From positions 1,910,501-1,974,500 of the forward strand of contig NZ_CP095554.1 in the NCBI RefSeq assembly GCF_023078375.1: a stretch of 64,000 bases of DNA, in the 5' to 3' direction. Positions 1 through 64,000 of this stretch are shown one piece after another. The notes below the pieces were generated by a model. The model saw only the letters and a list, made by a program, of their open reading frames with translations. It was not told the origin of the DNA and did no database searches. Made by a program: the position numbers and the translations under genes. The DNA comes from Roseomonas gilardii subsp. gilardii (lineage in GTDB: Bacteria; Pseudomonadota; Alphaproteobacteria; Acetobacterales; Acetobacteraceae). Positions within the stretch are counted from its first letter, which is position 1, and the number at the start of each line of letters is the position of its first letter.

Positions 1-268
1 GCATCACCACCAGCTCCCGGTCCGTGGACAGGCGCACATAGGTGAAGAGCGTCACCACGAAGGTCGCGATGGGCAGGATCACGGCGAAGAAGGAGGGCAT
101 CAGCAGCCCGGTGAGTTCCAGGAAGACGGCAAAGGACAGGCCCCGGTCGAGCACCAGCTCGATGAAGCGGAGGCTCTGGGTCAGCCAGATGAGCAGCGCC
201 AGCCCCACCGTGACCGCGATGAGGGCGACGGCGAGCTGGCGGAAGATGTAACGATCCAGCCGTGACAT
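1..268 (-). CDS. lptF: LptF, LPS export ABC permease (5' part)
   Basis: Inner-membrane permease of the LptB2FG complex, which lifts lipopolysaccharide out of the inner membrane toward LptC/LptA. The reverse strand reads from an ATG at 268 into a protein beginning MSRLDRYIFRQLAVALIAV and stays open for about 89 residues to the window edge. The N-terminal helix after an RxDRYIxRQ start, a second hydrophobic stretch near residues 55-75 (LLMPSFFAVILPIATFVV) and a following FTYxRLSTDRELVVM segment are typical of the YjgP/YjgQ family. Only the start of this roughly 360-390 residue family is present. It lies downstream of the FAD oxidoreductase on the same strand, 164 bp away. Confidence 0.85.
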   Translation of the reverse strand, partial: MSRLDRYIFRQLAVALIAVTVGLALLIWLTQSLRFIELVLDRGLSFAVFLELTGLLMPSFFAVILPIATFVVTLFTYVRLSTDRELVVM

Positions 269-293
269 GGCGGGGGCAACCTATCCAGCCGAG

Positions 294-317
294 GGGGCGC
301 CGGCAAATCGGCGCCCC
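294..317 (-). terminator. hairpin downstream of the FAD oxidoreductase
   Basis: Perfect 8-bp inverted repeat GGGGCGCC / GGCGCCCC around an 8-nt loop, in the gap between the end of the FAD oxidoreductase and lptF. It has no U-run, so it may be a weak terminator or an RNA-stabilising hairpin. Confidence 0.35.
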
Positions 318-432
318 GGAACCGCCAGCCTCTACAGCCTTTCCGTGGCCTTTCCGAGACTTGTCGTGGCTTCTTCGCGAGGCCCGGAAACCCGCTGTTG
401 CAAACAGGTGCCGGAGCCGGGGGTGGCCGGGG

Positions 433-1896
433 TCAGCCGGGGAAGACCTTGCCGGGGTTCATCAGCCCCTTCGGGTCCAGCGCCGCCTTGATCCGGCGCA
501 TCGCCTCGTACTCCGCGCCGCCGCGCCAATCGGCCAGCATGTCGGTCTTGAGCCGCCCGACCCCGTGCTCGGCCGAGAAGGAGCCGTCCAGGTCGCGGAC
601 CACGGCGTTCACCGCCTCCATCAGGTCATGGGCCCGGGCCAGGAAGGCGGCGGCGTCCATGCCCTCGGGCTGGACCACGTTCATGTGGATGTTGCCGTCG
701 CCCATATGGCCGAAGGGCACCGGGCGGCAGCCGGGCACCAGGGCCTGCATGGCCTCGGCCGAGCGGCGGATCATCTCCGGCACCCGGGAAACGGGGACGG
801 AGACATCATTCTTCACATTTCCGCCGGCGCGCTTCTGGGCCTCGGCATGCTCCTCCCGCAGCCGCCAGAGGTTGGCGGCCTGGGCCTCGCTTTCCGGCAG
901 GGCGGCGTCGAGCACCTCGCCGGCCTCCAGCGCCTCCTCCAGCACCGCCTCCATCAGCCCGCGCAGGTCTGCATCGGGGCGGGAGGAGGCGAGGTCCACC
1001 AGCACATAGTGATCGGCGCGTTCGGCCAGAGGCAGGGTCGCGCCCTCGATCAGGCCCGTCACGAAATCCATCCCGGCGCCGGACATGTATTCGAAGGAGC
1101 GGACGCTGCTCTCGTCCCGGTCGCGGAAGCGGCGGAACAGGGCCAGGGCCGCGTCCTCGTCCGTCATGGCGCAGAGGGCCAGGGCGGTGGTGCGGGGGCG
1201 GGGGAAGAGGCGCAGCACCGCGGCGGTGATGATGCCCAGCGTGCCCTCGGAGCCGGCGAAGAGCTGGCGCAGGGCGAAGCCGGTGTTGTCCTTGCGCAGC
1301 CGCCGCAGCCCCTCGACCACGCTGCCGTCGGGCAGGACGACCTCGATGCCCATCAGCAGGTCCCGGGCATTGCCGTAGCGCACCGTGTTGTTGCCGCCGG
1401 CATTGGTGGCCAGCACGCCGCCGATGGTGGCCGAGCCCTCAGCGCTGAGGGAAAGGGGGAAGAGGCAGCCCGCCTCGGTGGCCGCGTCCTGGGCGTTCTT
1501 CAGGATCACCCCGGCCTCGGCGACCATGGTCATGTCCACCGGGTCGATGTCGCGGATGCGGTTCATCCGGGCCAGGGAAAGCACCACCTGCCGCCCGCTC
1601 TCATCTGGCATGGCGCCGCCGACCATGGAGGTGTTGCCCCCCTGGGGCACCACGGCCACGCCCGCCGCGCTCAGCAGCCGCATCGCCGCCGCGAGTTCCG
1701 CCGTGCTGGCCGGGCGCAGCAGGGCGGGCGAGGCGCCGTGATAGAGGCCGCGCCAGTCGGACAGGAAGGGCGCCATGTCCGCCGGGTCCGTGATGAGCCC
1801 GCGCGGGCCCAGCAGGGTGGAGAGCGCGTCCAGCAATGCCGGGGGCAGCGCGGTCGGGGCGGTGTTGGCGCGAGGGGTGGCCGTGGCGTCGGTCAT
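433..1896 (-). CDS. FAD-linked 2-hydroxyacid dehydrogenase (GlcD/DLD/D2HGDH type)
   Basis: Flavoprotein of the VAO/PCMH family that oxidises a D-2-hydroxy acid (lactate, glycolate or 2-hydroxyglutarate type) and passes electrons to the quinone pool or ETF. The 487 residues match the family size. An N-terminal FAD-binding domain (about 40-215) carries PQGGNTSMVGGA and a segment GCLFPLSLSAEGSATIGG; the C-terminal FAD-oxidase domain carries PFGHMGDGNIHMNV and SAEHGVGRLK, which hold the metal and substrate histidines, and ends in the usual LMNPGKVFPG. Specificity cannot be read from sequence. ETF genes lie far away at 51.7-53.5 kb. The start is the first ATG, at 1896. Confidence 0.85.
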   Translation of the reverse strand: MTDATATPRANTAPTALPPALLDALSTLLGPRGLITDPADMAPFLSDWRGLYHGASPALLRPASTAELAAAMRLLSAAGVAVVPQGGNTSMVGGAMPDESGRQVVLSLARMNRIRDIDPVDMTMVAEAGVILKNAQDAATEAGCLFPLSLSAEGSATIGGVLATNAGGNNTVRYGNARDLLMGIEVVLPDGSVVEGLRRLRKDNTGFALRQLFAGSEGTLGIITAAVLRLFPRPRTTALALCAMTDEDAALALFRRFRDRDESSVRSFEYMSGAGMDFVTGLIEGATLPLAERADHYVLVDLASSRPDADLRGLMEAVLEEALEAGEVLDAALPESEAQAANLWRLREEHAEAQKRAGGNVKNDVSVPVSRVPEMIRRSAEAMQALVPGCRPVPFGHMGDGNIHMNVVQPEGMDAAAFLARAHDLMEAVNAVVRDLDGSFSAEHGVGRLKTDMLADWRGGAEYEAMRRIKAALDPKGLMNPGKVFPG

Positions 1897-2004
1897 GGTG
1901 CCGCAAGGGAGGCCAAGTCAGGTCTCCCGGTCAAGAGACCCGGTGCGGCGTCACATGGGACCGCGCCGTGGCCCCTATCGGGGGGGCGGGGCAGGCGCTG
2001 TGCC

Positions 2005-2304
2005 TCAGGTGCGGTGGATGACCTTGCGCGGGCCTTCCAGGCCGACCGCGCAGAGATGGAAAGCGGGGCGGAGGGTCGCCTCGGGCTCGTCATCCCCGAT
2101 GGGCGGCAACGGGCGGGGGGCGGCTTTCGGGGTGCGGCGCGCGGCGACTTCCTGCGGCAGGCCGAAGACGGTCCCCCGGGCGCCGAAGGTGCCGTCGCAG
2201 GACATGGCGGGTTGGGGTGGAATCGGGGCATCGGAGGAGCCCGCCGGGGCGGCCATCGCCACGCCAGACATCATCAGGAAGAAGCCCGCCACCACCATGC
2301 GCAT
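2005..2304 (-). CDS. small secreted protein of unknown function
   Basis: A 99-residue protein with a clear Sec signal peptide (MRMVVAGFFLMMSGVAMAAP, cleavage probably after AMA). The mature part is proline-rich and holds two cysteines (in MSCDGTFG and HLCAVG), which could form one disulfide in the periplasm. I recognise no family. The frame stays open far upstream, but the signal peptide and the promoter-like sequence at 2368-2396 fix the start at the ATG at 2304. Function unknown. Confidence 0.6.
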   Translation of the reverse strand: MRMVVAGFFLMMSGVAMAAPAGSSDAPIPPQPAMSCDGTFGARGTVFGLPQEVAARRTPKAAPRPLPPIGDDEPEATLRPAFHLCAVGLEGPRKVIHRT

Positions 2305-2367
2305 CCCGTCTGCCCTCCTCTGTTGCAGATATACAACTCCGCACGTATGAGATGGTAATTCTGCCAC

Positions 2368-2396
2368 ATATCCTATTGACTGTGGCCAATTTCCAA
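2368..2396 (-). promoter_or_regulatory. candidate promoter for the secreted protein
   Basis: In the AT-rich divergent gap, the reverse strand reads TTGGAA (2396-2391), 17 nt, then GGATAT (2373-2368), a fair sigma-70-like match. On the forward strand TTGACT at 2376-2381 could serve the divergent DUF3775 gene, but I see no good -10 for it. Confidence 0.35.
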
Positions 2397-2476
2397 TCGG
2401 CGTTTCCAACGCGAAGCCGAAGGCCCGGTTTCGGCGTTGGGCGGGCACAGCAACACGAGCGGCAGAGGTAGGCCTG

Positions 2477-2923
2477 ATGAGCGACCGCCCAGACCCCACC
2501 GGCACCGACCCCACCGGCGCCCCCGACAATGATGACGATCTGGATCTCGGGATCGCGATTCCGACCGTCGTGAGCATCATCGACACCGCCCGCCAGGTGG
2601 ACGAACTGGTGGAGGATGAGGAGAACGAGGACTTCCAGGACGAGGAGGCGCCCGACGATTCCGATCCGGAGGGCCTCGCCGAGATGCTGGAGGAGCAGAT
2701 CACCGCGCTGAACGAGGACGAACAGGCGGCGCTGATCGCCCTCGCCTGGATCGGACGCGGCGACTACGAGGCCGAGGACTGGGAGGAGGCGCTGCGCCTG
2801 GCGCGGGAGCGCAACGAGCGCGGCGACGCGGCCGCCTATCTCACGGGCATGGAAATGCTGGGGGATCTGCTCTCCGAGGGGCTGGAGGCGTTCGGCATCT
2901 CGCCGGAAGAAACCGCGCGCTGA
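2477..2923 (+). CDS. DUF3775 domain protein
   Basis: A very acidic 148-residue cytosolic protein. An Asp/Glu-rich N-terminus (about 1-65) precedes the DUF3775-like core: IPTVVSIIDTARQVDEL near residue 28, and ALNEDEQAALIALAWIGRGD followed by LRLARERNERGDAAAYL and LGDLLSEGLEAFGI. The family is common in alphaproteobacteria and has no assigned function. It is transcribed divergently from the small secreted protein and converges on the DUF1194 gene. Confidence 0.75.
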   Translation: MSDRPDPTGTDPTGAPDNDDDLDLGIAIPTVVSIIDTARQVDELVEDEENEDFQDEEAPDDSDPEGLAEMLEEQITALNEDEQAALIALAWIGRGDYEAEDWEEALRLARERNERGDAAAYLTGMEMLGDLLSEGLEAFGISPEETAR

Positions 2924-2934
2924 GGCCGGGCCGT

Positions 2935-2966
2935 CCCGGGGGAGAGGCGGCGCCTTTCCCCTGGGG
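2935..2966. terminator. bidirectional hairpin between convergent genes
   Basis: Near-palindrome between the DUF3775 gene (+) and the DUF1194 gene (-): the arm GGGGAGAGGCG pairs with CGCCTTTCCCC with one G-U, and CCC/GGG extends the stem. The convergent position fits a shared terminator. Confidence 0.45.
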
Positions 2967-2990
2967 ACATCGCAAAACCCGGTTTGGCCT

Positions 2991-3719
2991 TCAGCCGCGC
3001 ATCACGCGGGGCCCGTCCAGCCCGGCGACCTCCCGGACCAGCTTGCGGCGCACGGCATTCTCGAAGGCTTCGAAATCAGCAGCCGAGATGAGGAAGGCGC
3101 CGGGGCCGCCGATCACGTTCTGGCCATAGTACTGGTCGAGCGGCAGGGGCGGCATGCGGCCATAGGCGGGGCGGTCGTTCATGATCGGCAGGCCGTTGAT
3201 CACGATCCCGTCCGCCACGGCCCGGTCGCGCGCTTCCTCGGCGGGCGGGCCGCTGTTGTTCACCCCATCCCCGGACACGTCGATCACCCGCCGCATCGCC
3301 TCATAGGGCATGTCGTCCAGCAGCTTGTGCGAGAAGTCGATGCCGCCCGAGATCGAGGTCCAGGACAGGGACTGGCGCGGGGCGCGGTCGAGCGCATCGG
3401 CCCAGCCATCGGCATCCGCCTGGCTGGCGATCTGGGTCCAGGGGATCACCAGCCGCTGGTACTCCGCGCCCGCCCATTCGACATAGGCCAGGGCGATGCT
3501 GCCGATCATGCCGCCCCGGATCGCGGCCACCACGCGGGGATCGGTCACCGCCTTGCGGTAGCCCTCCCGCTGCAGCCGGGCCTCGTCCTCATCGATGGAG
3601 CGCGACACGTCCACGGCGAGCACGAGGGCGACGTCCACGGGTTCCGCGGCGCGGGCCAGCCCGGAATGGGCCATGAGGCCCGCGGCCCCACCAGCGATCA
3701 GCAGGGATCGACGGCGCAT
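2991..3719 (-). CDS. DUF1194 / von Willebrand A-like exported protein
   Basis: Exported protein with a Tat-like leader (MRRRSLLIAGGAAG, then a hydrophobic stretch ending LARAAEP). The vWA-like fold starts with DVALVLAVDVSRSIDEDEA, whose DxSxS is the metal-ion-dependent adhesion site, and continues with IDVSGDGVNNSG. DUF1194 proteins look like secreted vWA domains of unknown partner. I prefer the ATG at 3719 over the GTG at 3725 because GGGAG lies at correct spacing upstream of the ATG. About 242 residues, usual for the family. Confidence 0.8.
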   Translation of the reverse strand: MRRRSLLIAGGAAGLMAHSGLARAAEPVDVALVLAVDVSRSIDEDEARLQREGYRKAVTDPRVVAAIRGGMIGSIALAYVEWAGAEYQRLVIPWTQIASQADADGWADALDRAPRQSLSWTSISGGIDFSHKLLDDMPYEAMRRVIDVSGDGVNNSGPPAEEARDRAVADGIVINGLPIMNDRPAYGRMPPLPLDQYYGQNVIGGPGAFLISAADFEAFENAVRRKLVREVAGLDGPRVMRG

Positions 3720-3895
3720 CAGCACACTCCCGAATGACCAAGGGGGAGTCAGTGCATCAGGATCGCAATGTGCATCGCAACAGAATTCGGACCGGTCCGG
3801 TCACGAATGCGGGAAAGCCCTGTGCCTGGTTCGTTGCCGGGAGACTCGCGAGAGACTTCCCGGCGGCGGCCGGTGGCGTCCCGCCCTGGTGGCGG

Positions 3896-4609
3896 TCAGG
3901 CCGGGCGGTGGGGAGGCGGCAGCAGGACCCCGGGCAGCGTGGCCGCATCCGGCACCCAGCCCGCCGTGCCACCGGGCATCCCTTCCGGCGCCGGGCGCAG
4001 CAGCGGCGTGGCGAAGCCCGCCGCCACCGGCACCTCCGCCGGCCAGGAGGCGCGCCAGCGGTCGCCCTGCGCCAGGCCGACGCAGAGGCCCACCGGCCTC
4101 ACCCCGGCCGCCGCCAGCAGGGCCAGCCCGGCCAGGGCCGAGCTGCCGGTGCTGATCACATCATCCGCCAGCAGCACGCGTCGCCCTTCGAGGCGGTGCA
4201 GCACGCGCGGGTCCAGCCAGATCCGGCGCTCGTCGGTGGCGGTGGAGGAGGAGACGGGCACGGAGGGAGCGTCCGCGCCATACCAGCGCTTGCGCGAATA
4301 GCCGGCGGCGACCCAGTTGGCGTGGCCCAGCGCCTCGGCCACCGGGGCGGCCAGGACATGGCCCAGGGTCGGCAGGCCGCAGACCACCTCCGCGCCCAGG
4401 GGGCGGGCGGCCTCGGCCATCCAGCCGGCCAGGGCGCGTACCACGGCAAAGGAGGCCTGGTTGGCGATGAAGCCCGTCACCGCGATCGCGCCATAGTCGC
4501 GCAGCGGCAGCCAGAGGCGCGAGCCGTCCGGCATCGGGGCGGGGAAGCACTGCCCATAGGGCGGGCCGGGGTCCTCGGACGCGGCCGAGAAGGATTGCCA
4601 GAACTCCAT
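3896..4609 (-). CDS. phosphoribosyltransferase-domain protein
   Basis: Type I PRTase fold. The diagnostic PRPP loop is present as RRVLLADDVISTGSSAL (two acidic residues, then TGSS), preceded by a hood region with VVCGLPTLGHVLAAPVA. At 237 residues it is longer than adenine PRTase (about 180) and has an extra N-terminal segment with a conserved-looking LPLRDYG. It could be an orphan purine-salvage or regulatory PRTase; the base specificity cannot be read. It is divergent from the peptide ABC operon. The start at 4609 is the first ATG giving the domain; the frame continues open upstream without domain content. Confidence 0.75.
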   Translation of the reverse strand: MEFWQSFSAASEDPGPPYGQCFPAPMPDGSRLWLPLRDYGAIAVTGFIANQASFAVVRALAGWMAEAARPLGAEVVCGLPTLGHVLAAPVAEALGHANWVAAGYSRKRWYGADAPSVPVSSSTATDERRIWLDPRVLHRLEGRRVLLADDVISTGSSALAGLALLAAAGVRPVGLCVGLAQGDRWRASWPAEVPVAAGFATPLLRPAPEGMPGGTAGWVPDAATLPGVLLPPPHRPA

Positions 4610-4765
4610 GCCGCCGCCGGTGCCATGGCGCGCGGCACGGGTCCAGCGGCAAAGCCGCATGCCCGGCCTCCGGTGCCAGGATCGGGTCCCCGAAGGGCCA
4701 TGGCGGGGTGGCGCGGGGCGGTCTATTCTCAACCGGTCTTCACGATTTGGATAACGGATCGCAAC

Positions 4766-6364
4766 ATGATGGCCTCCCGCCGCGCGCTGCTGGCCGGCAC
4801 CGCCGCCGCTGCCTTCGCCATGACCCATACGCGCTGGGCCGAGGCCCAGTCGCCGTCCGGGGTCATCGTCTTCGCCAAGCAGATCGACGACCTGATCAGC
4901 CTCGATCCGGGCGAGTGCTTCGAGTACACGGGCTCGGAGATCTGCGGCAACGTGTACCAGAAGCTGGTGAGCACGCCGAACAGCAACCCCTCCGAGCTGG
5001 TGGGCGAGCTGGCGGAGAAGTGGGAGGCGTCGGAGGACGGCAGGACCTTCACCTTCACGCTGAAGGAGGGGCCGAAATTCGCCTCCGGCAAGCCGGTGAC
5101 GGCGGAGGATGCGGCCTGGTCGCTGCAGCGGGCGGTGATCCTGAACAAGACCCCGGCCTTCATCATCAACCAGTTCGGCTACACCAAGGACAACGTGGCG
5201 GAGATGATCCGCGCCACCGGCCCGCGCACGCTGGTGATGCAGACGGCGCAGGAGACGGCGCCGACCTTCCTGCTCTACTGCCTCTCCGCCGTGGTGGGGA
5301 ACGTGGTGGAGAAGGCCGTGGCGATGTCGCACGAGCAGAACGGCGACCTCGGCAATGCCTGGCTGAAGCAGAACTCCGCCGGTTCCGGCCCCTATGCGGT
5401 GCGGAGCTGGCGGGCGAGCGACAGCGTGACGCTGGAGGCCAACCCGCACAGCACCGCGGTGCCGAAGACGAAGCGCGTGATCCTGCGCCACATGCCCGAC
5501 CCCTCGGCGCAGCTTCTCGGGCTGCAGCGGGGCGATATCGACATCGCGCGCAACCTGAGCTCCGACCAGATCCGGCAGGCCAAGGCGGACAGCAACTTCA
5601 AGGTCCAGTCGCAGCGCAAGGCCAGCCTGCTCTATGTCGCGATGAACCAGAAGCATCCGATCCTGAGCAAGCCGGAGGTGCGTCAGGCGATCAAGATGGC
5701 GATCGACTATGACGGCATCCAGAAGAACATCGTGCCCGACCTCTATGCCGTGCATCAGGCCTTCCTGCCCGAGGGCCTGCCCGGCGCGCTGACCGACAAG
5801 CCCTTCCACCACCAGATCGCCGAGGCCAAGGCGCTGCTGGCCAAGGCTGGGCATGCGGACGGGTTCGAGATCACCTTCGACTACGCCTCGGTCTCGCCCG
5901 TCAGCGACATCGCCCAGGCGATCCAGGCGAACCTCGCCGAGATCGGCATCCGCGTGCGGATGCTGCCGGCCGAGCAGCGGCAGGTGCTCACCCGCGTTCG
6001 CGCCCGGCAGCACGAGATCTCGATGAGCCGCTGGGGCAGCGACTACTTCGACCCGAACTCGAATGCCGAGACCTTCGCGGTCAACACGGACAACAGCGAC
6101 GACGCGCGCAACCGCACCTCCGCCTGGCGCTCCTCCTGGCTGATCCCGGAATATTCCGCCCAGGTGGTGGCCGCGGCGAAGGAGCGCGACGCGGCGAAGC
6201 GGACGGCGATCTATCTGAAGCTGCAGAAGGAACTGCAGGAGCACAGCCCCTTCGCCTTTCTGCTGCAGGAGATCGAGGTCGCGGTCAGCCGCAAGGGCGT
6301 GAGCGGCTTCGACATGGGGCCGATGAACGACCGCCACCGCTATGTGGAGATCGTGAAGGCCTGA
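4766..6364 (+). CDS. peptide/nickel-type ABC substrate-binding protein 1
   Basis: Periplasmic cluster-C binding protein (SBP_bac_5) of a Dpp/Opp-type importer, 532 residues. The signal peptide is MMASRRALLAGTAAAAFAMT and more, with cleavage probably after WAEA. Family hallmarks follow: VYQKLV, LAEKWEASEDGRTFTFTLK, SGKPVTAEDAAWSLQR, GSGPYAVRSW, and AFLPEGLPGALTDKPF. Tandem ATGs at 4766 and 4769 follow a long open frame; the signal peptide sets the start. The next gene is a full-length paralogue, and both precede the only permease pair, so they probably feed one transporter with different ligands. Confidence 0.88.
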   Translation: MMASRRALLAGTAAAAFAMTHTRWAEAQSPSGVIVFAKQIDDLISLDPGECFEYTGSEICGNVYQKLVSTPNSNPSELVGELAEKWEASEDGRTFTFTLKEGPKFASGKPVTAEDAAWSLQRAVILNKTPAFIINQFGYTKDNVAEMIRATGPRTLVMQTAQETAPTFLLYCLSAVVGNVVEKAVAMSHEQNGDLGNAWLKQNSAGSGPYAVRSWRASDSVTLEANPHSTAVPKTKRVILRHMPDPSAQLLGLQRGDIDIARNLSSDQIRQAKADSNFKVQSQRKASLLYVAMNQKHPILSKPEVRQAIKMAIDYDGIQKNIVPDLYAVHQAFLPEGLPGALTDKPFHHQIAEAKALLAKAGHADGFEITFDYASVSPVSDIAQAIQANLAEIGIRVRMLPAEQRQVLTRVRARQHEISMSRWGSDYFDPNSNAETFAVNTDNSDDARNRTSAWRSSWLIPEYSAQVVAAAKERDAAKRTAIYLKLQKELQEHSPFAFLLQEIEVAVSRKGVSGFDMGPMNDRHRYVEIVKA

Positions 6365-6489
6365 TCCCGGTCCGGTTGGCGCTCCGCACGGGCGCCAACC
6401 GCCGGCGAAGCGGGTGGAAAGGCTTGGCAGCCCCGTGAGGCGCGCTAGGCTGGGTGCTTTCCATCCCCGCAGGTCCGAGGCCAAGCGAG

Positions 6490-8094
6490 ATGACCACCCG
6501 ACGTGCCCTGTTGGCCGGCTCCGCCGGCGCCCTGGCGCTGCCCGCGCTGCTGACCGGCCAGGGTTCCGCCCTGGCCCAGTCGCCACCCGGCGTGGCGGTC
6601 ATCGCCAAGCAGATCGACGACATCATCAGCCTGGACCCGGCCGAGAGCTTCGAGTTCTCGGGCAACGAGATCTGCGGCAACATGTACCAGAAGCTGGTCC
6701 GCAACGACGAGAAGGACCCGACCAGGCTGACCGGCGACCTCGCCGAGCACTGGGAGGCCTCCTCCGACGGCAAGAGCTTCACCTTCCGGCTGCGCAAGGG
6801 CGCGAGCTTCTCCTCCGGCAAGCCAGTGACGGCGGAGGACGTGGCCTGGTCCCTCCAGCGCGTGGTGGCGCTGAACAAGAGCCCGGCCTTCATCATCAAC
6901 CAGTTCGGCTATACCAAGGACAATGTGGCGGGGATGATCCGCGCCACGGCGCCGGACACGGTGGTGCTGGCCACGGCCGAGCCGGCCTCGCTGAGCTTCC
7001 TGCTCTACTGCCTCTCGGCCAATGTGGGGGCGGTGGTGGAGAAGGCGGTGGTCGCCTCCCACGAGGCCAATGGCGATTTCGGCAATGCCTGGCTGAAGCA
7101 GAACTCCGCGGGCTCCGGCCCCTTCATGCTGCGCGCCTGGCGGGCCAGCGACAGCGTGACGCTGGAGGCCAATCCGCACAGCGAAACGCCGCCGAAGACG
7201 AAGCGGCTGGTGATCCGTCATGTCGCCGACCCCTCGGCGCAGCTCCTCGGGCTGCAACAGGGGGATTACGACGTGGCCCGCAACCTGCAGGCCGACCAGA
7301 TCAAGGGCCTGCAGGGCAATGACCGCTTCCGCATCCTGGACCAGCGCCGGGCCCAGGTGATGTTCCTGTCGCTGAACCAGAAGAACCCCTATCTGGCCAA
7401 GCCCCAGGTGCGGCAGGCGATCAAGTGGGCGATCGACTACGCGGGCATCCAGAAGAACATCGTCCCCTCCACCTATGCGGTGCACCAGGCTTTCCTGCCC
7501 GAGGGCCTGCCCGGCGCGCTGACCGAGCGGCCCTTCCAGGCCGATGCGGCGAAGGCGAAGGCGCTGCTGGCCGAGGCGGGGCATCCGGACGGGTTCGAGA
7601 TCGGCTTCGACTACTTCTCGGTGTCGCCCTTCTCCGACATCGCCCAGGCGATCCAGGCCAATCTGGCGGCCATCGGCATCCGCGCCCGGATGCTGCCGGC
7701 CGAGACGCGGCAGGTGATCACCAAGACCCGCGCCCGGCAGCACGACATCGCCCTGGTCTACTGGGGCAGCGACTATTTCGACCCGCACAGCAATGCCGAG
7801 GCCTTCAGCATCAACACGGACAACGGCGACGATGCCCGGAACCGGACCCTGGCCTGGCGGGCCTCCTGGTACATCCCGGAGCTCTCGAAGCGGACGATGG
7901 AGGCGCTGCGCGAGGGCGACAGCGAGAAGCGGGCCGCGCTCTACGAGGCGTTGCAGCGGGACCACCAGCAGGCCAGCCCCTTCGTCATCCTGCTCCAGGC
8001 GATCGAAGTGGCCGTGACGCGGGCCGGCGTTTCGGGCATGAGGCTCGGCGTGATGAGTGACCAGACCTCCTACGCCGGTATCAGCAAATCGTGA
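6490..8094 (+). CDS. peptide/nickel-type ABC substrate-binding protein 2
   Basis: Second SBP_bac_5 protein, 534 residues, with a Tat-like leader MTTRRALLAGSAGALALPAL. It is paralogous to the upstream gene over its whole length, with identical stretches such as AFIINQFGYTKDNVA and NAWLKQNSAGSGP, which points to tandem duplication followed by divergence of surface and ligand regions. I place the start at the ATG at 6490 rather than 6454 because the leader begins there. It ends 31 bp before the permease start. Confidence 0.88.
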   Translation: MTTRRALLAGSAGALALPALLTGQGSALAQSPPGVAVIAKQIDDIISLDPAESFEFSGNEICGNMYQKLVRNDEKDPTRLTGDLAEHWEASSDGKSFTFRLRKGASFSSGKPVTAEDVAWSLQRVVALNKSPAFIINQFGYTKDNVAGMIRATAPDTVVLATAEPASLSFLLYCLSANVGAVVEKAVVASHEANGDFGNAWLKQNSAGSGPFMLRAWRASDSVTLEANPHSETPPKTKRLVIRHVADPSAQLLGLQQGDYDVARNLQADQIKGLQGNDRFRILDQRRAQVMFLSLNQKNPYLAKPQVRQAIKWAIDYAGIQKNIVPSTYAVHQAFLPEGLPGALTERPFQADAAKAKALLAEAGHPDGFEIGFDYFSVSPFSDIAQAIQANLAAIGIRARMLPAETRQVITKTRARQHDIALVYWGSDYFDPHSNAEAFSINTDNGDDARNRTLAWRASWYIPELSKRTMEALREGDSEKRAALYEALQRDHQQASPFVILLQAIEVAVTRAGVSGMRLGVMSDQTSYAGISKS

Positions 8095-8125
8095 CATCCC
8101 ATCCCTCGCGCGGAGGAGGGCTCCG

Positions 8126-9148
8126 TTGAGCCTCGGCCGCGCACGCCTGAAGGCGCTGGCGGCCACCCTCGCCAGCGTCCCGATCACCCTTTTCGGCCTG
8201 ACCCTGGTGACCTTCTTCATCGGGCGGGTCATGCCGATCGACCCCGTCATCGCCATCGTGGGCGACCGCGCGCCACAGGACGTGGTGGAGCGGACCCGGC
8301 TGGAGCTGGGCCTCGACCAGCCCCTGCCGGTGCAGTTCGTCCGCTACCTGGGCCAGTTGCTGCATGGCGACCTGGGCCGGTCGGTGATGACCTCCAACAC
8401 CGTGACGCGGGACATCGCCAACTTCTTCCCGGCGACCTTCGAGCTGGCCACGGTGGCCATCATCCTGGCGGTGCTGATCGGCGTGCCGCTCGGCGTCTGG
8501 GCCGCCAGCCGTCAGGGCAGGGCGGTGGACCAGGCGGTGCGGCTCTTCAGCCTGTCGGGGCATTCCATCCCTGTCTTCGTGCTGGGGCTGGTCAGCCTGC
8601 TGGTCTTCTATGCCCGGCTGGGCTGGCTGCCGGGGCCGGGGCGGCAGAATGTCGCCTATCAGGACATGATCGACGTCCATACGGGGATGCTGACCATCGA
8701 CGCGGCGCTGGCCGGGGAATGGGACGTGTTCTGGGATGCCGTGGCGCATCTGGCGCAGCCGGCGGGCGTGCTGGCCTTCTTCTCGCTGGCCTATATCGCG
8801 CGCATGACGCGGGCCTTCATGCTGGCGGAGCTGCGGTCGGAATACGTGACCACCGCCCGGGCCAAGGGCCTGTCCGGCTTCCGCATCGTCTGGGGCCATG
8901 CCTTTCCCAACGTCGCGGTGCCGCTGGTGACGGTGGTCTTCCTCACCTATGCCGGGCTGCTGGAAGGGGCGGTGCTGACCGAGACGATCTTCTCCTGGCC
9001 GGGGCTCGGCCAGTACCTGACCGTCTCCCTGATGAATGCCGACATGAACGCGGTGCTGGGCGCGACGCTGGTGGTGGGGCTGATCTATGTCGTCCTGAAC
9101 CTGCTCTCCGACCTGCTCTACCGCCTGCTGGACCCGCGCGTGCGATGA
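8126..9148 (+). CDS. ABC importer permease, DppB-like
   Basis: Inner-membrane permease (BPD_transp_1) of the peptide importer, about 340 residues with six predicted helices. Visible marks are the DppB-type N-terminus (VPITLFGLTLVTFFIGRVMP), RLELGLDQPLPVQF, the EAA loop in YVTTARAKGLSGFRIVWGHA and the terminal FSWPGLGQYL. The start is a TTG at 8126 with a strong ribosome-binding site (GGAGGAGG at 8112-8119); an upstream in-frame ATG at 8057 would overlap the preceding gene and lacks such a site. It overlaps dppC by 4 bp (ATGA). Confidence 0.88.
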   Translation: MSLGRARLKALAATLASVPITLFGLTLVTFFIGRVMPIDPVIAIVGDRAPQDVVERTRLELGLDQPLPVQFVRYLGQLLHGDLGRSVMTSNTVTRDIANFFPATFELATVAIILAVLIGVPLGVWAASRQGRAVDQAVRLFSLSGHSIPVFVLGLVSLLVFYARLGWLPGPGRQNVAYQDMIDVHTGMLTIDAALAGEWDVFWDAVAHLAQPAGVLAFFSLAYIARMTRAFMLAELRSEYVTTARAKGLSGFRIVWGHAFPNVAVPLVTVVFLTYAGLLEGAVLTETIFSWPGLGQYLTVSLMNADMNAVLGATLVVGLIYVVLNLLSDLLYRLLDPRVR

Positions 9149-10050
9149 CCGCCAAGACCTTCTCCCGCGCCTGGCTGCTCTCGCCGGCCCCGGAATCCCG
9201 CCGGCAGGCCGCCTGGGGGCAGCGCTACCAGGCCTGGCTGGCCTTCCGCCGCAATCCGCTGGCCATGGCCGGGCTGATCGTGGTGGTGCTGCTGCTCGCG
9301 CTCTCGCTGCTGGCGCCGGTGCTGGCCACGCACGACCCGAACATCCAGAACCTGGCGAACCGGCTGCAGCCCTGGTCGGCCCAGCACTGGCTGGGCACGG
9401 ACGAGCTGGGACGCGACGTCTATTCCCGCCTGCTCTATGGCGGGCGGATCACGCTCGGCATGGTGGTCTCCGTGGTGATCCTGGTGGCGCCGCTGGGCCT
9501 CGTGGTGGGCTGCATCGCGGGCTATGCCGGGGGGATCTGGGACCGCATCCTGATGCGCGTCACCGATGTCTTCCTGGCCTTTCCCCGGCTGATCCTGGCG
9601 CTGGCCTTCGTGGCCGCGCTGCGCCCGGGGGTGGAAAGCGCGGTGATCGCCATCGCGCTGACCGCCTGGCCGCCCTATGCCCGCCTCGCCCGGGCGGAGA
9701 CGCTGACCATCCGCCGCACCGACTACATCGCCGCGGTGCGCCTGTCCGGCGCCTCGCCGGCCCGGGTGGTGCTGCGGCACGTGGCGCCGATGTGCATCCC
9801 CTCCCTGACGGTGCGGGTGACGCTGGACATGGCCTCGATCATCCTGACCGCCGCCGGGCTGGGCTTCCTGGGCCTTGGCGCGCAGCCGCCGCTGCCGGAA
9901 TGGGGGACGATGATCGCGACGGCACGGCGCTTCGTGCTGGAGCAATGGTGGGTTCCGGTGATCCCGGGCATCGCCATCTTCGTGGCCAGCCTCGCCTTCA
10001 ACCTGCTGGGCGACGGGCTGCGCGACGTGCTGGACCCGAAGCAGCGCTGA
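9145..10050 (+). CDS. ABC importer permease, DppC-like
   Basis: Second inner-membrane permease, 301 residues, with the OppC_N segment (WLAFRRNPLAMAGLIVVVLL), HWLGTDELGRDVYSRLLYGG typical of DppC/OppC, and an EAA loop DYIAAVRLSGASPARVVLRH. The start codon overlaps the dppB stop by ATGA, giving translational coupling. Unusually, the ATPase genes do not follow directly: an exporter gene intervenes. Confidence 0.9.
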   Translation: MTAKTFSRAWLLSPAPESRRQAAWGQRYQAWLAFRRNPLAMAGLIVVVLLLALSLLAPVLATHDPNIQNLANRLQPWSAQHWLGTDELGRDVYSRLLYGGRITLGMVVSVVILVAPLGLVVGCIAGYAGGIWDRILMRVTDVFLAFPRLILALAFVAALRPGVESAVIAIALTAWPPYARLARAETLTIRRTDYIAAVRLSGASPARVVLRHVAPMCIPSLTVRVTLDMASIILTAAGLGFLGLGAQPPLPEWGTMIATARRFVLEQWWVPVIPGIAIFVASLAFNLLGDGLRDVLDPKQR

Positions 10051-10120
10051 GGCGGGCGGGGAAGGGTGCCCTCTCCCCCGGCCGCGGAATGAGCTTGACG
10101 TCGTCTCCCCACATTGCTCT

Positions 10121-10141
10121 GCACGGGCTTCCTGCCCGTGC
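10121..10141 (+). terminator. hairpin between dppC-like gene and exporter gene
   Basis: Perfect 8-bp stem GCACGGGC-TTCCT-GCCCGTGC in the 111-bp gap after dppC. No U-run follows, so it may attenuate rather than stop transcription, lowering expression of the distal genes. Confidence 0.35.
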
Positions 10142-10161
10142 CGCCGTGAGTCTCCCGCCCC

Positions 10162-11898
10162 ATGCTTCGCCGCTTCTTCGCCTATTACCGCCCCTGGCGG
10201 CGCCTGTTCCTGCTGGATTTCGGCTGCGCGGTGCTGTCGGGCCTGCTGGAGCTGGGCTTTCCCATCGCCGTGCGCGCCTTCGTGGACCATCTTCTGCCGC
10301 AACAGGACTGGCCGCTGATCCTGCTCGCCTCGGCGGGGCTGATCTTCATCTATCTGGCCAATACCGGGCTGATGGCCATCGTGAACTACTGGGGCCACAT
10401 GCTCGGGATCAACATCGAGACGGAGATGCGGCGGCGGGCCTTCGACCACCTGCAGAAGCTCTCCTTCCGCTTCTACGACAACCAGAAGACCGGGCATCTG
10501 GTGGGGCGGCTGACCAAGGACCTGGAGGAGATCGGCGAGGTCGCGCATCACGGGCCGGAGGACCTGTTCATCGCGGTGATGACCTTCCTCGGCGCCTTCG
10601 GGCTGATGCTCTGGGTCAATGTGCCGCTGGCGCTGATGACGGCGGTGATCGTGCCGCTGACGAGCTGGGTCTCCACCCATTACGGCAGCCGCATGACCCG
10701 CACCTGGCGCGCCATCTATGGCCGTGTCGGCGCCTTCAACGCGCGGATCGAGGAGAATGTCGGCGGCATCCGCGTGGTGCAGGCCTTCGCCAACGAGGAT
10801 CACGAGCGCGCCCTCTTCGCCCGGGACAATGCGGGCTACCGCGACACCAAGCTGCAGGCCTACCGCATCATGGCGGCCAGCCTGTCCATCTCCTATCTCG
10901 GCATGCGGCTGACGCAGATGGTGGTGATGGTCGCCGGCGCCTATTTCGTGATCCGGGGTGAGCTCACGGCCGGCGGCTTCGTCGGCTTCCTGCTGCTGGT
11001 CGGCGTCTTCTTCCGGCCGGTGGAGAAGATCAACGCGGTGCTGGAGACCTATCCCAAGGGCATCGCCGGCTTCCGCCGCTATGTCGAGCTGCTGGAGACC
11101 CAGCCCGACGTGGCGGATGCGCCCGACGCCGTGCCGGCGCCGCCGCTGCGGGGCGATATCCGCTACGAGCATGTCACCTTCGGCTATACGCCGGACAAGC
11201 CGGTGCTGCGCGACATCGGGCTGGAGATCCGGGCCGGGGAAACGGTGGCCTTCGTCGGCCCCTCCGGCGCCGGCAAGACCACGCTCTGCTCCCTGCTGCC
11301 ACGCTTCTATGAGCTGGATTCCGGCCGCATCACCATCGACGGGATGGATATCCGGCGCATGACCCTGTCCTCCCTGCGGGCGCAGATCGGCATCGTGCAG
11401 CAGGACGCCTTCCTCTTCTCCGGCACGCTGCGGGAGAACATCGCCTATGGCCGCCTCGATGCCAGCGAGGCGGAGATCCGCGAGGCCGCCCGCCGTGCCC
11501 GGCTGGAGGCGATGATCGCCGCCTTGCCGGAGGGGCTGGACACGGTGGTGGGGGAGCGCGGGGTGAAGCTGTCCGGCGGGCAGAAGCAGCGCATCGCCAT
11601 CGCCCGGATCTTCCTGAAGAACCCGCCGATCCTGATCCTGGATGAGGCGACCTCCGCCCTGGACACGGAGACGGAGCGGGCGATCCAGGCCTCGCTGGCC
11701 GAACTCTCCGAGGGGCGCACCACGCTGGTGATCGCGCACCGCCTCGCCACCATCCAGAACGCCGACCGGATCGTGGTGGTGGACGCCTCCGGCATTGCCG
11801 AGCAGGGGCGCCATGCCGAGCTGGTGGCCCGCGGGGGGATCTATCGCCGCCTGCACGAGGCCCAGCATGGGGCCGCCGGCACGGCGCGGGCGGGGTAG
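10162..11898 (+). CDS. half-size ABC exporter (MsbA-like, TMD-NBD fusion)
   Basis: Type IV ABC exporter of 578 residues. The transmembrane domain (about 1-310) has six helices and the coupling segments RRRAFDHLQKLSFRFYDNQK and VGGIRVVQAFANEDHERA. The nucleotide-binding domain shows Walker A GPSGAGKTT, Q-loop VQQDAFLFSGTLRENIAYG, signature LSGGQKQRIAIAR, Walker B ILILDEATSALD and the H-loop IAHRLATIQNAD. All catalytic residues are intact. The substrate (lipid, drug or peptide) cannot be inferred. It sits inside the importer operon between permease and ATPase genes, which is atypical. Confidence 0.88.
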   Translation: MLRRFFAYYRPWRRLFLLDFGCAVLSGLLELGFPIAVRAFVDHLLPQQDWPLILLASAGLIFIYLANTGLMAIVNYWGHMLGINIETEMRRRAFDHLQKLSFRFYDNQKTGHLVGRLTKDLEEIGEVAHHGPEDLFIAVMTFLGAFGLMLWVNVPLALMTAVIVPLTSWVSTHYGSRMTRTWRAIYGRVGAFNARIEENVGGIRVVQAFANEDHERALFARDNAGYRDTKLQAYRIMAASLSISYLGMRLTQMVVMVAGAYFVIRGELTAGGFVGFLLLVGVFFRPVEKINAVLETYPKGIAGFRRYVELLETQPDVADAPDAVPAPPLRGDIRYEHVTFGYTPDKPVLRDIGLEIRAGETVAFVGPSGAGKTTLCSLLPRFYELDSGRITIDGMDIRRMTLSSLRAQIGIVQQDAFLFSGTLRENIAYGRLDASEAEIREAARRARLEAMIAALPEGLDTVVGERGVKLSGGQKQRIAIARIFLKNPPILILDEATSALDTETERAIQASLAELSEGRTTLVIAHRLATIQNADRIVVVDASGIAEQGRHAELVARGGIYRRLHEAQHGAAGTARAG

Positions 11899-11950
11899 GG
11901 TGCATCCCCCCCGATGTTCCTCGTCCCGGCGCTGTTCTAAAGAGGACGTA

Positions 11951-12819
11951 ATGCCCGAAAAGCTCGTCGAGATCCGCAACCTCCGGGTCGCCTTCGCCTC
12001 CGCCACCGGGGTCACGCCCGCCGTGCGCGGCCTGTCCCTGACCCTGGGCCGCGAGAAGCTCGGCATCGTCGGGGAGAGCGGCTCCGGCAAGTCCGTGACC
12101 GGGCGCGCGCTGATGCGCCTGCTGCCCGCCACCGCCGATGTGCGGGCGGATGCGCTGCGCTTCGGCGGCACCGATATCCTGACGGCGCCGGAGCGGGAGA
12201 TGCGCCGCCTGCGCGGCGGGCGGATCGGGCTGATCCTGCAGGACCCGAAATACAGCCTGAACCCGGTGCTCCCCATCGGCCGCCAGATCACCGAGGCGCT
12301 GCGCCAGCACAAGCGCATCGGCCGGGGCGAGGCGCGCGACCGGGCGCTGGCGCTGCTGGAAAGCGTGCGCATCCGCGATCCGGGGCGCGTGCTCGACGCC
12401 TATCCGCACGAGGTTTCGGGCGGCATGGGGCAGCGTGTGATGATCGCCATGATGCTGGCGCCCGAGCCGGACATGCTGATCGCCGACGAGCCGACCAGCG
12501 CGCTGGATTCCTCGGTGCAGGCGGAGATCCTGCGCCTGATCGGCGATCTGGTGGACAGCCGGGGCATGGCGCTGATGCTGATCAGCCACGATCTGCCGCT
12601 GGTCAGCCATTTCTGCGACCGCATCCTGGTGATGTATGCGGGGCAGGTGATGGAGGAACTGAAGGCCTCCGAACTGCACAGGGCGGAACATCCCTACACG
12701 CGCGGGCTGCTGGCCTGCCTGCCCTCGCTGGCGAAGCCGCGCGGGCGCCTGCCGGTGCTGACGCGCGACCCGGCCTGGCTGGAACCGAGAAGCCCCGTTC
12801 ATCAGGAGGGAGCGGCATC

Positions 12820-12823
<4 letters not shown>
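11951..12823 (+). CDS. ABC importer ATPase, DppD-like
   Basis: First ATPase of the peptide importer, 290 residues. Walker A GESGSGKSVTG, Q-loop LILQDPKYSLNP, signature VSGGMGQRVMIAMM (methionine after GG is normal for DppD), Walker B MLIADEPTSALD, and the start of the oligopeptide C-terminal motif HPYTRGLLACLPSL. GAGGAC precedes the ATG at 11951. The stop overlaps the next start (GTGA). The C-terminal OppD extension with its iron-sulfur cysteines is short or absent. Confidence 0.9.
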
Positions 12824-13557
<734 letters not shown>

Positions 13558-13679
13558 CAAGCCACCGCGACAGCCCACGGACAGGCGGCAACCGCTTCCG
13601 CCCCGGACTCATCACAGTGTGAGCGCGGGCGGGCCGGAAGGGAGGCCGGGAACGGTCGCCTTCCGGAACGGAAGCCGCT

Positions 13680-14558
13680 ATGCCGCTGGTAATGTCTGAG
13701 CCCGATGCAAGCGCGTCCCCGTTCCATCGCGACCTCGCCCGGGACATTCTGCTGCGATTGCGGGCGCGCGGCGCGCGGCCCGGCGACCGTCTCTCGCGTC
13801 TCGGCCTGGCCCGGGAATTCGGCGTCAGCCGCACGCCGGTCCTGGCTTCCCTCGCCCTGCTGGAACGTCTCGGCGTCGTGGTCACCGAGGGGCGCTCGGT
13901 CCGGCTCCTCGATCCCGGCTACGATCCGGCGCGCCTCGACGTGGCCGACGAGACCGCCCTTCTCGTGCTCCGGATCGCGCGCGAGCGCCGCGACGGCAAC
14001 CTGCCCGAGGAGGTGTCGGAGCGGATGCTGCGGCAAAGGACCGGGGCCAGCCGCACGGCGCTGCATGAGGCCCTGCATCATCTGGAATCGGTGGGGATCG
14101 CCACGCGCAACCGGGGCCATGGCTGGCGCCTCGGCATGGGTTTCGCGAGCGAGGAGGAACGCGTGGCCTCCTACCGCTTCCGCCTGATGCTGGAGCCGGC
14201 GGCGCTGCTGGAGCCGGGTTTCACCCTGCCCCGCGACCGGATGGCCGCCCTGCGCGAAAGCCAGGAAGCCGCCCTGCGCCGGCCATGGCGGGAAGGGGAT
14301 GTGCCGCGTTTCTACGAGAGCGCCGCGGGCTTCCACCTCGCGCTGGCGCAGGGCTGCGGCAACCGCTTCGTCATCCAGGCGGTGGAGATGCAGAACCGCC
14401 TGCGCCATCTCCACGGGCTGCACCTGTTGGACCGGGCGCGGGTGCATGACGCGGCGCGTGAGCATCTCGGCATCCTGGATGCGCTGGAAATGGGCGACCG
14501 CGCCCTGGCCGCGGAACGGATGCGCGCGCATCTGCAGGGCAGCCTCGCCCCGCGATAG
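13680..14558 (+). CDS. GntR-family regulator with two wHTH segments and FCD-like domain
   Basis: DNA-binding regulator, 292 residues. Residues about 17-75 form a GntR winged helix (ILLRLRARGARPGDRLS then LAREFGVSRTPV). A second wHTH-like segment follows at about 115-160 (LRQRTGASRTALHEALHHLE then GIATRNRGHGWRLG), and only then the helical ligand-binding FCD/VanR-like domain (about 165-290). A doubled reader head is less common than the usual single one. It follows the importer operon on the same strand after 122 bp and probably controls it in response to the imported ligand. Start at 13680; 13692 is also possible. Confidence 0.8.
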   Translation: MPLVMSEPDASASPFHRDLARDILLRLRARGARPGDRLSRLGLAREFGVSRTPVLASLALLERLGVVVTEGRSVRLLDPGYDPARLDVADETALLVLRIARERRDGNLPEEVSERMLRQRTGASRTALHEALHHLESVGIATRNRGHGWRLGMGFASEEERVASYRFRLMLEPAALLEPGFTLPRDRMAALRESQEAALRRPWREGDVPRFYESAAGFHLALAQGCGNRFVIQAVEMQNRLRHLHGLHLLDRARVHDAAREHLGILDALEMGDRALAAERMRAHLQGSLAPR

Positions 14559-14572
14559 CGCCCGCCGAAAGG

Positions 14573-15625
14573 TCAGGCCCCGGCCGGGATCTCCTCCTCC
14601 AGCAAAGCCGCCTCCTCCGCCTCCAGGCGTTCCGTCTCTCCCGGCTGGAGGCCGAAGCGCCGGGCGACATCGGGGGCGTAGCGCAGCAGGTCCGGCCGCA
14701 ACCGGATCAGCGCGAGGTCCTTGGCCTTGGCCTCCAGCATCACGTCGAATTCCAGACCTTCGGCGAGCCGCATGAAGGTGATGAACTCGAAGGGGTTGCA
14801 GTAGTCCGCATGGCCCGTCCAGACGGGCGGCACGAGCACGGTCTTGTTCTTGCCCGTCCGGCGATCCTTGCGCTGCGTCTCGCGCAGCTCCGTGCGGGGC
14901 GAGGAGAAGTGGCATTTCGGGCGTACCCCTGCGGGCCAGGAGCGCAGGAAGCGTTCCAGGGTCGGCCGCATCGCCAGCCCCTCGGGGTTCAGGCACCAGA
15001 AATGCTGGTGGTCGAAGATCAGCCGCACGCCGGTCCGCTCCTGAATCCAGAGCACGTCGGCGGCGGAGAAGCGCAGGTCGTCATTCTCCAGCACCAGGCG
15101 GCGGCGCACCGGTTCCGGCAGCCTCTCCTCCCAGCAGCGTACCCAGCGCTCCCGGCTGGCGGGCACGTCGCCATAGGTGCCGCCGACATGCACCACCACC
15201 ACGGCCTCCGGGCCGAGCTCCATGCGGTCCAGCATCTCCGCCTGGGCAGCGAGGTCCCGGATGCTCTTCTCCACCAGTGCCGTGTCGGGGCTGTTCAGCA
15301 CGATGAACTGCGAGGGATGGAAGGAGAGCCGGATATCCATCTCCCGCGCCCGGGCGCCGAAGGCGCGCAGCTCCGCATCGCTTTCCGCGATCATGCCGTG
15401 GAACTGCGGCATGTCAGGATGCGTGGCATAGGGCGCGAGGTCGGAGGACATCCGGTACATCCGGATGCCGTGCCGGCCGAGATAGTCCAGCGCCCGGTGC
15501 ATGTACTCCAGCGAGACCCGGAGATGCGGCGCGCTCTGCCAGCGCCGCGTGTCGTTGCTCCGGATCTCCGGCGCGCCCATCAGCTTGACGGGAAAGCCGA
15601 GGCGCAGCGTTTCCTGTGCGGCCAT
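14573..15625 (-). CDS. uvsE: UV damage endonuclease UvsE
   Basis: Metal-dependent TIM-barrel endonuclease that nicks 5' to UV photoproducts, an alternative to UvrABC. Diagnostic motifs are visible: MSSDLAPYATHP, RLSFHPSQFIVLNSP, VVHVGGTYGD, RLVLENDD and FDHQHFWCLNP; these histidines and acidic residues bind the metal cluster. About 350 residues, slightly longer than the Thermus-type enzyme. I choose the ATG at 15625 because GGGGGAAAGA lies just upstream; an in-frame GTG at 15652 would add nine residues. It converges on the GntR gene with 14 bp between them. Confidence 0.92.
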   Translation of the reverse strand: MAAQETLRLGFPVKLMGAPEIRSNDTRRWQSAPHLRVSLEYMHRALDYLGRHGIRMYRMSSDLAPYATHPDMPQFHGMIAESDAELRAFGARAREMDIRLSFHPSQFIVLNSPDTALVEKSIRDLAAQAEMLDRMELGPEAVVVVHVGGTYGDVPASRERWVRCWEERLPEPVRRRLVLENDDLRFSAADVLWIQERTGVRLIFDHQHFWCLNPEGLAMRPTLERFLRSWPAGVRPKCHFSSPRTELRETQRKDRRTGKNKTVLVPPVWTGHADYCNPFEFITFMRLAEGLEFDVMLEAKAKDLALIRLRPDLLRYAPDVARRFGLQPGETERLEAEEAALLEEEIPAGA

Positions 15626-15717
15626 GCCGTCCGTCTTTCCCCCGAATCCCACCCGTCGCCAACGCGGTCTGGCGAGCGGGGTTCGGGGGCCTCGCCAAAG
15701 CGTGCGTTCCCCGGCGG

Positions 15718-16731
15718 CTACAGCCCCTGGAACAGCGCCGTGGAGAGGTAGCGTTCCGCGAAGGAGGCGGCGATGCCGACGACCAGACGGCCCTCCATCG
15801 CCGGGTCCCGCGCCACCTCCACCATCGCATGCAGCACGGCGCCGGAGGAGATGCCGACCGGCAGGCCCTCCAGCCGCGCGCAGCGCCGGGCCATGGCCAT
15901 GGCGTCGGATTCGCCCACCGCGCGGATCTGGTCCAGCCGCTCCAGCTCCAGTACCCCCGGCTTGAAACCGGCACCGATGCCCTGGATGTCGTGCGGCCCC
16001 GGATCGTCCCCGGCCGAGAGCACGGCGCTTTCCCGCGGCTCCACGCCGATGATGCGCAGGCTGGCGCGGCGCGGCTTCAGCGTCCTGGCGATGCCGGTCA
16101 GCGTACCGCCGGTGCCGATGCCGCTGACGATGGCATCCACCTCGCCACCGGTATCGGCCCAGATCTCCTCGGCCGTGGTCGCGGCATGGATCTCCGGATT
16201 GGCCTCGTTGTCGAACTGGCGTGGAATCCAGGCGCCGGGCGTGGCGGCGGCGATGGCCTCGGCCCGGGCGATGGCCCCGGACATGCCGCGCCGGGCGGGC
16301 GTCAGCTCCACATGCCCGCCCATCAGGCGGATCATCTTCTGCCGCTCCACCGAGGCGCCGTCGGGCATCACCACGGTCAGCGCATAGCCCTTGGCGGCGG
16401 CCACGAAGGCCAGGGCGATGCCGGTGTTGCCGGAGGTGGGCTCGATCAGCGTGGAGTGGCCGGGCCGGATCAGCCCCTGGCGCTCGGCGGCCTCCACCAT
16501 GGCCAGGCCGATCCGGTCCTTCACCGAGCCGAGCGGATTGAAGAATTCCAGCTTCAGCGCCAGGCGCGCCGGCAGGGCTTCGGCGGCCTCCAGCCTCGGC
16601 AGGCGGACCAGCGGTGTGGCGCCCACGAGGTCGAGCACGCTGTCGTACAGGCGGCCCCTGTGCTGGCTCGGCGGGAGGCGGGACCGTTCCTCCGGCATGG
16701 CGGGGGAGGGGGACGTCGTGTCTTCTTTCAT
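15718..16731 (-). CDS. cysK: cysteine synthase (O-acetylserine sulfhydrylase)
   Basis: PLP enzyme making cysteine from O-acetylserine and sulfide, the last step of the sulfate pathway encoded here. The catalytic lysine lies in EFFNPLGSVKDRIG, the substrate loop is EPTSGNTGIAL, and the phosphate-binding loop is GIGTGGTLTG. The 337 residues match CysK-type enzymes plus an N-terminal extension of about 25. It is transcribed divergently from an Rrf2-family regulator across 86 bp that hold an inverted repeat. Confidence 0.92.
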   Translation of the reverse strand: MKEDTTSPSPAMPEERSRLPPSQHRGRLYDSVLDLVGATPLVRLPRLEAAEALPARLALKLEFFNPLGSVKDRIGLAMVEAAERQGLIRPGHSTLIEPTSGNTGIALAFVAAAKGYALTVVMPDGASVERQKMIRLMGGHVELTPARRGMSGAIARAEAIAAATPGAWIPRQFDNEANPEIHAATTAEEIWADTGGEVDAIVSGIGTGGTLTGIARTLKPRRASLRIIGVEPRESAVLSAGDDPGPHDIQGIGAGFKPGVLELERLDQIRAVGESDAMAMARRCARLEGLPVGISSGAVLHAMVEVARDPAMEGRLVVGIAASFAERYLSTALFQGL

Positions 16732-16732
16732 C

Positions 16733-16756
16733 GCACCGGCTGGATTACCACGGTGC
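16733..16756. promoter_or_regulatory. candidate operator between cysK and rrf2-type gene
   Basis: Perfect inverted repeat GCACCG-N12-CGGTGC immediately upstream of the cysK start codon, in the divergent gap shared with the Rrf2 regulator. The size and dyad symmetry suit a dimeric winged-helix repressor. Binding is inferred only. Confidence 0.35.
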
Positions 16757-16817
16757 GGCGGCGTATTTTAGGGGGCATCCGGGAAAGGAACGGCCCAAAC
16801 CCCATGTTGTTGCGCCC

Positions 16818-17264
16818 ATGCTGCTGAAACAGGATCGAGCCCTCACCGCCATTTCCGTGATGCTGGATGTCGCCTTCCATATCGGGCGCGGCGCGGAGGT
16901 GGCGAGCGGCGGGGACATCGCGGACCGCCTCGGCGCGGCCAAGCGGGGGATCGAGCCGGTCTTCCAGGCCCTGTCCCGCGCCGGGCTGCTGGACAGCACG
17001 CGCGGCCCGCGCGGCGGCTACCGCCTTGCCCGCCGGCCGCGCGACATCCGCCTCTGGGACGTGGTGTCCGCCCTGGCCGAGGAGGAGGAGAGCCCGGACA
17101 TGACCGGCCAGCTCCAGGCCGCCGTGGTGGCGCCGCTCTGGGGGGAGATGGAGGGCTTGCTGCGGGAGCGGCTGGAGGGGATGACCCTGGACGACCTGCT
17201 GCGCCGTGCCCAGGCGCGCGGCCTCAAGCGCCCTTCCACGGAGCCGCTGAACTTCGCCATCTGA
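16818..17264 (+). CDS. Rrf2-family regulator divergent from cysK
   Basis: Winged-helix regulator of 148 residues: N-terminal helix and HTH with GGDIADRLGAAKRGIEPVFQALSRAG, then the wing [20 protein letters not shown] typical of Rrf2. It contains no cysteine, so it cannot carry the iron-sulfur cluster of IscR, NsrR or RirA. That leaves the CymR-like class, whose founding member is a cysteine-metabolism repressor that binds CysK in Firmicutes. Its position opposite cysK supports this by context only. The frame is open upstream; the ATG at 16818 begins the domain. Confidence 0.82.
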   Translation: MLLKQDRALTAISVMLDVAFHIGRGAEVASGGDIADRLGAAKRGIEPVFQALSRAGLLDSTRGPRGGYRLARRPRDIRLWDVVSALAEEEESPDMTGQLQAAVVAPLWGEMEGLLRERLEGMTLDDLLRRAQARGLKRPSTEPLNFAI

Positions 17265-17293
17265 ATCCCGGCTGCGAATCGCGGCGGGGCGGA

Positions 17294-17407
17294 TCAGAGC
17301 AGCGGCGAGATCCAGGTCATCAGCGCCAGGATGGTCGCGGCAATGGCCAGGGACAACGGGGCCTGATCGGCCTCCTGCAACAGCAGGGCCTCGATCTCGG
17401 CTTCCAT
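17294..17407 (-). CDS. 37-residue single-pass membrane peptide
   Basis: Small ORF with an excellent ribosome-binding site: the reverse strand reads GGAGGAGGAAGCC directly before the ATG at 17407. The peptide has an acidic N-terminus (MEAEIEALLLQEADQAPL) and one hydrophobic helix (SLAIAATILALMTWISPLL). It lies 44 bp downstream of cobA on the same strand and may be co-transcribed. No family recognised. A longer in-frame start (MRDPKGRK) exists but without the strong site. Confidence 0.5.
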   Translation of the reverse strand: MEAEIEALLLQEADQAPLSLAIAATILALMTWISPLL

Positions 17408-17451
17408 GGCTTCCTCCTCCGGTTTCCGCCCCTTTGGGTCGCGCATGAGGC

Positions 17452-18294
17452 TCAGGCCCGCTTTCCCGCCGGCAGCGCCGTTTCGGCCCGGGACACTTCC
17501 GCCTCCAGGCCGGGCAGCAGCATGGCGGCGAGGCCGGCGACCTCGCCCACCACCACCAGCGCCGGCGTCGGCAGGCCGGCGGCCCGGGCGGCGAGGCTGC
17601 AACGGCCCAGCGTGGTGCGCAGCGTGCACTGCCCCGGCAGGCTGGCCTGGGCGACGATGGCCACCGGCGTGTCCGGCCCGCGGCCGCAGGCCAGCAGGCG
17701 CAGGGCGATTTCGTCCAGCCGGCTCAGCGCCATGAAGGCCACCACCGTGCCGCCGCCGCGGCCGAGCGCGGCCCAGTCCACGCTGTCGGGCAGGTTGCCC
17801 GCCTCGTCATGGCCTGTGATGAAGGTGACGGCGCTGGCGATGCCGCGCTGGGTGAGGGGAATGCCCGCCGCCGCCGGGGCGGCGAGGCCGGCGCTGACCC
17901 CTGGCACCACGCGCCAGGGGATGCCGGCGGCGGTCAGCGCGGCGGCTTCCTCGCCGCCCCGGGCGAAGAGGAAGGGATCGCCGCCCTTCAGCCGCACCAC
18001 GCGCTGTCCGGCCCTGGCCCCCGCGATCAGCCGGGCGTTGATCTTCGCCTGGGACAGCGCTGCCGCGCCCTTGCGCTTGCCCACCGGCACCAGCGTGGCC
18101 ACGGGATTGGCCAGGCGCAGCACGCCACGCCCCGGCAGGGCGTCATGGAGCACCAGGTCGGCCCGGCGCAGCGCCTCCGCCGCGCGCAGGGTCAGCAGCG
18201 CGGGATCGCCCGGCCCGGCACCGACCAGCCAGACCTCGCCCGGCCGGGGCGCGTCTCCGGCGGCCAGGGCCGAGCCGTGATCCACCCCTGTCAT
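17452..18294 (-). CDS. cobA: uroporphyrinogen-III C-methyltransferase
   Basis: SUMT: two SAM-dependent methylations of uroporphyrinogen III to precorrin-2, feeding siroheme and cobalamin. The tetrapyrrole methylase motifs are clear: VWLVGAGPGDPALLTL at the N-terminus, VVRLKGGDPFLFARGGEE, and VPGVSAGLAAPAAAGIPLT. The 280 residues make it stand-alone, without the dehydrogenase/ferrochelatase part of CysG. It is divergent from cysI, whose siroheme cofactor depends on this step, so co-regulation from the shared gap is likely. Confidence 0.92.
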   Translation of the reverse strand: MTGVDHGSALAAGDAPRPGEVWLVGAGPGDPALLTLRAAEALRRADLVLHDALPGRGVLRLANPVATLVPVGKRKGAAALSQAKINARLIAGARAGQRVVRLKGGDPFLFARGGEEAAALTAAGIPWRVVPGVSAGLAAPAAAGIPLTQRGIASAVTFITGHDEAGNLPDSVDWAALGRGGGTVVAFMALSRLDEIALRLLACGRGPDTPVAIVAQASLPGQCTLRTTLGRCSLAARAAGLPTPALVVVGEVAGLAAMLLPGLEAEVSRAETALPAGKRA

Positions 18295-18329
18295 GCGCGC
18301 ACCGTCATGCGATTGGCCTTAAACTACGT

Positions 18330-18366
18330 TTGACATGAGCTAATATTGGTATTTCACTCAGATCAA
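18330..18366. promoter_or_regulatory. AT-rich divergent promoter region, cobA / cysI
   Basis: An AT-rich island in very GC-rich DNA between the two start codons. Forward: a consensus TTGACA at 18330-18335, with no convincing -10 at 16-18 bp spacing. Reverse: TTGATC (18366-18361) and TATTAG (18345-18340) with a short 15-bp spacer. A TGAG/CTCA half-dyad spans 18337-18360 and could be an activator site. Assignment of exact elements is uncertain. Confidence 0.4.
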
Positions 18367-18389
18367 GAGGTTTAAGGCGCTTTTCGCAT

Positions 18390-20126
18390 ATGGCTCAGAC
18401 CGGCACGATCCAGGACGGCACCGCGGGCACGACCGCGAAGAAGCCGACGGGGGTGGAGATCAGCAAGCTGGCGAGCCGTGGGCTGCGGGGCGGGGTGGCG
18501 GCCGAGCTGGCCAGTACCGAGACCCGTGGCGGCGTCAGCGAAGACAGTTTCAACCTGCTGAAATTCCATGGAACTTATGAACAGTTCGACCGTGACACCG
18601 CCACGCCGCGCAAGCAGGCGGGGCTGGACAAGGAATGGCAGTTCATGGTCCGCGTCCGGGCCCCGGCGGGGCTGCTGACGGCGGAGCAGTACCTCGCGCT
18701 GGACGGGCTGGCCGATCTCTATTCCAACGGCACCCTGCGTGTGACGACGCGGCAGGCTCTGCAATTCCACGGCGTGCTGCGGGAAAACCTGAAGCCGACC
18801 ATCGGCGCGATCAACCGCATGCTGTTGACCACCATGGCCGCCTGCGGCGACGTGGTGCGCAACGTCACCACCACCCCGGCGCCACGGCGGGACCCGATCC
18901 ACCGGCAACTGGTCGAGGATGCGCGGATGCTGTCCTCGGAGCTGCTGCCGCGGACCCGGGCGCATCACGAGATCTTCCTGGACGAGGAGCCGGTTTCCGC
19001 CGTGCCGGAGGAGGAGCCGCTCTATGGCGCCACCTACCTGCCCAGGAAGTTCAAGATCGGCCTCGCCCACCCGGCCGACAACACGGCGGATGTGCTGACC
19101 AACGACCTGGGCTTCATCGCCATCGAGGATGGGGCGGGCGGCATCGGCGCCTATCAGGTCTGCATCGGCGGCGGACTCGGCCTGACGCACAACCGGCCCG
19201 ACACGTTCCCCCGCCTGGCCACGCCGGTGACGGTGGTGCCGCGCGAGCGCCTGCTGCACGCCGCCGAGGCGGTGGTGCGCTTCCAGCGCGACCATGGCGA
19301 CCGCACCGACCGCCGCCGCGCCCGGCTGAAATACGTGATCGAGGATTACGGGCTGGACTGGGTACGGGAACAGCTCGCCCCCTATTTCGGCGGCGAACTG
19401 GCCGATCCCGGGCCGCTGCCGCGCCTGCGCCTGCCGGAGCTGCTGGGCTGGCACGAGCAGGGCGACGGGCGCTTCTGGCTGGGTGTGCCCGTTCCGTCCG
19501 GCCGTGTCGCCGACCAGGGACGGGTGCGGCTGCGCACGGCGCTGCGGGAGGTCGTGACGCGCTGGGGCGCCAACCCGGTGCTGACGCCGCAGCAGGACGT
19601 GATCCTGGCCGACCTGCCGGCCAATTCCCGCGAGGCGGTGGAATCGCTGCTGCGCGAGCATGGCGTGACCCTTACCGAATCGCTCTCGCCCCTGGCCCGC
19701 TGGGCCCTGGCCTGCCCGGCCCTGCCGACCTGCGGCCTGGCGCTGACCGAGGCGGAGCGGGTGCGCGACCCGCTGGTGGCGGAGATCGAGGCGGCGCTGG
19801 AGCGGCACGACCTGCTGGACGAGCGGATCAGCCTGCGCATCACCGGCTGCCCCAATGGCTGCGCCCGCCCCTATGCCGGGGATATCGGGCTGGTGGGCCG
19901 CGTGCCCGGGCATTTCGCCATCTTCGTGGGCGGCGATTTCGAGGGCACGCGCCTGTCCTTCAAGCTGCATGAGCGCGTGCCGCAGGGGCAGATCGCGGCG
20001 CGGCTCGAGCCGCTTTTCGCCGCCTTCGCCGGCGACCGGCGGGGCGAGGAGGGCTTCGGCGATTTCTGCCACCGCCTCGGCCCCGATGCGTTGCTGGCGC
20101 TGGGAGCAGAACCTGTCCCGGCCTGA
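18390..20126 (+). CDS. cysI: assimilatory sulfite reductase hemoprotein (CysI-type)
   Basis: Siroheme-[4Fe-4S] enzyme reducing sulfite to sulfide with six electrons. The cluster cysteines are seen in the two-part motif ALACPALPTCGLALTEAER and ITGCPNGCARPYAGDIG near residues 450-500, exactly as in CysI. Two ferredoxin-like half repeats are present, the first with VTTRQALQFHGV, the second with LTPQQDVILADL. The 578 residues match CysI (about 570). Nitrite reductase is an alternative, but the surrounding sulfate importer, cobA and cysK argue for sulfite. No flavoprotein partner CysJ is in the window. Confidence 0.9.
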   Translation: MAQTGTIQDGTAGTTAKKPTGVEISKLASRGLRGGVAAELASTETRGGVSEDSFNLLKFHGTYEQFDRDTATPRKQAGLDKEWQFMVRVRAPAGLLTAEQYLALDGLADLYSNGTLRVTTRQALQFHGVLRENLKPTIGAINRMLLTTMAACGDVVRNVTTTPAPRRDPIHRQLVEDARMLSSELLPRTRAHHEIFLDEEPVSAVPEEEPLYGATYLPRKFKIGLAHPADNTADVLTNDLGFIAIEDGAGGIGAYQVCIGGGLGLTHNRPDTFPRLATPVTVVPRERLLHAAEAVVRFQRDHGDRTDRRRARLKYVIEDYGLDWVREQLAPYFGGELADPGPLPRLRLPELLGWHEQGDGRFWLGVPVPSGRVADQGRVRLRTALREVVTRWGANPVLTPQQDVILADLPANSREAVESLLREHGVTLTESLSPLARWALACPALPTCGLALTEAERVRDPLVAEIEAALERHDLLDERISLRITGCPNGCARPYAGDIGLVGRVPGHFAIFVGGDFEGTRLSFKLHERVPQGQIAARLEPLFAAFAGDRRGEEGFGDFCHRLGPDALLALGAEPVPA

Positions 20127-20148
20127 TCCCCGCCCGGCCCCTGGCCCC

Positions 20149-20206
20149 GGCGTGTCCCACGCCGGGCATCATCCCCTTGGCGTGTCCCACGCCGGGCATC
20201 ATCCCC
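20149..20206 (+). repeat. two tandem 28-bp palindrome-containing units
   Basis: Two exact copies of GGCGTGTCCCACGCCGGGCA followed by TCATCCCC, 30 bp apart (20149-20176 and 20179-20206). Each holds the hairpin GGCGTG-TCC-CACGCC. They follow cysI by 22 bp and may act as a processing or attenuation element between cysI and the sulfate importer. Confidence 0.7.
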
Positions 20207-20216
20207 ATAGGCGCCC

Positions 20217-20246
20217 GCTCAACGAGACCTTGAACAGGAGTTGAGC
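20217..20246 (+). promoter_or_regulatory. hairpin upstream of the sulfate-binding gene
   Basis: Inverted repeat GCTCAAC / GTTGAGC with a 16-nt loop, 75 bp before the start codon. It is followed by a second small hairpin (CGAAGC / GCTTCG). It could be part of a leader RNA or an operator; nothing shows which. Confidence 0.3.
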
Positions 20247-20320
20247 GGACCCCGCTTGCCTTCGCCCCGCCGGACGAAGCATCGTGCGCTTCGGTCCGAG
20301 AGAAGATAAGGAGTCGTGCC

Positions 20321-21355
20321 TTGCTTCGCCTGAACCGACGCCATGTTCTCTCCGCCTCGCTCGCCGCCGGCCTGGGCGCCACGCCGCTGGCAGGCCGCCA
20401 GGCCGCGGCGCAGCAGGTGCCGCCGCTGCTGAATGTCAGCTACGACCCGACCCGCGAGCTCTATCGCGACTTCAACGCCGCCTTCATCGAGCATTGGGCG
20501 AAGGACCATGGCGGCCAGCGCCTGCAGATCCGCACATCCCATGGTGGCTCGGGCGCCCAGGCACGCTCGGTGATCGACGGCCAGCCGGCGGATGTGGTGA
20601 CGCTGGCCCTGGCCTATGACATCGATGCCATCGCCGAGCGCGGGCTGATCGCCAAGGACTGGATCACCCGCCTGCCGCACAACAGCGCACCCTATACCAG
20701 CACCATCGTGCTGCTGGTGCGGAAGGGGAATTCCAAGGCGATCCGGGACTGGGGCGACCTGGTCAAGGATGGCGTCTCCGTCATCACGCCGAACCCCAAG
20801 ACCTCCGGCGGGGCGCGCTGGAACTACCTCGCCGCCTGGGCCTGGGCGAAGCGCCAGCCGGGAGGATCGGACGCCACGGCGGAAGAGTTCGTGACGAAGC
20901 TGTTCCGCAACGTGCCGGTGCTGGACACCGGCGCGCGCGGATCCACCACCACCTTCGTCCAGCGTGACCAGGGCGACGTGCTGCTGGCCTGGGAGAACGA
21001 GGCGCATCTCGCCTTCAAGGAATTCGGCGCCGACAGGTTCGAGATCGTCTATCCCTCCCTCTCCATCCTGGCCGAGCCCTCGGTGGCGGTGGTGGACCAG
21101 GTGGTGGAGCGCAAGGGCACCCGCGCCGTGGCGGAAGCCTATCTGAGCTATCTCTATACGGAGGAGGGGCAGAAGATCGCCGCCCGCAACTTCTACCGGC
21201 CACGCGACGCGGCCGTGCTGGCCGCCGCCGGCAACACCTTCCCGAAGCTGGAGATGATCACCGTGGATGACAGCTTCGGCGGCTGGGCCGCGGCCCACAA
21301 GGCGCATTTCGCCGATGGCGGCTCCTTCGACCGGATCTACAAACCCGGGCGATGA
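20321..21355 (+). CDS. sbp: sulfate/thiosulfate-binding protein
   Basis: Periplasmic sulfate-binding protein, 344 residues, first gene of a four-gene importer. Leader [20 protein letters not shown] with cleavage near QAAAQQ. Family marks: [19 protein letters not shown] near the N-terminus, [16 protein letters not shown]-like [30 protein letters not shown] and NEAHLAF. The start is a TTG preceded by AAGGAG at proper distance. The stop overlaps cysT (ATGA). Sulfate versus thiosulfate preference cannot be read. Confidence 0.9.
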
Positions 21356-22191
21356 CGGCCGCCGGGATACGCCCGTCGCACCGTGACCCGGTGGCCGGCT
21401 TCGGCCTGGCCCTGGGTGTCACCCTGTTCTGGCTCACGGCCATCGTGCTCGTGCCGCTGCTGGCACTGGTGCTGCGGCCCTGGGAACTCGGCCTGTCCGG
21501 CGTGCTGTCCTCGCTGGCCGAGCCGCGCGTGCTGGCCGCGCTGCGGCTGAGCTTCGGTGCCGCCTTCCTGTCGGCGCTCGTCGACGTGCCGCTGGGCCTG
21601 CTGCTGGCCTGGGTCCTGGTGCGCTACCAGTTTCCCGGACGGCGGCTGATGGATGCGGTGGTGGACCTGCCCTTCGCCCTGCCCACCGCCGTGGCGGGGC
21701 TGGCGCTGACCGCGCTCTTCGCCACCAATGGCTGGCTGGGCAAGCCGCTGGCGGTACTGGGCATCAAGGTCGCCTTCACGCCGCTGGGCGTGATCGTCGC
21801 CATGGCCTTCGTCGGCCTGCCCTTCGTGGTACGCACGGTGGAGCCGGTGCTGCGCGACCTGTCGCTGGAGGCCGAGGAGGCGGCGGCCACGCTCGGCGCC
21901 TCCCGCCCGCAGGTGCTGCGCCGCGTGGTGCTGCCCGCCCTGGCGCCCGCCCTTCTGACCGGCTTCGGCCTGTCCCTGGCGCGGGCCGTGGGCGAATATG
22001 GCAGCGTGATCTTCATCGCCGGCAACATGCCGATGGTAAGCGAGATCGCCCCGCTGCTGATCGTCATCCGGCTGGAACAGTTCGACTATGCCGGGGCGGC
22101 CGCGATCGGGCTGGCCATGCTGCTGATCTCCTTCGCCGTGCTGCTTTGCCTGAACCTCGCGCAGCGCTGGCTGCGCAGGGGCCGCCGCTGA
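21352..22191 (+). CDS. cysT: sulfate ABC permease CysT
   Basis: Inner-membrane permease of the sulfate importer, 279 residues with about six helices. Typical segments: [18 protein letters not shown], the EAA loop [20 protein letters not shown], and [15 protein letters not shown]. It is translationally coupled to the binding-protein gene by a 4-bp overlap and pairs with CysW downstream. Confidence 0.92.
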
Positions 22192-22276
22192 GCCGCCCGG
22201 CCCCGTTCCAGCCCCCGGTCAAGCCCCCGGTTTCGGCCCCGGCTGGGGAGGGCACCCGGCGGCGGAGGATCCGCGG

Positions 22277-23083
22277 GTGATGCGGGTGCTGCTGCTGCTG
22301 CTGGCGGTGCTCGCTCTGGGCCTGTTCCTCCTCCTGCCGACCGTGGCCGTCTTCGCCGAGGCCAGCCGGCGCGGCTGGCCACCGGTTGCCGCGGCGCTGT
22401 CCGATCCGGACACGCTGTCCGCGATGCGCCTCACCCTGCTGGTGGCGGCGATCGCGGTGCCGGTGAACACGCTGGGCGGGGTGGCGGCCTCCTGGTGCAT
22501 CGCCAAGTTCGACTTCGCCGGCAAGCGCCTGCTCACCACGCTGATCGAGCTGCCCTTCTCGGTCTCGCCGGTGATCTCGGGCCTGGTCTGGGTGCTGCTC
22601 TTCGGCGCCCAGGGCTGGTTCGGCCCCTGGCTGCAGGCGCATGGCGTCCAGATCATCTTCGCCCTGCCGGGGCTGGTGCTGGCGACGGTCTTCGTCACCT
22701 TTCCCTTCGTGGCCCGCACGCTGATCCCGCTGATGCAGGAACAGGGGCGGGAGGCGGAGGAGACCGCGGCCACGCTGGGGGCCACCGGCTGGCAGACCTT
22801 CTGGCGTGTCACGCTGCCCGACGTGAAATGGGCGCTGCTGGCCGGCGTCCTGCTCTGCAATGCCCGCGCCATGGGGGAGTTCGGCGCCGTGGCCGTGGTG
22901 TCCGGCCATATCCGGGGGGAGACCAACACGCTGCCGCTGCATGTCGAGATCCTCTACAACGAGTACCAGTTCGTCGGCGCCTTCGCCGTGGCGGCGCTGC
23001 TGGCCTCGCTGGCCCTCGTTACCCTCTGCGCCAAGATCGTGCTGGAACGTCTGTCCGGCCGCAGGGCTTTGCTGGAGCATTGA
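22277..23083 (+). CDS. cysW: sulfate ABC permease CysW
   Basis: Second sulfate permease, 268 residues. It shows [20 protein letters not shown], the EAA loop [20 protein letters not shown] and [20 protein letters not shown], the last being a CysW hallmark. The start is GTG 22277 or the adjacent ATG 22280; GGAGG lies at 22264-22268. An 85-bp GC-rich gap separates it from cysT. Confidence 0.92.
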
Positions 23084-23156
23084 ATGTGACGATGACCCCC
23101 GGGCGTGCCGGTCTGCCGCCTTCCGGCGCGCTGCCTTGCGAAGGGATGATGCGGGG

Positions 23157-24203
23157 ATGAGCGTCGAGGTCCTGGGCATCTCCCGCAGCTTCCAGCCCGG
23201 CCTGCTGGCGCTGGATTCCGTGGAACTCGCTGTCGGCGATGGCGAGTTCGTGGCCCTGCTGGGGCCCTCCGGCTCCGGCAAGACCACGCTGCTGCGCATC
23301 CTGGCCGGGCTGGACTTTCCGGATGCCGGGCAGGTGCGGATCGACGGCCGGGACGTCGCCGCGCTGCCGGCGCGGCTGCGCGGCATCGGCTTTGTGCCGC
23401 AGAACTACGCCCTGTTCCGGCACATGAGCGTCTTCGAGAATGTCGCCTTCGGTCTGCGCGTGCGTCCGCGCGCCGCGCGGCCGCCCGAGCGCGAGATCGG
23501 CGAGCGTGTGCGGCGCCTGCTGTCCCTGGTGCAGATCGCCGAGCTGGAGCGCCGCTACCCCGACCAGATCTCCGGCGGGCAGAGGCAGCGCGTGGCGCTG
23601 GCCCGGGCGCTCGCGATCGAGCCCGCGCTGCTGCTGCTGGACGAACCCTTCTCGGCGCTGGACGCGCAGGTGCGCAAGAACCTGCGCGGCTGGCTGCGCG
23701 ACCTGCACGAGAAGCTCGGCCTGACCAGCGTCTTCGTCACGCATGACCAGGAGGAGGCGATGGAGATCGCCGACCGGGTGGCGGTGCTGCGCGCCGGGCG
23801 GATCGAGCAGTTCGACACCCCCACCGCCATCCTGGCACGCCCGGCCAGTGCCTTCGTGGCGGGTTTCCTGGGGGAGGCGAACCGGCTCGATTGCACCGTC
23901 CGGGATGGGCGGGCGCATTTCGGAGCGCTGCCCCTGCCGCCGGTCGCGGTGGCACTGCCGGACGGCCCGGCCCTGGCCTTCCTGCGCGCCCATGACCTCC
24001 TCGCGAGCCCGGGGGAAGGACCCTGGGCAGTGCGCCAGGCCCGGCAGGACCCGCGCGGCCTGCGCCTCCAGGTCTCGGCGGGCGGCGACGGGCCGGTGCT
24101 CGATGTCCTGCCCGAGCCGGACTGGCGGGAGGCGCGGCGGGGGGATTCCTGTACGCTCCGCCTGCTCTCGGCCTCGGTCTTTCCCCGCGGTGCGATGGAC
24201 TGA
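23157..24203 (+). CDS. cysA: sulfate ABC ATPase CysA
   Basis: ATPase of the sulfate importer, 348 residues. Walker [16 protein letters not shown]-loop [20 protein letters not shown], signature [15 protein letters not shown], Walker [13 protein letters not shown] and H-loop [12 protein letters not shown] are intact. The C-terminal part (about 240-348) is the regulatory TOBE-like region with [10 protein letters not shown]. The start ATG at 23157 is preceded by GCGGGG. It converges on cbpM, 6 bp apart. Confidence 0.92.
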
Positions 24204-24209
24204 CGGTCC

Positions 24210-24536
24210 TTAGCGGCCTGCCCCCAGGTGGCTCAGGAGGTCGCGCACCCGGTCCTCGGGCCCGGCGGCGTCCAGCATCTCGCAGAGGCGGCGCATGTGG
24301 CGGCGGGTGGCATGGAGCTGGTCGAGCAGCGAGAGCACCACGGGCATCGCCGTTTCCCCGACCTCGAGCTGATCGCGCAGTTCCAGGATCAGGCGCAGCC
24401 GGGCGAGGTCGATCTCCTCGAACACGGTCTCCTCGCCGCGCCGGACAGGACGCACCCAGTCCTGCGCGATCCAGCTCCGCAGCGTCTGCTCGTCCAGGCC
24501 CCGGACCTGCTGCAGCACGGTGGTGACGGTGATCAT
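24210..24536 (-). CDS. cbpM: chaperone modulator CbpM
   Basis: MerR-like modulator of the DnaJ-type co-chaperone CbpA, 108 residues. The fold is a short HTH-like part (LDEQTLRSWIAQDWVRPVRR then EEIDLARLRLILELRDQLEV) followed by a helical tail (MPVVLSLLDQLHATRRHMRRL). In E. coli CbpM binds the CbpA J-domain and inhibits it. The start overlaps the cbpA stop by 4 bp, so both are made together. Confidence 0.85.
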   Translation of the reverse strand: MITVTTVLQQVRGLDEQTLRSWIAQDWVRPVRRGEETVFEEIDLARLRLILELRDQLEVGETAMPVVLSLLDQLHATRRHMRRLCEMLDAAGPEDRVRDLLSHLGAGR

Positions 24537-25543
24537 GCCTGCCTCCTCATCTCCTGGCGGGCTTCGTCGCCGCTCTTGTCCTTCGCCCAGTCGCGCAGGA
24601 ATTCCTCGATCCGGTCATCCACCGGCCCCAGCACCAGCCGCAGCGTGACATAGAGGTCGCCGGCAGGCTGGCCGCCATGCTCGGCCACGCCGCGCCCGCG
24701 CAGCCGCAGACGGGTGCCGGCGTCGGAACGCGGCGGCACGGTGAGCGTCACCTCGCCGCGCGGCGTCGGCACGGCCACCCGCCCGCCCAGGATCGCCTCG
24801 GCGAAGGTGACGGGCAGGTCCATCTCCAGGTCGCGGCCCTGGCGCCGGTAGAGCGGATGGGGCCGGACCGCGATCTCGATCAGGGCGTCGCCATCGGGGC
24901 CGCCGTTGCGCCCGGGCTGGCCCTTGCCGCGCAGGCGCAGCACCTGCCCGTCCTCCAGCCCCGGCGGGATGCGGACATCCAGCGTCCCGCCTTCGGGCAG
25001 GGTCAGGCGCTGGGTCGCGCCGTTCACCACGTCGAGGAAGGGGACCTCCAGATGGTAGCGGTTGTCCTGGCCCTTGCGCGGGCGGGACGTGCCGCCGGCT
25101 TCGCCGCCCCTCTGGCGGAAGAACTGGCCGAAGATGTCGCCCAGATCCTCCGGGTCGATCTGCCCCTCGAAACCGTCCGGGCCGAAGCCTTCGCCGCTCC
25201 CGAAGCCGGAGGCACCGAAGCCTTCCCTTCCCCCGCCGGCCCTCGCCCCGGCGCGGTAGCGGCCGGCGCCGGGAGCATCGGCATAGTCGCGCCAGTACTG
25301 GCGCGGCGGGACCTCCTGGCCGGTGGCGTCAATCTCGCCGCGGTCGAAGCGGGCCCGTTTCTCCGGATCGGAGAGCAGGTCATGGGCGGCGTTGGCCGCC
25401 TTGAAGCGCTCCTCCGCCACCGTGTCGCCGGGGTTGAGGTCGGGGTGGTGCTTCTTGGCGATGGCGCGGAAGGCTTTGCGGATCTCGTCCGGACTGGCCT
25501 GCCGGCCGACGCCGAGAATCGAGTAGGGATCGTCTTTGGCCAT
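24533..25543 (-). CDS. cbpA: DnaJ-class co-chaperone CbpA
   Basis: Hsp40 co-chaperone, 336 residues. The J-domain (1-70) has YSILGVGRQASPDEIRKAFR and the essential HPD (KKHHPDLNPGD) near residues 33-35. A Gly/Phe-rich linker (about 95-150) follows, then two C-terminal beta-sandwich client-binding domains (VNGATQRLTLPEGGTLDVRI and LGGRVAVPTPRGEVTLTV). There is no zinc-finger region, which separates it from DnaJ itself. The ATG at 25543 starts the J-domain; the frame is open upstream. Partner gene cbpM overlaps its 3' end. Confidence 0.9.
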   Translation of the reverse strand: MAKDDPYSILGVGRQASPDEIRKAFRAIAKKHHPDLNPGDTVAEERFKAANAAHDLLSDPEKRARFDRGEIDATGQEVPPRQYWRDYADAPGAGRYRAGARAGGGREGFGASGFGSGEGFGPDGFEGQIDPEDLGDIFGQFFRQRGGEAGGTSRPRKGQDNRYHLEVPFLDVVNGATQRLTLPEGGTLDVRIPPGLEDGQVLRLRGKGQPGRNGGPDGDALIEIAVRPHPLYRRQGRDLEMDLPVTFAEAILGGRVAVPTPRGEVTLTVPPRSDAGTRLRLRGRGVAEHGGQPAGDLYVTLRLVLGPVDDRIEEFLRDWAKDKSGDEARQEMRRQA

Positions 25544-25784
25544 GGCGAGGAGTGTAACGCAACTGCCGGGTGATCGTCGCGCCCCTGCCTGGCCCCGGGG
25601 GAGAGGCTCCGCCTTCGCCCCGGGCCACAGCCGCAACGCCGAAGCCGCGACGGGCGGGCATGATGCAACCCGGCGCGGGCTGTGGCGTCCTGTGCCCGGA
25701 GGCCATCGCGCCCGCAACAAGCGCCGTTTGCCACTGGCGGGGCCGGGGCAGGCTTCCTCCGGGAGGCCGCATCCGGGAGACCGC

Positions 25785-26312
25785 ATGAGATATCTCGCCA
25801 TTCTGGCCTGGATGCCGTTGCTGGGTGGCTGCGGCTATGAGGCGTCGCGCCTGGCGCATCAGGCGCAGATCAACCTGATCGGGATGACCGCGCAGGACCT
25901 GCAGACCTGCGCCGGCATTCCCGATAAGACCCAGCGCCTGGACGAGCGGAACGAGCTCTACGCCTATCATCTGCGGAACGCCTCGGGCGGGGAGATCAGC
26001 ACCACCCTGCCGATCATCGGCGGCGGCGTGACGATCGGCTCCAGCGGCACCTTCTGCACCGCCAATTTCCGCCTGACCGATGGACGTGTCTCCGCGCTCG
26101 TCTATGCCGGGGACACTGATCGCGGGGTGGGGACGGACGGGGTCTGCGCGCCCATCATCCGCGGCTGCCTGCGGCAGCCGATGCCGAGCATGCGCCCGCT
26201 CGACCGGGACAGCATCGCGGCCAGTTCAGCCTATCACGCGCCGCCGGTGCCGCCGGTGCCGGTGGGCGCGGCTCCGGTGCCCGGCCTGAGCATGGCGCCG
26301 ATCGGCCGCTGA
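25785..26312 (+). CDS. lipoprotein of unknown function
   Basis: A 175-residue lipoprotein: signal peptide MRYLAILAWMPLLGGCGYEA with lipobox LGGC, so Cys16 would be acylated. The mature domain holds a segment MTAQDLQTCAGIPDKTQRLD resembling the start of small SmpA/OmlA-like outer-membrane lipoproteins, plus further cysteines. The tail is Pro/Val-rich. GGGAGA precedes the ATG at 25785. Its 3' end overlaps the convergent glycosyltransferase gene by 79 bp, so one of the two C-termini may be readthrough. Confidence 0.72.
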   Translation: MRYLAILAWMPLLGGCGYEASRLAHQAQINLIGMTAQDLQTCAGIPDKTQRLDERNELYAYHLRNASGGEISTTLPIIGGGVTIGSSGTFCTANFRLTDGRVSALVYAGDTDRGVGTDGVCAPIIRGCLRQPMPSMRPLDRDSIAASSAYHAPPVPPVPVGAAPVPGLSMAPIGR

Positions 26313-27136
26313 ACCAGCGCGGCGCGTGCGGCGGAAGCGGGGCGGGACTGGCGCTCCGGCACGGGGTGTGGAGCGCCGTCGCCGGCCTCCAGCCGGGCGC
26401 GGAGGTTGGACAGGATGGGGTAGAGGGCCGCCATCAGGGCGATCAGGAAGCCCCAGCCGCCCTCGCGGTAGCCGCGGCGGGACAGGTAGCATTTCAGGAA
26501 GCGGCGCAGGCCCCGGAAACTGTCCGAGGCGAGCGAGGGAAGGGGAGTGCGGCTCTCGCGCAGATCCTCCGCCCGCAGGCGGGTGTAGCGGTCCAGACGC
26601 GCCAGCATGTCGGAGATGTCGCTGTCGAGCTGGTGCTGCAGGGCATGCCCCAGGGTCGGCCCCTGCCGCCCGGCCAGGCGCGCCGTGGGATGGACGCGCT
26701 GGTCCTGCCAGGTCTTGGCACCGCGGCGGTAGAGGCGTCCGACGGCGCTGGTGCCGAAGGAGCCGCCCCAGCCATGGCGCACCAGATGCGTGCCGATATG
26801 GTTGTCCACGGGGATGAGGAACCAGTCCGCCGCCGGGTCGCTGGCGAGGAGGCCGCGGATCTCCCTGGCCAAGGCGGGGGTGACGCCCTCGTCGGCATCG
26901 ATCTCGAGCACCCAGTCGCCGGTGCAGGCATCCTGGGCGGCGGCGCGACGCTGGCCCTCCAGCGGGAAGGCGCCGCACACGACACGGTCGGCCATGGTCC
27001 GTGCGATCTCCGCCGAGGCATCGGTGCACCGGTCCAGCAGCACCACGATCTCGTCGGCGAAGCGCAGCCGCTCCAGGCAGGCTGGCAGACGCTCGGCCTC
27101 GTTATGGGCGCAGACGAAGGCCGAGAGGCGGGCCAT
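26234..27136 (-). CDS. GT2 glycosyltransferase (WaaE/KdtX-like)
   Basis: Family-2 glycosyltransferase of 300 residues with a GT-A fold: SAFVCAHNEAERLPACLERL, DEIVVLLDRCTD, and the metal-binding acidic motif in WVLEIDADEGVTPALA. The sequence resembles LPS-core glucosyltransferases of the WaaE/KdtX type, where a short amphipathic C-terminal region sits at the membrane. The acceptor is unknown; a role in surface polysaccharide is likely. The ATG at 27136 begins the domain. The Pro/Gly-rich tail overlaps the end of the lipoprotein gene. Confidence 0.82.
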   Translation of the reverse strand: MARLSAFVCAHNEAERLPACLERLRFADEIVVLLDRCTDASAEIARTMADRVVCGAFPLEGQRRAAAQDACTGDWVLEIDADEGVTPALAREIRGLLASDPAADWFLIPVDNHIGTHLVRHGWGGSFGTSAVGRLYRRGAKTWQDQRVHPTARLAGRQGPTLGHALQHQLDSDISDMLARLDRYTRLRAEDLRESRTPLPSLASDSFRGLRRFLKCYLSRRGYREGGWGFLIALMAALYPILSNLRARLEAGDGAPHPVPERQSRPASAARAALVQRPIGAMLRPGTGAAPTGTGGTGGA

Positions 27137-27265
27137 GGGGAACCCTCGCGAGATATCGGGAGCGGCCTGTTGCCCGGCCCGGGGCAGCGCCACCGGACCC
27201 GCACGGGGCCCCGGCAACATAGCGTCACAATACTCAAGAAAAGGTGATAGCGGAAGCTTTTTTTG

Positions 27266-28084
27266 TCACGATGGCGTTCCGTGCGCTGATCCCGGAAAAA
27301 TCTCACCCGTGGCCATGACGGCGAATGGGGCGGCGTCGGCGAAGCCGGACTCGAGCGCCCGGCTGAAGGACAGCCATTGCAGTCCCGGCAGGCGCAGCAG
27401 CCAGTCCAGATGGGTCCAGCTTTCCTCATCCTGGACCAGGTGATGCGTCAGCACGCCGATCGGCTGCCGGAACCGGCCGGCGCGGCGGCGCGCGCGCAGC
27501 GCCTGGCGCAACTGCCGTGCCAGGACCGCGCGCGGACGGGCACGGGGGCCGCCTTTCCAGCGCAGCAGGTCGAGATGCACGTCGAGGCGCCGCAGCCCCT
27601 GTTCGATCGCGGGAGGGCCGCCATGCGCGGAGAGGCTGGTGAAGCCCTGTTCGCGCAGCAGGGCGGGCAGGGCGGGATGCAGGGCGTTCCAGGGCGGCAC
27701 GAAGGCGGGCGGCGCCGCCGGAAAGGCGTCGCGGAAGCGGGCCGTGCCCGCGGCCAGCAGGGGGCGGATCGTGGCGGCGGTGTTGTCCGGCGCGAACTCA
27801 CCGCTGGGCTCGCCAGCGGCGCGGCGGTTGCGGTGATCCGCCCCGTGCTGCAAGGCGGTGACGCCGGCCTCGGCGCGAAGCCGGCGGGCGAGGGTTCCGA
27901 GCGGGCCATCCGGGATGGCGGCGATGGCGCAGGGCACGCCATGCACGGCGCAGAGCGCCAGCAGCCGGTCCAGCGCGGCGCCGGGCTGCCGCGCATCATC
28001 GTCGCGCAGCCAGAGGCGCGGCCGGTGGCCCAGGGCCTGCCAGCGCGACAACTCCCAGCGGAGCGGCCAGGACCGGGGATTCAT
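27266..28084 (-). CDS. polysaccharide deacetylase-like (NodB-fold) protein
   Basis: A 272-residue protein with the NodB-like carbohydrate esterase layout: a first motif with consecutive aspartates (RLWLRDDDARQ), a histidine motif in LQHGADHRNR that would supply the metal ligands, and FVPPWNALHPAL. No signal peptide is visible, so it may act in the cytoplasm on a small sugar. Its start overlaps the anmK stop by 4 bp, pointing to joint work on peptidoglycan-derived or other N-acetyl sugars (inference). An AT-rich 129-bp gap with a T7 run separates it from the GT2 gene. Confidence 0.75.
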   Translation of the reverse strand: MNPRSWPLRWELSRWQALGHRPRLWLRDDDARQPGAALDRLLALCAVHGVPCAIAAIPDGPLGTLARRLRAEAGVTALQHGADHRNRRAAGEPSGEFAPDNTAATIRPLLAAGTARFRDAFPAAPPAFVPPWNALHPALPALLREQGFTSLSAHGGPPAIEQGLRRLDVHLDLLRWKGGPRARPRAVLARQLRQALRARRRAGRFRQPIGVLTHHLVQDEESWTHLDWLLRLPGLQWLSFSRALESGFADAAPFAVMATGEIFPGSAHGTPS

Positions 28085-29199
28085 GCCGGCGGCCAGGAGG
28101 TTGGGTCGTGGCGGCGCCCGCCGGTCAAGGGGGCCGCGACGCCGGTGGTCGAGGGCAGGCTGAGCGGCAGGCCGCGCAGGGAGCGCAGCGCCAGGAAGCC
28201 GAAGCACTGCGCCTCCAGGAAGTCGCCGTTCCAGCCGACCGTTTCCACCGCCTCGACCGTCACGCCGAGTCGGTGGCGCAGCCCATCCATCAGCACCGCG
28301 TTGTGGCGCCCGCCCCCGGCGACCAGCCAGCGGCGCGGCGGGCGGGGCAGGTGGCGCAGGGCGGCGGCCTGGGCCTCCACCGTGCAGGCGGCCAGGGTGG
28401 CCGCGCCATCGGCATCGGACAGCGCTGCCACCCAGCCGAGCGTGGCGGCGAAGGCGTTGCGGTCAAGGGATTTTGGCACGGGCCGCCCGAAGAAGGGGTT
28501 CTCCAGGAAGCGCGCCACGATCCCCGCATCGGCGCGGCCGCTGCGCGCCAGGCGCCCGCCCTCGTCGAAGCCACGGCCGGTGCGACGGAACAGGAAGTCG
28601 TCCAGCATGGCATTGGCCGGGCCGGTGTCGAAGGCGATCACCGTCTCGCCGTCGAGATAGGTCACGTTGCCCACCCCGCCCAGGTTCAGCACGGCGAGCG
28701 GCCCCGTCTCACCCAGCCCCGCCGCCAGGGCGCGGTGATAGAGCGGCACCAGCGGCGCCCCCTGGCCCCCCGCAGCCACATCGGCGTCACGGAAGCGGTC
28801 CACCACCGGCAGGCCCAGGCGCGCGGCGGCCTTGTCGCCGAAGACGAGCTGCCGGGTGAAGCGTGCCTCCGGCCGATGCAGCACGGTCTGCCCGTGCAGG
28901 CCGACCACGGCGACCTCCTCGCGCGGCAGGCCGGTCTCGGCCAGGAAGCGTTCCACCGCCGCCGCATGCGAATCCGTGACCGCCTGCTCCAGCGCCGTGA
29001 GCGGATCAGCCAGCACCCGGTCCGGCTGCGCCGCCAGTTCCAGCAGGGCGGCGCGCAGGCCGGGCTCGTAGGGGTAGGTCCGGCCCTCGCCCGGTTCCAC
29101 CATCGATTCGCCATCACTGCGGAGGGCGGCGACGTCGATCCCATCGACGGAGGTGCCGCTGATGACCCCGATGGCGGTGACGGCGGGATGGCTGGGCAT
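28081..29199 (-). CDS. anmK: anhydro-N-acetylmuramic acid kinase
   Basis: ATP-dependent enzyme that opens and phosphorylates 1,6-anhydroMurNAc to MurNAc-6-phosphate in peptidoglycan recycling. The ASKHA-fold motifs are visible: GVISGTSVDGIDVAAL at the N-terminus (the AnmK signature), GLHGQTVLHRP, LNLGGVGNVTYL, AFDTGPANAMLDD, and WLVAGGGRHNAVLM. The 372 residues match the family. It overlaps the deacetylase gene (ATGA). Confidence 0.93.
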   Translation of the reverse strand: MPSHPAVTAIGVISGTSVDGIDVAALRSDGESMVEPGEGRTYPYEPGLRAALLELAAQPDRVLADPLTALEQAVTDSHAAAVERFLAETGLPREEVAVVGLHGQTVLHRPEARFTRQLVFGDKAAARLGLPVVDRFRDADVAAGGQGAPLVPLYHRALAAGLGETGPLAVLNLGGVGNVTYLDGETVIAFDTGPANAMLDDFLFRRTGRGFDEGGRLARSGRADAGIVARFLENPFFGRPVPKSLDRNAFAATLGWVAALSDADGAATLAACTVEAQAAALRHLPRPPRRWLVAGGGRHNAVLMDGLRHRLGVTVEAVETVGWNGDFLEAQCFGFLALRSLRGLPLSLPSTTGVAAPLTGGRRHDPTSWPPA

Positions 29200-29230
29200 G
29201 GATGCACTCCGGGTGGGATGGCGGAAGCTT

Positions 29231-30039
29231 CTACGGGGTGCCGCCGAGGAGTTCGATATAGCGGGCCGCCGAGCGGGCGACGATCGCGTCGCCCTCCGCC
29301 GTCACGTCCTGCCCCTGGAAGGCGCCATGGATGCGCCCGAAAGACCAGGGCGCCAGCCGGTCCGCGACACGCCGCACCTCCGCCGCGGGCAGGGGCATCA
29401 TGTTGGGATAGCTCCACATGAAGGAGACGCGCCGCGCGCCGGGTGCCACCTGCACGATGTCGCCGGCGAGCAGGACGCCCGTGCCATCCGCCGCGCCGCC
29501 CCAGTGCAGCACCGTCCCGCCGGGGAAATGCCCACCGGCCCGGATCAGCGTCGCCGAGGGGGCGGGTTCCAGCGTCTCGCCCTCCCAGAGCCGGAGATGG
29601 GGGAGGGGCGCATGATCCAGTCGCGGTCCGCCGCGTGCAAGTGGATGGGCGCATCGAAGGCGGCGGCCCAGTCCTGCATGGTGGTGTAGTAGTGCGGATG
29701 GGAGATCGCGATGACGCTCAGCCCGCCCAGGCCATGGACCAGGGCCTCGGTCGCCGGGTCGAGCAGGGCGATGCAGTCCCACAGCACGTTTCCCGCAGGC
29801 GTGGCGAGCAGGAAGGCGCGCTGGTTGATGGCGAAGGCCGGCACGGTCTGCAGGCTGAACAGGCCGGGCTCGTGCCGGTGCCAGGCGTTGCGGTGGGTCC
29901 GCGGCAGATCCCCCCGTGCGATCCAGGCCTGGCCCTCCGCCGGGACGAACTGGCGCTCATCCTGGCAGACCGGGCAGGCCGCCGGCGGCGCGTCGGCGGG
30001 CGGATAGGAGGTGCCGCAGGCTCTGCACAGGAAGACCAT
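29231..30039 (-). pseudogene. MBL-fold hydrolase with N-terminal zinc ribbon, frameshifted
   Basis: Two overlapping reverse-strand frames encode one protein. Frame A (from 30039) gives MVFLCRACGTSYPPADAPPA and a second CPVC, a four-cysteine zinc-ribbon-like head, then LSVIAISHPHYYTTMQDW and ends its homology at DRDWIMRP. Frame B resumes with LPHLRLWEGETLEP, GGHFPGGTVLHW, LLAGDIVQV and runs to the stop at 29231. One extra C in the coding-strand C runs (plus-strand G runs 29599-29603 and 29605-29608) joins them into about 269 residues. The usual HxHxDH is degenerate (HPHYYT). It is either a sequencing error or a real lesion. Confidence 0.75.
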
Positions 30040-30259
30040 GCCGGGTTCGCTCCCCTCCCGGACCGCTTCGCCGCCATCGGCCCGCGCGGAAGGCTAGCGC
30101 CGCGGCCGGGTCCGGGAAAGCCCAGGCCCAACCAGGGGAAATAATCCCCGCTATTCACAGAGAATCGGTGGACATGTGGATTTCTTCCTGCATGTTCATG
30201 GAATGTCTCAGGAACTTTCCGCAAACGCATGATGGTCCGCCCATGACGGCAGGGCGCTG
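30040..30259 (+). promoter_or_regulatory. AT-rich leader upstream of the helicase
   Basis: This 220-bp gap is AT-rich compared with its neighbours. It contains the hairpin GGGGA-AATAA-TCCCC (30135-30149), the inverted repeat TTCCTG (30185-30190) / CAGGAA (30209-30214), and inside it GTTC-N7-GTCT, one base off the alphaproteobacterial LexA box GTTC-N7-GTTC. A 28-codon ORF at about 30174-30260 ends exactly at the helicase start (TGATG). None of these is proven. Confidence 0.35.
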
Positions 30260-32212
30260 ATGCTGCCCGCACGGCCGCTGCGCGACCATCAGCGGCGCAT
30301 CCTGGCCATCGCCCGGGCCATCGCCGGCGGTGCGGAGGCGCGCGACCTGCTGGCCGCCGTGACGCCGGGGGGCGGCAAGTCGCTGCTGCCGGTGCTGATG
30401 GCGCATGAGCTGATCGAGGCGGGGATCGTCGAGCGCGTCTGCTGGGTGGTGCCGCGTGACAGCCTGCGCCTCCAGGCCGAGGAAGCCTTCGCCGATCCGC
30501 TCTGGCGGCAGGCGCTGGGGCACCGCGTTTCCGTGCGGGCGGCCGAGAACGCGCCGGACCCGTGCCGCGGGCTGCAGGGCTATGTGACCACCTATCAGGG
30601 CGTGGCGGCGGCGCCGGACCTGCATCTGGCCGAGTTCCAGCGGCACCGGACGCTGCTGGTGGTGGACGAGGTGCATCATCTGCCGGCGCTGGCCGAGCTG
30701 GACCCGGGTGGGCGGGCGCGCGGGGAGGGCGAGGCGGTGGACGAGGCCGCCGCCTGGTCCGCCGCGCTGCTGCCGCTGCTGGAATGCGCGCGGGTGCGGC
30801 TGCTGCTGTCCGGTACGCTGGAGCGGGCGGATGGGCGGCGCATCCTGTGGCTGCCGTACAGGCGCGGGGCGAAGGCGGCGACGCACGAGGTCGACCTGGA
30901 TGCGCCGGGCTGGGCGGTGGTCGGCTATTCCCGCGCCCAGGCCCTGGCCGAGCGCGCGGTGTTGCCGGTGACCTTCGGCGCGCTGGACGGAGAGGCTTCC
31001 TGGCTCGACGCCGCCGGGCCGGACGGGGCGCGCGCCACGGTGGGGCCACACCGGCTCTCGGCCAGCGTGCCCGGGGAAACGACGCGGCCCGCCCTGTTCA
31101 CCGCGCTGCGCACCGGCTTCGCGGAAACCCTGCTGCGCCATGCCTTCGAGGCGACACGCGACCTGCGGGCGAAGCGGCGCCGCGCCCGCGGGCTGGTGGC
31201 GGGGGAGGGCGCGCGCGGCCTCGGCAAGCTGCTGGTGGTGGCACCGGACCAGAGCTGCGCGCGGCTCTATCTGGACATGCTGCGGCGCTGGGTGCCGGCG
31301 CGGCAGGCGGAGAACCTGCGTCTCGCGACCTCGGACGAGCGCGATGCGCATGAGGTGCTGGCGGCCTTCCGCCTGCGGCCGGAGCCGTCGATCCTGGTGA
31401 CGGTGGCCATGGCCTATGAGGGGCTGGACGCGCCCGAGGTCGCCGTGGTGGCGGCACTGACGCATATCCGCTCCCGCCCCTGGCTGGAGCAGATGGTGGC
31501 CCGCGCCACGCGGGTCGATCACCAGGCCGGACCCTATGAGGAGCAGCAGGCGCTGGTCTTCCACCCGGACGACCCCTTCTTCGGCCAGTTCCGCTGGCGG
31601 ATGGAGGAGGAGCAGGGCACCCGCGCCCGCGCGCCGAAGCCCCCGCGCCAGGGTGTGCTGCCGCTCTGGCTGAAGGAGATGCGGGAGGAGGCGCGGGAGC
31701 GGGAAGGGATCGTGCCGCTGGAAAGCAACGCGCTGGCGCTGCGGCTTTCCACCCTGCGCCCGGGGCCGGACCTGGCGCAGCGGCGCCCGGAATTCGCCGA
31801 GCCGCAGCAGGAGCTCTTCGAGGCGCCCTCGATCGCCGAGCGGCGGCTGCGCGCGCGGGTCGGCGAACTGGTGGCGGCGCAGGTGGTGGAGGATGAGGGG
31901 GCGCTGCATGCGCCGCGCGGCCAGGGCACCTACCACGCCTACAACGCCGCGCTGAAGCGCGTGCTGGGCAACAAGGGGCGGGCGGAGATGACCCTGCCGG
32001 AGCTGGAGGCGGCAGTGTCCTGGCTGGAGCGGAACCGGCTGTCCGACCATCTCCATCTGCTGGAGGGCGACCACCGCTATGACTGGGCGGCGCGGCAGCG
32101 CCAGGACTGGCGGCCGCCGGTCGGGCGCCCCGCCGCGCGGCGCATCCCGGTGCGGGAGGCGGGGCGGGAGGACGCGCTGCCCGCGCGGCAGACCGGGCGC
32201 AAACAGGCTTGA
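30260..32212 (+). CDS. SF2 DEAD/DEAH-type helicase
   Basis: Superfamily-2 helicase or translocase of 650 residues. N-terminal LRDHQRRIL serves as Q-like motif, Walker A is TPGGGKS (35-41), motif II is VVDEVHH (about 134-138), motif III is LLLSGTLER, and the second RecA domain has ILVTVAMAYEGLDAPEV and motif VI EQMVARATRVD. The C-terminal part (about 500-620) is helical with YHAYNAALKRVLGNKG and TLPELEAAVSWLERN, perhaps nucleic-acid binding. It stands alone with no nuclease or methylase nearby, so the role (repair, replication or defence) is open. Confidence 0.82.
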   Translation: MLPARPLRDHQRRILAIARAIAGGAEARDLLAAVTPGGGKSLLPVLMAHELIEAGIVERVCWVVPRDSLRLQAEEAFADPLWRQALGHRVSVRAAENAPDPCRGLQGYVTTYQGVAAAPDLHLAEFQRHRTLLVVDEVHHLPALAELDPGGRARGEGEAVDEAAAWSAALLPLLECARVRLLLSGTLERADGRRILWLPYRRGAKAATHEVDLDAPGWAVVGYSRAQALAERAVLPVTFGALDGEASWLDAAGPDGARATVGPHRLSASVPGETTRPALFTALRTGFAETLLRHAFEATRDLRAKRRRARGLVAGEGARGLGKLLVVAPDQSCARLYLDMLRRWVPARQAENLRLATSDERDAHEVLAAFRLRPEPSILVTVAMAYEGLDAPEVAVVAALTHIRSRPWLEQMVARATRVDHQAGPYEEQQALVFHPDDPFFGQFRWRMEEEQGTRARAPKPPRQGVLPLWLKEMREEAREREGIVPLESNALALRLSTLRPGPDLAQRRPEFAEPQQELFEAPSIAERRLRARVGELVAAQVVEDEGALHAPRGQGTYHAYNAALKRVLGNKGRAEMTLPELEAAVSWLERNRLSDHLHLLEGDHRYDWAARQRQDWRPPVGRPAARRIPVREAGREDALPARQTGRKQA

Positions 32213-32362
32213 GACGCGGCGCCGCTGGCTTTACCTCCGCCCCCGGAAACCTCCGGCGATGCCGGTGCGGGCCGCCTGCGGCCCCTGGCCCCGGTGCGCC
32301 GCCGGCCAGCGGGCGCCGGTTCGCGAGAACGGGGGCGCGATCACGATGGACAGAGCGATGCC

Positions 32363-33100
32363 ATGGGCCTTCCCGCCGGAATGCTGACGCCGCGACGGCC
32401 TGCCCTGCTGCTCTACGTCCTCCTGGCGGGGTGCGGCGCGGACTATACGCCCGACACCTATGCCACGCGGGCCGTGCAGCAGGCGAACAAGGTGGAACAG
32501 GGCACCGTCGCCGGGGTGCGCCCGATCGGCATACGCGCCGATGGCACCACCGGCGCGACAGCGGGCGCGGCGGCGGGCGGCATCGCCGGCTCGACGGTGG
32601 GGCAGGGCAGCACGGCCGGGGCCTTCGGCGCGATCGGCGGCGGGCTGATCGGCGGGCTGCTCGGCTCGGCGGCGGAGCGTGCGACCGGCGACACCGACGG
32701 CTATGAGTACATCGTGCGCAAGACGAACGGGGAGCTGCTTTCCGTCACCCAGGTGGACAAGGTGCCGCTGGCCATCGGGCAGAAGGTGCTGGTGATCACC
32801 GGCAACCAGGCGAGGGTGGTGCCGGACTACACGGTGGCCGAACAGCCGGGCGGCGCGGCCGCCGCCCCGCATGCTGCGCCGGCCCAGCCGCCGGGTGCCT
32901 CCGCGCCAGCGGGGACGGCCGGCGGCACCGCCGCGCCGGGCAGCGCCCCGGCCGGTGCGCCCGCCCCGCCCCCCGCGCCGGTGGAAACCGCGCCTCTGTC
33001 GCCTCCGGCCTCAGCCGAACCCTCCAGGCCGGCGGAAACCCCGGCCGCCAGCCCGGCCTCGCGCTCGCTCTTCCCGGGCTTCCCGACGATCGGGCTCTGA
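32363..33100 (+). CDS. SlyB-like glycine-zipper outer-membrane lipoprotein
   Basis: Lipoprotein of about 245 residues: signal MLTPRRPALLLYVLLAGCGA with lipobox LAGC. A Gly/Ala-rich glycine-zipper (GATAGAAAGGIAGSTVGQGS then GGGLIGGLLGS) and YEYIVRKTNGELLSVTQVDK with IGQKVLVITGNQARVVPDY match the SlyB/17-kDa antigen family. The last 75 residues are an unusual Pro/Ala-rich tail. The start could be ATG 32363 (GGACAGAG upstream) or ATG 32381. The stop codon lies inside a hairpin that joins the palindromic element downstream. Confidence 0.8.
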   Translation: MGLPAGMLTPRRPALLLYVLLAGCGADYTPDTYATRAVQQANKVEQGTVAGVRPIGIRADGTTGATAGAAAGGIAGSTVGQGSTAGAFGAIGGGLIGGLLGSAAERATGDTDGYEYIVRKTNGELLSVTQVDKVPLAIGQKVLVITGNQARVVPDYTVAEQPGGAAAAPHAAPAQPPGASAPAGTAGGTAAPGSAPAGAPAPPPAPVETAPLSPPASAEPSRPAETPAASPASRSLFPGFPTIGL

Positions 33101-33109
33101 GAGCCCGAT
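33089..33109 (+). terminator. hairpin over the lipoprotein stop codon
   Basis: ATCGGGCTC-TGA-GAGCCCGAT: a perfect 9-bp stem with the stop codon TGA as loop. It probably ends transcription of the SlyB-like gene; TTAAGAA follows. The same 12-mer ATCGGGCTCTGA recurs at 33252-33263. Confidence 0.55.
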
Positions 33110-33260
33110 TAAGAATGGCCGCGGGTCGGTCTGGCGGGTCTTTTCCGCGCCGGGGGCGTCAGGCCCTTGCCCCGATGCCCCGCATCGGGGCGGCGGACCT
33201 TCCTGCCCAGCACGAAAAATCCCTCGCCAGTCCTCCGCCGCTCCATTCTCAATCGGGCTC
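33101..33260. repeat. 160-bp near-perfect palindromic element
   Basis: The two 80-bp halves are colinear inverted copies with symmetry axis at about 33180/33181. The outer 18 bp (GAGCCCGATTAAGAATGG versus CCATTCTCAATCGGGCTC) differ at one base; CTGGCG and TTTT/CG blocks match inside; the centre is CCCCGATGC-CCC-GCATCGGGG. It lies between two convergent genes, so it may be a bidirectional terminator, a MITE-like or REP-like repeat, or both. It holds no ORF of its own. The 12-mer ATCGGGCTCTGA flanks it at both ends. Confidence 0.75.
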
Positions 33261-33268
33261 TGAAGGGG

Positions 33269-34543
33269 TCATCGCACCAGCCGCCGGGCCAGCTTCCGCG
33301 CGAAGCCGCCGCGCGGCGGGTCGAGCAGCCGGGCCAGGGCGAAGGGGCCGTGCCGCACCCGGGCGCGCCAGTCGCTGAACTCCGCGAAGCCGGCGAAGCC
33401 GTGGTAGCGGCCATGGCCTGAGCCCCCCACGCCTCCGAAGGGCAGGTTGGGGAAGCCCACATGATCCAGCGCCCGGCCGCAGGCGATGGCGCCGGCGCGG
33501 CTTTCCGCCGCGATCCGCCGTTCCTCCTCCCGGCTGGCGCCGAAGAGCGAGAGGGCCAGCGGCGCCGGGCGGGCGCGCAGCCAACCGAGCGCCGCCGCCA
33601 GATCCGCGCATTCCACCAGGCCGAGCACCGGGCCGAAGCGTTCCCCCTGCATCGCCGCCGAGGCGCAGCGCCTCCCCGGGCCTCCGGCCAGAACCTCGCT
33701 GCCCGCCGCGAGGCGCGCCTGCCGTTCCGCCTGCCAGGGCACGATCCGGCTTTCCGGGGCGATGCCGGTGGCGCGGGCGGCCCGGGCGAAGGCGGCGCGG
33801 GAATGGCCCACCAGCAGCACCGTGTCTGGGGCCACGCAGGTCTGCCCGGCATTCAGCGCCTTGGCGGCCAGAATGGCCTGGGCGGCCCGGTCCAGCCTCG
33901 CCCCCGGCAGGACCAGGGCGGCGCATTGCCCGCCGAGTTCCAGGGTCAGCGGCGTGAGGTTCGGCGCCGCGGCCCCGGCCACCCTGCGCCCGGTTTCCGT
34001 ACCGCCGGTGAAGACCAGATGGTTCCAGGGCTGCGCCGCGAAATCCGCCGCCACCGCGGCATCGCCCTGCACCACCCGGGCGATGCCGGGGCCCCAGGCG
34101 CGGGCGACGATCTCCTCCAGCAGCGCGGCGCAGCGGGGCGTGTGCTCGCTGGGCTTGATCGCCACGCGGTTGCCCGCCGCCACGGCCTCCAGCGCCGGCC
34201 AGAGGGCGAGCTGGACCGGGTAGTTCCAGGGCGCCATCACCCCGACCACCCCCTTGGGCACCGGCTCGGTCCAGGCCAGGCAGGGCTGGAAGGGCAGGGG
34301 CGCCAGCACCGGCCGCGGCCGTGCCCACCAGCGCAGCCAGCGCCGCGCCCGCCGGGCCGCCTGCAGCGTCACCAGCACGTCGCCCAGCAAAGTGTCCTCC
34401 GCCGCGCGCCCGCCGAAATCGGCATCCGCCGCCGCCACGATCGCCTCCGACTGCCGCACCAGCTCCGCCGCCAGCGCCGCCAGCAGCCGGCGCCGCTCCG
34501 CGAGTGCCGGCGCCGGCCCGGCGGCCCGCAGCGCCGCCAGCAC
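33269..34543 (-). CDS. aldehyde dehydrogenase (ALDH3/coniferyl-aldehyde-like; AldH candidate)
   Basis: NAD(P)-dependent aldehyde dehydrogenase: VGVMAPWNYPVQLAL, IKPSEHTP, FTGGTETGRRV, the glutamate in LTLELGGQCA, the catalytic cysteine in NAGQTCVAPDT, and FPNLPFGGVGGSGHGRYHG. The N-terminus is short: homology begins at LAALRAAGPAP, right after the palindromic element, so GTG 34543 is the likely core start. The frame stays open through the element, where a GTG preceded by GGGAGA would add about 58 residues. Beside crt-type genes it could oxidise a carotenoid aldehyde to the acid, as AldH does for staphyloxanthin. Confidence 0.75.
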   Translation of the reverse strand: MLAALRAAGPAPALAERRRLLAALAAELVRQSEAIVAAADADFGGRAAEDTLLGDVLVTLQAARRARRWLRWWARPRPVLAPLPFQPCLAWTEPVPKGVVGVMAPWNYPVQLALWPALEAVAAGNRVAIKPSEHTPRCAALLEEIVARAWGPGIARVVQGDAAVAADFAAQPWNHLVFTGGTETGRRVAGAAAPNLTPLTLELGGQCAALVLPGARLDRAAQAILAAKALNAGQTCVAPDTVLLVGHSRAAFARAARATGIAPESRIVPWQAERQARLAAGSEVLAGGPGRRCASAAMQGERFGPVLGLVECADLAAALGWLRARPAPLALSLFGASREEERRIAAESRAGAIACGRALDHVGFPNLPFGGVGGSGHGRYHGFAGFAEFSDWRARVRHGPFALARLLDPPRGGFARKLARRLVR

Positions 34544-34556
34544 CGCGGCGGGGGAG

Positions 34557-34816
34557 GTTTCGGGTGATCGGGCCGGGGAACCGGGAGGCTCTGCCTCCCG
34601 GACCCTCCGCTCAGGGGGATAGTATCCCCCCGAGACCCCGCCAGGAGCGCTCCGCGAGGAGGGGTGGGCGTCCGCCGTTGCGCCTATGGTGACCACTGTC
34701 CCAATCTCCCTCCTCGCGGAGCGCTCACAGGGTTCCCAGGGACTAACGTCCCTGGGCGGGTGGGGTCCGGGGAGGGCAGGGCCCTTCCCGGAGCGCCCGG
34801 CCCGATCACTCGAAAG
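34557..34816. repeat. 260-bp inverted-repeat element with 105-bp arms
   Basis: Left arm (34557-34662) and right arm (34709-34816) are imperfect inverted copies. The inner 18 bp GAGCGCTCCGCGAGGAGG are perfect; the outer ends TTTCGGGTGATCGGGCCGGG and TTTCGAGTGATCGGGCCGGG differ at one base. Each arm holds two smaller hairpins, such as CCGGGAG-GCTCTG-CCTCCCGG and GGGGGAT-AGT-ATCCCCC. The 46-bp loop is unrelated. It fills the gap between the aldehyde dehydrogenase and glycosyltransferase genes and touches the latter's stop codon. It resembles the GC-rich dispersed repeats common in Rhodospirillales. Confidence 0.75.
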
Positions 34817-35933
34817 CCCCGCCACCGGCGGAGTAGGCGCGGCCTTTCCAGGCGGCGCGGTGGCCGAGGGCGGAGCGGACCAGGGCGGTCCACTGGATCG
34901 CCAGGGCCACCAGCACGGTGGCGGGGTGGAGGGGGATGGTCCAGGAGGGCTCGCGGGACAGCCAGGTGATCAGGCCGCGCAGGGCGTAGCCCAGCAGCAG
35001 GGCCAGCCCGGCCAAGGGGGCGGGCAGGAGCAGCCAGGGCAGGACATGGCCGCCGAACAGCACCACCGTCCAGACCGGCAGGCCGAGCGGCGTCGCCATG
35101 CCTTCGCGGGCATTCTTGAGGAAGCCGTTCCAGCTTTCGCGGAAGCCCCGGTACATGCGGCAGGTGGCGAGAGACGCACCCGCCACCACTTCCGTCCGGT
35201 GGCCGGCGGCGCGCAGGCGGCGGGCGAGGGCGAGGCCGTCATGCAGCACGCCGCGCAGCGCGGCATGGCCGCCGCTGGCGCGATAGGCGCCGGCCTCCAC
35301 CAGGATGAGCTGCCCGCAGGCGGCGGCGAGCGCCGGGTGGCGGGTGAAGGCACGCCCGGCGCCGGGCAGGTAGCCCAGCATCAGCAGGTTGATCGCCGGA
35401 ACGGTCAGCGCTTCGCCCAGCGTGCCGATCTCCTGCCGGGGCACGCCGCTCGCCAGGGCCAGCCGGTGCCGGCGCAGATGGGCGGCCAGGGCGGCGGCGG
35501 CCTGGGGAGCGAGGCGCACATCGGCGTCGATGAAGAGCAGGTGCCCGCCGCGCGCGGCCTCGGCGAGGCGGGCGCAGGCATGGACCTTGCCGGTCCAGCC
35601 CGGCGGCAGGGGCGGGGCGCGCAGCAGGCGCAGGCGCGGGTCGCGCGTTGCCAGCGTTTCCACGATGGCGGCGGTGCCGTCGCGGGAACCGTCGTCCATC
35701 ACCAGCACCTCCACTGCCACGCCGGTGGAGGCCAGGGCGGCCTCGACGCAGGCGGCGATATGGGCGGCCTCGTCGCGGGCGGGGATCAGGATGGAGACCA
35801 GGTCGCCCGCCGGTTCCCTGCCCCGGTCCGGCGCCTCCGGGCGCGGCAGCAGGACGGCGTTGAGCAGGGCCATGCCCACCGGGAAAAGCACCAGCGCCAG
35901 GGCCGCGCCCTGCAGGAACAGCGACAGGCTCAT
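34806..35933 (-). CDS. membrane GT2 glycosyltransferase, CrtQ-like
   Basis: Family-2 glycosyltransferase of 375 residues with an N-terminal membrane helix, a GT-A domain (VSILIPARDEAAHIAACVEA, VLVMDDGSRDGT, LLFIDADVRLAP), and C-terminal hydrophobic helices around 285-350. GWTGKVHACARLAEAARG and the RESWNGFLKNAREGMATPLG segment are typical of the CrtQ/hopene-associated group that glycosylates lipidic acceptors. In this operon it is placed to esterify a carotenoid carboxylate with a sugar (inference). It overlaps the acyltransferase gene by 4 bp. Confidence 0.8.
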   Translation of the reverse strand: MSLSLFLQGAALALVLFPVGMALLNAVLLPRPEAPDRGREPAGDLVSILIPARDEAAHIAACVEAALASTGVAVEVLVMDDGSRDGTAAIVETLATRDPRLRLLRAPPLPPGWTGKVHACARLAEAARGGHLLFIDADVRLAPQAAAALAAHLRRHRLALASGVPRQEIGTLGEALTVPAINLLMLGYLPGAGRAFTRHPALAAACGQLILVEAGAYRASGGHAALRGVLHDGLALARRLRAAGHRTEVVAGASLATCRMYRGFRESWNGFLKNAREGMATPLGLPVWTVVLFGGHVLPWLLLPAPLAGLALLLGYALRGLITWLSREPSWTIPLHPATVLVALAIQWTALVRSALGHRAAWKGRAYSAGGGAFE

Positions 35934-36712
35934 CGGGCGTGCCGCGCGTCGAAATGGCGCCCGCCGGCCAGGGCGCGCAGGCGGCGCCAGAGGTCGTAGG
36001 CGCCGCCCATGCCTTCGCGCCCCTGCAACAGGGTGGTGAAGCGGTCGGCGTCGCGCGCGACGGCATCCCCGGCCAGCCGGTCCATGGTGGCGGTCAGCGC
36101 CGCGCGCAGCCGCTCCGCGCGTTCGTCGCGGGTCATCGCCGCCAGCTCGGCGCCGGGGATGGGGGGGCCGAAACCGGCGAGCATCTCGGGCTTACGCTCC
36201 GTCCAGAAAGGGTATTCCAGCGCCAGCGGCAGGAAGCGCGCGGCGGGGGCGAGTTCCGGCAGGCGCAGCAGGCCGGGCACGATGGTGACAGGCCGTTCCC
36301 GCACATCCTGGAAGCGGCCGGGCGCGTTGATCCACAGGGCATGGCCCGGCACGGACAGCACCCTCCGCGCCGTGCGCAGGAAGGCCGCCGCGCCGCGCGG
36401 CGTGCCGCTTTCCACGCCGAAGACGCCGAGCCGCCGCATGAAGCGGTAGCGGGAGAGGGCCTCCGCCTCCATCGGGATGAAGATGCGCTGGCCGGGGAAG
36501 AGGGCGGTGGAGAGCAGCATGAAGGCCACCCCGTCCCACCAGGAGGGGTGGTTGGCGAAGACCACCAGCACCGTGCCGGGCGGGCCGGGATCGGGCTGCC
36601 CCCAGCGGGCGAGGCGCAGCGCCCGCATGTGGCGGCGGCCGAAGCGGGTGAAGGCCCGGCGGAAGAAGCCGTGCCAGCGCGCGTCGTAGAGCGCGAGCGG
36701 GTCCTCCGCCAT
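35930..36712 (-). CDS. PlsC-family acyltransferase (CrtO-role candidate)
   Basis: Lysophospholipid-acyltransferase-like protein, 260 residues. The catalytic HX4D is NHPSWWD, followed by FIPMEAEALSRYRFMRRLGV with a conserved FxxR-like region, and an APGRFQD segment in place of the usual EGTRS. The C-terminal third is helical. In the carotenoid operon it could add a fatty acyl group to the sugar, the step done by CrtO in staphyloxanthin, although CrtO belongs to a different acyltransferase family. It lies 5 bp after the upstream desaturase and overlaps the glycosyltransferase gene. Confidence 0.8.
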   Translation of the reverse strand: MAEDPLALYDARWHGFFRRAFTRFGRRHMRALRLARWGQPDPGPPGTVLVVFANHPSWWDGVAFMLLSTALFPGQRIFIPMEAEALSRYRFMRRLGVFGVESGTPRGAAAFLRTARRVLSVPGHALWINAPGRFQDVRERPVTIVPGLLRLPELAPAARFLPLALEYPFWTERKPEMLAGFGPPIPGAELAAMTRDERAERLRAALTATMDRLAGDAVARDADRFTTLLQGREGMGGAYDLWRRLRALAGGRHFDARHAR

Positions 36713-36717
36713 GGCGG

Positions 36718-38313
36718 CTACTCGGCCGCCTGGGGCATGTCGGCCTCCCGCAATCCCGCCCGTTCCGCCGCCTCGCCCATGCCGCGTCCGCCGAGGTCGC
36801 GGTCCAGCGCATCCGCCGCGATCCAGCCGGACATCATCACCATGGGCATGCCGGGTCCCGGATGCGCCGCGCCGCCGGCGAGGTAGAGGCCCTTCACGGC
36901 GCGCGAACGGTTGCCCGGCTTGAAGGCGCCGAGGAAGGTGCCGTGCGAGGCGAGGCCGTAGATGGCGCCGTTCAGCACCTTGTATCGGTCGTGGATGTCC
37001 TGCGGCGTCAGGGCGCGCTCCACCACGATGCGCTCCTCGATATCCTCCATCCCGGCGCTGCGCTTCAGCTTGCCGAGGATGGTTTGCCGGTAGGCGGGCA
37101 GCATCTTCGACCAGTCGTGATGCGGGCGCAGATAAGGCGTGTGGACGAGGACGTAGAGCGCCTCGCCGCCTTCCGGCGCCACGGAAGGGTCGCTGGCGGA
37201 GGGCGCGGCGAGATAGGCGGTCGGGTCCGGCGCCGGCTCGCCCTTGCGGTAGATGCTGTCGAACTCTTCCTCCGCGTCGCGGGAGAAGACGAAGTCGTGG
37301 TGGGCGAGGTGTTCGTAGCGCTTCCGCAGCCCGAGATAGAGCACCACGCCGGAGCAGGCGGGCTCGTAGCCCTTGCGCGCGTATTTCCGGCCGGTCTCGC
37401 CGCCGACGAGTTCCCGGTAGGTACGGATGGCATCCATGTTGGAGATGACGGCATCGCAGGCGATGCGCTTGCCGCCCGCGACGACGCCCTTCACACTTTT
37501 TCCCCCTGGACCGTCCTGGATGTCGAAGCCGGTGACCTCCACGCCCGGGCGCAGGTCGGCGCCGAGGCCGGCCGCCAGCTTCGCCAGCCCTTCCGCCACG
37601 GCGCGCGTGCCGCCGACGGGATACCAGACGCCTTCGCTCGCCTGCATGTCGCCGATCGAGCAGAGCACCGCCGGGGCCTTGTAGGGGTTGGAGCCGACAT
37701 ACTGGCAGTAGTGGTCCAGCATCTGCGCCAGGCGCTCGTCCGGCACGTGGTGGCGGATGACCTTCGCCACGTTCTGTCCCATGCGCAGGCTCAGCACGTC
37801 CTTCATCGTGCCGGGCTGCATGTTGCTCTTCCAGTCGATCGTGTCGAAGAGATCCTCGACCGGCTTCCAGAAGAAGAACTTCTCCGACACGCCATGCAGG
37901 TGCCGGGCCAGCTTCTGGAACTTCTCGTAGCCTGGGCCGAGATTCCGGCCCGGCGCGAAATCCTCCATGGCACGGGCCATGGCGGGCACGTCCTCCCGCA
38001 GGTCGATGCGCGTGCCATCCTCGAAGAAGCAGCGCCATTGCGGGTCGAGGCGGATCAGCGGCAGTTCCGCCTGCTGGTCACGCCCGGCCTCGGCGAAGAT
38101 CCGCCGCAGCACGCGCGGCACGGTCAGGATGGTCGGCCCCATGTCGAAGCGGAAGCGGCCGGTGCCGTCCGGCGCCTCCAGTTCCAGCACCGCCGCCTTG
38201 CCGCCGAGCCAGGGGTTCTTGTCGAAGAGCGTCACCTGATGCCCGCGCGCCTGCGCCACCGCCGCCGCGGCGAGGCCGCCCAGGCCGGAGCCGATCACCA
38301 CCACCCGTGCCAT
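36718..38313 (-). CDS. CrtI/CrtN-family carotenoid desaturase or oxidase (second copy)
   Basis: FAD-dependent oxidoreductase of 531 residues. Dinucleotide fold VVIGSGLGGLAAAAVAQARG, the substrate-side FDMGPTILTVP, WYPVGGTRAVAEGL in the middle, and the C-terminal FAD motif GLYLAGGAAHPGPGMPMVMM. It differs clearly from the upstream family member and has the shape expected of a desaturase/oxidase pair such as CrtN plus CrtP. Which one desaturates and which oxidises the end group cannot be told by eye. 13 bp separate it from the upstream gene. Confidence 0.82.
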   Translation of the reverse strand: MARVVVIGSGLGGLAAAAVAQARGHQVTLFDKNPWLGGKAAVLELEAPDGTGRFRFDMGPTILTVPRVLRRIFAEAGRDQQAELPLIRLDPQWRCFFEDGTRIDLREDVPAMARAMEDFAPGRNLGPGYEKFQKLARHLHGVSEKFFFWKPVEDLFDTIDWKSNMQPGTMKDVLSLRMGQNVAKVIRHHVPDERLAQMLDHYCQYVGSNPYKAPAVLCSIGDMQASEGVWYPVGGTRAVAEGLAKLAAGLGADLRPGVEVTGFDIQDGPGGKSVKGVVAGGKRIACDAVISNMDAIRTYRELVGGETGRKYARKGYEPACSGVVLYLGLRKRYEHLAHHDFVFSRDAEEEFDSIYRKGEPAPDPTAYLAAPSASDPSVAPEGGEALYVLVHTPYLRPHHDWSKMLPAYRQTILGKLKRSAGMEDIEERIVVERALTPQDIHDRYKVLNGAIYGLASHGTFLGAFKPGNRSRAVKGLYLAGGAAHPGPGMPMVMMSGWIAADALDRDLGGRGMGEAAERAGLREADMPQAAE

Positions 38314-38326
38314 CGTCCCTCCCTCC

Positions 38327-39919
38327 TCAGGCTTCCGCCGGCGTGGCGGCCATCGCGCCGTGCAGCCGCGTGTCCACGCCGTGCAGGCCCAGGTCGCGCA
38401 GGCAGAGATCGGCGCTGATGCGCGCCCCTTCGTAGATCACCGGCAGGCCGGAGCCCGGATGCGTGCCGCCGCCGACGAGGTATACACCCTGCACGTCATG
38501 GAAGCGGTTGCCGGGTCGGAAGGCCAGCATCTGCCGCAGGTCGTGCGCGAGGTTGAAGGTCGCGCCGAAGCCCACCGAGAACTCGTCCCGCCAGTCCATG
38601 GGCGTCACCATGCGTTCGTAGCGGATGCGGGGCCGCAGGTCGCCGATGCCGAGCTTCCGCACGCGGTCCAGCGCCAGTTCCCGGTAGTGGCCGGCCGCCT
38701 GGTTCCAGTCCAGGCCACGGGCATCGCCCTCCCGCAGGTTGGGCACGGGGACGAGGAGGTAGAGCGCGCTGTGGCCGGGCGGGGCCATGCCGTCCTCCGT
38801 GGCGCCGGCATGTTGCAGATAGACCGAAGGAGTCTGCGGCAGCGTGCCCTCGCCGACCTCGCGCAGGTTCCGCTCGTAATCCTCGGCCAGCAGGATGCTG
38901 TGGTGCGCGAGCTGCGGGAAGGTCCCCTCCACACCGAGATAGAGCATGAAGGTGGAGCAGGAATAGCGCGCCGTCGCGATCTTGCGGTCCGGCCAGCGGC
39001 GGCGGAGATGGTCGGGGATCAGGCGCGGCGCGGCATGGGCGAAATCCGCGTTCATCACCACCGCGTCTGCGTCGAAGCGGCGCCCACCGCTCTCCACGCC
39101 GCGCGCGCGGCGGCCCTCGAAGCGGATGTGGTCCACCGGGCTGTCGAGGCGGATCTCCGCGCCCAGGCGCTCCGCCACGCGCGCCATCGCCAGCGCCACC
39201 GCGCCGCAGCCGCCGCGCGGGTGGAAGACGCCGTGCTCGTATTCCAGGAAGCTCAGGATGGTGAAGAGGCTCGGGCAGCGATAGGGGCTCATCCCGAGAT
39301 ACTTGGTCTGGAAGGAGAAGGCGAGGCGCGTGCGCGGGTCTCGGAAAAAGCGCCGCATGTCGCCATCCACGGATTTCGCCGGGCGCAGATGCGGCAGGGC
39401 GCGCAACAGCTCCGGCGCCATCATGTCGCTGGCGCGGGTGAAGGCCCGTTCCAGCACCGGGCGGAAGCTCTTCAGCTTGGCGCGGTTGTCGGCCAGGAAG
39501 CGGCGCAGGTTGCCCGCGTCGCGCGGGTCGAGCTTCGCGATCTCCGCCTCCATCCGCGGCAGGTCGGAGGTCGCGTCCAGCGTGACGCCGCCATCGCCCT
39601 GTTCGAACAGCAGCCGGTATTGCGGATCGAGGCGCAGGAGCTCCACCTCGTCGCGCAGTTCGGCGCCGCAGTCGCGGAAGATCTCCTCCAGGATGCGCGG
39701 ATAGAGGAAGAAGGTCGGCCCCAGGTCGAAGCGGTAGCCGCCCGGCGTCTCCAGGCGCCGGTTGCGCCCGCCGATCACGCCGTCCTTCTCCAGCACGGTG
39801 ACGCGGACCCCCCGCGCGGCCAGGAGCATCGCGGCGGCGAGGCCGCCCGGCCCGGCGCCGATGACCACGGCCTGTGGACGGTCGGCCCGGATCGAGGGAG
39901 TGTAGAGGGGAGCGTTCAT
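38327..39919 (-). CDS. CrtI/CrtN-family carotenoid desaturase (first copy)
   Basis: FAD-dependent desaturase, 530 residues, first gene of the operon. N-terminal AVVIGAGPGGLAAAMLLAAR and GGRNRRLETPGGYRFDLGPT, central FHPRGGCGAVALAMARVAER, C-terminal GVYLVGGGTHPGSGLPVIYE. The last motif (HPGSGLPVIYE) is what I associate with proteobacterial C30/squalene-acting members, though a C40 phytoene substrate cannot be excluded. The ATG at 39919 follows a gap with a 12-bp palindrome. No crtM/crtB-type synthase is in the window, so the precursor must come from elsewhere. Confidence 0.85.
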   Translation of the reverse strand: MNAPLYTPSIRADRPQAVVIGAGPGGLAAAMLLAARGVRVTVLEKDGVIGGRNRRLETPGGYRFDLGPTFFLYPRILEEIFRDCGAELRDEVELLRLDPQYRLLFEQGDGGVTLDATSDLPRMEAEIAKLDPRDAGNLRRFLADNRAKLKSFRPVLERAFTRASDMMAPELLRALPHLRPAKSVDGDMRRFFRDPRTRLAFSFQTKYLGMSPYRCPSLFTILSFLEYEHGVFHPRGGCGAVALAMARVAERLGAEIRLDSPVDHIRFEGRRARGVESGGRRFDADAVVMNADFAHAAPRLIPDHLRRRWPDRKIATARYSCSTFMLYLGVEGTFPQLAHHSILLAEDYERNLREVGEGTLPQTPSVYLQHAGATEDGMAPPGHSALYLLVPVPNLREGDARGLDWNQAAGHYRELALDRVRKLGIGDLRPRIRYERMVTPMDWRDEFSVGFGATFNLAHDLRQMLAFRPGNRFHDVQGVYLVGGGTHPGSGLPVIYEGARISADLCLRDLGLHGVDTRLHGAMAATPAEA

Positions 39920-39971
39920 CGTGTGGCGCTGGATCCGGACGGGCGAGGGGAACGGGTGGTGAACCGTCCAT

Positions 39972-39983
39972 GTTCGTGCGAAC
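39972..39983. promoter_or_regulatory. 12-bp palindrome upstream of the crt-like operon
   Basis: GTTCGTGCGAAC, a perfect palindrome 53 bp before the first operon start codon; a GAAC half at 39961 extends the pattern (GAAC-N7-GTTC). It is a plausible operator. No promoter consensus is clear beside it. Confidence 0.3.
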
Positions 39984-40052
39984 CGGCGGCCCGCAAGACC
40001 CGCATCGCCTTGGGACGGGCCATGCTCCGGTTTTCGTGACCCGGTCCGGCGC

Positions 40053-41195
40053 TCAGCCGGTGGGGAGGAGGTGCGGCGGCAGCTCGGCCTGCCCGGCCAC
40101 CCAGGCGGCGAGGGCGGGGAAGTGTTCCGGCCCGGCGGCCGCGGCGGCCAGGGCGTCGCCCAGCACCGGGCCGAACTTGAAGCCATGGCCGGAGGTACCG
40201 CAGAGGGCGAGGCAATGCTCCCCCGGGCGGGCCAGGGTGATGCGTTCCTCCGGCGAGACCTCATAGTAGCAGGCCCGGGCGCCCAGCACCCGGTAGCCCG
40301 CGGCATCGCGCAGGCGCGGGCGGGCGAGGGCGAGGATTTCCTCCGCCTCGGCCGCGCTGGCCTCGCGCGGGTCCTCCGGATCGCCGCGCATCGAGAAGCG
40401 GTGGTCGCCGATCTTCAGCGGCGTGCCGGCCACCGGCGGCACGGCATAGAAGCCGCCGCTGGGCGAGAGGTCCAGTAGCATCGGCGCGGCCTCCCAGGCG
40501 GCACGGTGTGCGGCGGGCGGCTCCAGGAAGACCACGATCTGGCGCGAGGGCGTGGCGCGCGGAGCGAGTTCCGGCAGCAGGGCGGCGGTCCAGGGGCCGG
40601 CCGCCAGGACCAGGAGGTCGGCGCCCGCCACCGTGCCGTTCGCGAGCCGTACCTGCCCCCGGGCGGGGTCCACCGCCTCCACCCGCGCCCGGCGCAGCGT
40701 GACGCCGGAGGCCCCCAGGTACCGCGCCAGCCCGGCCACGATGCGCTCCGCCAGCAGCACCCCGCCGCTGGGCAGGAAGGCCGCCTCGGCGAGCCCGGCC
40801 GGGTCGAGCATGGGGAAGCGGGCGGTGAGGCCGGCGGGCGGGATTTCCTCCAGCCGGTGCCCCGCCGGGGCCAGGGCGGCGCGGCTGGCGGCCAGCCAGC
40901 TGTCCTGCGCATCCGCCAGCATCAGCGTGCCAGTGGGGATGTAGGGCGCCTCCCCGATGGCGGCGAAGAGGCGGTCCCAGGCCCGGTGGGCGCGGTCCAC
41001 CATGCGCATGTAGACGGCCTCCGCCCCATAGGCGTGGCGGATCAGCCGGTGATGGTCCACCGAGGAGCCGCGCGGGTTGGGGCAGCCATCCTGCTCCAGC
41101 AGTTCCACCGCCCAGCCCGCCCGGTGCAGTGTCCAGGCGGAGCAGAGCCCCATGATGCCGCCGCCGACCACCAGCGCCTTTCCGATCCCTGCCAT
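40053..41195 (-). CDS. FAD-dependent amine oxidase, sarcosine oxidase (MSOX/SolA)-like
   Basis: Monomeric sarcosine oxidase-like flavoenzyme (DAO family), 380 residues. FAD fold ALVVGGGIMGLCSAWTLHRA, the HHRLIRHAYG segment, GTPLKIGDHRFS, the cysteine in ACYYEVSPEERI where this family binds FAD covalently, and the C-terminal LCGTSGHGFKFGPVLGDALA. It would oxidise a secondary N-methyl amino acid to the imine with peroxide release. The substrate is not readable. It precedes the crt-like operon on the same strand, but the 133-bp gap suggests independent units. Confidence 0.85.
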   Translation of the reverse strand: MAGIGKALVVGGGIMGLCSAWTLHRAGWAVELLEQDGCPNPRGSSVDHHRLIRHAYGAEAVYMRMVDRAHRAWDRLFAAIGEAPYIPTGTLMLADAQDSWLAASRAALAPAGHRLEEIPPAGLTARFPMLDPAGLAEAAFLPSGGVLLAERIVAGLARYLGASGVTLRRARVEAVDPARGQVRLANGTVAGADLLVLAAGPWTAALLPELAPRATPSRQIVVFLEPPAAHRAAWEAAPMLLDLSPSGGFYAVPPVAGTPLKIGDHRFSMRGDPEDPREASAAEAEEILALARPRLRDAAGYRVLGARACYYEVSPEERITLARPGEHCLALCGTSGHGFKFGPVLGDALAAAAAGPEHFPALAAWVAGQAELPPHLLPTG

Positions 41196-41305
41196 GCCAC
41201 GCTGCTCCCCCTGCCGGTGACGCCGTCCCGCCCGGTGCGAATCAGCGCCGGGCGCGGAAGGCTGGACCAGGACGGCGGCGTGCGGAAGCCGTGGGGTGCG
41301 TGCCC

Positions 41306-41455
41306 TCAGGGATGCAGCAGGCCGCGGAGCAGGAAGGCCACGGCACCCACCGTCAGCACGCCGCAGAGCCAGAGCAGCACGAACCAGCCGAGGCGCCGCC
41401 AGCGCCCGCCGGGCGGCGTTCCCCCGGGGCCGCGCCCGTCAGTGATAACCGGCAC
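41306..41455 (-). CDS. DUF2474 small subunit of bd-type oxidase
   Basis: Single-helix protein with the DUF2474 pattern RRLGWFVLLWLCGVLTVGAV followed by AFLLRGLLHP. Such proteins sit just after cydAB and are thought to act like CydX, stabilising the oxidase. A GTG at 41455, overlapping the cydB end by 17 bp, gives 49 residues; the frame is open to 41491. Start uncertain, identity good. Confidence 0.65.
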   Translation of the reverse strand: MPVITDGRGPGGTPPGGRWRRLGWFVLLWLCGVLTVGAVAFLLRGLLHP

Positions 41456-42473
41456 CGGCCCGGACCTTGCCACGGAACAGCCAGTACACATAGCCCGTGT
41501 AGCCCAGCACGATCGGCAGCATGACCAGGGCCCCGACCAGCAGGAAGATCTGCGAGGAGGCCGGCGCCGCCGCCTGCCAGATGGTGACCGAGGGCGGCAC
41601 GATATGCGGGTACATGCTGATGCCGAAGCCGATATAGGTGACCAGGAAGATCACCAGCGCCAGCACGAAGGGCTTCGCATCCGCCCAGAGCCCATGCTGG
41701 TCCGCATCCCGCACCGCGCGGAAATACAGCCAGGCCAGGACCAGCACGATCACCGGCACCGGGGCGGCGAGGATGATGTTCGGGAAGCTCAGCCAGCGCG
41801 CCGCGAAGGCGGGTTGCAGGAAGGGCATGGTGACCGACACCACGAGGATGAAGAACAGCACCACCGCCATCATGCTGCCCGCCTGGTGCCGGGCGCGGTC
41901 ATGCAGCGCGCCCTCCGTCTTCCACAGCAGCCAGCAGGCGCCGAGCGCGCCGTAGCCGGTGACGAGCGCCAGGCCGGTGAGCACGGAGAAGGGCGTCAGC
42001 CAGTCCCACCAGCCGCCGGCATAGGCGTTGTTCTCGACATGGATGCCCTGCACGAAGGCGCCGAGGGCGATGCCCTGGCAGAAGGTGGCGACGTAGGAGC
42101 CCCAGCAGAAGGCGCGGTCCCACCATCTCTGCTGCGTCTCGTTGGCGGCGCGGAAGCGCATCTCGAAGGAGACGCCGCGGAAGACCAGGGCCAGCAGCAT
42201 CAGGATGACCGGCAGGTAGAGCGCCGGCAGGATGATGGAGAAGGCGAGCGGGAAGGCCGGCATCAGCCCGACACCGCCCAGCACCAGCCAGGTCTCGTTG
42301 CCGTCCCAGACCGGGGCGATGCTGTTCACCGCCACGTCCCGGTCCTCCTTGCGCGGCATGACCGGGAAGAGGATGCCGACGCCGAGGTCGAAGCCGTCGA
42401 GGCAGACATAGACGAAGACCGCGACGGCGATGAGGAAGGCCCAGATGAAGGCCAGGACATGGGGGTCGAGCAT
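41439..42473 (-). CDS. cydB: cytochrome bd-type quinol oxidase subunit II (CioB/CydB)
   Basis: Membrane subunit of the bd oxidase, 344 residues with eight or nine predicted helices. It has YVCLDGFDLGVGILFPVMPR, NSIAPVWDGNETWLVLGG (a CydB hallmark), LVFRGVSFEMRF and the final IVLGYTGYVYWLFRGKV. It pairs with the upstream cydA (6 bp gap). Oxygen reduction by this enzyme gives tolerance to cyanide and low oxygen. Confidence 0.92.
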   Translation of the reverse strand: MLDPHVLAFIWAFLIAVAVFVYVCLDGFDLGVGILFPVMPRKEDRDVAVNSIAPVWDGNETWLVLGGVGLMPAFPLAFSIILPALYLPVILMLLALVFRGVSFEMRFRAANETQQRWWDRAFCWGSYVATFCQGIALGAFVQGIHVENNAYAGGWWDWLTPFSVLTGLALVTGYGALGACWLLWKTEGALHDRARHQAGSMMAVVLFFILVVSVTMPFLQPAFAARWLSFPNIILAAPVPVIVLVLAWLYFRAVRDADQHGLWADAKPFVLALVIFLVTYIGFGISMYPHIVPPSVTIWQAAAPASSQIFLLVGALVMLPIVLGYTGYVYWLFRGKVRAGAGYH

Positions 42474-42479
42474 CTCGCC

Positions 42480-43943
42480 TCACTCCGCCGGCTGGATCTG
42501 GGGACGCGGATCGGCACCGTGCTGGGCCGAGGGGGCGGGGGTGGTACCCGCCGAGCGGATCGGCTTGTCGGTGGGCGGCCCTTCCTCCTGCGCCTGCGGC
42601 GTCTGCGAGAAGAGGCGGAAGAGGAACCAGATCCCGGCGCCGAAGACGACGAAATAGACGATGGCGAAGGCCACGAGCGATGTGGCCACGGCCGGCGCCC
42701 CGACCGGCGCGACGCTGTGGGCCGTCGTCAGGTGGCCATAGACGGTGAAGGGCTGCCGCCCGGCCTCCGTCACGATCCAGCCCGCCGTCACGGCGAGCAG
42801 CCCGGCGGGGCCCATGGCGATGGCAGCGCGCAGCAGCCAGGGCGTGTCGTAGAGCCGCCCGCGCAGGCGCAGCACGAGGCTGCTGAGCCCCAGCGCGATC
42901 ATCAGCAGGCCGAGCGCCACCATGACGCGGAAGGCGAAGAAGACCAGCGGGATGTTGGTCGGCCAGTGGTCGCGCGGCAGGTCCTTCAGCCCGCGCACCT
43001 CGCCGGTCCAGCTATGGGTGAGGTAGAGGCTGGCGAGGTTCGGGATGCCGATCTGCAACCGCGTCCGCTCCTCCTCCGCCGAGGGAATGCCGAAGAGGAT
43101 GGCGGGGGCGCCGCGCTCCGTCTCGAAATGCCCCTCCATGGCGGCGAGCTTGGCGGGCTGGTGGTGGAAGGTGTTGCCACCATGCAGGTCGCCCAGCACC
43201 GCCTGGATGGGCGCCACGATGGTGAGCATCCACATCGCCATGGAGAACATCACCCGGGCACGCGGATTGGCCTCCCGCGTGCCGAGCGTGTCGTTGCGCC
43301 GCTCCCGCAGCACATGGAAGGCGCCGACCGCGCCGACGATCAGCGCGGTGGTGAGATAGGCGCCCGTGACGGTGTGCAGGAAGCGGTAGGGGAAGGAAGG
43401 GTTGAAGATGATCGCCCACCAGTCCTCCGGATGGAAGCTGCCATCGGGCGCGAGGCTGAAGCCCTGCGGCGTCTGCATCCAGGAATTGGCGGAGAGGATC
43501 CAGAAGGCGGAGAAGCAGGTGCCGAGCGCCACGAGGCAGGTGGCGGTGAAGTGCAGCCCCTTGCCCACGCGCTCCAGCCCGAAGAGCATCACGCCGAGGA
43601 AGCCGGCCTCCAGGAAGAAGGCGGTCAGCACCTCATAGCCCAGCAGCGGCCCGAGGATCGGCCCCGCCAGGCGCGACAGCTCCGACCAGTTGGTGCCGAA
43701 CTGGTAGGACATGACGATGCCCGAGACCACGCCCATGGCGAAGGCGACGGCGAAGATCTTCAGCCAGTAGCGGAAGGTGTCGAGATAGACGGCATTCCCC
43801 GTCCAGAGCCAGCGTGCCTCCAGCACCGCGAGGTAGGAGGCGAGGCCGATGGTGAAGGCGGGAAAGAGGAAGTGCCAGACCACGACGAAGGCGAACTGGA
43901 AGCGGGCGAGGTCCAGCGCGCTGGGCAGCAGGGACTCGATCAT
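42480..43943 (-). CDS. cydA: cytochrome bd-type quinol oxidase subunit I (CioA/CydA)
   Basis: Catalytic subunit, 487 residues, carrying hemes b558, b595 and d. It begins LDLARFQFAFVVVWHFLFPA with the heme histidine, then GVVSGIVMSYQFGTNWSELS, and WIVTEAGRQPFTVYG. The periplasmic Q-loop is short, which marks the cyanide-insensitive CIO class. GGAG lies at good distance before the ATG at 43943. It is followed by cydB and the DUF2474 gene. Confidence 0.92.
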   Translation of the reverse strand: MIESLLPSALDLARFQFAFVVVWHFLFPAFTIGLASYLAVLEARWLWTGNAVYLDTFRYWLKIFAVAFAMGVVSGIVMSYQFGTNWSELSRLAGPILGPLLGYEVLTAFFLEAGFLGVMLFGLERVGKGLHFTATCLVALGTCFSAFWILSANSWMQTPQGFSLAPDGSFHPEDWWAIIFNPSFPYRFLHTVTGAYLTTALIVGAVGAFHVLRERRNDTLGTREANPRARVMFSMAMWMLTIVAPIQAVLGDLHGGNTFHHQPAKLAAMEGHFETERGAPAILFGIPSAEEERTRLQIGIPNLASLYLTHSWTGEVRGLKDLPRDHWPTNIPLVFFAFRVMVALGLLMIALGLSSLVLRLRGRLYDTPWLLRAAIAMGPAGLLAVTAGWIVTEAGRQPFTVYGHLTTAHSVAPVGAPAVATSLVAFAIVYFVVFGAGIWFLFRLFSQTPQAQEEGPPTDKPIRSAGTTPAPSAQHGADPRPQIQPAE

Positions 43944-44022
43944 GGGCGGGGGCTCCACGGATTCGGGCATCGCGCGCCGGCAGTTGAGCGCGGTGGGCGG
44001 TGCGGGATGGGTCACAAACGCG

Positions 44023-44047
44023 AGGGCTGGCGCATCAGCCCTCTTTT
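44023..44047 (+). terminator. isolated intrinsic-terminator-like hairpin
   Basis: AGGGCTG-GCGCAT-CAGCCCT followed by CTTTT, a 7-bp stem with a short U-run, reading on the plus strand within the 251-bp gap between cydA and the methyltransferase remnant. No plus-strand gene lies before it, so it may end antisense or an sRNA-like transcript, or be a relic. Confidence 0.35.
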
Positions 44048-44194
44048 CCGGGAATGGCTCCCCCGGCTTCCCCAGGGCCGGGCGCGATGGAGACCGCCCT
44101 GTCCTTCGCATCGGGCCGGCGGATGGCGAGCGCGTCGCGCAGCCTGTCATGCTCCGCCCCCGACTCCCTGAAAGAGGGCATCATGGAGAGAGAG

Positions 44195-44455
44195 ATGGCC
44201 CAGAACATCTATGACGACCCGGAATTCTTCCGTGGCTACAGTCGCCTGGACCGTTCCGTCCACGGGCTGGACGGCGCGCCCGAACGGCCCGCCATCCAGG
44301 CGATGCTGCCGGATCTGCGCGGGCGGCGCGTCGTCGATCTCGGCTGCGGCTTCGGCTGGTTCGCCCGCTGGGCGGCGGAACAGGGAGCGGCGCAGCCCGC
44401 CCTGGCGGAGGAGATGGACCGGCCGATGATGGCCCTCCTCGCCGCGCAGCGGTGA
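44195..44455 (+). pseudogene. truncated class I SAM methyltransferase
   Basis: N-terminal piece of a methyltransferase: MAQNIYDDPEFFRGYSRLDR, GLDGAPERPAIQAML, and SAM motif I RRVVDLGCGFGWFARWAAEQ. Homology stops after about 65 residues, where motif I should lead into the acidic loop; a short non-homologous tail then reaches a stop. Full-length relatives have roughly 240 residues, so about two thirds is missing, and the convergent GntP gene begins 22 bp on. I see no remainder in another frame. An ATG at 44183 is an alternative start. Confidence 0.65.
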
Positions 44456-44477
44456 GGGGGAAGCGGCCCCCCTCGCG

Positions 44478-45869
44478 TCAGCCCATCCAGCCCGCCGGTC
44501 CCCAGAGCAGGGCGGTCAGCACGAGGCCGGTCACGGAAACGATGGTCTGCAGCACCGACCAGGCCCAGACGGTCTGGCCGAGGCGCAGGCCGAAGAATTC
44601 CCGGATCATCCAGAAGCCCGCATCGTTGACGTGGCAGAAGAAGACCGAGCCCGAGCCGATCGCCAGCACCAGCAGGGAGGTCTGCGCCGGGGTCAGGCCG
44701 AAGCCGCCGACCAGCGGGGCCATCAGTCCGGCCACCGCCGTGGTCGCCACCGTGGCGGAGCCGGTTGCCTGGCGCAGGCAGACGGCGATCAGCCAGGCCA
44801 GCAGCACCAGCGGCATGCCGGTGTCCTGCGCGATCTTGCCGAGCGTGCCGGTGATGCCGGCCTCCACCAGCACCTGCTTGAAGCCGCCACCCGCGCCGAT
44901 GGTCAGCAGCAGGATGGCGATGGGCGGCAGGGCGGCGCTCATCACCTTGCCCACCTCTGTGCGCGTGGTGCCGCGCGCCCAGCCCAGGGCGATGGCGGCG
45001 AAAACCACGCTGGTCGCCAGGGCCACGATCGGGGCGCCGACGGCCTCCAGCAGGGTCCGCGCCGCGCCGGGCGCCAGTGCCACCTGCGCCACGGTGCGAC
45101 AAAGCATCAGAGCGACCGGTAGCAGCAGCACCACCAGCGACAGGGTGAAGGAGGGGCGGGAGCCCGGCGTGACCCAGCTCTCGCCATGCTGCTCCTCCTT
45201 CCGTTGCGTCGCGGCCTGCCCGGCCTCCCGCATCGAGGGGATGCGCACGATCACATGGCTGTAGAGCGGCCCGGCCAGGGCCACCGCCGGCAGCGCGACC
45301 AGCAGGCCGAAGCCCAGGGTCAGGCCGAGATCCGCATGGAGCTGCGCGATGCCGATCAGCGGCCCGGGATGAGGTGGCACTAGCGCGTGCAATGTCGTCA
45401 TGCCGGCCAAAGCGGGGATGGCGACCTGCATCACCGGCAGCTTCGTCTTCTGCGCCATGGCGAAGATGATCGGGATCATGATCACCAGCCCGACCTCGAA
45501 GAAGAGCGGCAGGCCGATCAGCATGGCGACCAGGGCCAGCAGCCAGGGCAGGCTGCGCGCCGTGGCGTGCCGCAGCACGCCGTCCACGATGCGGTCGGCC
45601 GCGCCACCGGCGGTGAGCAGCCCGCCCAACATGGCCCCGAGCGCGATCACCACGCCGATATCGCCCAGCACGCCGCCCGCGCCGTGTTCGAAGGCGGGGG
45701 TGAGCCTCTCGATCGGCAGGCCGGTGATCGCGGCGAAGACGCCGGCGCCGAGCATGATGGCGAGGAAGGCAGCGATCCGGCCCCAGGCGATCAGCAGCAC
45801 GATCGCGCCCAGCGCGACGGCGACGGCGATGAGAAGAAGCGTGTCGCCGCTGTTCCAGGCCGTTGTCAT
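44478..45869 (-). CDS. GntP-family gluconate/sugar-acid permease
   Basis: Proton symporter of the GntP family, 463 residues with about 12-14 helices. Clear family segments: FEHGAGGVLGDIGVVIALGA, VGLVIMIPIIFAMAQKTKLP, LHALVPPHPGPLIGIAQLHA, CLRQATGSATVATTAVAGLM, and CHVNDAGFWMIREFFGLRLG. I prefer the ATG at 45869 (GGAGAG six bases upstream) over 45875. The likely substrate is gluconate or a related sugar acid; no kinase or dehydratase is adjacent. Confidence 0.88.
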   Translation of the reverse strand: MTTAWNSGDTLLLIAVAVALGAIVLLIAWGRIAAFLAIMLGAGVFAAITGLPIERLTPAFEHGAGGVLGDIGVVIALGAMLGGLLTAGGAADRIVDGVLRHATARSLPWLLALVAMLIGLPLFFEVGLVIMIPIIFAMAQKTKLPVMQVAIPALAGMTTLHALVPPHPGPLIGIAQLHADLGLTLGFGLLVALPAVALAGPLYSHVIVRIPSMREAGQAATQRKEEQHGESWVTPGSRPSFTLSLVVLLLPVALMLCRTVAQVALAPGAARTLLEAVGAPIVALATSVVFAAIALGWARGTTRTEVGKVMSAALPPIAILLLTIGAGGGFKQVLVEAGITGTLGKIAQDTGMPLVLLAWLIAVCLRQATGSATVATTAVAGLMAPLVGGFGLTPAQTSLLVLAIGSGSVFFCHVNDAGFWMIREFFGLRLGQTVWAWSVLQTIVSVTGLVLTALLWGPAGWMG

Positions 45870-46004
45870 GGGCATCTCTCCACCAGTCCGGGTGGAAGCT
45901 CCCGCAGCCTGGAATCCGTGTCAAAGCAGGGCAGCCATGTGACCGCCCGCGAGACGATCCAGGGGCCGGGGCAGGGGGTGGTGCCCCGCCCCGGCGCGCG
46001 GCCC

Positions 46005-48037
<2,033 letters not shown>

Positions 48038-48046
48038 CATGCGCGC

Positions 48047-48076
48047 ATCAGGGCCACGCGGCGCGATGGCTGTCAA
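48047..48076 (-). promoter_or_regulatory. thiC promoter
   Basis: Consensus TTGACA on the reverse strand (48076-48071), 18 nt, then CCTGAT (48052-48047). Transcription would begin near 48040, just before the riboswitch. The -10 is weak. Confidence 0.45.
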
Positions 48077-48137
48077 CGGGCGAGGCCGGTCTCGCGGCTT
48101 CGTGTGCCTTACCGCGACAGCGCCGTGTGGGGCGCGC

Positions 48138-48434
48138 TCAGGCGGCGACGGCGAGGACGGCCGGGCCGCGCTCCGCGTCGCCCTGCTCGACCTGGAGGTC
48201 CAGCACGCCGACGAGGCGGGCGAGGTCGCCGCGCACGAGGTTCACCATCTCCGCCGGCATGGCCTTCATGCCGAAGGAGAGGCGCAGCGTGCCGCCCTCG
48301 CGATGCGAGGCGAAATGGTCGGGCACGAGGTCGCGCTTGGCGAAGGGCTGCATGGCGCGTGGCAGCAGGCCGGGAGAGGGTTCGGCGAGCAGGCTGAAGC
48401 GGGCGGCGACGGCAAGGGAAAGGAACTCGGACAT
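48138..48434 (-). CDS. small ACT-like domain protein
   Basis: A 98-residue cytosolic protein. The pattern (FLSLAVAARFSLLAEPSPGL, LRLSFGMKAMPAEMVNLVRG, LARLVGVLDLQVEQGD) resembles a single ACT-type alpha/beta domain such as in small regulatory subunits; this is a weak match by eye. GGAGG lies about 11 bases before the ATG at 48434. It precedes the thiC promoter on the same strand but is not in the thiC transcript. Confidence 0.55.
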   Translation of the reverse strand: MSEFLSLAVAARFSLLAEPSPGLLPRAMQPFAKRDLVPDHFASHREGGTLRLSFGMKAMPAEMVNLVRGDLARLVGVLDLQVEQGDAERGPAVLAVAA

Positions 48435-48674
48435 GGCTCTGAGGGCCTCCGGAAAAGCACGGCGAAGAGGGGTGACGGATCAGTGTCCCGGCCGCTCTTC
48501 GCCCGCCTCGGAGGGGAAAACCCTCGGGCGGCGCTCAGGCGACCGGGCGGATAATTCGCCGCGTGGAGGTCCAGACCGTCATGCCGGGAAGCCTAGGCCG
48601 GCCTCCGGGCCGCTGTACAGGCGGTGCGCGCAAATCCGGCGCGGAGCTGGCCTGCGCCGGGAGCATGGCCAGCT

Positions 48675-51223
48675 TCAGGCACTCGCGCCCGCCGCATGCA
48701 TCTGGTCCTCCTCCTGGACCGTCTTGCGCCAGGGGGAGGGGATGACGATGCCCAGCTCCTCGAACCTCGCCTGGATGCGCCGGTTCAGTTCCCGCGCCAC
48801 CGGGGCGCGTTGCGAGGGCTCGGTCTTCAGCCGGGCGCGCAGCACCACGCCGGTCTCCAGCAGCCGCTCCACGCCCATGACGTCCATGTCGTCGCGGATC
48901 GCCGTGCTCCAGCGCGCCTCGCCCCGCATCTCCTTCGCGATCTGGCGCAGCACCTCGGCCACGCGGTCCGTGTCCTCGCCGTAGGAGAGCGAGAATTCCA
49001 GCATGGCGAAGGCGAAGTCGCGGGTCATGTTGGTGACGGAGGTGACGGAGGAGAAGGGGATGATGTGCACCGATCCGTCCACCGCGCGCAGGCGGATGGA
49101 GCGGATCGAGAGCCGCTCCACCACCCCGGTCTGCGGCGGCGTGCCGAGGGTGACGCTGTCGCCCACCGCCACCGCATCCTCCAGCAGCAGGAAGAGGCCG
49201 GTCACCACGTCCTTCACCAGCGTCTGCGAGCCGAAGCCGATGGCGACGCCGACGACCGAGGCGCCGGCGATCAGCGGCGCCACGTTGACGCCGATCTCGC
49301 TCAGCACGTTCAGCACCAGGAAGATCAGGATCACGATCATCAGCGCCGTGCGCATCATCGGCAGCAGGGTGCGCACGCGGGCGGAGCGGGCCGCCTGGCC
49401 TTCGCGGGAGGCCCGGGTGAGCTGGCGCGCGATGGCGCTGTTCGCCACCTCCCAGACCAGGATGGCCACCGCCGTGCTGACGCCGATGGAGCCGAGCGCG
49501 GACAGGATGCGCGAGCCCAGCCGCCCCTGGGTGAACCAGGCGAAGGCGCTGATGCCCCAGGCCTCCATCAGCAGCAGCAGGGCCGCCACGGTCAGCACCG
49601 TGCTCACCAGCCGCCGCAGCAGGGGCGCGTAGCGGTTGGCGCGCAGCTCCAGCCCGGGATAGCGGGCGGCGAAGCCGGCCGGCAGCGCCATGGTGCGGTC
49701 GAGAAGCTGGCGCAGGCCGACATCGAGCCCCTTCGCCGCGCCGAGGATCAGCAGCGTCGCCCCGGTGCCGCGCAGCAGGCGCGAGAAGCCGTCCGGCACA
49801 TCCAGCGCCCAGACGCCCCACAGGGCGATGAGCCAGAGGATCACCACGATGTGCCAGATCTCGGCCAGCCGGTCGCGCAGCGTGCGCAGCGCGGCGCGGG
49901 AGCCGGTGGGCTCCTCGCCGGGCGCCAGCTCCGGGGCGCGCAGCAGCCCGGCCACGACGTGGCGCTTCTGCACCACAACGACAATCAGCATCAACGAGAC
50001 CAGCAGCATGATCAGCCGGATGATGCCGTCATGCACCGCCCAGGGAACGCCGAACTGCAGGCTGGCCTCGGCCAGGGCATAGCCGAAGACCGAGAGCCCC
50101 ACGATGCGCCGCAGCCAGCGGGTGAAATAGGCCGCCGTCTCGTCCGGCATGCGGATCAGCCGCAGATGCGCCGAGGCGGGCGAGAGCAGCATGCGGGAGG
50201 CCATCATGACGGCCCGGCACAGCACATAGGCGTTGTTGACGGTGAGCAGCACCAGCTCCGTGGTGGGCAGGGGATGCACCGCATCCACCATCGGATAGGC
50301 GACCAGCGCGAAGCCCAGAACCGGCAGCAGGTCCAGCATCAGGCGCCCGGCCACGATGGGCACGCGGCGCAGCCAGTTCCAGCGGTCGCCCGGCGCCGGG
50401 GCCATGGCGTCCAGCCTCCGGCGTGGCACGCGCAGCAGGTGATAGACCACGATCTCCGCCAGCACGCCGAGGCCGAAGGTCAGCAGCATCTTCCAGGCGG
50501 CATCGGTGATGCGCACCCGCGCCACCGGGTCGCGCGCCACGCCGGAAGCCCAGGAGGCCACGGCCGGCAGGTCGGCGAGCACCCGGGCCCCTGCCACGAC
50601 CTGCCCCAGCATGTGGCGCAGGCGCTCGGCCGCGCCGCTGGCGATCTGGCCGACCAGGTTGTTCGGCACCACCACGGAGCTGGCCGAGGAACTGGCAGGA
50701 GAACTGGCCGGGACCTCCGCGGCAGGGGCGGCCTCGGCCGGCGCGGGCACGGCCGTTCCTTCCGCGGGCGGGGCGGCGGAGGCGGGGGCGGCGCAACCTG
50801 GCCGGACGCCTCGGCTGGGGCGGGTGCGCCACCCTCGCGCCTGGCCCGCTCGGCGGCGCCCAGCGTTTCCAGGCTGCGGATCAGCTCGTTGCGGCGGGTT
50901 TCGTCGCGCAGCACACCGAGCATGCGCTCGGCCTCGCCTGGGGGCAGGCTGGCGGCGCGGCCCGGGCCGGCGGTCTGGCCGCTGCCATGGGCGGGTGCCG
51001 GGGCGGGTGCCGGGGCGGGGCGCGGTGCCGGGGGAGCCTCGGCGGGCCGGGCCTGAGAAGGAGCCGGGGCGGGTGCCGGGGCGGGGGGCACCGGCTGGGC
51101 CGGCGGCAGGGGCTCGGCCGGCACCATCTGGGCCAGTGCCTGCGATCCGGTCAGGGGCAGGGTCAGCGACAGGCTGGCCAGGAGCAGCAGGGCCAGAAGT
51201 CTGGCAAGGGGGCGGCGGGGCAT
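48675..51223 (-). CDS. MscS-family mechanosensitive channel, frameshifted near the N-terminus
   Basis: Large MscS-like channel, about 850 residues if repaired. The frame from 51223 gives a signal peptide (MPRRPLARLLALLLLASLSL...QALAQ), Pro/Ala-rich linker and helical LRDETRRNELIRSLETLG, then loses coding sense after EASGQVAP. The main frame takes over with VVVPNNLVGQIASGAAERLR, many membrane helices, the pore-like GASVVGVAIGFGSQTLVKDV, and the beta domain LFLLLEDAVAVGDSV, VVERLSIRSIRLRAVDGSVH. One extra C in the coding-strand run at 50784-50788 (or 50770-50773) restores one frame. Otherwise a shorter product without signal peptide would result. Confidence 0.82.
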
Positions 51224-51377
51224 GGTGGCGCCTTGGACCGCGCCGCGCCGCGCCGGTCAATCGGGTCTCGACCAATCGGGGTCTCGGCCGGATGCCGCCG
51301 GGGACACCCGCGCCGACTCTATGCGCATGGGGTCAGGGGGCGTTGCGCTCCGGCCGTTCCGGCACAACTCTGATCGC

Positions 51378-51572
51378 ATGATCACGCTCCTCACCATCCT
51401 GACGGCGATCGCCATGCTGGCCACGCTCGGTGTCCTCTTCGCCGGCATGATCGGCATGGTGGGCGGGGGTGGGAATGGGGAACGGTCCAACCGGCTGATG
51501 CGCTGGCGCGTGGCGCTCCAGGCCCTGGCGCTGGGGCTCTTCGCCCTGCTCCTCCTGCTGACGCGCCACTAG
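51378..51572 (+). CDS. HIG1-domain twin transmembrane protein
   Basis: A 64-residue inner-membrane protein with two helices ([20 protein letters not shown] and [17 protein letters not shown]) joined by a short loop [11 protein letters not shown]. This layout with the SNRLMRWRV turn matches the alphaproteobacterial HIG1 family, related to factors that modulate cytochrome oxidase. The ATG at 51378 starts the first helix. It is monocistronic and upstream of the etf operon. Confidence 0.8.
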
Positions 51573-51745
51573 GGGCGCGGGACCCCGGCGGGCCACCCCT
51601 GGCAGGCCACCGGGGCGGGCGCGGCGCCTTGCCAGCCTGTAACCCCCCGCCCTATGGTCCGCGGCACCTGGCCCGCCGATGCGCGGGCCGATCCTCCGGC
51701 GGGCACTGGCCCCGTCATCGTCTTCGGGAAACGGCTGGACACACG

Positions 51746-52495
51746 ATGAAGCTGCTTGTGCCCGTGAAGCGGGTGGTGGACTACAACGTCAAGGTGCGGG
51801 TGAAGTCGGACGGGACGGGCGTCGAGACGGCGAACGTCAAGATGTCGATGAACCCGTTCGACGAGATCGCGGTCGAGGAGGCGGTGCGGCTGAAGGAACG
51901 GGGCATCGCGACGGAGATCGTGGCGATCTCGGTCGGCCCCGCCCAGGCGCAGGAGCAGATCCGCACGGCGCTGGCCATGGGGGCCGATCGCGGCATCCTG
52001 GTGGAGCAGGAGGGCGTGGTCGAGCCGCTGGCGGTGGCCAAGATCCTCAAGGCACTGGCGGAGCGCGAGCAGCCGGGGCTGATCGTGATGGGCAAGCAGG
52101 CCATCGACGACGACATGAACGCCACCGGGCAGATGCTGGCGGCGCTGCTGGGCTGGGGCCAGGGCACCTTCGCCTCGAAGGTCGAGGTCGCGGACGGCGT
52201 GGCCAGGGTGACGCGCGAGATCGATGGCGGGCTGGAGACGGTGTCGCTGAAGCTGCCGGCGGTGGTGACGACCGACCTGCGGCTGAACGAGCCGCGCTAT
52301 GCCTCGCTGCCCAACATCATGAAGGCGCGCAAGAAGCCGATCGAGACGGTCAAGCCCGCCGATCTGGGCGTGGATGCGAGCCCGCGGCTGAGCGTGCTGA
52401 AGGTGGAGGAGCCGCCGAAGCGCAAGGCGGGGGTGAAGGTGGGCTCCGTGGCCGAACTGGTCGACAAGCTGCGCAACGAAGCAAAAGTCATTTGA
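51746..52495 (+). CDS. etfB: electron transfer flavoprotein beta subunit
   Basis: ETF small subunit, 249 residues: binds AMP and passes electrons from acyl-CoA and other dehydrogenases to ETF-quinone oxidoreductase. [59 protein letters not shown] and [20 protein letters not shown] are canonical. etfA follows after 16 bp. Confidence 0.96.
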
Positions 52496-52511
52496 GCGGG
52501 GGTGATCTGAG

Positions 52512-53450
52512 ATGAGCGTCCTGGTTCTGGCCGATCACGACGGCACCCATGTCAACCAGCCGACCCGCTCCGCCATCGCCGCGGCCCAGAAGTTGGCCAA
52601 GGGGGGGAACGGCGAGGTGCACCTGCTGGTCTCCGGCCCCGCCGCCGTGGCGCAGGCCGCCGCTTCCATCCCGGGCATCGCCAGGGTGCTGCATGCCGAG
52701 GGCGACGGGCACATGCTGGCCGAGCCGCTGGCGGCGCTGCTGGTGGCGCTGGCGCCCGGCTATTCGCACCTGCTGGCGCCCGCGACGGCGGTGGGCAAGA
52801 ACGTGATGCCGCGCGCCGCCGCGCTGCTGGACGTGCAGCCGGTGAGCGACATCTCCGGCGTGGTGGATGCCGACACCTTCGTGAGGCCGATCTATGCGGG
52901 CAATGCGCTGGCGACCGTGAAGTCGGCGGATGCGAAGAAGGTGCTGACGGTGCGCGCCGCCTCCTTCGACCCGGTGCCGGCCGAGGGCGGCTCGGCCCCG
53001 GTGGAGAGCGCGGCGGCGGTGGCCGATCCGGGCGTGTCCTCCTTCCTGGGGGCCGAGATCGCGAAGTCCGAGCGTCCGGAGCTGACGGCGGCGCGGGTGG
53101 TGATCTCGGGCGGCCGGGCCATGGGGTCGGCGGAGAACTTCGCGATCCTGGACAAGCTGGCCGACCGGCTGGGGGCCGCGGTCGGCGCCTCCCGCGCGGC
53201 GGTGGATGCGGGCTATGCCCCCAACGACCACCAGGTGGGCCAGACCGGCAAGATCGTGGCGCCGGAACTCTACATGGCCTTCGGCATCTCCGGTGCGATC
53301 CAGCATCTCGCCGGCATGAAGGACAGCAAGGTGATCGTGGCCGTCAACAAGGACGAGGAGGCGCCGATCTTCCAGGTCGCCGACTACGGCCTCGTCGGCG
53401 ACCTCTTCACCGTCGTCCCCGAACTCACCGCCGCCCTCGACAAGGCCTGA
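52512..53450 (+). CDS. etfA: electron transfer flavoprotein alpha subunit
   Basis: ETF large subunit, 312 residues, holding FAD. The C-terminal FAD domain is intact: [80 protein letters not shown]. It forms an operon with etfB, and a 3-hydroxyacyl-CoA dehydrogenase gene follows, a frequent grouping for beta-oxidation. Confidence 0.96.
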
Positions 53451-53539
53451 GTGGGGGACCACGACTGCGGAACCCGGGGCGGGGATCGTCCCCCGCGCCC
53501 CGGGTTCGGCCACGACACCATCTGAGGGAGAATGAGGCT

Positions 53540-54415
53540 GTGGAGATCGCTTCCGTCGGCGTGATCGGTGCCGGGCAGATGGGCAACGGCATCGCGCAGG
53601 TCTGCGCCGTGTCCGGCCTCTCCGTGACCCTGGTGGATGTCAGCGAGGCGGCGCTGGAGAAGGCGCGCGCCACCATGGCGAAGAACCTGGACCGGCAGGT
53701 CGCCAAGGGCACGATCCAGGCCGCCGACAAGGAGGCGGCGCTGGGCCGCATCGCCGCAGGCACCGACATAGCGGCGCTGGGCGGCTGCGACATCGTGATC
53801 GAGGCTGCGACCGAGCGCGAGGAGCTGAAGCGGAAGATCTTCGAGGGCCTCTGCCCGAAGCTGAAGCCGGAGGCGATCCTCGCCAGCAACACCAGCAGCA
53901 TCTCCATCACCCGGCTCGCCACCGCGACGGACCGGCCGGGGCGCTTCATCGGCATGCACTTCTTCAACCCGGTGCCGGTGATGAAGCTGGTGGAGGTGAT
54001 CCGCGGCATCGCCACGGAGGAGGCCACCGCGCAGGCGGTGGAGGCCTTGGCGAAGCGCCTCGGAAAGACCACCGCCATGGCGGAGGATTATCCGGGCTTC
54101 ATCGTCAACCGCATCCTGATGCCGATGATCAACGAGGCCATCACCGCGCTGCAGGAAGGGGTGGGCGACGTGGTCTCCATCGACACGGCCATGAAGCTCG
54201 GCACCAACCAGCCGATGGGGCCGCTGGAACTGGCCGATTTCATCGGTCTGGACACCTGCCTCTCGATCATGCGGGTGCTGCATGAGGGGCTGGGCGACAG
54301 CAAGTACCGGCCCGCGCCCCTGCTGGTGAAGTATGTCGATGCCGGCTGGCTGGGCCGGAAGACGGGCAAGGGCTTCTACGACCATTCGGGCGAAGCGCCG
54401 AAGCCTTCGCGGTGA
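53540..54415 (+). CDS. 3-hydroxybutyryl-CoA dehydrogenase
   Basis: NAD-dependent 3-hydroxyacyl-CoA dehydrogenase (Hbd/PaaH type), 291 residues, for short-chain fatty acid or polyhydroxybutyrate metabolism. Rossmann motif [34 protein letters not shown], and the catalytic histidine-glutamate region [20 protein letters not shown]. The C-terminal domain has [17 protein letters not shown] and [14 protein letters not shown]. The start is a GTG with GAGGGAGAATGAGG before it. 89 bp after etfA. Confidence 0.93.
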
Positions 54416-54433
54416 GGCGCCCCGCGCCGCCTG

Positions 54434-54937
54434 TCAGGCGAAGCTGACCTTCGCGTTCTCGCCATCCTGGGGCGGCCTGCCCGTGGCCATGGCCTTCACA
54501 TAGCCGAAGGCGTGCAGCATCTTCGAGGACGGCGCGTCCCAGTATTCGGCGCCCGCCACCTCCACCGCGATCAGCACCAGCGAGGGGTCCTCCGGCCCTT
54601 CCGGGAACCAGGCGCGCATCCCCTCGCTCCAGAGCGCCTTCTGCTTCGCGGGGTCGGTGAGGCTCCTCGCCTCCCCGGACAGGCTGGCATAGTCCTGCTT
54701 GTCCGGCGCGGCATAGGCGAGCAGCACCCGCGCATCCGCGGCGATCTCCCGCACCACGGGGGAATCCTTGCGGGCGAAGAACCACAGGGTGGTGTCGAAG
54801 CTCTCCTGCTGCGCCCACATCGGCCGCCCCCGGAAATGGCCCTGGGCATCCAGCGTCACCATGGTCGCCACCTTGATGGACCGGATCATCTCCCAGACCT
54901 TGTTCCGGGCATCCTGGTCACTGCGTGTCTCGGCCAT
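54434..54937 (-). CDS. pyridoxamine 5'-phosphate oxidase-like (general stress protein 26) protein
   Basis: Flavin-binding split-barrel protein of 167 residues: IKVATMVTLDAQGHFRGRPM, ARKDSPVVREIAADARVLLA, and SLSGEARSLTDPAKQKALWS. This is the GS26-like subgroup that binds FMN or related cofactors, not the PdxH vitamin enzyme. Cellular role unknown. It converges on the hydroxybutyryl-CoA dehydrogenase gene. Confidence 0.85.
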   Translation of the reverse strand: MAETRSDQDARNKVWEMIRSIKVATMVTLDAQGHFRGRPMWAQQESFDTTLWFFARKDSPVVREIAADARVLLAYAAPDKQDYASLSGEARSLTDPAKQKALWSEGMRAWFPEGPEDPSLVLIAVEVAGAEYWDAPSSKMLHAFGYVKAMATGRPPQDGENAKVSFA

Positions 54938-55004
54938 GCGCGCTCTCCTTGGAAAACCGGATATGCGCGCTAACGCCAGCCCCGGGGCGCGGGTTCCCCC
55001 TCCG

Positions 55005-56900
55005 CTACGGGGTCGCGGTCACCAGGGCGAGGCGCACCCGCCGCCCGCGCGTGTAGTTATAGCCCTCCACGCTTCCGACCTCCTGTGCCCGCAGCCCGGC
55101 CGCGGCCATGGTGGCCTGGAAGGCCAGGGCTTCGCGCGATTCCACCGCCACGACCCGCGTTTCCCCCGCATTCCGCCCGGCCGCCAGGAAGGCCACCGCC
55201 GCCTGCCCGTTCTCCAGCAGCGCGACATGCGTGCCGAGCGAGAAGATGGCGGAGGGCTCGTGGAAGCCGAGCAGCCCCACGCGCTCCGGCGGCAGGCCGC
55301 CGGGGATGCCGCGCCCCGCCTCGGCCACCGCCCGGGCCAGATGCGGCGCCACCCAGGGGGCCTCCAGCCGGGGCAGGGTGGCCTGCATCACCACCCATTG
55401 CAGCGGGATCGACCAGAGCACGGCGGCCATGGCGGCGCGCGGCCAGCCTTGGGCCCAACCCTGGTTCCATCCCTGGGGCCGGGCCACGCCATCCGGTCGT
55501 GAGGCCGGCCGTTCGGGGCGCGGCGGCTGACCGTTCCCGCGCCCGGGCACCGGGGCGCCGGTGAAGGAGGGGGTGCCGGCGAAGGAGCCGGCGGCGGTCG
55601 CGAGGCTGGTGGCATTTCCGGCGGGCGCATGGTCCTCCGCGCCGGCCGTCCCGCCCCGTGCCCCTCCACGGGCATGGTGCAGCACGCGCCAGACCAGCAC
55701 CGCCGCCGCCGGGATGGCGAGCAGGGCGAAGGGGTCCACGCGCCGGTCGGAAAGCCAGAACACCACCGAGGGCGCCACCGCCAGCCCGGCGGCCACCACC
55801 ACCAGGGCGACCCAGCCCAGCCCGGCCAGCCAGCGCGGCGCAGGGCGGCGCAGGGGGTCCATCGCCCAGGCCCCGGCCAGCAGCATCAGCGCCGGAAAGG
55901 CCGGCAGGACGTAGTGCGGCAGCTTGGTCGAGACAGCCTCGAAGACGATCCAGGTCGGCGCTGCCCAGGCGAGCAGGAAGCGCGTGCCCGGTTGCAGCCG
56001 CGCGGCCCAGGCCCCCGCCAGGGCGCGCAGCACCAGGAAGGCGCCGGGGAAGGCGGTCAGGCCGAAGATCAGCAGATAGGTGCCGGGCGGCGCGCCATGC
56101 GCCTCCTCGCCCGAGCCGACCTTGGCCAGCATGTCGTTGCCCACGGCCTCGGAGAAGAAGCGGCCCTGGGTCGCCACGCCGATCGCCACCAGCCAGGGCA
56201 GGCAGAGCAGCAGCATCAGCGGCACGCCCCAGGCGGGGCGCAGCGCCCGCAGCCAGGGCGCACGGCGGTCGGCCACGGCCAGGGTGATGCCGGCCAGCAG
56301 CGGCACCATCGGCCCGATCGGCCCCTTGAGCAGGATGCCCGCCCCCAGCGCCAGCCAGAAGCCGGCGGCCTGCCGGGGCGTGAAGGTGCCGGGGGAGAGA
56401 TAGGCCCGCCCCATCAGCCCCATCGAGGCCGCCACCGTGGCGAGCAGCGCCGCGTCGGTCTTGGCGATATGCACCTCGACGCAGAGCAGGATGCTGGAGG
56501 CCAGCAGCGCCGCGCCGAGGAAGGCCGCGCGCCGCCCGACCAGCGCCCGGCCGAACTGGAAGGTGGCCAGCACCGCCAGCCAGGCCCCCAGGGCGGAGGG
56601 GATGCGATAGGCCCAGATCTTCCCCTGGGCCGGGATGCCCACGGCCTCCAGCGCCGTGACCACGCCGGCCTGGGCCCAGTAGATGCCGACAGGCTTCTTG
56701 TTGCGCTCCTCGTCCTGTACGCGGATGCGCACCCAGTCGCCGCTTTCCACCATCTGGCGGGAGGCCTGGGCGAAGCGGCTTTCGTCCCGGTCGCCGGGCG
56801 GCAGGGTGAAGAAGCCGGGAAGCCAGAGGAGCAGGCAGAGGAGGCTCAGCAACAGCCGGGGCCTCCGCGTGTCCGGCAGCCTGTCGAGGAGATGCTGCAC
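55005..56900 (-). CDS. GT39/ArnT-like membrane glycosyltransferase
   Basis: Polyprenyl-phosphate-dependent glycosyltransferase of the PMT/ArnT class, 631 residues with a dozen helices. The first luminal loop has PPGDRDESRFAQASRQMV, with the catalytic Asp-Glu, and NKKPVGIYWAQAGVV; further on are HIAKTDAALLATVAASMGLM and STKLPHYVLPAFPAL. It would transfer a sugar or aminosugar to lipid A or protein. An unusual Gly/Pro/Ala-rich low-complexity insert of about 75 residues (around 415-490) separates the last helices. The start is a GTG at 56900. Confidence 0.85.
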   Translation of the reverse strand: MQHLLDRLPDTRRPRLLLSLLCLLLWLPGFFTLPPGDRDESRFAQASRQMVESGDWVRIRVQDEERNKKPVGIYWAQAGVVTALEAVGIPAQGKIWAYRIPSALGAWLAVLATFQFGRALVGRRAAFLGAALLASSILLCVEVHIAKTDAALLATVAASMGLMGRAYLSPGTFTPRQAAGFWLALGAGILLKGPIGPMVPLLAGITLAVADRRAPWLRALRPAWGVPLMLLLCLPWLVAIGVATQGRFFSEAVGNDMLAKVGSGEEAHGAPPGTYLLIFGLTAFPGAFLVLRALAGAWAARLQPGTRFLLAWAAPTWIVFEAVSTKLPHYVLPAFPALMLLAGAWAMDPLRRPAPRWLAGLGWVALVVVAAGLAVAPSVVFWLSDRRVDPFALLAIPAAAVLVWRVLHHARGGARGGTAGAEDHAPAGNATSLATAAGSFAGTPSFTGAPVPGRGNGQPPRPERPASRPDGVARPQGWNQGWAQGWPRAAMAAVLWSIPLQWVVMQATLPRLEAPWVAPHLARAVAEAGRGIPGGLPPERVGLLGFHEPSAIFSLGTHVALLENGQAAVAFLAAGRNAGETRVVAVESREALAFQATMAAAGLRAQEVGSVEGYNYTRGRRVRLALVTATP

Positions 56901-57086
56901 CAGTCGATCGATCCCTTGGGGCGGCGGGCTGCCGGAGGCCAGGGCCCGTCCAACGAGGCGAGGTTCTTCCGCGTTCCTGCCCGGGACCGTGCGCGGCGCC
57001 GGGACAGGGACGGGCGCGGGGAAAAACGTCCCGCGGCCCTGCCGCCTCTAGCATGCGCGGCACGGCGGGGACATACGGAGCGTGAC

Positions 57087-58328
57087 ATGCCTTCCAATCC
57101 GACCCGAAACACCGCAGCGACGCTGCTGACCGCCGTGCTGGAGCGCCACCGCCCGCTGGAGGAGGCGCTGGACGCGCTGCCACCGCTGGAGCCACGCGAC
57201 CGGGCCGCCGCGCACCGCCTCGCCTCCCATGTGCTGCGCCGGCTGGGCACGATCGACGCGCTGCTGGAGCCCTGGCTGCGGCGGGAGCCGCCGGCCCCCG
57301 CCTGGCTGGCGCTGCGCATCGGCACGGCGGACCTGATCCTGCTCGGCACGCCGCCTCATGCCGCCGTCTCCGCCGCGGTGGGGCTGGCGCCGAAGCCGCT
57401 GGCGGGGCTGGTGAACGCGGTGCTGCGCCGCGTGGCCGAGGCCGGGCCGGCGGCGCTGGAAGGGCTGGATTCCGAGCGCCTGGACACGCCGGGCTGGCTC
57501 TGGACCTCCTGGCACGCCGCCTATGGTCCGGCGGTGCGTGCCATCGCCCGTGCGCATCGCGAGCCCGCGCCGCTGGATCTCAGCCTGATGCCCGGCGCCG
57601 CCCCGCCGGAGGGCGGCGAGCCGCTGCCCACCGGGACGCTGCGCTTTCCTGCCGGCACCCGCTTCTCGGACCTGCCCGGGGCGGGCGAGGCGCGATTCTG
57701 GGCGCAGGATGCCGCCGCCGCCCTGCCGGCGCGCCTGCTGGCGGCGCGGCCGGGCGAGCGCGTGGCCGATCTGGGGGCCGCGCCGGGGGGCAAGACGGCG
57801 CAGCTCGCCGCCGCCGGGGCGAGGGTCACGGCGGTGGAGAAGGACGCGAAGCGCGCCGGACGCCTGGGCGAGAACCTGCGCCGCCTGGGGCTGGAGGCCG
57901 AGCTGGCCGTCGCCGACGTGCTGGACTGGGCGCCGGCGGAGAAGTTCGATGCCATCCTGCTGGACGCGCCCTGCACCGCCACCGGCACCATGCGCCGGCA
58001 TCCGGACGTGCCCTTCCTGAAGCGCGCCTCCGATGTCGCGCCGCTGGCCGACCTTCAGCGCCGGATGCTGGCGGCGGCGGCGCGGCAGTTGAAGCCCGGC
58101 GGACGGCTGGTCTTCGCCACCTGCTCGCTGCAGCCGGAGGAGGGCGAGGCGCATCTGGCTGCGGCCGCCGCACTGGGGCTGGAGCCTGATCCGGTGCGGC
58201 CGGAGGAGGTGCCCGGCCTCGCCGAGGCCGTCACGCGGGACGGCGCGCTGCGGACCCGGCCCGATCTGTGGGCGGAGCGCGGCGGGCTGGACGGGTTCTT
58301 CGCCGCCCGCTTCCGGGCGAGGGGCTGA
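57087..58328 (+). CDS. rsmB: 16S rRNA m5C967 methyltransferase RsmB
   Basis: SAM-dependent RNA cytosine-5 methyltransferase, 413 residues. The N-terminal NusB-like domain (about 1-140: HRLASHVLRRLGTIDALLEP) is followed by the catalytic domain: SAM loop VADLGAAPGGKTAQLAAAGA, motif IV ILLDAPCTATGTMRRHPDV and motif VI VFATCSLQPEEGEAH, giving the two catalytic cysteines (PC and TC). ACGGAG precedes the ATG at 57087. The gene is divergent from the GT39 gene. Confidence 0.92.
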   Translation: MPSNPTRNTAATLLTAVLERHRPLEEALDALPPLEPRDRAAAHRLASHVLRRLGTIDALLEPWLRREPPAPAWLALRIGTADLILLGTPPHAAVSAAVGLAPKPLAGLVNAVLRRVAEAGPAALEGLDSERLDTPGWLWTSWHAAYGPAVRAIARAHREPAPLDLSLMPGAAPPEGGEPLPTGTLRFPAGTRFSDLPGAGEARFWAQDAAAALPARLLAARPGERVADLGAAPGGKTAQLAAAGARVTAVEKDAKRAGRLGENLRRLGLEAELAVADVLDWAPAEKFDAILLDAPCTATGTMRRHPDVPFLKRASDVAPLADLQRRMLAAAARQLKPGGRLVFATCSLQPEEGEAHLAAAAALGLEPDPVRPEEVPGLAEAVTRDGALRTRPDLWAERGGLDGFFAARFRARG

Positions 58329-58356
58329 GGCCGGAGCCGGGGTGGGGGCGGCCCGG

Positions 58357-58794
58357 TCAGCCCAAGGGGGCACCCAAAGTCTTGCGCAGGAAGTAGCGGG
58401 AATGGCCGGCCGGATAGTCCTCCAGCGTGCCGAAGACGGTGTAGCCGAGCTTCTCGTAGAAGCCGCGTGCCTGGAAGCTGAAGGTGTCGAGCCAGGCATA
58501 GCGGCAGCCGCGCCGCCCCGCCTCCTCCTCCGCCGCCCGCAGGATGCGCCGGCCGAAGCCCTGGCCGCGCGCTTCCTCCGGCAGGTGGAACATCTCCACG
58601 AAGAGCCAGTCCCGGGTGGTGCGGCCGATCAGTCCGCCCAGGGGCCGGCCCGTCCCCGGATCGCGCAGGATCACGCCCAGCAGGCGCATCTCCAGCGGCC
58701 CGGCCCGTTCCGTGTTGAAGGCGATCAGCCCTTGCAGGACGGTGTCGCGCTCGGCCTCGGCCGGCGAGTCGGTGACGGCGATCTCGGCATCCAT
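58357..58794 (-). CDS. GNAT N-acetyltransferase
   Basis: GCN5-related acetyltransferase, 145 residues. LPEEARGQGFGRRILRAAEE contains the acetyl-CoA pyrophosphate loop (QGFGRR), and RYAWLDTFSFQARGFYEKLG with YTVFGTLEDYP is the C-terminal half of the fold. The substrate is unknown. The ATG at 58794 starts the domain; the frame continues open upstream. Confidence 0.85.
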   Translation of the reverse strand: MDAEIAVTDSPAEAERDTVLQGLIAFNTERAGPLEMRLLGVILRDPGTGRPLGGLIGRTTRDWLFVEMFHLPEEARGQGFGRRILRAAEEEAGRRGCRYAWLDTFSFQARGFYEKLGYTVFGTLEDYPAGHSRYFLRKTLGAPLG

Positions 58795-58979
58795 GCGCCA
58801 GGGTGGCCGTCCCGGGGCCATGGGGCAAGGCTGGCCCCGCCTTCCGGCCATCCCGGGGGCGGAACCCCGGGAACTCCCTCCGGGAACGGCTTGTGGCATG
58901 CGGTGCCGATCCCGTACCTCTGCCAGCTGCGGAACAGCGGAACCATTCGCGCGATGACGGGCGAAGCTCAGGCAGGATC

Positions 58980-60954
58980 ATGATTCGCTGGGCCATCCGG
59001 ATCATGCTGTCGCTGGCGGGCCTGCTGCTCCTGGCGCTGGCCGGCGGCTGGTGGCTGCTGCCGCATCTCGATCTCGGCCCGGTGGCGGGCCGGATCGGCG
59101 GCGCGCTGCTGGGCCGGGAGCTGGCCTTCGCCGGGCTGAAGGTGGTGCCCGGCCACTGGACGAGCCTGGAGGTGCGGGGCCTGCGGCTGGCCGGGCCGCC
59201 CGGCCTGGACGGGGCGCCCATGCTGGAGATCGCCGACGCGAAGGGCGAGCTGGATCTCCTGTCGCTGTTCCAGGGGCCGCCCGTGCTGCGGCACCTGTCG
59301 GTGTCCGGCCTGCGGCTGCGGCTGGAGCGGGCACCGGATGGCACCGGCAACTGGCATTTCCATGGCACCCCAACCGGAGGAACCACGCCCGGACAGAAGC
59401 CCCATGGGACGGACCGGGTGCCGGACCAGGGTACGGAGGCCGCCCCCCGGCCGGGCCGGCGGCGAAGGAGGCGGAACCGGATTCCCTGCCGCCCGTCGAT
59501 CCCTCCGGCCGGGCGGGCTTTCCGGCGCTGCTGGACCTCGTCCTGACCGATGGCGAAGTGGAGATCGCCACGTCGAGCGGCAACAGGCTGCATGTCCGGC
59601 TCGACCATGTGGCCCTCGGCGCGGAGGATCTGGACCAGCCGGTGCGCCTGAGTGCCGGGGGGGCCTATAATGGCCTGCCGCTGCGCCTGCAGGCCGATCT
59701 CGCCTCCTTCCTGGCGCTGCGCGATACCGGCACGCCCTGTCCGATCACGCTGCGCGTGAGTTCCGGGAACACCAGCCTGGGCTTCGGCGGCACCATGGCC
59801 GATCCGTTGAACCTGGACGGGGCGAAAGGGCAACTCGTGCTGGAGGCGGCGACACCCGATGTCCTCCTGACCGTCGCCGGCTCGCCCCCGCCGGAGGCGA
59901 AGGCCGGACAGGGCCCGCCGCTCCGCCTCGCGGGGCTGCTGGAACGGTCCGGCGACCACTGGCGGCTGAGCGATGCCAAGGGCGGCCTCGGCGGGGCGGC
60001 CATCACCGGGGGGCGGCTGCGGCTCGACGAAGGCGCCCGGGGCGAGCCGGACAGCCTGTCCCTCGACCTGCCCTTCGGCCGCCTGGACCTGAACCGGCTG
60101 CTCGGCGGCCCCTCCTCTGGCGCTTCGGGGAGACCGACCTGCCGCTGGCGGTGGACCCCTCGCCGGGCATGCTGGTCTCGGCCCGGCTCAGCGCGGACCA
60201 GCTCGACTATGGCGGGCTGCGCCTCACCGGGGCGCGGCTCGCCGCGAGGCTGGAGCCGGGGCGCATCGTCCTGGAGGACCTCTCGGGCGGCTATCTGGGC
60301 GGCACGATCAACGGCCAGGGGCAGGTGGAAGGCTCCGCGGACCCCGGCGGGCGGATCTCCGCCCGGCTGGCCGCCACCGGCCTGGATGTCCAGGCCCTGC
60401 GGCAGGAGCTCGGCATCGGCCGGATCGACCTCCAGGGCAGGGTGGACGGGCATTTCACGCTCAGCGCCAGCGGCGCGACGCTCAACGGCGCGGCGCGGGA
60501 GGCGCATGCCTCGGCCGTGGTGAGCATGGCGGGCGGCAGCATCGCGCGTGAGCTGATCGAACTCGCCTCGCAGGACCTGCGGGGGCTCTTCCGCACCGCC
60601 CGGGGGCAGAGCGCCCTGTCCTGCCTGCTGGGAGTGGTGGACCTGCGGAACGGCGTCGCCACGGTCGCGCCCTTCCGCCTGCGGGCCGAGCACGGGACCA
60701 TCGCCGGCAATGGCCGCTTCGACCTCCGGCGCCGGCAGATGGATCTGACCGTGGGCAGCGCCCGATCGACCACCGGCACCCTGGCGCTGGACATTCCGGT
60801 GCGCGTCAGCGGCGCCTTCGCCGCCCCCACGATCCGCCCGGCCCGCTGGTCGCCCGAGGGGCGCGCCCTGCTGGCCGCCGGCAACGTGCTGGACCGCATC
60901 CCGCCGGAGCTCCGCGGCTTCGCCCGCCGCAACCCCTGCCTTTCGCCCGGCTGA
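58980..60954 (+). pseudogene. AsmA-family protein with two frameshifts
   Basis: An AsmA-like inner-membrane anchored protein, about 658 residues if repaired. It starts MIRWAIRIMLSLAGLLLLAL (membrane anchor) and LELRGLRLAGPPG-like VRGLRLAGPPGLDG with SLFQGPPVLRHLSVSGL. Frame 1 breaks at the C6 run 59443-59448; one extra C gives EAAPPAGPAAKEAEPDSLPP. Frame 2 runs through LVLTDGEVEIATSSGNRL to LLGGP and breaks at the C4 run 60109-60112; one extra C gives PLLWRFGETDLPLAVDPSPG. Frame 3 holds the C-terminal AsmA_2-like region (ALSCLLGVVDLRNGVATVAP, LRAEHGTIAGNGRFDL). AsmA relatives help transport phospholipids to the outer membrane. Confidence 0.8.
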
Positions 60955-60974
60955 CGATACCCCGGCGAGGGGGG

Positions 60975-61997
60975 CTACTCGATCCGGGCGCCGGAGGCCC
61001 GCACCACCTCCGGCCAGCGCGTGGCCTCGGCGATCACCAGGGCGCGGAAGCGGTCCGGGTCCGTGCCGGTGATCTGGAAGGCCTGGGCCCGGAGCTGCCC
61101 CGACACCTCCGGATCGGCGAGGCCGGCGGCGATCTCCCCGGCCAGGCGGCGCAGGATCGGCTCCGGCGTGCCGGCGGGGGCGAGGATGCCCTGCCACGTC
61201 ACCACCTCGAAGCCGGGGAAGCCGCTCTCGGCCAGGCTCGGCACCTCCGGCAGGTTGGGGTCGCGGCCGGCGGAGGTCACCGCCAGGGCGCGGATGCGTC
61301 CGGCCCGGATCTGCTCGATCGCGGCGGGCAGCGTCACCATCAGCGCGTCGATATGCCCGCCGGTGAGGTCGATGACCGCCGGGCCGCCGCCGCGATAGGG
61401 CACATGCGTCCAGCTCACGCCCGCCCGCTGTGCCAGCAGCGCGCCGGCGAGGTGGCCGAGGCTGCCATTCCCCTGGGAGGCCATGGAAAGATTCCCCCCG
61501 GCCTCCCGCGCCAGGGACAGGAAGGCGCCGATGTCCCGCGCCTCCAGCCCGTCCCGCACCACCAGCACCTGCGGCGCGCGCACGGCCTCGGCCACCGCCG
61601 CGAAGTCGCGCACCGGGTCGTAGCCGGAGCGGGGATAGAGCGCCGGGTTGATGGTCAGCACGTCGGAGCCGACCAGCAGCGTATGGCCGTCCGGCCGGGC
61701 ATGGGCGACGTGCTCGAAGGCGATGTTGCTGCCGCCCCCGGCCATGTTCTCCGCCACCACGGGCTGGCCCAGCGTGGCGGTGAGGCGCTTGGCCAGGATG
61801 CGGCCGAGGATGTCCAGACTGCCGCCCGGGGCGACGGGAACGATCAGGCGGATGGGGCGGCCCGGCCAGCCCCCCGCGCCCCGGTCCGGCCCCTGGCCGG
61901 GGCCGTCGCCCTGGGCCAGGGCGGTGCGGCCGGAGAGGACCAGGGGCAGCAAGGCGGCGGAGGCGGAAAGCAGGTGGCGGCGCGCAGGGGAGGACAT
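60975..61997 (-). CDS. TctC/Bug-family periplasmic binding protein
   Basis: Tripartite tricarboxylate transporter receptor-like protein, 340 residues. Tat-like leader MSSPARRHLLSASAALLPLV with cleavage near TALAQ. Family marks: WPGRPIRLIVPVAPGGSLDI, GQPVVAENMAGGGSNIAFEH, THVPYRGGGPAVIDLTGGHI and GRIRALAVTSAGRDPNLPEV. No TctA/TctB membrane genes are near, which is normal for orphan Bug proteins. Ligand likely a carboxylate; unknown. The ATG at 61997 starts the leader. Confidence 0.88.
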   Translation of the reverse strand: MSSPARRHLLSASAALLPLVLSGRTALAQGDGPGQGPDRGAGGWPGRPIRLIVPVAPGGSLDILGRILAKRLTATLGQPVVAENMAGGGSNIAFEHVAHARPDGHTLLVGSDVLTINPALYPRSGYDPVRDFAAVAEAVRAPQVLVVRDGLEARDIGAFLSLAREAGGNLSMASQGNGSLGHLAGALLAQRAGVSWTHVPYRGGGPAVIDLTGGHIDALMVTLPAAIEQIRAGRIRALAVTSAGRDPNLPEVPSLAESGFPGFEVVTWQGILAPAGTPEPILRRLAGEIAAGLADPEVSGQLRAQAFQITGTDPDRFRALVIAEATRWPEVVRASGARIE

Positions 61998-62004
61998 GGG
62001 GACC

Positions 62005-62034
62005 GAAAGGATGCCGGGATTTGGAAATCCTTTC
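62005..62034. promoter_or_regulatory. hairpin in the 308-bp tctC / rpe gap
   Basis: Inverted repeat GAAAGGAT / ATCCTTTC (8-bp stem, 14-nt loop) just upstream of the TctC-type gene, either in its leader RNA or as an operator. The rest of the 61998-62305 gap is moderately AT-rich and must hold divergent promoters, but I find no confident -35/-10 pair. Confidence 0.3.
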
Positions 62035-62305
62035 TCCGGCTGTCCCTCCGTTCCGCAAGGGGAAAGGAAACTTTGCTGCAATGATCGTCAGGCGCGATGA
62101 CTTTCTTCTCTTTCTGCGCCGCAGCACGGCATTGAGGTCCTGCCACCAGTCCGGTCCCCGTGGGAATCGGTGCGCTGCCGGCAGGAAGGCCATGGGCGGT
62201 TTCCCGGAATCGTGAGCCTGCATGGGACGGGACTCGTGGCGATCAGCCGCCGCAAACCCATCTCCGGCGGTTGCCCACCGCGGGACCGGCTGGCAAAACG
62301 GCCTC

Positions 62306-63004
62306 GTGTCCAGACCCGTCCGCATCGCCCCCTCCCTCCTGGCCGCCGACTTCGCCCGATTGGGCGAGGAGGTCAGCGCCATCGAAGCCGCCGGCGCCGA
62401 CTGGCTGCATCTCGACATCATGGACGGCCATTTCGTGCCGAACATCTCCTTCGGCCCGGCCCTGGTGCGTGCCCTGCGCAAGCACTGCACGCTGCCCTTC
62501 GACGTGCACCTGATGATCGCGCCGGCCGATCCCTATCTGGCCGCCTTCGCCGAGGCCGGGGCGCATGTCATCTCGCTGCATCCGGAGGCCGGGCCGCACC
62601 TGCACCGCTCCCTGCAGACGATCCGCGGCCTGGGCTGCCAGGCCGGCGTCGTGCTCAATCCCGCCACGCCGGTCTCGGTGGTGGAGAATGTGCTGGACCT
62701 GCTCGACCTCGTGCTGGTCATGACGGTCAATCCGGGCTTCGGCGGCCAGTCCTTCCTGACCTCGCAACTGCCGAAGATCGAGGCGCTGCGCCGCATGATC
62801 GACGCCTCCGGCCGCGACATCGCACTGGAGATCGATGGCGGCGTCACTGACCAGACCGCGCCGCTCTGCCTCGCGGCGGGCGCCGACACGCTGGTGGCCG
62901 GCACCGCCGTCTTCGGCAAGCCGGACTATGCCGCGGCCATCGCCGCGCTGCGCCCGAAGGGCACGGAGGGCGGGGGCGGCGAGACGTTGCGGAGACCGGA
63001 ATGA
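62306..63004 (+). CDS. rpe: ribulose-phosphate 3-epimerase
   Basis: Pentose-phosphate pathway TIM barrel interconverting ribulose-5- and xylulose-5-phosphate, 232 residues. RIAPSLLAADFARLGEEVSA, WLHLDIMDGHFVPNISFGP (metal and acid residues), FDVHLMIAPADPYLAAF, VLVMTVNPGFGGQSFL and LEIDGGVTDQTAPL are canonical. The start is GTG 62306; the frame is open upstream. The stop overlaps the next start (ATGA). Confidence 0.95.
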   Translation: MSRPVRIAPSLLAADFARLGEEVSAIEAAGADWLHLDIMDGHFVPNISFGPALVRALRKHCTLPFDVHLMIAPADPYLAAFAEAGAHVISLHPEAGPHLHRSLQTIRGLGCQAGVVLNPATPVSVVENVLDLLDLVLVMTVNPGFGGQSFLTSQLPKIEALRRMIDASGRDIALEIDGGVTDQTAPLCLAAGADTLVAGTAVFGKPDYAAAIAALRPKGTEGGGGETLRRPE

Positions 63005-64000
63005 GCGGCTGGCTGCGCGGCGCCAAGCGCACCCTGGCCGGGCTCAAGCCCCTGCGCGTGCCCGAGGCGCCGGCCCGTGCCTTCCGCGACCTCTGGCCGG
63101 GTGATGCGGCGCGCGGCCAGCGGCTGCTGAAGGGCGAGTTCGAGGTGCTCGGCACCACCGGGCTGCTGCTGCCTGCCGAGGCCGCCCGCGCCACGCCCGG
63201 CGCGCTGGAGGCGATGAGCGGCGGCAGCCCCTGCTGGCGCGCCGCGCTGCATGGCTTCGCCTGGCTGCGCGACCTGCGGGCGCTGGGCACGGACAATGCC
63301 CGGCTGCGGGCACGGGCGCTGACCCAGGACTGGCTGTCCCGCACCGGCAACGAGGCCCTGGCCGATGCGCCGGAGGTGGTGGGGGCGCGGCTCTCCGCCT
63401 GGCTGGGGCACTGGGACTTCCTGGCCGCCACGGCGGAGGACGGCTTCCGCAGGGCGCTGATGCAGCGGCTGGCGCAGGATGCGCGCGGGCTGGTCGCCGC
63501 CCTGCCGGCGCATTGCGAGCACCGAGGCGCGCTGGTGGCGCTGAAGGGCGCCATGGCGGCCGCCGTGGCGCTGGAGGAGGAGGGCTGGCTCACCCGCTGC
63601 CTGAAGCTCCTCCCCGCCGAGCTGGAGCGTCAGTTCCTGCCGGATGGCTGTCATGTGGAACGCTCCCCGGCGGTTCACCTGACCGCGCTGCAGGACCTGA
63701 TCGAGTTGCGCAACCTGCTGCACGGGGCCGAGCTGGAGGCGCCGCCGCACCTGTCCCTGGCGCTCGACCGCGCCGGGCCGGCGCTGCGCGTCTTCCGCCA
63801 CGGCGATGGCGGGCTGGCCTGCTTCAACGGCACGCGGGGGGAGGCGGCGCCGCTGCTGGACCTCGTCCTCACCCAGGCCCAGGCGCGCGGCCGGGCGCCG
63901 CTGATCCTGCCCGACAGCGGCTTCCAGCGCCTGCTCGCCGGGCGGACGCTGGTGATCGTGGATTGCGGCCCGCCGCCGCCGCATCTGGCCGGCCCCGGGC
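63001..64000 (+). CDS. heparinase II/III-family protein (5' part)
   Basis: Begins at an ATG overlapping the rpe stop and stays open for 333 codons to the window edge. MSGWLRGAKRTLAGLKPLRV, FRDLWPGDAARGQRLLKGEF, WLRDLRALGTDNARLRARAL, AHCEHRGALVALKGAMAAAV and LERQFLPDGCHVERSPAVHL are typical of the alpha/alpha-toroid N-terminal half of alphaproteobacterial heparinase II/III-like proteins, which are often encoded next to rpe. The lyase-like C-terminal beta domain lies outside. Probably acts on a polysaccharide; substrate unknown. Confidence 0.88.
   Translation, partial: MSGWLRGAKRTLAGLKPLRVPEAPARAFRDLWPGDAARGQRLLKGEFEVLGTTGLLLPAEAARATPGALEAMSGGSPCWRAALHGFAWLRDLRALGTDNARLRARALTQDWLSRTGNEALADAPEVVGARLSAWLGHWDFLAATAEDGFRRALMQRLAQDARGLVAALPAHCEHRGALVALKGAMAAAVALEEEGWLTRCLKLLPAELERQFLPDGCHVERSPAVHLTALQDLIELRNLLHGAELEAPPHLSLALDRAGPALRVFRHGDGGLACFNGTRGEAAPLLDLVLTQAQARGRAPLILPDSGFQRLLAGRTLVIVDCGPPPPHLAGPG

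Follow-up and report, generated by a model that had tools for sequence, protein, structure and literature searches.

The squalene route to C30 carotenoids has reportedly been described in broad terms in a separate published study. In M. extorquens AM1, gene deletions showed that a glycosyltransferase (GT) and a lysophospholipid-type acyltransferase finish an acyl-glucosyl C30 carotenoid, as the dioic acid remained when the GT was deleted and the glucosyl dioic acid remained when the acyltransferase was deleted; deletion of two candidate aldehyde dehydrogenases (AldH) had no effect on the pigment (PMC10448405). In Azospirillum brasilense Sp7, where aldH is clustered with crtNPOQ, deletion of crtNPOQ abolished the carotenoid and squalene accumulated (PMC13274349). 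An AldH forms the acid in the staphyloxanthin pathway, according to work cited in PMC10448405, and another paper cites the same for Methylomonas sp. 16a.

We analyzed a stretch of 64,000 nucleotides from Roseomonas gilardii subsp. gilardii (the window), and consider it about 90% probable that it carries a squalene-route C30 carotenoid cluster of the crtNPOQ type, with the steps and product proposed below. The gene content, order and phylogeny of this cluster are established here, and its features are as follows:

38327..39919, minus strand: crtN-like desaturase (desA), 530 aa, ATG start; crtI_fam 508.8 bits
36718..38313, minus strand: crtP-like terminal oxidase (desB), 531 aa; crtI_fam 392.7 bits
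35930..36712, minus strand: PlsC/LPLAT-type acyltransferase, 260 aa, contains HPSWWD; PF01553 17.1 bits (under the cut-off)
34806..35933, minus strand: GT2 glycosyltransferase (CrtQ-like), 375 aa; Glycos_transf_2 69.9 bits
33269..34543, minus strand: aldehyde dehydrogenase, 424 aa from GTG; Aldedh 189.7 bits
34546..34827, no strand: dispersed palindromic repeat that fills the GT-aldH gap; arms 34546-34577 and 34796-34827

The gene set, the starts and the same-strand AldH of the initial annotation were confirmed to the base, as was the spacing, with gaps of 13 bp between the crtN-like and crtP-like genes and 5 bp between the crtP-like and acyltransferase genes, and a 4-bp overlap (ATGA) between the acyltransferase and GT2 genes. 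The AldH frame spans 33269-34825 on the minus strand with a likely GTG start at 34543 and, because 262 bp separate it from the GT gene, it was set outside the tight gene run. Gene families and order also bore out the earlier claim that five chemical steps are grouped at one locus. Both desaturases exceeded the crtI_fam cut-off (238.1 bits), and in the profile search the Aldedh and Glycos_transf_2 scores were likewise above cut-off. For PF01553 the cut-off is 23 bits, which the same-position proteins of Azospirillum (33.0 bits) and Microvirga (23.4 bits) both exceed. We take HPSWWD in the window acyltransferase to be the HX4D motif, and by position and family this protein corresponds to META1p3664 and to the O gene product of crtNPOQ. 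The window AldH keeps the motifs PWNYP, LELGG and GQTC.

Profile searches of the genome located hpnC, hpnD and hpnE at another locus (HpnE 397.6, HpnD 317.8 and HpnC 281.3 bits, each above cut-off), where their neighbors are squalene-hopene cyclase (749.3 bits) and HpnB (510.2 bits). Only two CrtI-family genes above cut-off were found in the genome, both in the cluster. Neither crtM nor crtB was recognised in the genome and, as hpnC, hpnD and hpnE are present elsewhere in it, squalene is the likely precursor for the cluster. This outcome agrees with the initial annotation, which had noted the lack of CrtM, offered squalene or a diapocarotene made elsewhere as the possible substrate and proposed a genome search for crtM, crtB and hpnCDE.

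In the desaturase tree, the crtN-like protein formed one group with 10 other cluster desA proteins (100/100) and the crtP-like protein formed one group with 10 other cluster desB proteins (98/100). Both thereby fall with cluster enzymes of Azospirillum, Microvirga, Gluconobacter and Limimaricola, and the crtN-like protein is 60% identical to A. brasilense desA, the Azospirillum sequences compared being from a strain other than Sp7. Six C40 CrtI proteins formed their own group (100/100) with both desaturases outside it. The crtN-like group was sister to these (95/85; the window protein is approximately 34-38% identical to the six), and not to the staphylococcal CrtN-position protein, while the crtP-like group joined the S. 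xylosus CrtP-position protein, a name assigned here by gene order, and a Cytobacillus protein (92/89, below the starred level). In the tree placement proposed by the initial annotation, both proteins thus stand among cluster enzymes, and the crtN-like one is closer to C40 CrtI than it is to the yardstick enzyme from Staphylococcus. Grouping with C40 desaturases, which the initial annotation had listed among its refuting conditions, is unreadable alone, and the orthologues and the absence of a recognised crtB are needed to interpret it.

The sister relationship to C40 CrtI is what would be expected if the crtN-like protein desaturated phytoene and the cluster tailored a C40 carotenoid, but we rejected this pathway as very unlikely. 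No phytoene synthase was recognised: HpnC and HpnD account for two of the three SQS_PSY-family genes in the genome, and the third is split over two frames, its first part falling short of the HpnD cut-off of 278.6 bits with a score of 55.9 and matching no CrtB model at 1e-5. In addition, the A. brasilense counterparts act on squalene (PMC13274349).

The window GT2 protein and the one encoded in the S. xylosus crt cluster are 28% identical over 352 columns (E 1e-24). This similarity, the placement of the crtP-like group with the S. xylosus protein and the like chemical logic would all fit a true staphyloxanthin-type pathway in which a CrtM-like enzyme supplies dehydrosqualene as the starting compound. 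We rejected that possibility as extremely unlikely, given that the genome holds no separate CrtM candidate, that no local alignment was found between the window acyltransferase and the S. xylosus CrtO-annotated protein, and that squalene builds up in the A. brasilense crtNPOQ mutant (PMC13274349). With no detectable similarity to that protein, the initial description of the PlsC-like enzyme as non-homologous to CrtO stands.

For the squalene route, we infer the chemistry of the window's enzymes from published mutant studies on their counterparts in Methylobacterium and Azospirillum. HpnC, HpnD and HpnE, encoded beside the cyclase, would provide squalene, which the crtN-like enzyme would desaturate, probably in several steps. 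The crtP-like enzyme would then oxidise the terminal methyl groups to the aldehyde level, and AldH would take them on to the acid. Glycosylation of a carboxyl group would fall to the GT2 enzyme, and acylation of the sugar to the PlsC-type enzyme. The predicted product is probably 4,4'-diapolycopenedioic acid in the form of an acyl-glucosyl ester, or something closely related, so that an acylated glycosyl carotenoate, as first proposed, is still the likely prediction. It is likely to be the pink membrane pigment, with the cluster as the likely gene-level basis for the pink color of Roseomonas.

Forty stretches from relatives were compared, selected for the acyltransferase (39) or AldH (1); as clusters were located via the acyltransferase, the counts cover acyltransferase-type clusters. 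The order crtN, crtP, acyltransferase, GT was kept in 38/40 stretches, which is more than chance. The acyltransferase is flanked by crtP and GT in 39 stretches, 38 of which also have crtN, the exceptions in order being L096 (acyltransferase and GT only) and L111 (without crtN, in a stretch that ends at a contig end). Of 200 genomes sampled, 63 had the acyltransferase, a count that includes the genome of the window, and the enzyme type seen in Methylobacterium is common in the window's family.

Seventeen of the 40 stretches had hpnC and hpnD after the GT gene, 16 of them with hpnE also present; the contig of the seventeenth ends there. The window's lineage is without hpnC-hpnD-hpnE in the GT-aldH gap and has the palindromic repeat there instead. 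At least 13 further copies of this repeat, of at least 200 bp and 76-86% identity, were found in the genome (40 of 143 candidates scored), and the flanking sequence diverges beyond the repeat. The relatives' clusters hint at how the cluster acquired or shed its own squalene genes.

AldH proteins 57-90% identical to that of the window were found downstream of GT in relatives. We built an AldH tree from 30 linked and 25 unlinked rows, where unlinked means no crt hit within about 1.5 kb on each side and the unlinked rows are best genome matches, not a random set; the linked L105, a contig-end fragment, was dropped for length. In this tree two distant AldH lineages accompany the clusters. The two AldH deletions in M. 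extorquens had no effect, so the part assigned to AldH here is argued from linkage and by analogy. The linked AldH might instead be a bystander, with another enzyme, perhaps CrtP itself, forming the carboxyl group: no AldH was seen in 14/40 stretches (two of those ended by contig ends), neither linked AldH lineage has a match in genome G306, which carries a cluster, the M. extorquens deletion strains retained pigment (PMC10448405), and the window AldH lies apart from GT with the repeat in between. We regard this as unlikely, since AldH was present in 26/40 stretches and in all four of the annotated named clusters examined (Azospirillum, Microvirga, Gluconobacter and Limimaricola), both distant lineages accompany the cluster, and an AldH produces the acid in the two cited pathways, staphyloxanthin and that of Methylomonas sp. 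16a. The linked AldH genes are candidates for a step that the M. extorquens study did not assign (PMC10448405).

Tentatively, and at slightly less than even odds, the ancestral Roseomonas-type locus may have been an eight-gene crtN-crtP-acyltransferase-GT-hpnC-hpnD-hpnE-aldH unit. The window's lineage would have lost hpnCDE, leaving the palindromic repeat, so that one squalene set now serves both hopanoids and pigment; AldH genes of distant lineages would have been recruited for the aldehyde step on two or more occasions, and G306-type clusters, perhaps like M. extorquens, would use a third enzyme. If true, the ancestral locus was a self-contained squalene-to-acylglycosyl-carotenoid unit.

The initial annotation had presented a staphyloxanthin-like pathway as unusual in an alphaproteobacterium. 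The grouped steps are indeed alike, but "unusual" is overstated because the mutant-studied C30 squalene route of two alphaproteobacterial genera already matches (PMC10448405, PMC13274349). The window cluster is the Roseomonas copy of an already described cluster type, largely ordinary, and leaves understanding of the pathway itself unchanged. The new details are modest: hpnC-hpnD(-hpnE) within the cluster in relatives, the repeat in the window's gap, and the two AldH lineages. Among the matches listed from the open-licence literature there was no paper on the cluster in Roseomonas; the available portion of PMC8776678, on Acetobacteraceae metabolites and hopanoids, does not treat the cluster and uses "carotenoid" twice, on other matters.

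Compared with known systems, the window shares CrtI superfamily desaturases with the C40 CrtB-CrtI pathways but has them outside the CrtI group and without a recognised phytoene synthase (CrtB). With staphyloxanthin crtOPQMN it shares a C30 chain that would be oxidised, glycosylated and acylated, and CrtP-like and CrtQ-like enzymes; a CrtP oxidase was found, whereas CrtM and a CrtO-type acyltransferase were not, their places being taken by HpnCDE and a dissimilar acyltransferase. The likeness to staphyloxanthin biosynthesis lies in the overall logic and does not extend to the first steps. Likeness to M. extorquens AM1 (META1p3663-3665, META1p3670 and hpnCDE) was judged from the description in PMC10448405, not from sequences; the primers of that paper were unmatched as a 24-base pattern in the searched genome contigs and, with up to two mismatches, in the fetched loci from L045 on. 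GT, lysophospholipid-type acyltransferase and crtP are consecutive there as in the window, squalene comes from HpnCDE at a separate locus, and there is no CrtO homologue. It differs in that crtN lies several genes off by locus numbers, where the window crtN is adjacent, and in that no AldH was found, where the window has one after GT. A. brasilense Sp7 (PMC13274349) has the four crt genes, AldH at the locus and hpnCDE apart, as does the genome of the window, whereas in another A. brasilense strain AldH is divergently upstream of crtN and of the other AldH lineage. The window shows the features of the crtNPOQ type, namely the CrtN/CrtP grouping and an adjacent lysophospholipid-type acyltransferase and GT2, and its genome also encodes HpnC, HpnD and HpnE.

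The five genes that the initial annotation had described are real and lie at the positions it gave, with intergenic distances of exactly 13, 5 and -4 bp, in a genome of 4.62 Mb in two contigs. Among the eight matches listed of 52, those that best fit the initial 20 kb of the second contig are plasmids of Roseomonas mucosa (7 records) and of a Roseomonas sp. (1), with coverage of about 65% at an identity of about 90%; by this similarity the genus was taken to be Roseomonas. In order of transcription, they are:

38327-39919, minus strand, crtN-like desaturase
36718-38313, minus strand, crtP-like desaturase
35930-36712, minus strand, acyltransferase
34806-35933, minus strand, GT2 glycosyltransferase (GT)
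33269 to about 34543, minus strand, aldehyde dehydrogenase (AldH)

The AldH reading frame extends open to 34825; the GTG at 34543 was taken as the putative start, giving a 424-aa form, because the proteins of three congeners align starting at residue 9 to 12 of this form. Upstream of crtN, and on its strand, is a gene for a DAO-family FAD-dependent oxidoreductase (40053-41195). Such a gene was also seen upstream of the cluster in 11 of 40 stretches from relatives, more distantly in nine of these.

The two desaturases scored 508.8 bits (crtN-like) and 392.7 bits (crtP-like) for crtI_fam, and were the only ones among the genome's 21 matches to exceed its cut-off of 238.1. The GT matched Glycos_transf_2. 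The acyltransferase was weak in Pfam (17.1 bits vs a cut-off of 23), but its counterparts in Azospirillum and Microvirga exceed this cut-off, and it retains HPSWWD, the HX4D motif of such acyltransferases. A tree of 37 proteins placed 11 crtN-like proteins in one group (100/100) and 11 crtP-like proteins in another (98/100). A long-branch warning concerns the join of HpnE and CrtD, and the groups used here are independent of that join. The S. xylosus crtP-position protein and a Cytobacillus protein join the crtP-like group (92/89). Six C40 CrtI proteins are the sister of the crtN-like group (95/85), and outside this pair fall a Niallia protein and the S. xylosus protein at the crtN position. 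The S. xylosus names were assigned by gene order, its sole protein so annotated being CrtO. On these placements crtP is a fairly good label, and the crtN label depends on cluster counterparts rather than on closeness to the staphylococcal enzyme.

Squalene or a diapocarotene had been proposed as the substrate. A PF00494 search of the genome found adjacent HpnD and HpnC genes (C1:2710606-2712331) plus one more gene. HpnE adjoins the pair, squalene-hopene cyclase and HpnB are at the same locus, and HpnC, HpnD and HpnE all scored over their NCBIfam cut-offs. The third squalene/phytoene-synthase-family gene (L006 7456-8369; C1 about 2865455-2866368) is split over two reading frames; its first part matched none of the CrtB models at 1e-5, and its HpnD score was 55.9 bits against a cut-off of 278.6. 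Probably the same gene is a single open frame of 305 aa in two congeners (G003 and G004); the split means either a sequencing artefact or a disrupted gene. As these three were the PF00494 genes, neither CrtM nor CrtB was recognised in the genome by this search followed by the CrtB and HpnD models. Given the presence of HpnC, HpnD and HpnE, squalene is the likely precursor of the C30 chain.

Matches to the acyltransferase (E to 1e-8, with scoring in each genome capped at a limited set of candidates) were found in 7/385 genomes sampled from the class and 63/200 of the family, the window's own genome being counted in both. Forty stretches were fetched: 34 came from the other family genomes with a match, which number 62, five from the class genomes lying outside the family, and one from G013, included via its AldH match. 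The order crtN, crtP, acyltransferase, GT was kept in 38/40; in L101, 2.9 kb separates crtN from crtP. HpnC and HpnD followed the GT in 17/40 stretches, with HpnE present in 16 of these (the contig ends in the other, L085). Two of the cluster HpnE proteins were tested against NCBIfam, where HpnE was the best family at 242.2 and 263.2 bits, under the cut-off of 283.05. In the remaining 22 stretches (L095 set aside) HpnC, HpnD and HpnE were absent to 1e-20. AldH was present in 26/40 stretches, and in 14 of the 17 having HpnC and HpnD. When 19 cluster-bearing genomes were searched with PF00494, 15 had an HpnC-HpnD pair within the cluster; this was the only strong pair in 8, and 7 (G421, G586, G489, G514, G551, G425 and G440) had one extra strong SQS_PSY match elsewhere (228 to 251 bits).

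The records of named species are consistent with this. In Microvirga ossetica a fused HpnC-HpnD protein, then HpnE, follow the GT. This cluster (L124 5069-15291) is on a 977-kb plasmid and also includes ispH, and a SAM-dependent methyltransferase sits between its two desaturases. In Limimaricola variabilis, an FAD-dependent oxidoreductase gene and two squalene/phytoene synthase genes diverge from crtN, and AldH lies after the GT on the opposite strand. In Gluconobacter thailandicus the crt cluster, AldH and a DUF2141 protein (L125 6410-12964) are on a 173-kb plasmid. As this plasmid is predicted to be conjugative, the carotenoid pathway may move between strains.

No Hpn genes lie between GT and AldH in the window or in its congeners G003 and G004. 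In G413 this gap contains HpnE (62% identical to that of stretch L084 over 399 aa) and neither HpnC nor HpnD. The window's lineage may have lost the Hpn genes of the gap rather than never having had them. The gap holds a palindromic intergenic repeat (34546-34827), carried at the same place by G003 and G004. Counting the window's copy, the genome contains this repeat at least 14 times at a length of 200 bp or more, a lower bound as 40 of 143 candidates were scored. The 13 others (L139-L151) are 76-86% identical to the window copy, with diverging, unrelated flanks. The repeat looks like a dispersed, MITE-like element.

The window's AldH retains PWNYP, LELGG and GQTC, which surround the catalytic Asn, Glu and Cys; an exact-word comparison did not find these words in Azospirillum and Gluconobacter AldH. 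The AldH proteins linked to crt genes fell mostly into two distant groups, a Roseomonas/Microvirga type and an Azospirillum/Gluconobacter type, with that of Limimaricola placed beside unlinked proteins (those with no crt match within about 1.5 kb each side) at weak support (93/42). On the tree at least 3 changes between the linked and unlinked labels are required, 2 of them imposed by well supported branches. AldH was sought elsewhere in 12 of the 14 genomes with an AldH-less stretch, leaving out two whose stretches were cut by a contig end. Eight of the 12 had a 45-54% match to Microvirga AldH, G007 and G018 had matches of 41-43%, and G037 had a 46% match to Azospirillum AldH. G306, which the desaturase tree places closest to Microvirga, had no match to Microvirga AldH (to 1e-35) or Azospirillum AldH (to 1e-45).

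Comparable systems have been published. In M. extorquens AM1 the product is 4-[2-O-11Z-octadecenoyl-glucopyranosyl]-4,4'-diapolycopenedioic acid; mutants deleted for META1p3663 (GT) are left with the dioic acid, and those deleted for the adjoining META1p3664, a lysophospholipid acyltransferase, with the glucosyl dioic acid (PMC10448405). A CrtO homologue was not found and the AldH was not identified in that study (PMC10448405), to which, going by the published description, the lack of an AldH match in G306 is a parallel. In A. brasilense Sp7, hpnCDE and crtNPOQ occupy separate loci, the latter together with aldH; carotenoid is lost when either set is deleted, and squalene accumulates on crtNPOQ deletion (PMC13274349). 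The annotation of a second A. brasilense strain shows a divergent AldH, two desaturases, a lysophospholipid acyltransferase and a GT. A DUF2141 protein follows the GT in Azospirillum too, as in the Gluconobacter cluster. The acylated glycosyl carotenoate chemistry proposed initially is right as far as sequence tells, and its implied novelty is wrong, as the same kind of system was already published. Within its field the cluster is unremarkable, its relatives adding some evolutionary details of note, and from both published systems and the Azospirillum annotation it is therefore a further member of the M. extorquens/A. brasilense kind.
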